Below, piece by piece: positions 1 to 24,920 of a DNA stretch of 24,920 bases. How positions within the stretch are numbered: position 1 is the stretch's first letter; the number at the start of each line of letters is the position of its first letter. The stretch spans positions 1-24,920 of the IMG/VR virus record IMGVR_UViG_3300049855_000135; one strand, given 5' to 3'. The translations under genes were made by a program, and so were the position numbers. The notes under the pieces are model-generated. The model saw only the letters and a list, made by a program, of their open reading frames with translations. It did no database searches and had not been told where the DNA came from. The DNA comes from a virus.

Positions 1-2207
1 CCCCCATTCGTCGTCTGCCGCATCACCAACACCCCACCAATCACCGAATCAAACGACTCATTCCCCGAGAACTGAATCCCACCCATCGAATTATCACCCA
101 CGTTCAATCTGCGAATATTCTTCACCATATTGATCGTGTTGAAGTTCGTGCCGTTATCCAGCTCCCAAAGCCCATTCGTCGAATACAAGCCGCTCTGCGC
201 ATCCACAGAACCCACAATGACCACCGTCCCCGTCCCCGTCGAATTCTCATTCAGCACATGCTGCAACGACGGGCGATTCGTCTCAATCGCCACGAGCCGC
301 ACCGTCAGCGCGTTATTCGTATTCTGCCAGTCCGACCGCGCCGTCCAATTCGTCGCCAGCCAATTCGTCCCCGCAATCCACGTATTCGTCGGCACATACC
401 ACGTCGTCACAAAATTACTCAACGCCGTCACATACATTCGTCCCACCGGCGAATTCGTGTAGGCCGGTTCGTTGGCGTCACCGAGCAAGCGAACGTCCTT
501 ACCCAAGAAGAAGTTGGAATGCGTGTTTCCTTTACCGTTGATTTCGCCGTAGGCATCCATGTCCCACAAGACCGTCGCGTCCTCCATCATGCGAATGAAC
601 GCCCCACCATTGTCGGCCATATTCAAGTCAACGCCAGCATTTCGGACCCGCACCTGAGAACCGTAGGTTGTGCTGTCGGATGACCCGAATGTGTTTGTGT
701 AGGACGTGACCGCGCCACGAGCCGAATACAGGCCGCGAGAACCATTCCCGACGATATCGCCTTCATTCGTTGTGGCCCCGTACAGATGCAGGTTCGTTCC
801 GACGCCACCGACCTTGTCCAGTTTGGCCATATTCAGCACATTAGAGACGTTCACGAGGGACCCAGTAGATGCCGACGCCGTCGCTACGGCCCCTGAAATC
901 GCGTCCACGTACTGCTTTGAGGTCGGCTGATTCGTCACGGTCGGAATCACGGACCCGAGGCGAACGTCATTCTTTAGGACGGCATTCGATAGCGTGTTTC
1001 CGTAGAAGTTAACTTCACCGGACTGATCGACTGCTTGTAGACGCGCCCCCGTGTAGTCCTCGATGCTGAATTCGGCGCTGCTTGAATCGGGGAGCGTGAC
1101 TTCAAAATCGGATTCGCCTGCACCGTTCGCGGACCCCATTGTGACCCGAGCGCCATTACCCGGAGAGTCGTTGACCCCTACCACAAGGTTGTTCGTTTGA
1201 CTCGACCCACGGGAGGCGAGTATCGACCGATTACCCGAGAACACAAGATCACCTTGGTTCGTTTGGGCACCAACCTCGATTAAGTTCGTGATCGTAGGGT
1301 TGAGGATGTTCGCCTTTGCCAACGCAAGAGCTTGCGTGCCACCGCTGACAGCGTTTGAGACAGCGTCAACATACGCTTTGCTCGGTATCCCGCTTGTCGA
1401 AGTAGGCACGGAAGATTCAAGGGTTACTCCAGCCCCCACAATGAAGTTGCTCCATGAATTACCCCGCCCCGTTATCTCACCACCATTGTTGAGCTTCCAC
1501 AGGACTGTTCCTACGTCATCATAGATCGTGAACGACGGATTCGACCCGTCAGCAATGCGCAGCTTAACTGACGAGTCTCCGGCACCATTGCGAGAATTGA
1601 ACTCCATGAGTGATCCGTAGTTGATGTCCTCGCTGGCGCCGATCGTCAGGGCGTTCGTCCCATTCCCGGCTCGATTCGCCATGATCTGAGCAAGCGTCCC
1701 CGAGAACACAATAGCCCCGGCATTTGTCTGTGTGGATATCCACAGGTTTGTCGCGTTTCCATTGACAACCTTTACCCGGCTATTCGATAGAGCCAGAATC
1801 GCAGCATCGTACAAAGAGTTCGTGGATGTAACCCGAGCAGCCATACCAGTTACCAGCGTATAGGCCGACTCCCATGTGGACGTGCGCGACTGGATAACCA
1901 CGATCTGATTTGTCAGGTTCGTGGCAATGGCGTACGCGGTCCACCACTTCTGAGTGTCGTTATTCAGGTTGCCATTCGTTCCGCCGACTAGAAGTAGCAC
2001 CTCGGTCTTGGTGTAGTAATTCGTGATACCGCGTCGATACACAGGGTCGTCCTCATTGACCATGCCGCGACGGAAGTTCGCAGCGCCCTGAGGATCGACA
2101 TAGAAGCCCGGAGGAGGATTCGTTGGTCCGGGCGGATTCGTCCACTGTGCAGGCGCCACGGAGTACAGCCCCAGCACAGCCAACATTGAGAGAATGATTC
2201 GTTTCAT
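1..2207 (-). CDS. Tail-fibre-like repetitive virion protein, partial (C-terminus beyond left edge)
   Basis: This reading frame is open from the ATG at 2207 to the left edge (735 codons, no stop). The protein begins with a basic start, a hydrophobic stretch and a small-residue Ala-Pro-Ala cleavage-like site around residue 20, which looks like a Sec signal peptide. The rest is rich in Thr, Asn, Gly and Ser. Three related modules of roughly 155-165 residues start near nt 1727, 1262 and 770. Each runs TN-x-G-(DA)-IV, then an Arg-rich turn, a Tyr-Gly-Ser stretch, a GEI-x-G-x-GN segment, and (in two copies) SKxYVDA before a short helix. Such beta-rich repeated modules are usual in phage tail fibres and appendages. 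It is the last visible gene of the leftward structural cluster and follows the 278-residue protein closely. The receptor-binding role is inferred from layout and composition; no named domain is recognised. Confidence 0.72.
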   Translation of the reverse strand, partial: MKRIILSMLAVLGLYSVAPAQWTNPPGPTNPPPGFYVDPQGAANFRRGMVNEDDPVYRRGITNYYTKTEVLLLVGGTNGNLNNDTQKWWTAYAIATNLTNQIVVIQSRTSTWESAYTLVTGMAARVTSTNSLYDAAILALSNSRVKVVNGNATNLWISTQTNAGAIVFSGTLAQIMANRAGNGTNALTIGASEDINYGSLMEFNSRNGAGDSSVKLRIADGSNPSFTIYDDVGTVLWKLNNGGEITGRGNSWSNFIVGAGVTLESSVPTSTSGIPSKAYVDAVSNAVSGGTQALALAKANILNPTITNLIEVGAQTNQGDLVFSGNRSILASRGSSQTNNLVVGVNDSPGNGARVTMGSANGAGESDFEVTLPDSSSAEFSIEDYTGARLQAVDQSGEVNFYGNTLSNAVLKNDVRLGSVIPTVTNQPTSKQYVDAISGAVATASASTGSLVNVSNVLNMAKLDKVGGVGTNLHLYGATTNEGDIVGNGSRGLYSARGAVTSYTNTFGSSDSTTYGSQVRVRNAGVDLNMADNGGAFIRMMEDATVLWDMDAYGEINGKGNTHSNFFLGKDVRLLGDANEPAYTNSPVGRMYVTALSNFVTTWYVPTNTWIAGTNWLATNWTARSDWQNTNNALTVRLVAIETNRPSLQHVLNENSTGTGTVVIVGSVDAQSGLYSTNGLWELDNGTNFNTINMVKNIRRLNVGDNSMGGIQFSGNESFDSVIGGVLVMRQTTNG
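450..1727 (-). repeat. Three diverged repeat modules inside the tail-fibre-like gene
   Basis: On the minus strand the encoded modules begin near 1727, 1262 and 770. The shared positions are the Thr-Asn start, IVFSG or IVGNG, an Arg-bearing turn, a YGS or equivalent, the GEI/GEV-x-(G/F)-x-GN block and a SNF-x-(L/V)-G or SNAVLKN block. Two copies end in PSKAYVDAVSNAV and PTSKQYVDAISGAV. They are diverged at the DNA level, so this is an old protein-level duplication, not a recent tandem repeat. Confidence 0.6.
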
Positions 2208-3040
2208 CGCAGTGGTGCCCCTACAGTTTGCAGATATTGACCCTGTTGTTCCGCTTGCCGGACTCGTTCATTTTCAAGGAACTGATACGCCTGGCCGAGC
2301 ATGTTGTTCGCGTGATCGCCGCCCCGCCCATAGTTCCTGTGGTAGTCAGAGGCAGCAGAGAACTTCACAAAGGCTTCTAGGAACGCAGGAAAATCAATCT
2401 TGAGCCACGTCTGATTGCCGTCAACGTAGACCGCTTCGTAGCATTCTCCCGTGGTCGAATTGTAGACCGTGTCCGCCGGTTGATATGTCGTCCCTTGAAC
2501 GTAAGCGGTAGCAGTGAACCGAGACGGAGCCATCTGGAATTCGGCCCATATTTTCAGGGGCGGTGCATCGTCGATTACCCAATAGCCATCACTTGCAGGC
2601 TTGAACGAATAGCTCTTGTAGCGGAGCGCAGCCTTGTAGGGATGCTCCCGCGTAAGCCCAATCAACGTCCCAATTGGATACGAGTCCAGAGGGAACTGTG
2701 GAAGGTAAACATCAAGGTCGGTGATTTCGGCCCATGAGTTCGTGTCCGACAAGGCGGCAACATTGTTGGACACCAACGAGCGATAATACGTCTCGTCGTT
2801 CTCGTACCAGACTTCGCGTCCAGCTTCGTATGTAACGTCAGCGCGCCATCCTTCGCGGAATGCACGATAGTCTACGACGACCGTTTCCGGCCACATGCAG
2901 TATCCCCACCCTTCACGGACCCGATTATTGATCCATGAGATGAACTCCTCTTTCTGTGCAGCAGAGAGGGACGTATCGGACGGCTTCTCTGAAAGGGTCA
3001 ACACCCCGTCATATACACGCTTGAATGGTATCGTGAGCAT
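2204..3040 (-). CDS. Virion protein, probable head-tail connector or tail component with carbohydrate-binding-like segments
   Basis: A 278-residue protein starts at the ATG at 3040, which overlaps the portal stop as TAATG. No family is firmly recognised. Around residues 69-105 there is a pattern of VTYEAGREVWYENDETYY followed by an NNVAAL-x-DTNSW stretch. A looser second copy with TTYQPADTVYNSTTGECYEA follows around residues 184-205. This Tyr/Trp-rich pattern resembles ChtBD3/carbohydrate-binding type 5/12-like modules that are often carried by phage structural proteins. The C-terminal third is helical, charged and Gln-rich (ENERVRQAEQQGQY). Lying between portal and fibre gene, a connector, tail-tube or baseplate-like part is the best inference; the exact role is unknown. 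Confidence 0.6.
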   Translation of the reverse strand: MLTIPFKRVYDGVLTLSEKPSDTSLSAAQKEEFISWINNRVREGWGYCMWPETVVVDYRAFREGWRADVTYEAGREVWYENDETYYRSLVSNNVAALSDTNSWAEITDLDVYLPQFPLDSYPIGTLIGLTREHPYKAALRYKSYSFKPASDGYWVIDDAPPLKIWAEFQMAPSRFTATAYVQGTTYQPADTVYNSTTGECYEAVYVDGNQTWLKIDFPAFLEAFVKFSAASDYHRNYGRGGDHANNMLGQAYQFLENERVRQAEQQGQYLQTVGAPLR

Positions 3041-5259
3041 TATGACACCGCCATTTCTTGCGGAACAGACTCACCCGGTAGGGACTCAGGCACGACAGGC
3101 TCCACTCCGGTTCGACCAATGTTCGCGTTCTGGTTCTGCTCAATCTGGAAATTCAGATATTTCATGTAGTTCTCGATCATGGCAACAGACGCAGGCGAAA
3201 GCGGCCCATAAGCACCGGGATTATTCATCCGAGCCATGTACAACTCCGTCACGATCCTCATGCGAGTCTCAGGGTCCTCGATGTCCGGTGGATACATCGG
3301 CTCCACACCAGCCACGAGATTGGCAAAGGTTTGAGTCGTTTCCTCAGTTACCCGTGCCGCGTTCGCCCCGGCAGTCGGAATCATCGCTCCCCAGTTCGGG
3401 TCAATGTCAGAAATCAGCGACCGGACGAACTCGCCATACGGCATGAGTCCCTTGGGGTCGAACCCTTGGATCGACTTCAAGACCTCAATCTTGCGGAGCA
3501 GATATTCCGAGTCGAACGACTCCACCTTGTATTGGAGCGTGTTGTCGTACCCCTGCTTGAGCTGTTCGACGTGTTCGGGACGCAGTCCGGCCACAGCGAA
3601 AAGAACCTCTGGCGGATAGAACTCCAAGGCCAAGGAAAGAGTCATGTCGAGGACTTCGACGATGCTATCGAGGAAACGATTGACGCGCATCTGTCTGGCA
3701 GGAGTAATTATCCCCTCCTCTGCCAAGCCGTCAGCGCGTGCGAAATACTCTGAAATCTCTTTCCGGCACTCCTCCAACATGGCCTCGGCAGCGGACGGAT
3801 ATGGCGGAGGCACAATGTATCCAGGCTCCCGGCCACCTTGCACCCGTCCAAGCACCGCATTTGGCGCAAGAGAGGTCGCATACTTCGGAAGGCCAGTACC
3901 ACCCGGACCGCCCGGCATATTTGTTACAGGCGGGTTTGTGTTGCGCTGGACGTGGTCAATAAACGAATCACGGATGATCTTTCCGATTTCCTGCTCAGAC
4001 ATCGCCAGCTCGGGGATTCCGCGAGACTCAATCAAGAGCCTGTTTCGGTTTTCCCGTGTCACGGCCACAAATGGATAGCCGCCATGATCCCGAGCGAATA
4101 GAACGCGAGGCTTCGCCATACCAGCCCCATGGTTCCATGTGTAGACGTAGACCCCCACAGAACCGTATTCGTCTGCCTTCCGACAGTACGTCTCGATGAT
4201 CTCATAAAGCCCGTCATGGCGCTCGGTTGCGTTCTGCAAGACACGAGTGCCGACCTCATTGTCCATTCCCGGTGACGAGGACATCCCCTCTTGCCCTTCG
4301 CCATCGTCGGGGGCTACCTTCTGAACGAATTCGTCGGACCAACCTTCTGTGGCCGCCATAGCAAGAATGTCTGCACGAGGATACCACCAGCGCCGGGAAA
4401 TCCATCGCGCAGTCTGAATTGACGTGGTGTTTGACGGAATGACGATATCCTCACGCAACCGGCACGCGGTGATCTCTGGACCCGCATAAACCGTAACCGG
4501 CATCGGGAACTCCATAATGCCGTCCTCATAGAACGATCTCGCCATCTTTGTCACCCGGCGCGGACGCAAGTTCGGGAACATGGCCGAAATCAAATTCTTG
4601 AGCGAATCAATCTGTGCCGGATCGTTAATCATGCCCATGACGAGGTCCAGTTCGTCATCGGTGATCGGCCTGTCCGGGTTCTGTGATTGAATCAGAGAGA
4701 TGACCTGTTGACCAAACGACGTGGCGTCCAGTCGTTCGACCTTGATGCCCTTGCGCTCGACGAAGTCCACATGAAAGATACAGGCCCCAGGAGAATCACC
4801 AAACGAATACTGGGCAGCCAGTTCCAATTCAACCGGCCAATTCTTCTTCCACTTGGAATTCACGACCCACCGGAGAAGCTGTTGTCCACGAGAGGCTACC
4901 TCGGTATCTTCCTCGCCTACTCCGTGAACGACACTCTTTGCATCGAACGCCCGACGTGTAGCTAGGACGACATCGTTCACGCACTCATTGACGATCTTGT
5001 CGGCCAGCATGTGCCGAACATCCGAAGCCCCTTCAAACGGGAGTGCATCTTTTCCGAGGTCCTTAGAGTGCTTGCGACCATCCTTTGACTGGCCAGTCCA
5101 TCGGCAGAAACGAATGTCGCCGGCCTCCTGATGACTCAGGACTACACCAGAGGACGACATCCCGACCTCTTCGTCATACTCCTGGCGAATAGCGTTAAAC
5201 TCGTCATCGGAGACTTTTTGCTCCAGCTCGTCACCTTCTATTTCGCCGGAATAACTCAC
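3040..5259 (-). CDS. Portal protein
   Basis: A 739-residue protein, the size expected for a podovirus-type portal that forms the dodecameric DNA channel at one capsid vertex and binds the terminase. The N-terminus is acidic. It is followed by the region with FEGASDVRHMLADKIVNECV (residues about 75-94), the usual N-terminal signature of large portals in which an input segment leads into an alpha-helical core. The middle carries WRW-like aromatic stretches (ARWISRRWWYPR, near residue 285). The C-terminal half is helical, with proline- and Met-rich loops. The start is GTG at 5259, overlapping the upstream stop as GTGA. The portal gene lies downstream of the capsid gene here, not between terminase and scaffold. 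The assignment rests on size, this signature and the neighbours; no catalytic motif exists to confirm it. Confidence 0.82.
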   Translation of the reverse strand: MSYSGEIEGDELEQKVSDDEFNAIRQEYDEEVGMSSSGVVLSHQEAGDIRFCRWTGQSKDGRKHSKDLGKDALPFEGASDVRHMLADKIVNECVNDVVLATRRAFDAKSVVHGVGEEDTEVASRGQQLLRWVVNSKWKKNWPVELELAAQYSFGDSPGACIFHVDFVERKGIKVERLDATSFGQQVISLIQSQNPDRPITDDELDLVMGMINDPAQIDSLKNLISAMFPNLRPRRVTKMARSFYEDGIMEFPMPVTVYAGPEITACRLREDIVIPSNTTSIQTARWISRRWWYPRADILAMAATEGWSDEFVQKVAPDDGEGQEGMSSSPGMDNEVGTRVLQNATERHDGLYEIIETYCRKADEYGSVGVYVYTWNHGAGMAKPRVLFARDHGGYPFVAVTRENRNRLLIESRGIPELAMSEQEIGKIIRDSFIDHVQRNTNPPVTNMPGGPGGTGLPKYATSLAPNAVLGRVQGGREPGYIVPPPYPSAAEAMLEECRKEISEYFARADGLAEEGIITPARQMRVNRFLDSIVEVLDMTLSLALEFYPPEVLFAVAGLRPEHVEQLKQGYDNTLQYKVESFDSEYLLRKIEVLKSIQGFDPKGLMPYGEFVRSLISDIDPNWGAMIPTAGANAARVTEETTQTFANLVAGVEPMYPPDIEDPETRMRIVTELYMARMNNPGAYGPLSPASVAMIENYMKYLNFQIEQNQNANIGRTGVEPVVPESLPGESVPQEMAVS

Positions 5260-5588
5260 GCAACCCTCACCATTTTACCATCACGCCATACAAAACGCTT
5301 CGCCCGACCAAAACGAGTCAGGTTTGCAGGAGCCGCGATCTTTGAGGCCACCGTAGTTTTACGAGAGACATACGGTATCTCACGGATGATCCCGCGACGA
5401 GCCATGTCTTTCTTGTACTCAGGGGTCCACTCCTCGCCATGCGCGAGCTTCGCGTTCAGGAAGATTTCCATAGGAATATCATACCCGGCGCGAATCTCGC
5501 CGTTTGGCGAGGAGGTTCGCGGAGTCCTGTCCCGAATCATGGACTGGGACTCCGCGACCACTCGATCAAGTTTCTCTTGCGTATACAA
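5256..5588 (-). CDS. Small basic phage protein of the structural cluster, unknown role
   Basis: This is a 110-residue basic protein. The longest frame starts with TTG at 5588. An AGGAGG ribosome-binding site (at about 5592-5598 on the complementary strand) lies eight bases upstream, and the preceding gene ends just before it at 5601, so the TTG start is credible. The first in-frame ATG is 48 bases further in (5540). The N-terminal part has EKLDRVVAESQSMIRDRTP, the middle GYDIPMEIFLNAK, and the C-terminus FGRAKRFVWRDGKMVRV. No family is recognised. It overlaps the portal start by four bases, so its translation is probably coupled to that of the portal. A head-completion or portal-accessory role is only a guess from position. 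Confidence 0.7.
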   Translation of the reverse strand: MYTQEKLDRVVAESQSMIRDRTPRTSSPNGEIRAGYDIPMEIFLNAKLAHGEEWTPEYKKDMARRGIIREIPYVSRKTTVASKIAAPANLTRFGRAKRFVWRDGKMVRVA

Positions 5589-5600
5589 GAGGCTTGCCTC

Positions 5601-6194
5601 CTAGCGGAGATAACGACGCGTGAAGTACAAGCGAACCTCGCCGGAAGTCAGCGTAGACAACGCCTCATCCGAATTAGGCGTAAACGTCAGGACGACCGGA
5701 GCCGCCGTGGTATACACCTTGTACCCGACCACACCAGCCGCGGGAGCGCGGAGGAATGTCGAGTTGTAGTTTGTGGCAGCGGCAATGAGGTTCGTCAGCA
5801 CCGTTCCTGTGGTCATCGAGACCGCAGGACGGAATAGAATCTCTGTGCCGTCCACATTGAGTTCTGTACTTTCGAGGTACAGATTCGCCGTGGTGCCATC
5901 ACCAATCGTCAGGGCGGTAGACGTGGTGAACGCATTGGTTCCATTGTCAAACGGAGTGTGCAGCGCGAGATATTCGAACTGAACAATGCAGTTTGTCGGA
6001 ATGGAGTTACTGAACGCTTCGGCAGTGTTCGTTGCGGTTTGCGTGAAGTCACTCGCCTTGATTACAACGTAATCAGTTGCATGCTTCTCAGCCATTTCAG
6101 CAACACCCATCTGGGTCCACTGAAAGGTATTCGCGTTCGCAGACACAGCTACGGCCATAAGGACCGCAGACAATCCAAACTTCAACTTCTTCAT
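5601..6194 (-). CDS. Predicted exported beta-rich protein in the capsid gene cluster
   Basis: A 197-residue protein. A longer frame exists upstream, but the ATG at 6194 has AAAGGA nine bases upstream and starts a classic Sec signal peptide: MKKLKFG, a hydrophobic core (LSAVLMAVAVS) and an Ala-Asn-Ala cleavage site near residue 21. The mature part is rich in Thr, Ala, Asn and Val, with several TN pairs and no Cys except one near residue 74. This composition suggests a beta-sandwich such as a decoration or fibre-like domain. Between the coiled-coil protein and the portal-side genes, it occupies the place where phages often encode head decoration proteins. A signal peptide on such a protein is unusual. 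Export to the periplasm or outer membrane of the host is a real alternative. Confidence 0.75.
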   Translation of the reverse strand: MKKLKFGLSAVLMAVAVSANANTFQWTQMGVAEMAEKHATDYVVIKASDFTQTATNTAEAFSNSIPTNCIVQFEYLALHTPFDNGTNAFTTSTALTIGDGTTANLYLESTELNVDGTEILFRPAVSMTTGTVLTNLIAAATNYNSTFLRAPAAGVVGYKVYTTAAPVVLTFTPNSDEALSTLTSGEVRLYFTRRYLR

Positions 6195-6217
6195 GATCTT
6201 TTTCCTTTCGCGCTGGA

Positions 6218-6247
6218 GCCTCCCGGCAGTGTGACCTACCGGGAGGC
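6218..6247 (-). promoter_or_regulatory. Intergenic GC-rich hairpin before the exported-protein gene
   Basis: Perfect nine-base arms (GCCTCCCGG at 6218-6226 and CCGGGAGGC at 6239-6247) enclose a 12-base loop in the only sizeable gap of this operon, between the 108-residue protein and the exported protein. No U-tract follows on the minus strand, so it is not a standard terminator. It could stabilise or process the mRNA, or set the ratio of capsid to downstream products. Confidence 0.55.
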
Positions 6248-6266
6248 GGAGCAACGCATTCAGAGA

Positions 6267-6593
6267 TTACTTCTTCTTCGCAGCCTGTTCATTCAACTTG
6301 GCCGCGAGTCCTTCGACTTTAAGCCGGTTTTCCTCACACTTCGCCTTGATCCGAGCAGCCTGCTCATCAAGAGCAGCCTGTTGAGCCAGAGCGCCAGCGA
6401 GAAGGTTCAGCAGATTCACCTTGTGTTGCTTCTCAGTAACACCGGCCTGTGCCTTGCGGAATTCAGCCTCACACTCCTCCACAGGAAGATCGACGAATTT
6501 GCGAGCAAGCGCCTCGACTTCCTTGGGATCAATGTTACTGGCATACCGCGCCAAGATCGTGTTCTCGGCGTACATTTCCTTGAGCTTATCCAT
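6267..6593 (-). CDS. Small coiled-coil protein following the capsid gene
   Basis: This 108-residue, strongly helical, charged protein starts at the ATG at 6593 with AAAGGAG six bases upstream, directly after the capsid stop. The sequence is rich in Ala, Glu, Lys and Leu. A heptad-like pattern runs from about residue 40 to the end (LLNLLAGALAQQAALDEQAA, then KCEENRLKVEGLAAKLNEQ), ending in four basic residues. No family is recognised. Possible roles are assembly chaperone, head-completion factor or internal head protein. Its position between capsid and the exported protein implies late expression. Confidence 0.75.
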   Translation of the reverse strand: MDKLKEMYAENTILARYASNIDPKEVEALARKFVDLPVEECEAEFRKAQAGVTEKQHKVNLLNLLAGALAQQAALDEQAARIKAKCEENRLKVEGLAAKLNEQAAKKK

Positions 6594-6603
6594 GATGTCT
6601 CCT

Positions 6604-7608
6604 TTACGACGCGATCAACGCCATGCCCTGACCCTTGCCGGTCAACTGACCGAGGCCCATGAAGCAGTCGATGAAGCCCTTGGGACCAGAACCATCTTCG
6701 GGCAGGTTCGTGTTGCTGATGGGTTGCATCCAGCGGGTTTCCCACAGGTCGGGATCGAAGAACAGCCCCGACTTCGTGGAGTAACCGGACGTAGGAGCGC
6801 CAGTCGTGAGGTCACGATACAGGAACTCGCTGATGAACAGGTTGATCGTCCCGAAGGAAGTTTCAATGGTCCGAACGACCTTCTTGAACTTCTCAGGGTT
6901 GCTCTGCGTCCACAGGACTCGAGTATTCGCGGTGATGGAAGCGGGTTGATAGTTCGTGAACGTATCAAACGCAGCCTTCAGTTCGCGGCCACAAGCACCC
7001 ATGAGGTCCAGCGCGGACTTCTTCTCGCTGAACATCGAGGACAGCATCGTAGTCACGGCCAACTCATCGAACGCGGCAAGCGTCGAAGTGTAGTTGTTGG
7101 CAGTAGACGGACGCTGAGACGCAGGAACCGGAATCGTTCCACCCTGGGTTGTACTCTGGAGGCCAGAAAACATACCACGGGTCAACCAAGGCGTTCCACC
7201 AGTCTGCGGTGTGCAGTTCTGGTTCGACAGGATGACCTGTTCCATGATGCGGTTCAGGTACGTGATCGCCAGCATGCGCTGATGACCAGCAGTGTTGCGG
7301 CCCTGACCAGCGGCGGCAGTCAACGCACGACGCTTGGTAACGCCCCACTCACGACGGAAGTGCTGGACACAGCCGAAGATTTCGACCTGTTCCGTGGTTT
7401 CCGGGTTTGTGGCTGCGGCCCCATCCATCACGCCAGTACTCGGGACATTGTCCAGAGATTCAGCGATGCTGGAATATAGGGAGTTTGTGACGGGCGACCC
7501 CTTGCCAATCATGGCGAGAACGGGAGTTGCCTCGGCCTCAATCTGAGTGATTGAGTCTTTGATATTCTGGAGTTTGCCTACCAGTGCGGCTTCATTACCT
7601 GCGGGCAT
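6604..7608 (-). CDS. Major capsid protein, SU10/DUF5309-like
   Basis: A 334-residue protein of the usual size for an HK97-fold capsid subunit without a long N-terminal scaffold. The N-terminus has a KDSITQIEAEATPVLAMIGK stretch. It is followed by VQHFRREWGVTKRR (around residues 81-94), a helix with ITYLNRIMEQVIL, a Gly-rich loop with an RGMFSGL element (around 144-150), and the beta-rich C-terminal half with TSFGTINLFISEFLY. This order fits the DUF5309 family of podovirus-like major capsid proteins (SU10 type), from my memory of that family. The gene follows the scaffold-like gene by 17 bases. The upstream ribosome-binding site is modest (AAAGAAG), so coupling with the scaffold gene is possible. 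The capsid call is strong from context; the family name is less certain. Confidence 0.85.
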   Translation of the reverse strand: MPAGNEAALVGKLQNIKDSITQIEAEATPVLAMIGKGSPVTNSLYSSIAESLDNVPSTGVMDGAAATNPETTEQVEIFGCVQHFRREWGVTKRRALTAAAGQGRNTAGHQRMLAITYLNRIMEQVILSNQNCTPQTGGTPWLTRGMFSGLQSTTQGGTIPVPASQRPSTANNYTSTLAAFDELAVTTMLSSMFSEKKSALDLMGACGRELKAAFDTFTNYQPASITANTRVLWTQSNPEKFKKVVRTIETSFGTINLFISEFLYRDLTTGAPTSGYSTKSGLFFDPDLWETRWMQPISNTNLPEDGSGPKGFIDCFMGLGQLTGKGQGMALIAS

Positions 7609-7625
7609 GTGATTGATTCTTCTTT

Positions 7626-8417
7626 CTACAAGTCATCGAGAGCGGCGGCAGCAGCAGCCTTATCCCCGAGTTTCTTTCGAGACTCAGTGAACGCGGCTTC
7701 ATTGAACGAGCCTTTCGCTACAGGACGACGTGCGGGAGTTGTGGCGACTGGCTTAATGTCCAGCACGCCGGGTTTCTTTGCGGGTACAACTGGAGCTTTC
7801 GCCGTTTTAGCCAACGCAGCGCGTTGCTCACGGAGAGCGCGACCAGCCTTCATGTCGGACAATTGCAGCCTCTTGGCGGCATCATAGGACGAGTTCGCAC
7901 GGGACTGGATTGAACCCAGTTTCGCGTCAACAGTAGCGAACTCACGCCGAACCTCGGCGGCAGTCTTGGCTACAGTCAGATCTTCGCTTTCGATTCCATC
8001 GAAGTGTTCAAGCAAAAAGTTCTTTCGTTCTTGCAGCTTGTTGGCCTCAAGTACCATCGCGTGATCTTCTTTCGACAGATATGTCGGATCGAGCTGGAGT
8101 CGTTCCGCCACAATAGCGTCAGACTCAGCATTTCGGGCTTCAGCGGCTTCAAGCTTGGCCCTTGCGGACTCAAGTTCAGCACGGACTTTCGCCTTCTCTT
8201 TTCCGATTTCGCGGTCGAAGATCGCTTGCGCTTCTTCGTCAAGACCCTTTGGCTTTGCATCGGCTTCCGGTTCGGCAGCGGCAGGCTCAGACTCGGGAGC
8301 GGCCTCAGGCTCATGAGTCTCAACGGCTTCAGTCTCGACGGCAGGAGTTTCCTCCACAACGTCAAGGTTTTCCAGTTCTGCTACAGCTACATCGACCTCA
8401 GCACTGTCATTCGGCAT
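7626..8417 (-). CDS. Capsid scaffolding-like protein
   Basis: About 263 residues from the ATG at 8417; in-frame alternatives at 8444 (ATG) and 8459 (TTG) would add 9 or 14 residues. The chosen start has GGGGAA five to six bases upstream, but the starts are not clearly separable. The first 75 residues are extremely acidic and Pro/Ala-rich (many EAAPESEP-like runs). A long coiled coil follows (IGKEKAKVRAELESARAKLE and beyond, to about residue 170). The C-terminus is basic and Ala-rich, ending KLGDKAAAAAALDDL. An acidic N-terminus, coiled-coil core and basic capsid-binding tail directly before the capsid gene match phage scaffolding proteins, which line procapsids and then leave. No protease domain is visible. 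Confidence 0.8.
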   Translation of the reverse strand: MPNDSAEVDVAVAELENLDVVEETPAVETEAVETHEPEAAPESEPAAAEPEADAKPKGLDEEAQAIFDREIGKEKAKVRAELESARAKLEAAEARNAESDAIVAERLQLDPTYLSKEDHAMVLEANKLQERKNFLLEHFDGIESEDLTVAKTAAEVRREFATVDAKLGSIQSRANSSYDAAKRLQLSDMKAGRALREQRAALAKTAKAPVVPAKKPGVLDIKPVATTPARRPVAKGSFNEAAFTESRKKLGDKAAAAAALDDL

Positions 8418-8467
8418 GTGTTCCCCACAAGTAGGTTTTTGCATCGTTGGAACCCCCAAACGAAGAA

Positions 8468-8499
8468 AGGGCGCGACAGGAAGAATCCCGTCACGCCCT
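8468..8499 (-). terminator. Terminator-like hairpin upstream of the scaffold-capsid genes
   Basis: Thirteen-base arms at 8468-8480 and 8487-8499 enclose a six-base loop. Transcribed on the minus strand, all thirteen pairs form (two as G-U), whereas on the plus strand those two positions are mismatched. The minus-strand stem is followed by TTTCTTCGTTT. This is the arrangement of a rho-independent terminator reading leftward between the terminase-side genes and the scaffold. It may terminate only in part, or separate two transcripts. Confidence 0.6.
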
Positions 8500-8532
8500 C
8501 ACGAAACCACAGGAAAGGAACTTTGCGCTAGT

Positions 8533-8673
8533 TCATTCTTTACATTGTGCCAATTCTGCCAATTTCTTTTCCTTGGTCCGACGCACCCATTTATTGATTC
8601 TGCCGGAGGTTTTCGCGCCCATGTACGTTGTACGGAATGGATGATCCGCTTTCGGTTTGTATCGGTTGCTCAC
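8533..8673 (-). CDS. Small basic protein (46 residues), unknown
   Basis: The start is GTG at 8673, overlapping the stop of the HTH gene as GTGA; the stop is TGA at 8533-8535. The product is strongly basic (Arg- and Lys-rich: RYKPKADHPF, then GRINKWVRRTKEKK) with a short helical C-terminus and one Cys. Such small basic proteins may bind nucleic acid, but no family is recognised. The four-base overlap with its neighbour, the pattern used throughout this operon, is the main support for its being a gene. Confidence 0.6.
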   Translation of the reverse strand: MSNRYKPKADHPFRTTYMGAKTSGRINKWVRRTKEKKLAELAQCKE

Positions 8674-8855
8674 TTTGTGGCATCCAATATTTGCCGGACC
8701 TTCAAAACGTCGGCATGGGAAAACCGTCGATACGTCATCCCTGGAAACACCATCGTCCGAATCTGGCCCAGTTGGGCCAATGCGTAAACGGTGTACTTCG
8801 ACCGCTTGAGAATGTCCACAGCGGCTTTGCGTGTGATCCAGACGGGGTTACTCAC
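8670..8855 (-). CDS. Small helix-turn-helix (excisionase/MerR-like) DNA-binding protein
   Basis: I place the start at GTG 8855, giving 61 residues. It has AGGAAGG nine bases upstream and overlaps the previous stop by eight bases, whereas the longer frame would need a TTG start with no ribosome-binding site. The sequence VWITRKAAVDILKRSKYTVYALAQLGQIRT, then a short turn with YRRFSHADVLKVRQIL, fits the winged-helix HTH_17 pattern of excisionase and MerR-type domains: helix, turn, recognition helix, wing, and a final helix. In phages this fold occurs in excisionases, small terminase subunits and regulators. Lying between terminase and scaffold, a small-terminase-like DNA recognition role or late-gene control is possible; I cannot decide between them. 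Confidence 0.7.
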   Translation of the reverse strand: MSNPVWITRKAAVDILKRSKYTVYALAQLGQIRTMVFPGMTYRRFSHADVLKVRQILDATK

Positions 8856-9252
8856 CTTGTGCCGCCTTCCTGATTTTGACTCCAGCATCGGCCCATTGGT
8901 CAATGCGGACGATCAAATTGCGAAGTGTGGCTAGTCGTTCCTTGAGTCCGACAGGATCACAGGAAGGATCGTCCACAGTCTCAATCATCTCAGCCTGATA
9001 TCTGGCGATAACCTCCTGCATGGCTTTCTGGCCTTGCGTGTTGTCCATGTCAAGGATCGCCAAGGCAAGATCGTGGTCATCCATAGACGGATCGCGCACG
9101 ACGAGCGTTCGCGGTTTTGGCGGTTCCGACGAAAAATCAGGCTCAGTCGCCTCGATCTCGTCTAGTCGCTTGCGACTCAGCCAGCAGGCGACCATTGCTC
9201 CTCCACACAGGAAACTTATCACCAGCAGAAAGACCACTTCTCCGTCACTCAT
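8848..9252 (-). CDS. Small membrane-anchored protein downstream of terminase
   Basis: This 134-residue protein starts at the ATG at 9252 with a strong AAGGAG site, and its upstream region overlaps the end of the terminase gene. Residues 6-24 form one hydrophobic helix (VVFLLVISFLCGGAMVACW) followed by SRKR, the usual pattern of a membrane anchor with a cytoplasmic positive charge after it. The rest is soluble and acidic, with a helical segment (LALAILDMDNTQGQKAMQEV) and a C-terminal helix. No family is recognised. Lysis accessory, membrane tether or virion-assembly factor are all possible. Confidence 0.7.
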   Translation of the reverse strand: MSDGEVVFLLVISFLCGGAMVACWLSRKRLDEIEATEPDFSSEPPKPRTLVVRDPSMDDHDLALAILDMDNTQGQKAMQEVIARYQAEMIETVDDPSCDPVGLKERLATLRNLIVRIDQWADAGVKIRKAAQGE

Positions 9253-9264
9253 GCGTTCTCCTTT

Positions 9265-11199
9265 TTAGTAACAACCCCGTCCAGCAGACACAACATCCTC
9301 TTGTTTCTGATACCCAAATCCAAGAAGAAACCAATACCTCAGCAGATCAATAAAGTCTTTCGTGGCTCCCGTGGTCCCGCCCTCGCCGGTCCAGTTGCGA
9401 AGAGCGAAGATCGTATTCTTGCACGATTCAGCGATGCGTAGCCGTGGCCGGTTCATTACGGATAGCGGTTTATTCCGGTCGAAGTACAGGGCCGAGTTAA
9501 TCATCCCGACTCCCTCCTGAATCGACAACTTCACTCCACCAGATACAGTCGGAGAGAAGTGGAAACCAATGTCCGCGCACTCCTCTAGGGTAGTCGTCGC
9601 TCCGTCCATGCCGACGTGCTTTGCCCCACCAAACCGAGAATCCATGAACCGCTCCCGCACCATGAACTTCGCCTTCGCACCGGGATACATCGACGGGTCC
9701 ATCCACTTCTCCACCATCGACTCCATGGCCCCTTCCGTGGCCTCGCTCCAGCCCTCCAGATAGGCCGCATGAGACTTGTACTGCATGAGGCCCCACCCGA
9801 GCGACTTCTGGGCTGGCCCCTTTTCTCCGTCCGGCTTCGTTGTAGACACCAAGGCCCAGTCGCCAAGAACGCCATACCCCGGCACTAGGTGGATGGCAGA
9901 CGGAAACTCTCCACAGACGTAATCGCCGTCAGGACATGACAGAATGTAAATCCAGCACCAGTTCCGGGCACCGGCAGGATCGCAGATCATGTATCGGTCG
10001 CCCTTCTCGGGGATCGCGGAGTCAGGAACGACATGAATGTCCTCACTGAATAGCGGAAATTGCTGCATCTGTGCCCGTGTAGCGAATCCGTAGAACCGCT
10101 CCTTGATGAACTCCTCGCCGGAGCCAAGAGCCGTTTCCATGACGTTCAGGGGCTTCCCGTGAGGGTTGTCCGCCGAATGAAAGAACACCACAGCCCTCTT
10201 GCCCTCAGCGTCGGCACACTTCATTACCCGAGGGACCGTGTCAAATTGCCGCTTTCCACAGAATTCAGAGATCATGAGTTCGTGATCGAGTATTCGCTTT
10301 ATCAGATCCTCCGGCACCGACGACCGGACAGACGATGCACCGGCATCCCGCTTGTACAGCTCTGACAACAGTGTCTTGAAGTCCTTGGGATCGAGGCCCA
10401 ATGCAGCCCCCTTGTCAGGCTCCATGCCGTCTTTCGGCAGGAGGTAGGCACGGGAATTCATCACCGTCTTAGCTCCGTCATGGAACATCTTCACGGAATC
10501 CGAGTACCCATCCACAGGTGTGAAGGGTTGGAGGACCGTCCCGGCGAAGTCATTGACACGAAGCTCCAAGGTCTTGATCCAAGAGGCGGGGCACCTCTCA
10601 TCGGCCACAATCAGATGGACCATGCCGCCCTCCGGTTCGGCCTGATTGTAGGTCATGAAGGAGCAGTACGACCGATTCGACAGAGTAAACTTCCCCTGGG
10701 CGAAGCCGGTTTGATCCTTCCAAACGATATACTCGTTACGGCGACGAGTATCTTTGCCCGGTCGAATTTCTTCCGGCATGAGCTTCCACATGAGGCGCTG
10801 TTGATCTTCCATCGACCGCCGATCATTCTCGTGCATCATCCAGACGTATTGCTCCGGCCCGTCTAAGAGTTGCCGCCACGACCGCCTTGCCCCGTACTCC
10901 GACTTACCGCCACGATTTCCCCCGTTTATCATCAATGTGGTTACTCGATGCTGAAACCCAAGCGCAGCCTGAACCTCCCGAGCCAAACCCGTATCGACCC
11001 ATCGGAACTCCACGATGCAGTCGCAGAGCTTCCATGTCGGCGGCTCCCACCCGTAGCGAAGCGGATCGCCCTTCTCCTTGGCAATCACAGTCTCCCTGTG
11101 CTTCATAAGTTCAAGCCATGCCTCCGGAGCCATAAGAGCAGCTTCGTCGGGTGATGGGACTCGCCATACAGGGTGAGGAGTTGGGATGAAGTCGGGCAT
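9265..11199 (-). CDS. Terminase large subunit (packaging ATPase and nuclease)
   Basis: The ATG at 11199 overlaps the previous stop as TAATG and gives 644 residues; a GTG 33 bases upstream is a poorer choice. The N-terminal ATPase has a Walker A-like NGGNRGGKS (residues about 92-100) and a Walker B MVHLIVADE (about 193-201, ending in the catalytic Glu). The nuclease half begins with MICDPAGARNW (Asp about 407), the first acidic residue of the RNase H-like fold, and ends with KDFIDLLRYW near residue 625, where the last Asp is expected. The enzyme pumps DNA into the prohead through the portal and cuts it. Cys- and Met-rich segments occur but the key motifs are intact. No separate small subunit is identified with certainty; the nearby HTH gene is a candidate. 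Confidence 0.93.
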   Translation of the reverse strand: MPDFIPTPHPVWRVPSPDEAALMAPEAWLELMKHRETVIAKEKGDPLRYGWEPPTWKLCDCIVEFRWVDTGLAREVQAALGFQHRVTTLMINGGNRGGKSEYGARRSWRQLLDGPEQYVWMMHENDRRSMEDQQRLMWKLMPEEIRPGKDTRRRNEYIVWKDQTGFAQGKFTLSNRSYCSFMTYNQAEPEGGMVHLIVADERCPASWIKTLELRVNDFAGTVLQPFTPVDGYSDSVKMFHDGAKTVMNSRAYLLPKDGMEPDKGAALGLDPKDFKTLLSELYKRDAGASSVRSSVPEDLIKRILDHELMISEFCGKRQFDTVPRVMKCADAEGKRAVVFFHSADNPHGKPLNVMETALGSGEEFIKERFYGFATRAQMQQFPLFSEDIHVVPDSAIPEKGDRYMICDPAGARNWCWIYILSCPDGDYVCGEFPSAIHLVPGYGVLGDWALVSTTKPDGEKGPAQKSLGWGLMQYKSHAAYLEGWSEATEGAMESMVEKWMDPSMYPGAKAKFMVRERFMDSRFGGAKHVGMDGATTTLEECADIGFHFSPTVSGGVKLSIQEGVGMINSALYFDRNKPLSVMNRPRLRIAESCKNTIFALRNWTGEGGTTGATKDFIDLLRYWFLLGFGYQKQEDVVSAGRGCY

Positions 11200-11372
11200 T
11201 AGCGGGCAAGCCCTCTTATGTACTTCCTGCACCTCTCACACGTCACCCGCTTGGGGTCCGTTGTCCATTGGGCTTGTGCGCTTATGGCCGTAATCTTGTT
11301 GAAGCACAGGGCTGACACTGCCCCGGTAGGCGTAGGGGTTGCCGCTGCCATGTGGGTTAGGGGGTGGGTCAT
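11199..11372 (-). CDS. Small protein with a CxxC pair, unknown
   Basis: The ATG at 11372 overlaps the previous stop as ATGA and gives 57 residues. The longer frame upstream has no matching signal. The C-terminal half has ALCFNKITAISAQAQW, then RVTCERCRKYIRGL with Cys-Glu-Arg-Cys, a pattern often seen in small phage proteins with a zinc-knuckle-like turn. It overlaps the terminase start, so the two are probably translated together. The function is unknown. Confidence 0.65.
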   Translation of the reverse strand: MTHPLTHMAAATPTPTGAVSALCFNKITAISAQAQWTTDPKRVTCERCRKYIRGLAR

Positions 11373-11773
11373 TTCTCCACCCCGCAATCCGTTGTCAGAA
11401 TCAGGCCGTTGGTCTGAAACCAATACCCATTCATAGGGAATACAAAGTTCGTTATCCCACCCCAAGGCATCCCGTTGGTGTACGTGAATGGCATGGGGTC
11501 AAACTTCCAGCCATAGGGGTTGCCTTGCTGGCACTTGCAGGAGGGGCGGGATTCAAGTGTCCTGACCCTTTCGGATAGCTTGGTGAATCGAGTGAACTCG
11601 AACTCGTCATTAGAGTCCATGCGCTTGCTGGATTGTTCGTGTAGCCAGTATACGTATCGGTCTTGCCTTTCGAGACGCGATTCATACTCATCCCCCTGCC
11701 GGATCACCCTTAACCCAAGGCACCCCACGTACAGGCACAGCGCGTAGAGCATGAGGCGGTCGGGGGTTGTCAT
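11369..11773 (-). CDS. Membrane-anchored coiled-coil protein, possible lysis accessory
   Basis: The ATG at 11773 (start MTTPDRL) has AAGGA about ten bases upstream and overlaps the previous stop as ATGA, giving 134 residues. Residues 8-25 form one hydrophobic helix (MLYALCLYVGCLGLRVI). A charged coiled coil follows (RLERQDRYVYWLHEQSSKR to about residue 75) and then a Gly/Pro/Asn-rich C-terminus with repeated TNG. One membrane helix plus a coiled coil in the periplasm resembles an inner-membrane spanin, but the length and C-terminus are unusual and no partner is obvious, so this is only a suggestion. Its first 17 bases match those of two other genes here. Confidence 0.6.
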   Translation of the reverse strand: MTTPDRLMLYALCLYVGCLGLRVIRQGDEYESRLERQDRYVYWLHEQSSKRMDSNDEFEFTRFTKLSERVRTLESRPSCKCQQGNPYGWKFDPMPFTYTNGMPWGGITNFVFPMNGYWFQTNGLILTTDCGVEK

Positions 11774-11886
11774 TTGAAGATGATCCTTATTGCTTGAATG
11801 CAGCATATGAATGTTGTGCTAAGTAGGATTGCCACTGTTACACCGTCGATTGCTTTTATTAACGCCAGCGCATCTGTGTGGGTCAT
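11770..11886 (-). CDS. Tiny membrane protein (38 residues), holin-like size
   Basis: The start is the ATG at 11886, preceded by a good GGAGGT site seven bases upstream, and the gene overlaps its neighbours by ATGA on both sides (stop TGA at 11770-11772). The product has a single hydrophobic helix at about residues 15-35 (GVTVAILLSTTFICCIQAIR) with a charged N-terminal segment. It is too short for a standard class I holin but has the shape of a small class III-like holin or a membrane micropeptide. The strong ribosome-binding site and dual overlaps make it a real gene; the role is not known. Confidence 0.65.
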   Translation of the reverse strand: MTHTDALALIKAIDGVTVAILLSTTFICCIQAIRIIFK

Positions 11887-12128
11887 TCCACCACCTCCAT
11901 CAACTCCGCCACGAGCCTATCCGCCGCCTGCTCAACGGCGAGCTTGGCTTCGGCAATGGATTTGTACGCCCCACAAAACACACCTAGCACATGGCCGTGA
12001 TAGCGTGGGGACGGTGGACAGCCTTGTAGATGTTTGTACACATCACCAGCAGAGGACAGAGACTCACCATCCCCGTCATCTTCCCACACCACCGGCCTGC
12101 GCCGGTACAGACGGTCGGGGGTTGTCAT
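11883..12128 (-). CDS. Small orphan protein, intact copy of a duplicated gene
   Basis: This 81-residue protein starts at the ATG at 12128 with a near-perfect AAGGAGG site six bases away and overlaps its neighbour as ATGA. The N-terminus is MTTPDRLYRRRPVVWE, followed by an acidic Gly/Asp stretch, then a middle with GHVLGVFCGAYKSI. The C-terminal helix EAKLAVEQAADRLVAELMEVV looks like a small interaction or coiled-coil helix. Remnants of the same gene occur at 13839-13895 (N-terminus) and 12920-13072 (C-terminus), so this copy shows the likely original form. No family is recognised. Confidence 0.7.
   Translation of the reverse strand: MTTPDRLYRRRPVVWEDDGDGESLSSAGDVYKHLQGCPPSPRYHGHVLGVFCGAYKSIAEAKLAVEQAADRLVAELMEVVE
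11890..11953. repeat. Copy 1 of a 64-bp repeat coding for a shared C-terminal helix
   Basis: This 64-bp stretch is matched at 12927-12990 with only two differences (62 of 64). In both it is the 3' end of a minus-strand gene and encodes EAKLAVEQAADRLV(A/S)ELMEVV. Confidence 0.8.
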
Positions 12129-12226
12129 GCATCCCTCCTTACCGCGACTGGATTTGAATTAGGGTCCCATGAGAATATCGCAGTAGGTTTTTCCTTCATG
12201 GCCCGCTTTATGGATTGAGTGGCACT
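12083..12226. repeat. Copy 1 of a 144-bp repeat
   Basis: It is identical to 13850-13993 except for one base (position 12209, T against C). It contains the last two-thirds of the 65-residue gene, the AAGGAGG ribosome-binding site, and the first 16 codons of the next gene. A hairpin ACCGGC-CTGC-GCCGGT (12091-12106) lies eight bases inside its end. Confidence 0.85.
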
Positions 12227-12322
12227 GTATCGGTTTGAATAATACGTCACTTCTCCGATTGGCAGATTTAACAAGCCGCAGCGAAGTCGCCCAAGGTATT
12301 TCGTGAAATTATTATCGCTCAT
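12125..12322 (-). CDS. Small duplicated protein, copy 1
   Basis: A 65-residue protein from the ATG at 12322, overlapping its neighbours as ATGA at both ends. It contains FTKYLGRLRCGLLNLPIGEV, then YYSNRYSATQSIKRAMKEK, then FSWDPNSNPVAVRRDA. The second copy at 13892-14089 differs mainly in the first 35 residues, while the last 32 residues are nearly identical. A basic, Arg-rich, mixed alpha/beta peptide of this size may bind nucleic acid or protein, but no family is recognised. Confidence 0.7.
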   Translation of the reverse strand: MSDNNFTKYLGRLRCGLLNLPIGEVTYYSNRYSATQSIKRAMKEKPTAIFSWDPNSNPVAVRRDA

Positions 12323-12612
12323 TCGTTCTCCCTACAGCTTCCGTCACACCACTGAAAACAGTCCTCACAAAACTGGATATCACGAAAGCCCATGATGATC
12401 TCATGGCGTAGCTTCCACTTGGCTTCTTGATTGCCATCTGGCGGAAAGCAAATGAACTTTGCCACTAGCTCAAATACGGCGCGATGCTCGTTCACCACAT
12501 CGTCTTGCGTCCTTGCTTCGTAGATACGATTTATGTCCATCTTCTTGATGGTTTCTTCCAGCTCACGGATTCGCCCAACCGCCCATTCCAAGTTCTGTTG
12601 CTCGTTGATCAT
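12319..12612 (-). CDS. Small orphan protein with C-terminal Cys cluster
   Basis: This 97-residue protein starts at the ATG at 12612 with AAGGATAA upstream. The N-terminal helix is coiled-coil-like (NLEWAVGRIRELEETIKKMD). The middle is mixed, and the end has CEDCFQWCDGSC, a pattern of four Cys that could bind zinc. It overlaps the next gene as ATGA. No family is recognised. Confidence 0.68.
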   Translation of the reverse strand: MINEQQNLEWAVGRIRELEETIKKMDINRIYEARTQDDVVNEHRAVFELVAKFICFPPDGNQEAKWKLRHEIIMGFRDIQFCEDCFQWCDGSCRENE

Positions 12613-12795
12613 TTATCCTTTATCCTTCTTCCTTCCCGCCCGGATTTCCCGGCGCACTCGCCTGACTTCACATCGAACTTCTTCGGCAGTCCAGATGACG
12701 CAGGCTTTCCATGCCTTGTCTTTCCAGTTGATTACCTGTAGGCCGTGACAGAACTTGTCAATCCTCCGCAGGGCAGCGGGTAGGGTTGTGGTCAT
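12613..12795 (-). CDS. Small basic protein (60 residues), unknown
   Basis: The start is the ATG at 12795, overlapping the upstream stop as ATGA. The sequence starts with MTTTLPAALRRIDKF, has a short aromatic/basic stretch (INWKDKAWKACVIW), and ends in a strongly basic helix (RCEVRRVRREIRAGRKKDKG). A nucleic-acid-binding role is conceivable, but nothing specific is recognised. Confidence 0.6.
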   Translation of the reverse strand: MTTTLPAALRRIDKFCHGLQVINWKDKAWKACVIWTAEEVRCEVRRVRREIRAGRKKDKG

Positions 12796-12923
12796 GGCAA
12801 ATCACCTTCAATCACCACTTCGCGGTATCTGAATCTCCAAAGCTCTGCCCTTTTGTAACACGCAAGGTAAGCCCATACCCAAAACCGCATCATTATTTTT
12901 GCCTGCGTAATCATAAGCCTCAC
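12792..12923 (-). CDS. Tiny aromatic/basic ORF (43 residues), tentative
   Basis: The GTG at 12923 overlaps the stop of the previous gene (GTGA), and the stop overlaps the next start as ATGA. The product (start MRLMITQAKIMMRFWVWAYL) has a hydrophobic/aromatic N-terminal half and a basic end. An internal ATG at the fourth codon is an alternative start. Overlaps on both sides support it, but no homology can be judged. Confidence 0.5.
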   Translation of the reverse strand: MRLMITQAKIMMRFWVWAYLACYKRAELWRFRYREVVIEGDLP

Positions 12924-13072
12924 GTTACCACCTCCATCAACTCCGACACCAGCCTATCCGCCGCCTGCTCAACGGCGAGCTTGGCTTCGGGAACATTATC
13001 AAATCGTTCGCGTATTTCCTGCGCCATCAAAAACGGATCGGGACGAAGACATGGCCCATTAAAGTCATTCAT
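12920..13072 (-). CDS. Small gene carrying the C-terminal module of the duplicated gene (50 residues)
   Basis: The ATG at 13072 overlaps the stop of the PAPS-reductase-like gene as ATGA, and the stop is TGA at 12920-12922. Residues 1-28 (start MNDFNGPCLRPDP) are not found elsewhere in the window. Residues 29-49 (EAKLAVEQAADRLVSELMEV) are almost identical to the end of the 81-residue protein at 11883-12128. The gene thus looks like a fusion of new N-terminal sequence to the surviving C-terminal half of a second copy of that gene. Confidence 0.65.
   Translation of the reverse strand: MNDFNGPCLRPDPFLMAQEIRERFDNVPEAKLAVEQAADRLVSELMEVVT
12927..12990. repeat. Copy 2 of a 64-bp repeat coding for a shared C-terminal helix
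   Basis: It matches 11890-11953 at 62 of 64 positions. It lies at the end of the 50-residue gene, on the far side of the PAPS-reductase-like gene from the 144-bp repeat copy at 13850-13993. Confidence 0.8.
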
Positions 13073-13842
13073 ATAAAACATTCTCCGTTTGGACAGCTTC
13101 CAGAAAACAGGTCGTCAGGTTTGGTTAAATCAGCCGCCGCCAGTGGCTTTATTTTGCTGTGTAAAAACGCATGAGGATCGCTAATCCTAATCACCGAATC
13201 CAGCGTAAGTGCTGCCTCGTACTTCGCCGGCCAGCGATTTTTCACCTCTGCCCATTCACTGTCTGATTGATTGGGACACATGTAGCACCTTGACCTTGGC
13301 GGTGTGGGCCATCCCATGTCTATAACGGACTGAATGGCGTCCTGTCGCTTTAGGCGCAATTCAACCAATGGGAATCTGACCAATCCGGCCTTGTAGTCCT
13401 TACCCTCCATCATTCGGTTATATCGTCGAGGCTCGTCGAACGAGAATCCAATCCATTTAACCCATGATCCTTTTTTGACTCCATGAACACGCTTTAACCA
13501 TCTCTCGATTGGTCTCACTTTCCACTCGTTGGTGCAGAAATTTGACAACTTTGACGGATTCCCTGTTTGATTGCTGAATGCCGGTATCAACAAAGACCCG
13601 CTCGCGTGGAATACACCGGACGCGCTATCGCTTACCCACTGCGGCCCAACCCTGTGAACAACTAGGCCAATCTTGTCAAGAGCAGGCGCAACTACAGAAT
13701 CCATGTACTCCCATGTTGACGGGGCCTCCCTGCCCGTGTCTGCGATGACTATGAAATCTGGACGCGGCAGCTTGCCTTGAATAATCAAGGCTGCTATCGC
13801 GCTGGACTGTGTCCCGCCGCCTGATGAAAATACCTGAATCAT
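13069..13842 (-). CDS. PAPS-reductase/adenine nucleotide alpha-hydrolase family PP-loop protein
   Basis: The start is the ATG at 13842 (257 residues), overlapping a short upstream ORF as ATGA with GGGAGGGG upstream; the longer frame only reads the repeat region. A PP-loop SSGGGTQSSA occurs at residues 6-15, followed by IVIADTGREAPSTWEYM (31-47) and NFCTNEWKVRPIERWL (101-116), all typical of PAPS-reductase-like enzymes that bind an adenine nucleotide. C-terminal Cys pairs at 186/189 (CYMC) and 250/255 could bind metal or an Fe-S cluster. True sulfate assimilation is unlikely in a phage. DNA phosphorothioation-type (DndC-like) chemistry, another nucleotide modification, or sulfur transfer are the more reasonable roles. 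The gene sits inside a split duplicated gene, so it looks like an acquired cargo gene. Confidence 0.85.
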   Translation of the reverse strand: MIQVFSSGGGTQSSAIAALIIQGKLPRPDFIVIADTGREAPSTWEYMDSVVAPALDKIGLVVHRVGPQWVSDSASGVFHASGSLLIPAFSNQTGNPSKLSNFCTNEWKVRPIERWLKRVHGVKKGSWVKWIGFSFDEPRRYNRMMEGKDYKAGLVRFPLVELRLKRQDAIQSVIDMGWPTPPRSRCYMCPNQSDSEWAEVKNRWPAKYEAALTLDSVIRISDPHAFLHSKIKPLAAADLTKPDDLFSGSCPNGECFI

Positions 13843-13895
13843 TGCCCCTCCCACACCACCGGCCTGCGCCGGTACAGACGGTCGGGGGTTGTCAT
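13839..13895 (-). pseudogene. N-terminal remnant of the duplicated 81-residue gene (18 codons)
   Basis: From the ATG at 13895 it reads MTTPDRLYRRRPVVWE, exactly as the gene at 11883-12128, then GQ and a stop where similarity ends (at 13850). It keeps the strong AAGGAGG site. Its stop overlaps the start of the PAPS-reductase-like gene as ATGA, so the remnant may now serve as a short leader that couples translation into that gene. Confidence 0.7.
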
Positions 13896-13993
13896 GCATC
13901 CCTCCTTACCGCGACTGGATTTGAATTAGGGTCCCATGAGAATATCGCAGTAGGTTTTTCCTTCATGGCCCGCTTCATGGATTGAGTGGCACT
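13850..13993. repeat. Copy 2 of a 144-bp repeat
   Basis: It is identical to 12083-12226 except for one base. On one side it ends inside the second 65-residue gene; on the other it ends exactly where the short remnant ORF turns into the start region of the PAPS-reductase-like gene. A hairpin ACCGGC-CTGC-GCCGGT (13858-13873) lies near that breakpoint. Confidence 0.85.
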
Positions 13994-14089
13994 TTGCCTC
14001 GATGAATAATGCGCTACGCTTCCAATCGGCATATCTACCAATCGAATACTAAGGCGACCAATTAACTTCTTGAAGTTATACTCTTTCAT
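13892..14089 (-). CDS. Small duplicated protein, copy 2
   Basis: The ATG at 14089 has AAGGAGG six bases upstream and overlaps the previous stop as ATGA, giving 65 residues; the long upstream frame is spurious. The first half (MKEYNFKKLIGRLSIRLVDM) is related to, but diverged from, the copy at 12125-12322. From the ATQSMKRAMKEK region on, the two are almost identical in DNA. Recent gene conversion or duplication of the 3' half is the simplest reading. Function is unknown. Confidence 0.7.
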   Translation of the reverse strand: MKEYNFKKLIGRLSIRLVDMPIGSVAHYSSRQSATQSMKRAMKEKPTAIFSWDPNSNPVAVRRDA

Positions 14090-14493
14090 GCATCCTCCTT
14101 CTTTGTTTCCTTCCGCCCTTGCCCCTCGCTCACGTTGGACTGAGCTGGGGAGATGGCTTTGGTGCATTCGTCTCGCACTATTCCGATAGCCGCACGGAGA
14201 CACGTTTCGCTGGGCAGCAACGTGCGGTGGATTAGCAGCATTCTCCACTCGTTGATTGACCCCTCGGCTATCCGCCCGATCTTTTCCAGACTCTGCCGCA
14301 GCCTGTCCCTCTCCGCCTGCACCGCTGCCAGTTGGGTGGCGAGGGTGTAGATGCTCTCGGACAATATCCGGTAAAACTTCATAGTGCCTTCGTCGGCAAT
14401 ATAACTCATCGTCGTATGGAGTTTTAGTGATGTATCCATGCCGTCTGATGGATTGCACGCCTCCACGATCCGATCCAATTCAGTCTTATTCAT
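14086..14493 (-). CDS. Coiled-coil orphan protein
   Basis: This 135-residue protein starts at the ATG at 14493 and overlaps genes on both sides. The central region (IYTLATQLAAVQAERDRLRQ to GRIAEG) is a clear coiled coil. The end is charged and Lys-rich (KETKKEDA). No family is recognised; a small regulator or assembly factor is possible. Confidence 0.65.
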   Translation of the reverse strand: MNKTELDRIVEACNPSDGMDTSLKLHTTMSYIADEGTMKFYRILSESIYTLATQLAAVQAERDRLRQSLEKIGRIAEGSINEWRMLLIHRTLLPSETCLRAAIGIVRDECTKAISPAQSNVSEGQGRKETKKEDA

Positions 14494-14731
14494 GGTCCAT
14501 GTCCAACGTCCGTATTACATCCAGCAAGAGCTGGAATACTTTTCGATCTGGAATCATCCGCATGACATCCAAGATGTTTTGAATCTCGTAAGCCAACGCG
14601 CCAACAGTGGACTCGCAAGAACCATCGCGGTCCAGAAATTCCTCTATCCAGTCAATCGTAAACTGGCTGTATTTCGGACCATCAACGGCCTGCGCTATGT
14701 CCTTCAGAATCTCTATTATCTTCTCATTCAT
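14486..14731 (-). CDS. Small acidic helical protein, unknown
   Basis: This 81-residue protein starts at the ATG at 14731, overlapping the previous stop by eight bases. It is all-helical in appearance and acidic (KIIEILKDIAQAVDGPKY, then TIDWIEEFLDRDG, then YEIQNILDVMRMI). No domain is recognised. Confidence 0.65.
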   Translation of the reverse strand: MNEKIIEILKDIAQAVDGPKYSQFTIDWIEEFLDRDGSCESTVGALAYEIQNILDVMRMIPDRKVFQLLLDVIRTLDMDHE

Positions 14732-15374
14732 GATTCAACCCCTCCACCATTTTACCCAACACCGCACACCCCGCCTCAACTTCATGGGCTTCCACGCCTT
14801 CACATGCTTGATACATGTGCCATAGGAGGTGCTTCAGTGGGAGCGTGTCGATAGGCTCCCGCTTCCCCTTCTCGGGCATGGGTTGGGGGGTCAAGAACGG
14901 ATCGCCCAGCACCTTGAATACCAATGCCTGCGCATCGTCTAGGCACTTGCGCATCTCACTGTAGGACATCGGCATCGGGTTAGCCGGAGTGCTTGCCGGT
15001 CGATAGCCATCTTCCATCTCGTCTCCCTCATCACATCTCGCAATAGCGTCCATAATCCTTGGAGTGCTTTCGTCGCGCTGTTTTTTCTGCTTTAGAGCCT
15101 CTAACAGCCCATCACATTTGCTTTGCAGTCCGGCAATCTCCGCCCGTGCCTCGGCCAGTTCGCGCTGGGCGGTGGCGAGTTCTCCCCTAAGTCTCGCGTA
15201 GGTTTGCTGGACAGACCCGTGTTCCTGCTCACATGCCAATTCGTGGGCCTGCCTGCACAGTACCTGCCGGTCGGTGAGTTCAAACCCAGTACACATAAAC
15301 GCCAGTCTGAGCATCGGGTCTTTGATGTCCCGTGAGTTATGCCAAGCGTCCTGAAGTTTCTTTTCCATGCTCAT
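14724..15374 (-). CDS. Coiled-coil protein with modular ends, unknown
   Basis: This 216-residue protein starts at the ATG at 15374, overlapping the previous stop as ATGA. Residues about 55-95 form a coiled coil (YARLRGELATAQRELAEARAE and beyond). A flexible acidic linker follows (DEGDEMEDGYRPASTPANPM), then a helical domain with MRKCLDDAQALVFKVLGDP. The end (LKHLLWHMYQACEGVEAHEV) is another helix pair. No family is recognised. The arrangement resembles small phage accessory proteins in the region between early and late genes. Confidence 0.68.
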   Translation of the reverse strand: MSMEKKLQDAWHNSRDIKDPMLRLAFMCTGFELTDRQVLCRQAHELACEQEHGSVQQTYARLRGELATAQRELAEARAEIAGLQSKCDGLLEALKQKKQRDESTPRIMDAIARCDEGDEMEDGYRPASTPANPMPMSYSEMRKCLDDAQALVFKVLGDPFLTPQPMPEKGKREPIDTLPLKHLLWHMYQACEGVEAHEVEAGCAVLGKMVEGLNHE

Positions 15375-15703
15375 CTTCCACCTACTCTTTGGTATTTTGC
15401 GACTCGGAAAGTAGGGAGCGGATTGTGATGCTCGGCTTCTCTTCGGTATCTCATGGCCGTACCCTTAGAAATGGAAACCATGTGGGCTACCGGGAATCCG
15501 TCCGCCTCAATAATATACACGACCGGGACCAGCCCGGCCTTGGGCTTCCGCTTGGCGGTGATTGGGCGGCGCACTTCTCCATAACACGAAACCCTCATTC
15601 CCACAACAGATGGAACACACGACTCCCATGGATTCATGTCAATCTCGTCACCCTTGTGAATCCTCTCTCCCGCCTTCAACATCCGATACTTTTTCGCGCT
15701 CAT
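15371..15703 (-). CDS. Small conserved-looking phage protein, unknown
   Basis: A 110-residue protein from the ATG at 15703, overlapping its upstream neighbour as ATGA. The start KKYRMLKAGERIHKGDEIDM with PWESCVPSVVGMRV is of a type I recall from several phage hypothetical proteins (a beta-rich fold opening with YR-x-L-x-x-GE-x-I-x-x-GDE). The C-terminus is basic (YRREAEHHNPLPTFRVAKYQ). Function is unknown. Confidence 0.68.
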   Translation of the reverse strand: MSAKKYRMLKAGERIHKGDEIDMNPWESCVPSVVGMRVSCYGEVRRPITAKRKPKAGLVPVVYIIEADGFPVAHMVSISKGTAMRYRREAEHHNPLPTFRVAKYQRVGGR

Positions 15704-15975
15704 GGTTTTGGCTCCTTCAGTTCGATGATCTGGACGCGGATGTACTCTCGTGGACGCATGCCCAGAACACGATCTTGGTCCATCGACAGTCGCTTGTCGT
15801 TGATAAGCACCAGATTCTCTACCTCCATGTCACATTCCCATTCCCTTCCGACACGGAGAGATGCGGCGGCTTTCTTCAACCGTGACCTGATATGATCGCA
15901 AGACACCATGTCAAAGTTTCGTGAGTGAATGTCCTCGGACTGATCCAGTAATTCGGCCAGTTCTTTGCGGTTCAT
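15700..15975 (-). CDS. Small orphan protein, unknown
   Basis: This 91-residue protein starts at the ATG at 15975 and overlaps the RusA stop as ATGA. It has an N-terminal acidic helix (RKELAELLDQSEDI) and a middle with HIRSRLKKAAASLRVGREWEC. The end is mixed and charged. Its position directly after rusA suggests co-expression, but no function can be given. Confidence 0.63.
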   Translation of the reverse strand: MNRKELAELLDQSEDIHSRNFDMVSCDHIRSRLKKAAASLRVGREWECDMEVENLVLINDKRLSMDQDRVLGMRPREYIRVQIIELKEPKP

Positions 15976-16349
15976 TTTACGTCCCCGTTAATTGTAATTT
16001 CTAAACGCCCATCGCCAAGACACCATCGCTTGCAGACGATCAGGTCCGATACACAGGAGTCCTGCTCCAATAAGGCATCAAGAACGCCCTTGGCCACATT
16101 ATCCACATCGGGTTTGACTCTGTGTATCTTGCCGGACATGGCGGCCAGCTTCTTCATGCTCCACGACTCGGGCATGGGAAAGTATGCGACAATCCCGACA
16201 GTAACCACATCATGCACCGGATAATCCTTGAATGCTTCACGAATCGCGTCTTTGTATTCACGATAACGAAGGACGACCGGCCTTTTCTTCCACGAATCGG
16301 CACGGGTCATCCTTGGAGCGCCCATCGGATCAACGTGAACCGTTATCAT
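15972..16349 (-). CDS. rusA: RusA-family Holliday junction resolvase
   Basis: The ATG at 16349 overlaps the preceding stop as ATGA and gives 125 residues, close to the usual 120 for RusA. It starts MITVHVDPMGAPRMTR and contains HRVKPDVDNVAKGVLDALL (residues 76-94). The three catalytic acids fit Asp81, Asp83 and Asp102; their spacing matches Asp70, Asp72 and Asp91 of E. coli RusA exactly. The enzyme cuts four-way DNA junctions, which is needed to resolve branched DNA made by recombination before packaging. It is the second gene of the leftward unit, although the rest of the recombination genes lie in the rightward unit. Confidence 0.92.
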   Translation of the reverse strand: MITVHVDPMGAPRMTRADSWKKRPVVLRYREYKDAIREAFKDYPVHDVVTVGIVAYFPMPESWSMKKLAAMSGKIHRVKPDVDNVAKGVLDALLEQDSCVSDLIVCKRWCLGDGRLEITINGDVK

Positions 16350-16462
16350 TTCCATATTCCTAATTTCACCCGAGCATAACGCCATTGCGCGTACTCAGGA
16401 GACTGCGTCACTTTGGGCCGCGGCCTTGCTGCGATTCGCTTCCATTCGGATTTCGTTTTCAT
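16346..16462 (-). CDS. First gene of the leftward unit, small basic protein (38 residues), tentative
   Basis: The ATG at 16462 gives 38 residues (start MKTKSEWKRI, then ARPRPKVTQSPEYAQWRYAR), basic throughout. An upstream ATG at 16528 would add 22 residues from an AT-rich region and is less likely. Neither start has a clear ribosome-binding site, so the true start is unsure. The frame overlaps the RusA start as ATGA, which supports its being translated. Function is unknown. Confidence 0.5.
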   Translation of the reverse strand: MKTKSEWKRIAARPRPKVTQSPEYAQWRYARVKLGIWK

Positions 16463-16522
16463 GGCGCAGAGAGTAACCCTGTTACGGTAAAAGTCAAAAT
16501 TAAAATTAATTTTATTTTTCCG

Positions 16523-16550
16523 TTGCATTCATTTTCGCTTCTGGCATAGT
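16523..16550 (+). promoter_or_regulatory. Candidate rightward promoter in the divergent control region
   Basis: TTGCAT (16523-16528) and CATAGT (16545-16550), 16 bases apart, are a weak match to a sigma-70-type -35 and -10. The AT-rich run just upstream (about 16495-16520) could act as an UP-like element. The site is about 70 bases before the first rightward gene. This is from consensus matching by eye only. Confidence 0.3.
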
Positions 16551-16569
16551 CACGAACCAGCAGCTCGAA

Positions 16570-16586
16570 GAAGTCAACGTGACTTC
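16570..16586. promoter_or_regulatory. Perfect 17-bp palindrome, candidate operator
   Basis: GAAGTCA-ACG-TGACTTC has seven-base perfect arms around a three-base centre. It lies between the candidate promoter and the first rightward gene in the divergent gap, where a repressor binding site is expected. No second copy was noticed in the window. Confidence 0.45.
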
Positions 16587-16619
16587 GGAGAAACCGAAAA
16601 CGAATAAAGGAGTACGGGT

Positions 16620-17012
16620 ATGCAAACGGTTCCGAAACAGCTTTGTCAGGACTTGCTCTTGGCGAAGATTAACGAAGATGCGGCCAAAGATCGGCGCATC
16701 GCCATAGAACAAGAGATCATCGCTTTGACCGGCCTGCCGGACGAAGGGACCCTCTCTGTGGACGCAGAAGGCCACAAGATAAAGATCGAACAGAAGATCG
16801 ACCGCAAGCTCGACGAGAAAGCATGGGCACTCATCGCGGACAAAATCCCCGAGGCGGTTCGTCCCGTGTCCATAGTCGAGACGTTGAAGCTCGACGTGAA
16901 GGGCGTCAAATGGCTCCGCGACAACGAACCCGGCTTCTACAAGCTCCTCTGTGGCGCGATGACGGAGAAGCCTGCGAAGCCGTCCGTCAAGGTTGAGGCG
17001 GTGGCATCATGA
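16620..17012 (+). CDS. Conserved phage early protein upstream of the Sak4 ATPase
   Basis: This 130-residue protein starts at the ATG at 16620 with AAAGGAG eight bases upstream. An N-terminal helix (LLAKINEDAAKDRRIAIEQE) is followed by GTLSVDAEGHKIKIEQKIDR and KLDVKGVKWLRDNEPGFYKL, then an ending with KPAKPSVKVEAV. I recall this layout from phage proteins of unknown function that precede recombination ATPases. A ssDNA-binding or recombination-helper role is a plausible guess. It overlaps the ATPase start by four bases. Confidence 0.75.
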   Translation: MQTVPKQLCQDLLLAKINEDAAKDRRIAIEQEIIALTGLPDEGTLSVDAEGHKIKIEQKIDRKLDEKAWALIADKIPEAVRPVSIVETLKLDVKGVKWLRDNEPGFYKLLCGAMTEKPAKPSVKVEAVAS

Positions 17013-17779
17013 ACCTGTCCGACGTCACATCCGGAACGGTTGAGCGTCCGCCGCGGATCATCCTGTGCGGAACAAGCAAGATCGGGAAATCCACGTTCGC
17101 TTGCGATGCGCCTTCGCCTATCGTCATTCCCGTTCGGGGCGAGGAGGGTGTTGACGCATTCGACGTGCCGAAGTTCCCTGTCTGCCAAACCTACGACGAC
17201 GTCATGTCCTGCATCGGAGCGTTGGCCGAAGAAGATCACGACCACAAGACTGTTGTGATCGACTCATTAACCACATTGGAGGCTTTGGTGTGGGATGCAG
17301 TCTGCACCGAAAACCAAGCAGCCTCCATCGAGAAGGTCGGCGGTGGATTTGGTAAGGGCTACACGGAGGCGATCAAGGAGTGGCGCGACCTTATGGCCGG
17401 ACTGGACTACTTGCGCGAACACAAAGGCATGGGGTCGATCCTCATTGCTCATGTCGTCGTCAAGTCGTTCAGCGATCCAATGTCTGACAGCTACGACACC
17501 TTTCTGATGTCGATCAATCAGAAGGCGGCCACAGCTCTAGAGGCTTGGGCCGACGTGATCTTGTTTGCGAACAGCAAGACCTTTACCAAAACGGAGAAGG
17601 TCGGAATGAAGGAGGTCAAGAAGGGCGTGTTGCGTGACGAGCGAGTCATGTACACGCAGAAGCGACCAGCACACCCTGGCGGTGGGCGCGGAGTGTACGG
17701 GCGACTCGATTATGAATTGCCGTTTTCGTTTGAAGCATGGACAGCCGCAGTTGCGGCAGCAAGAGGAGAGAAGAAGTGA
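17009..17779 (+). CDS. Sak4-type RecA-fold ATPase (recombinase)
   Basis: A 256-residue protein with Walker A GTSKIGKST (residues 21-29) and Walker B TVVIDS (81-86), in the RecA-like fold of the AAA_24 group that includes phage Sak4. These single-strand annealing or strand-exchange proteins work with an exonuclease and a ssDNA-binding protein, all of which follow here. The motif region with GGGFGKGYTEAIKEWRDLM is typical of the family. The start is ATG at 17009 (ATGA overlap). The absence of a larger RecA N-terminal or C-terminal domain agrees with the minimal Sak4 size. Confidence 0.85.
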   Translation: MNLSDVTSGTVERPPRIILCGTSKIGKSTFACDAPSPIVIPVRGEEGVDAFDVPKFPVCQTYDDVMSCIGALAEEDHDHKTVVIDSLTTLEALVWDAVCTENQAASIEKVGGGFGKGYTEAIKEWRDLMAGLDYLREHKGMGSILIAHVVVKSFSDPMSDSYDTFLMSINQKAATALEAWADVILFANSKTFTKTEKVGMKEVKKGVLRDERVMYTQKRPAHPGGGRGVYGRLDYELPFSFEAWTAAVAAARGEKK

Positions 17780-17934
17780 GTTACACGGTGGTTGTTATGA
17801 ACAACGAGGGGAATACGCCTGTCTCGATCTACGAGCAGACCGTCGAGAATCTTAAACTGGCCGAGGTAATAAAGGCCGTCAACAAGCCCGAGCGCAAAAA
17901 GCGCACAACGAAGGAGAGCAGCAGCAATGAGTGA
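17776..17934 (+). CDS. Small protein (52 residues), unknown
   Basis: The GTG at 17776 overlaps the ATPase stop as GTGA, with GAGGAGAG six bases upstream, and the stop TGA overlaps the next start by eight bases. The product starts MSYTVVVMNNEG, has a short Val/Ile beta part and a helix (QTVENLKLAEVIKAV), and ends in a basic Ser-rich tail (KPERKKRTTKESSS). Placed between the ATPase and the ssDNA-binding protein, it may be a small partner of the recombination set. Confidence 0.65.
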   Translation: MSYTVVVMNNEGNTPVSIYEQTVENLKLAEVIKAVNKPERKKRTTKESSSNE

Positions 17935-18421
17935 CCTGTCAAGTCTGAACCTGAACGTCGAAGAAGAAGCCAAGGACGCCGAAGGCGGAGGTTCCCTCCC
18001 GCTTGGCAAACACCTTGTGGTTGTGACCGCCAGCGAGGTCAAGGAGACGAAGGCCGGAAACGGCTTGCGCCTTGCCTACAACATCCAGTGTATCGAAGGG
18101 GAATGCGAAGGCGTCTCTATGGCGTCAGGCTTCAACATCGAACACAGCAACCCCGAGGCAGCCCGCATCGGTCGAGCGCAGCTTGCTCAGTTGTGTCTTG
18201 CCGTTGGAGTCACCAACCCGAAGAATTCGGAAGAACTCCACGACAAGCCGGTCTGGGTTACGATCAAACCCAACCGCAAAGACAACAAGCCCGAGGTCGG
18301 ACGCTTCGACGCCTATGAAGGCGCAGCACAGGCCAGCAAGCATGTCGCCGCGAAGCCTGCACCGGCCCCTGCACCAACAGCAGCGGCAGCGAAGCCTGTT
18401 CCGCCGTGGAAGAAGAAGTAG
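17927..18421 (+). CDS. DUF669-like single-stranded DNA-binding protein
   Basis: This 164-residue protein starts at the ATG at 17927. Pattern: acidic N-terminus, then LPLGKHLVVVTASEVKETKA, GLRLAYNIQCIEGECEGVSM and WVTIKPNRKDNKPEVGRF. These match the OB-fold-like DUF669 group that commonly sits between phage Sak4 ATPases and exonucleases. The tail is Ala/Pro-rich (APAPTAAAAKPVPPWKKK) with a basic end, unlike the acidic tip of bacterial SSB. Its job is to coat ssDNA produced by the exonuclease and load the recombinase. Confidence 0.8.
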   Translation: MSDLSSLNLNVEEEAKDAEGGGSLPLGKHLVVVTASEVKETKAGNGLRLAYNIQCIEGECEGVSMASGFNIEHSNPEAARIGRAQLAQLCLAVGVTNPKNSEELHDKPVWVTIKPNRKDNKPEVGRFDAYEGAAQASKHVAAKPAPAPAPTAAAAKPVPPWKKK

Positions 18422-18474
18422 CCGTGATTCAAGTGGCTTGTGCGTAGCTTCAGTATTTAAGGAACGCTCTGACA

Positions 18475-18490
18475 GCCGGGAAAGACCGGC
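18475..18490 (+). promoter_or_regulatory. Small GC hairpin followed by an AT-rich run
   Basis: GCCGG (18475-18479) pairs with CCGGC (18486-18490) around a six-base loop, followed by ATTTAATTT and then the AAGGAG site of the exonuclease. It lies in the largest gap of the rightward unit (89 bases). It could be a weak terminator or regulate the next gene; the stem is short. Confidence 0.35.
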
Positions 18491-18510
18491 ATTTAATTTC
18501 AAGGAGCAAC

Positions 18511-19425
18511 ATGGAAATCCCCGCCCCGTCCGACACAACCCACGCCCGAATTTTCGCCTCATGGGAAGAAGGCCAAGACTCTCGCCACAGCAGACGCCTC
18601 GGCGCATCCTCCATCGGAAAGGAATGCGAGCGCGACATCTGGTACTCGTTCCGTTGGGCCAAGAAGAAGCGGTTCGACGGCAGGATGCTCCGCCTATTCA
18701 ATCGCGGCCACAGAGAAGAGCCTGTCGTTTGTTCCGACCTTCGCCTCACTGGGGCCGAGGTGTTGGAACTTGATCCCGACACCGGGAGTCAGTGGGAGTT
18801 CTCGATTCTTGGCGACCACTTCGTTTGCAAGGTAGACGCCGTTGGAGTCGGCTTCGTCGAAGCACCCGAGACGTGGCACGTCATAGAGATCAAGACGCAT
18901 AACGACAAATCGTTCAGCAGTCTCAAATTAGGAGGCGTGAAGGCAGCCAAGCCGGAACACTACGCACAGTGTATGACCGGTATGGGTATGTCCGAAATGA
19001 CCCGCGCTCTGTACGTGGCCGTCAACAAGGACTCTGACGAGCTTTATATCGAGCGCATTCGATTCGACGCGAAGGAGTGGCAGGACTTACAGAACAAAGC
19101 CAGGGCGATCATTGGCGCGCGTGTCCCGCCCGAGAAGATCAACAACAGTCCGGCGTTCTACAAGTGCAAGTTCTGTGACCACAACTCTATCTGTCACGAG
19201 ATGGGCGAAGTCGCGGAGAAGAACTGCCGGACGTGTGAGTATAGCGACCCGCTGGATTCAGGCGGATGGTTCTGTGGTAAGCATGTAGGCGACATCGACG
19301 AGGCCCGACAGAAGCAGGGTTGCGCGGACCATCGCTACCGGGAAGGAATGCTCCCGGCAGAGGCACAGAAGGCTCTGGATTTGTTTGGCGGTAAAGTGAT
19401 CGTTGATACAGGAGTTGCATTTTAA
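18511..19425 (+). CDS. Cas4-like PD-(D/E)XK exonuclease with Fe-S type cysteines
   Basis: A 304-residue protein from the ATG at 18511 with AAGGAG upstream. One N-terminal Cys (39, in GKECERD) and a C-terminal C-x2-C-x5-C (219, 222, 228) form the four-Cys pattern of Cas4/AddB/Dna2-type Fe-S nucleases. Catalytic candidates are Glu69 or Glu70 (GHREEPV), Asp109 (CKVDAVG), and Glu126-x-Lys128 (VIEIKTHND). A further set (239, 242, 255, 271) suggests an extra metal site. In the phage this would resect DNA ends to make ssDNA for the Sak4-type ATPase and DUF669 protein. Confidence 0.82.
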   Translation: MEIPAPSDTTHARIFASWEEGQDSRHSRRLGASSIGKECERDIWYSFRWAKKKRFDGRMLRLFNRGHREEPVVCSDLRLTGAEVLELDPDTGSQWEFSILGDHFVCKVDAVGVGFVEAPETWHVIEIKTHNDKSFSSLKLGGVKAAKPEHYAQCMTGMGMSEMTRALYVAVNKDSDELYIERIRFDAKEWQDLQNKARAIIGARVPPEKINNSPAFYKCKFCDHNSICHEMGEVAEKNCRTCEYSDPLDSGGWFCGKHVGDIDEARQKQGCADHRYREGMLPAEAQKALDLFGGKVIVDTGVAF

Positions 19426-19586
19426 AAACCCTACCCATCGCATTACCAGACGAGGCGTTTACAAAGGTGAGCGAACTCGCCCGTGTCCACAAAACAACAA
19501 TCCCTGAGCTGGCCGTATTCTTGATCCTGTCCAAGTTGGGCATGATAGGCGACGGAGAGATGAAAAAGGAGATGCAGAAGAAGTGA
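19419..19586 (+). CDS. Ribbon-helix-helix-like small protein, start uncertain
   Basis: The frame has no stop back to 19404 and reads LKTLPIALPDEAFTKVSELA, then RVHKTTIPELAVFLILSKLG. A short strand with LPDEAF, then two helices with TTIPEL between them, fits the ribbon-helix-helix pattern of Arc/MetJ-type regulators (about 55 residues). No ATG, GTG or TTG is in frame before it; an ATT at 19419, five bases after AGGAG, is a possible rare start and overlaps the exonuclease stop. A GTG at 19467 would cut the strand off. The stop overlaps the next GTG start (GTGA). Confidence 0.5.
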   Translation: MLKTLPIALPDEAFTKVSELARVHKTTIPELAVFLILSKLGMIGDGEMKKEMQKK

Positions 19587-19810
19587 AATACGAAATCGAC
19601 CTAAATCATCCAAAAAACAAAATCGTTCATGGCTACAATTCGATGATGGACGCCATGGACGACCAGAGGATATTCACCGTCACGCAAACGACTCGCGGCT
19701 TCATTGTGGAAGAACATTGCGACGACTATTTCTCTGTCCTTCTCTCCGGCGAGCAACTTGAAGCCCTTGGCCGAGAGCTTATCGAAATGGCGAAGCGAAA
19801 GGCCCCATGA
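19583..19810 (+). CDS. Small protein (75 residues), unknown
   Basis: The start is GTG at 19583, overlapping the previous stop as GTGA, and the stop overlaps the helicase start as ATGA. The N-terminus is beta-like (KYEIDLNHPKNKIVHG), followed by RIFTVTQTTRGFIVEEHCDD and an end helix (LSGEQLEALGRELIEMAKRK). No family is recognised; it may be a helicase partner. Confidence 0.65.
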   Translation: MKYEIDLNHPKNKIVHGYNSMMDAMDDQRIFTVTQTTRGFIVEEHCDDYFSVLLSGEQLEALGRELIEMAKRKAP

Positions 19811-21357
19811 CCCTCCGAACCTATCAACTGGACTGCACCGATGCCCTGTGGAACAACATGCAGGAACATAGTGTAGCATCTGTACCCACAGGTGGAGGAA
19901 AAACTCACATCATCGGTGAACTCTGCCGGAGGGCGTTACAGTATCCCGGTACGCGAATTTTGGTAGTGACTCATGTCAAGGAATTGGTGGCTCAGAACGT
20001 CGAAAAGATAGCCGCCGTCCTGCCGTTTGGTTGCGACATCGGAGTGTATTGCGCCGGACTCAGGCAAAAGCGAATCGGAGCCGTGACGGTGGCCAGCATC
20101 CAGTCCATCCACAAGGTAAGAGCAAAACTCCCGGCGTTCGATCTAATCATCGTGGACGAGGCCCACAGGGTGCCCAACGAAGGCGAGGGCCAGTACCGGG
20201 AACTTATAGCCTCACAGCCGGACGCTAGGGTCATTGGACTGTCTGCCACACCCTACCGCCTTCGTGGTGGCCTCCTGACCGATGGGGACCTATTCAAGTC
20301 ATTGGTCTACGAGGGGTCCACCGAAGAACTCATCAAGCAAGGGTGGCTATCCCGCATCAAGGCCCGCGAGACGAGCGCACACGCTGACCTATCCAACGTG
20401 AAGACGGTAGCCGGTGAATACAACCTTGGCCAGATGGCCGAGGCGATGGACACCATTGCACTGACCAAGGCGGCAGTAAACGACATGGTCGTGCATGCCT
20501 CCGACCGCAAGAGCATCATCATATTTGCGGCATCGGTCGAGCATTGCGACCACATCAAGGCTGCTTTGGTGGCAGCAGGCCAAGACCGCATTGCAATCAT
20601 CACGGAAAAAACCAGCCACTACGACCGGGACCGATTCGTGGTTGAGTTCAAGCGCGGAACAATTCGCTACCTCATCAACTGTGCTGTCTACGTCGAAGGG
20701 TTCGACGCCCCTAACGTGGATTGCGTAATTTTGCTCAGGGCTACGCAATCTCCTGGAAGGTACGTACAATGTGCGGGCCGCGGGCTTCGGCTTTCGCCCG
20801 GAAAAGACTTTTGCTTATTATTAGACTACGGCGGCAACATCGAACGATTCGGCCCCATCGACACGATCACAGCCAAACGAGCCGTATCAGGCAAGGGCGT
20901 TGCCCCGGTCAAGACCTGTGGCGAGTGCATGTCCATCATCTCAGCAGGCTACAAGACCTGTCCCGAGTGCGGCTACGTGTTCCCGGAGGTTGAGGCACCA
21001 CCCACACCGAAGCACGGAGTAGTGGCGTCCACCAAAGACCCCGTGAAGGTTCAGATCGAGGAATATCCCGTCTTGGACGTGAAGTACACCACCCACTTGA
21101 AGATCGGCGGAACGCCATCCATGCGGGTCGAATACAAGGTTGACCTCTGGCGGCGGTTCAGCGAATGGGTCTGCGTTGAACATGCTGGATTTGCTCGACA
21201 AAAAGCGGAACTCTGGTTCGCGCAACGCGGCATCCTCCGCGCACCAATGAAGGTCGCCGACGCGGTAAAGGTTTGCATGGAGCAGAAGATTCAGCAGCCA
21301 CTAAAGATCATGGTCAAACAGGGTAAATACCCAGAAATAGTGAGGCATGTATGGTAA
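19807..21357 (+). CDS. SF2 DEAH-type helicase with C-terminal zinc ribbon
   Basis: A 516-residue helicase from the ATG at 19807. Motif I VPTGGGKTH (26-34), DEAH (117-120), SAT (146-148), and motif VI QCAGRGLR (321-328) are all intact. After the helicase core a zinc ribbon has Cys 371, 374, 385 and 388 (CGECMSI to CPECGY). The C-terminal third has no recognised domain. It probably unwinds DNA or branches during replication and recombination. This combination of SF2 helicase and zinc ribbon is common in phage DNA modules, beside primases. Confidence 0.9.
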   Translation: MTLRTYQLDCTDALWNNMQEHSVASVPTGGGKTHIIGELCRRALQYPGTRILVVTHVKELVAQNVEKIAAVLPFGCDIGVYCAGLRQKRIGAVTVASIQSIHKVRAKLPAFDLIIVDEAHRVPNEGEGQYRELIASQPDARVIGLSATPYRLRGGLLTDGDLFKSLVYEGSTEELIKQGWLSRIKARETSAHADLSNVKTVAGEYNLGQMAEAMDTIALTKAAVNDMVVHASDRKSIIIFAASVEHCDHIKAALVAAGQDRIAIITEKTSHYDRDRFVVEFKRGTIRYLINCAVYVEGFDAPNVDCVILLRATQSPGRYVQCAGRGLRLSPGKDFCLLLDYGGNIERFGPIDTITAKRAVSGKGVAPVKTCGECMSIISAGYKTCPECGYVFPEVEAPPTPKHGVVASTKDPVKVQIEEYPVLDVKYTTHLKIGGTPSMRVEYKVDLWRRFSEWVCVEHAGFARQKAELWFAQRGILRAPMKVADAVKVCMEQKIQQPLKIMVKQGKYPEIVRHVW

Positions 21358-21569
21358 GCATAACCGCAGGAATAGTAACGCCAAGTCAGAAGGTTTGGGT
21401 TATCACAGACGCCCACGACCACAAAAAGCTAAAAGAAGGAGATAGGGTTATCATGACCGAGACGCCGTCCTTTCAGAATCTACTATACCGACCCTCGGAT
21501 GACACCCTTCACGACTTATCGGACGATCACGAGCAGTATGTCCACATGGAGGAGGCGACCAAATCATGA
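21351..21569 (+). CDS. Small protein (72 residues), unknown
   Basis: The ATG at 21351 overlaps the helicase stop, and its own stop overlaps the next ATG as ATGA. The first half is beta-like (VSITAGIVTPSQKVWVITDA, then KLKEGDRVIMTE), which could be a small SH3-like barrel, and the end is acidic (DLSDDHEQYVHMEEATK). No family is recognised. Confidence 0.62.
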   Translation: MVSITAGIVTPSQKVWVITDAHDHKKLKEGDRVIMTETPSFQNLLYRPSDDTLHDLSDDHEQYVHMEEATKS

Positions 21570-21943
21570 CCCTCACCCACGCAGGGCAACTCCGCAAGAT
21601 AAAGGCGGAGGCGGAGCATCAAGCCCAAGACTTAAAACGGCAACTCAAAAAAGCAAAGACAATAGCCACTATCACACTTCGCTACAATCTTGAAGCAAAG
21701 GCAGAGATTGTCTCGCTACAAGAACAGATCGACAGCAAGAATTCAGAGTTGCACGCAGGGCGATTACAGAACGAGTCAAGTCAAGACGCATTGAAGTCGG
21801 AAATAGGGAGGCTACAGGACTGGATCAATGGGGAACCAACCAGAACAGCAGCCAGAGTGGAACACTCTAGAAGGAACGCGCAGAACTCCATCATAACTAT
21901 AGACCTGAGTGGTAACTCAAGGACGTTAGGATTCAAATCATGA
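21566..21943 (+). CDS. Coiled-coil protein (125 residues), unknown
   Basis: The start is ATG at 21566 (ATGA overlap). Residues 8-90 are almost entirely coiled coil (LRKIKAEAEHQAQDLKRQ, AEIVSLQEQIDSKNSELHAG). The C-terminal part is polar and less helical. No domain is recognised. Confidence 0.62.
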   Translation: MTLTHAGQLRKIKAEAEHQAQDLKRQLKKAKTIATITLRYNLEAKAEIVSLQEQIDSKNSELHAGRLQNESSQDALKSEIGRLQDWINGEPTRTAARVEHSRRNAQNSIITIDLSGNSRTLGFKS

Positions 21944-22200
21944 CAAGACCCGAATGGATACCCAAGGAACCGAACGACGAACACTGGAACCATAACAGAG
22001 AGATGCTGGCTCGGTACGTAAGGAACCAAGTGGAATACCATGTCGATCTGGAAACAAGACCGTCCTTCCAAGATTTTCTCTCGCTGTGGGCTACCTCGCA
22101 CATGGACTACTGGGACACGCTCAACGCTTCCTTCTGGAGAACCTTCTGGCATGCCTACAATGTCTTTTGCGCGGGCAGAGTGAGTGTTCGCAAAGATTGA
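21940..22200 (+). CDS. Small aromatic-rich protein, unknown
   Basis: This 86-residue protein starts at the ATG at 21940 (ATGA overlap). It is rich in Trp, Tyr and His (EWIPKEPNDEHWNHN, then FLSLWATSHMDYWDTL, then SFWRTFWHAYNVF), which is unusual. No family is recognised. Confidence 0.6.
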   Translation: MTRPEWIPKEPNDEHWNHNREMLARYVRNQVEYHVDLETRPSFQDFLSLWATSHMDYWDTLNASFWRTFWHAYNVFCAGRVSVRKD

Positions 22201-22235
22201 CTCCACCCCACCCTTCTGCTTTACTCAGTCCCAGT

Positions 22236-22266
22236 CCCGACGAATCGGGGCGACCGCCGTAAGCGG
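22236..22266 (+). other. Two small hairpins in the gap before the primase gene pair
   Basis: CCCGA (22236-22240) pairs with TCGGG (22245-22249) around CGAA. Next to it CCGC (22254-22257) pairs with GCGG (22263-22266) around a five-base loop. They lead into the longer hairpin at 22289-22377, so the 190-base gap seems to be mostly structured RNA. Confidence 0.4.
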
Positions 22267-22276
22267 GAAAAGAACT

Positions 22277-22393
22277 ATGAACTCAATTCAAAAGCACAGA
22301 GCTGCGTCTCGCTCGGGTTTTTCCGGGCATCGTCCGGGTTCACCCCTTACGGGGCGGGACGTGGCTCTGTGCTTTTGGAGGAATGAAGAATGA
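22277..22393 (+). CDS. Short ORF (38 residues) running through the long hairpin, doubtful
   Basis: It runs from the ATG at 22277 to TGA at 22391-22393, overlapping the next ATG as ATGA, as real genes do here. The product is Arg/Ser/Gly-rich (MNSIQKHRAASRSGFSGHR) and the upstream site GGGAAAAG is weak. Because the sequence is shaped by a near-perfect hairpin, it may be a translated leader that affects the structure, or chance. It has no recognised homology. Confidence 0.35.
   Translation: MNSIQKHRAASRSGFSGHRPGSPLTGRDVALCFWRNEE
22289..22377 (+). promoter_or_regulatory. Long structured hairpin upstream of the primase gene pair
   Basis: Bases 22289-22302 pair perfectly with 22364-22377 (14 bp). 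The helix continues with two G-U pairs (303-304 with 362-363) and eight more pairs (305-312 with 354-361, one of them U-G), giving about 24 bp. The loop (22313-22353) contains two further small stems, CCGG at 323-326 with 334-337 and CCC with GGG around 344-353. The 3' arm abuts the GGAGGA ribosome-binding site of the next gene. A-tract and T-tract ends resemble a bidirectional terminator, but the size points to a regulatory RNA or replication-linked structure. Confidence 0.6.
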
Positions 22394-22641
22394 ATAAACC
22401 AGAAAACGTATTATGGGCAGAATTCATGGCCGCAGCACTGCAGCCTGTTATCGCCGGAAACTGGAAAAACGATAATATGAGTATACTGGATATCGCAGAT
22501 GCAGCCGCCAATCACGCCGATTGCGCCTTAAACGAGTATTACGCCAGATACAAGAGAGACGGAGAGAGAACTGAACATGAATGCTTTAACTGCACTATGA
22601 CGGCAAACGACTATCTTGATCGCAAAGAGGATCAAAAATAA
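22390..22641 (+). CDS. Small protein immediately upstream of the primase, unknown
   Basis: This 83-residue protein starts at the ATG at 22390 with GGAGGA seven bases upstream. It is helical and acidic (VLWAEFMAAALQPVIAGN, then ILDIADAAANHADCALNEYY) and ends with a charged helix with two Cys (ECFNC). The stop TAA overlaps the primase ATG by one base. It may be a primase partner; no family is recognised. Confidence 0.65.
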   Translation: MNKPENVLWAEFMAAALQPVIAGNWKNDNMSILDIADAAANHADCALNEYYARYKRDGERTEHECFNCTMTANDYLDRKEDQK

Positions 22642-24806
22642 TGTCCTACCATAACATCCCGAAAGAACTCAAAGACCTCAATCAATGGGTTGTCTGGAAG
22701 CTCGTAGCCGACGCAGACGGCAAGACAACGAAGATTCCGTTCAACCCACTGACCGGACGGAACGCCTCCACAAAAGACCCAGGGACATGGTGTTCGTATG
22801 ACGCCGCCGTGTCGAATGTGGACTACTACTCGGGTATCGGCTTTGTGTTCAGCAAGGACACCCCCTACTTCGGCATAGACATCGACAAGATCGACGACGA
22901 ACACGCCGAACTCCCTAACTGGTTTGAAACCTACGCAGAGCGATCCTTCTCGGGGGAAGGCATCCACATCATTGGCAAGGGAAAGCTGCCGGGGCGAGGC
23001 AGGAAGAAGTCAACGGGAGAGCATAAGGGTGTTGAGGTTTACGACGCAGGCCGCTACTTCGTTATGACGGGAGACGTTATCACAAAAGAGCCGGTGAAAG
23101 ACTGTCAGGAAAAACTCGATGCCTTCTTTGAAGCCGAATTCGGAGAGCCAGAGGAAGAAGCACCTCAAAGGCAGTACCGCCCCACACCCAGACCAATCAG
23201 CGAAAGCGATCACGAATTGCTGGACCTCATCCGGCAGTCAGATAGCGCAGCAAAATTTGAACCGCTCTGGAACGGCGACATATCAGCGTTCAACGACGAC
23301 CACAGCAGGGCTGATGCCTCCCTCATGGCGATCCTTTATTGGTGGACGAGGGGCGACCGGCTCCGTTGCGAGTCATTATTCCGACAGTCAGGCTTGAATC
23401 GCCAGAAATTCGAGAGCAGGCAGGACTACAGAGATTTGACTTGGAAGAAAGTGGACGACGGAAACGTCAGAGACGAAACGCCACCAGAGATGGACTTCTC
23501 GGCAATAATAGCGTCGGTAAAGGCCCCCACCGTAACCATCACTACACCCAAGGCCACCACAACAGACCGCCCATGGGACACAGTGACGATTGAGGACGTA
23601 AGAGATGCTATATCGGGAACGGTCCTCGGGACTATTGCAGACGCTATTTGCGCCCCCGGCAAACCGGAACTCCCCCTTGAGGTCGGCCTATCAAGAGGTC
23701 TTGCTCTTTGTGGTTGCGCCCTGTCACAGAAACGGGTGAAGCCGCCTGGATTGGCAGGAGCCATAGCCCTCGGCCCAGAATGGGCGAAGGTCCGAATTCT
23801 ATCCGCAGACGGCCAGGTGCCCAATTTCTACTGTCTCCTCATCGGACGCTCCTCTGCGGGAAAGGACGTTGGCGGAATAGCGAGAAAGGCCGCACAACGC
23901 CGCAAATGGCTCCTCGCCGCAGCAGGAAGCGAAGAAGGTCTACAAGACCGCCTTGTAGCCACATCGAATGGCGTTATCGCCATCGGAGAAATGCAGAACT
24001 GGTTAGACAAGACCCACTGGCAGTACAAAGCGGCCTCATTCCTGACCTCCGTATTCACGGAAGGCTGCATAGATACGGCTCTTTCCACTAGAGGCGACGC
24101 CAAGGCTCGCTATTCCGAGTTCTGCTACCCAAGCATCATGGCGGCAGTTCAGCCAGGGGTAATCGAGCGCATGGCGACAACCACGGCTGTTGAGTCGGGC
24201 TTCCTTGGCCGCTTCCTAATATGCCAGATGCCCGTAGGGACGCGGTCCATCGCCCGGACGGGTGATATGTCGGCTATCCACAAGCAGGTTTTTGACGCCC
24301 TTTCTGTGCTAACCAGAAAGGAAGGCGACGTAGACCCAGGAGAGGACTATCAGCTCGAACTGGAGGACCAGTTCGCAGCCGCAGGCTCAGAACCATTCGC
24401 CTCATGGCGGCGACTCTGTGGCGAATACTACCCCCGCATGGCTCTCATCCTGTCCAGCAGCCCGAACGACACATCCCTCATGGCCCGAATCACAGAGGAC
24501 GGCAAACGCAGGGCAAAGGTCCTAGTCTATTACTTCTTCCGGCAGGCGCAACAGGTATTCGGAAAACTCTACTTCTCGACCGAACAGACAACATTCGAGA
24601 ACTTCCTGCACCGGATCCACCTGAAAGTCTGGAGGTCCCCAAACCGCCGCTGCACGAAGTCCGACATAAGCACCGACATCGGCAAAGGCACCACCGCAAA
24701 ATGGCGAGAAATGGTCATCGACGAACTCGGCCAGAGAAAGGCCGTCTCCATCGCCAAAGACGGCAAAGAATGGACCCTCACAGCCATCAAGGAACCACAG
24801 GAATGA
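22641..24806 (+). CDS. Primase-polymerase (AEP) fused to a DUF3987-type helicase domain
   Basis: A 721-residue protein from the ATG at 22641 (TAATG overlap). The AEP/prim-pol core has FGIDIDKID (Asp80, Asp82), SGEGIHII (His109), and VEVYDAGRYFVMTG (131-144). A middle part (FEPLWNGDISAFNDDHSRAD, to RQSGLNRQKFE) fits the helix-bundle domain that follows NrS-1-type polymerases. From about residue 315 a DUF3987-like ATPase follows, with a Walker A-like GRSSAGKD (402-409) and GVIAIGEM (444-451). The last residue of that loop is Asp, where Ser or Thr is usual. A single protein could thus start and extend DNA chains and unwind them. It is the largest gene of the rightward unit. Confidence 0.85.
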   Translation: MSYHNIPKELKDLNQWVVWKLVADADGKTTKIPFNPLTGRNASTKDPGTWCSYDAAVSNVDYYSGIGFVFSKDTPYFGIDIDKIDDEHAELPNWFETYAERSFSGEGIHIIGKGKLPGRGRKKSTGEHKGVEVYDAGRYFVMTGDVITKEPVKDCQEKLDAFFEAEFGEPEEEAPQRQYRPTPRPISESDHELLDLIRQSDSAAKFEPLWNGDISAFNDDHSRADASLMAILYWWTRGDRLRCESLFRQSGLNRQKFESRQDYRDLTWKKVDDGNVRDETPPEMDFSAIIASVKAPTVTITTPKATTTDRPWDTVTIEDVRDAISGTVLGTIADAICAPGKPELPLEVGLSRGLALCGCALSQKRVKPPGLAGAIALGPEWAKVRILSADGQVPNFYCLLIGRSSAGKDVGGIARKAAQRRKWLLAAAGSEEGLQDRLVATSNGVIAIGEMQNWLDKTHWQYKAASFLTSVFTEGCIDTALSTRGDAKARYSEFCYPSIMAAVQPGVIERMATTTAVESGFLGRFLICQMPVGTRSIARTGDMSAIHKQVFDALSVLTRKEGDVDPGEDYQLELEDQFAAAGSEPFASWRRLCGEYYPRMALILSSSPNDTSLMARITEDGKRRAKVLVYYFFRQAQQVFGKLYFSTEQTTFENFLHRIHLKVWRSPNRRCTKSDISTDIGKGTTAKWREMVIDELGQRKAVSIAKDGKEWTLTAIKEPQE

Positions 24807-24920
24807 ACACCATTTTAGGTTTAGGATTAGGAAAGCCGTTCCTAAATGCTTTCCTAAACCTCAAGTCGTTAACACATAGCAACTTACGGAGCAACTTAGG
24901 AAAAAACAGCCACCCTACCC
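24803..24920 (+). CDS. Possible start of a further gene, partial (right edge)
   Basis: The ATG at 24803 overlaps the primase stop as ATGA, and the frame stays open for 39 codons to the edge. The peptide is low-complexity (MNTILGLGLGKPFLNAFLNL), with Leu, Gly and Asn mainly because the DNA repeats TTAGG and CCTAA. The overlap argues for a gene; the repeats argue for a binding-site array. It is not possible to decide within the window. Confidence 0.35.
   Translation, partial: MNTILGLGLGKPFLNAFLNLKSLTHSNLRSNLGKNSHPT
24815..24900. repeat. TTAGG/CCTAA repeat cluster after the primase
   Basis: TTAGG occurs at 24815-24819, 24821-24825, 24827-24831 and 24896-24900, and CCTAA (its complement) at 24841-24845 and 24853-24857. 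AGGTTTAGG...AGGAAAGC is largely complementary to GCTTTCCTAAACCT (24848-24861), and AGCAACTTA is repeated at 24878-24886 and 24890-24898. Such iterated sites next to a primase gene could be a replication origin or a regulatory array. Confidence 0.5.

Follow-up and report, generated by a model that had tools for sequence, protein, structure and literature searches.

Gene 68 of mycobacteriophage Island3 has no homologues except over its C-terminal 18 residues, in which the end of gene 67 recurs (PMC3029335). From a comparison of this region with Brujita, the authors of that study attribute it to recombination at a shared sequence of about 50 bp, with insertion and deletion not distinguishable from each other (PMC3029335). 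Here we describe a locus of the Island3 67/68 kind that has two joints and whose cargo gene can be recognised. The locus lies in the virus record IMGVR_UViG_3300049855_000135 from IMG/VR, which is 24,920 bp long, has no end repeats and was analysed over its whole length (the window). The small genes under study are on the minus strand, flanked by the terminase gene and by rightward replication genes. Their order from 5′ to 3′ is 135-aa, 65B, an 18-codon leader, PP-loop, 50B, 43-aa, 60-aa, 97-aa, 65A, 81A, 37-aa and 129-aa, beyond which lie another small ORF and then the terminase. With the exception of the 60-aa/97-aa pair, every joint from the 135-aa to the 129-aa gene is a 4-base stop/start overlap (NTGA, either ATGA or GTGA). 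The original prediction, made from the letters of the window, had placed an intact pair of a 65-aa and an 81-aa gene at 11883-12322, and a 65-aa gene, an 18-codon ORF, a complete PP-loop gene and a 50-aa gene at 12920-14089; all of these genes are present (Table 1).

Table 1. Genes, repeat blocks and shared start sequence of the two loci, in window coordinates.
Feature	Position	Strand	Remarks
65A, 65-aa gene of the intact pair	12125..12322	-	without known family
81A, intact 81-aa gene	11883..12128	-	ATGA overlap with 65A; without known family
65B, paralogue of 65A	13892..14089	-	residues 1-32 with 47% aa identity to 65A; residues 33-65 with 32/33
18-codon leader ORF, MTTPDRLYRRRPVVWEGQ	13839..13895	-	first 16 residues as in 81A; stop overlaps PP-loop start (ATGA)
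PP-loop (PAPS-reductase-like) gene, 257 aa, phrog_424	13069..13842	-	conserved cysteines all present
50B, 50-aa gene	12920..13072	-	last 22 residues match 81A C terminus (20/22); ATGA overlap with PP-loop stop
Right repeat block, copy A	12082..12226	-	C-terminal half of 65A, embedded Shine-Dalgarno and 81A start
Right repeat block, copy B	13849..13993	-	144/145 to copy A
Left repeat block, copy A, 3′ end of 81A	11890..11956	-	64/67 to copy B
Left repeat block, copy B, 3′ end of 50B	12927..12993	-	64/67 to copy A
125-bp middle of 81A, missing at the second locus	11957..12081	-	best local score against 12994-13848 at shuffle level
Third copy of the first 20 nt of the 81A start (ATGACAACCCCCGACCG exact)	11754..11773	-	opens the next gene (MTTPDRLML...)

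The two loci share a right and a left block, both with sharp edges. No other repeats in the window come close to them in strength (self-BLAST E 4e-72 and 2e-24, respectively), and the right block contains a perfect run of 127 nt. The DNA identities first reported for the two sides, 143/144 and 62/64, are reproduced over 12082-12225 and 11890-11953. Between the blocks lie 125 bp at the intact locus and 855 bp at the split locus, with similarity no higher than that of shuffled sequences, which makes the split locus a replacement allele rather than the intact locus plus an addition. Short, near-identical blocks of 145 and 67 bp that edge non-homologous segments are the pattern of a mosaic. Divergence is 0.7% in the right block and 4.5% in the left (p = 0.09), and because these identities differ slightly, the blocks may stem from separate events and need not share one. 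At the joints themselves, the leader had been read as 18 codons of the 81-aa N terminus; its first 16 residues (47 nt) are indeed common, whereas its two final residues (GQ) come from the PP-loop side. The match between the C-terminal half of the 50-aa gene and the 81-aa C terminus is real, and its precise extent is 22 residues, 20 of them identical. For residues 1-28 of the 50-aa gene, a search for their origin gave no match at 94 PP-loop loci or in tblastn of phages.

Homology between 65A and 65B runs end to end, including a weaker first half in which 59/96 nt are identical over the first 32 codons, a match on which the original prediction was silent. Differences amount to 37/96 over these codons and 1/145 in the adjoining block (Fisher p = 2.6e-16), such that divergence falls sharply from 38.5% to 0.7% within the 65-aa gene. 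Within codons 1-32, 8 of the 15 conserved residues use different codons, and silent sites are saturated. The first 32 codons of the two genes thus look like old paralogues, while the 145-bp piece appears to have been common to both loci recently. Diverged N termini beside 145 near-identical bp imply at least two events, and a single recent duplication, as originally proposed, is contradicted by the step inside the gene. The proposal that cargo was purely inserted fails as well, with 125 bp of the 81-aa middle missing from the second copy. What survives of the duplication-then-insertion scheme is a widespread mobile cargo gene lying within fragments of a cassette.

We therefore favour, with a probability of roughly 0.7, a recombination mosaic of two diverged 65-aa/81-aa cassettes, one of them carrying the PP-loop replacement, with the blocks either copied later or marking crossover joints. 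The setting would be a small-gene operon of a tailed phage, tightly packed and probably coupled in translation, where two diverged versions of the cassette, paralogous or allelic, would have ended up 1.8 kb apart. In one cassette, a complete PP-loop gene and a short stretch without a match would have taken the place of the middle of the 81-aa gene. The 145-bp and 67-bp blocks would then have been copied between the loci by gene conversion or double crossover; alternatively, these blocks could be the crossover joints that placed the PP-loop allele. The leader would retain a strong ribosome-binding site and the ATGA, so that ribosomes leaving the 65-aa gene pass to the PP-loop gene; coupling to the gene that follows would be maintained through the 50-aa gene.

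The high identity of both blocks, together with the mobile, accessory character of the PP-loop gene, would also fit one recent duplication of the 65-aa/81-aa pair, followed by PP-loop insertion with loss of the 81-aa middle and by a separate, later replacement of the 65-aa N terminus. We regard this history as unlikely, since the diverged N terminus demands an extra event in addition to the 125-bp loss, and homology is confined to these genes and excludes their neighbours. The reverse order, in which the PP-loop arrangement is older and the intact 81-aa gene is a newer chimera of a start block and an end block, draws on the use of the start block three times, its first 20 nt also opening the gene at 11773, and on the lack of any 81-aa homologue in the collections searched. 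Such an older state is not seen in any relative, however, and at the 94 loci where the PP-loop gene occurs elsewhere, it never has 65-, 81- or 50-aa flanks, which makes this order quite improbable.

An assembly artefact was weighed as well: a metagenome contig in which variants of a single locus from different strains had been joined, or given the wrong phase, at the repeat. In its favour, the record is an IMG/VR virus contig, and the longest perfect stretch of the repeat, at exactly 127 nt, equals a maximum k-mer often used by metagenome assemblers. Yet unique flanks border both sides of each copy, and for this reason one false join cannot build the structure; mis-phasing could only swap half pairings, and we consider an artefact very improbable. 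The mosaic of two diverged cassettes remains our preferred reading.

The start of the 81-aa gene is shared more widely. Its first 17 nt also begin a third gene at 11773 (3 hits against 0.06 expected). Read from the start codon on, 20 nt open three different genes (MTTPDRL...), at 11754-11773, 12109-12128 and 13876-13895, with one mismatch in the third copy. A hairpin had also been placed at both copies of the breakpoint. This hairpin is contained in the copied block, at a distance of 9 nt from the block edge, so its presence at both copies counts as one occurrence, and it is of an ordinary type, perfect 6-bp stems with 4-nt loops numbering 12 in the window. RNA folding found the leader no more structured than shuffles (z about -0.3). 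On these grounds, we rejected the hairpin as a cause of the rearrangement.

Upstream of the leader start, the final codons of the 65-aa gene contain an AAGGAGG motif, and the leader ends in ATGA at the PP-loop start, which is preceded by GGGAGGGG. An in-frame upstream ATG at 13899 would extend the PP-loop protein by 19 residues. This ATG is one base from the ribosome-binding site, a spacing too close for good initiation. Given the NTGA overlaps between neighbouring genes, the leader most likely does no more than maintain translational coupling, as judged from the anatomy of overlaps and ribosome-binding sites. The tight NTGA overlaps on both sides of the PP-loop gene likewise suggest co-translation rather than a moron's own signals. 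A more general scheme would cast start-anchored blocks (ribosome-binding site, ATGA and first codons) as reusable docking joints, at which cargo is swapped by homologous exchange while coupling is kept. Bearing on this scheme are a start-region duplication that flanks the PP-loop gene at locus L075 and recent duplications that adjoin it at locus L095; we hold it to be a long shot.

The PP-loop gene is intact, and its product matches phrog_424 over residues 1-214 (profile search, E 2e-33). Against Pfam PAPS_reduct, the protein scores 15.4 bits, below the gathering cut-off of 22.5 that a true PAPS reductase (CysH) would reach. An SGGGTQS-type PP-loop, Cys103, Cys186/Cys189 and a terminal pair, Cys250/Cys255, are invariant or nearly so across 34 sequences. 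The solved folds nearest to the predicted structure (pLDDT 89.8) are sulfur-transfer enzymes with a [4Fe-4S] cluster (NcsA, LarE and TtuA; TM 0.42-0.44). Searching solved structures by sequence gave only a weak profile match, to a chain named PptA, and nothing with the single sequence. ATP-dependent sulfur transfer is our best guess at the activity, which is uncertain because the fold matches are weak, and the protein is probably an enzyme of this type with its own role in infection. No Dnd or Ssp partner genes, which would be expected beside a DndC phosphorothioation enzyme, were recognised among the scanned window proteins, which covered part of the ORFs and involved no dnd-specific profiles. 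Literature searches on the function of phage PP-loop proteins of the phrog_424 type gave no experimental answer.

Relatives of the PP-loop gene occur in 64 phage records, 96 IMG/VR candidates and 6 bacterial or MAG contigs, where they sit beside unrelated genes, and the gene is a widespread phage accessory gene. The 65-, 81- and 50-aa proteins had no relatives in phages by tblastn, and scans of IMG/VR gave no confirmed relative of the 65- and 81-aa proteins. Relatives of all three were absent near the PP-loop gene in 94/94 fetched loci. The split order without the intact pair was not seen at these loci, in keeping with the original prediction, and because 0/94 carry these genes, the arrangement seems private to this unsampled lineage. 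The comparison originally suggested, with a relative that has the intact pair and no PP-loop gene, found no such genome in any collection searched, nor was a relative with an empty or single cassette found. Phage megablast and IMG/VR scans with the terminase, 65-aa, 81-aa and capsid sequences revealed no close relatives of the phage. Only distant ones emerged, namely Phage C75C1 (23-25% identity) and L025, which is related by terminase and portal and carries its PP-loop gene directly between these two genes, an independent position.

Direct repeats straddle 6/93 PP-loop genes at the fetched loci and 15/519 other genes of at least 150 aa; at p = 0.08, repeats around PP-loop genes are not clearly special, and an earlier position-shift test (p about 0.01-0.04) is not relied on. 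Individual loci show further rearrangements. A 131-aa ORF at L002:5728-6123 consists of the last ~41 PP-loop residues fused to an unrelated N terminus, another illegitimate junction, and at L074:3951-4735 the PP-loop gene is broken into two consecutive ORFs with an ATGA overlap. In L075, the PP-loop gene's ribosome-binding site and opening codons appear a second time where the following gene starts (4961-4997 and 5734-5773). In a Propionivibrio MAG, near-identical duplicated small genes, one of them chimeric, directly follow the PP-loop gene (L095:1354-2216 and 5780-6604).

Taken as a whole, the locus is a clear but ordinary example of how recombination reshuffles small genes in phages, and it goes back to more than one event. 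Its joint is well preserved, an accessory gene having been fitted into an operon of overlapping small genes with reading frames unbroken, and it illustrates that near-identical repeats in a phage can record exchange between old paralogues and not necessarily fresh duplication. Coming from an unsampled lineage, the phage contributes one more example and no new principle.

Island3 67/68 resembles the locus in that a small gene without homologues shares its end with a neighbour, there over about 18 codons (60 bp), which was ascribed to recombination between short shared sequences where a phage gene had been inserted or deleted (PMC3029335). Unlike in Island3, two shared blocks flank an identifiable cargo gene here, a third stretch shows older paralogy, and there is no close relative for comparison. 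As with phage morons and mosaicism at short boundary sequences (PMC3029335), an accessory gene found in unrelated phages and places is joined at gene edges, although here, in contrast to morons, the joints fall inside small ORFs. The phrog_424 proteins of Pseudomonas phage BUCT566, Vibrio phage douglas 12A4 and Thermus phage P23-77 match near their whole length and share the PP-loop and cysteines, and only the genomic setting here is unusual. The 20-nt repeat at three gene starts recalls the Start-Associated Sequences of Cluster K mycobacteriophages, which also recur at several gene starts (PMC3203893). Those sequences lie upstream of the start codon and are far more numerous, whereas the repeat described here begins at the ATG and is present in three copies.
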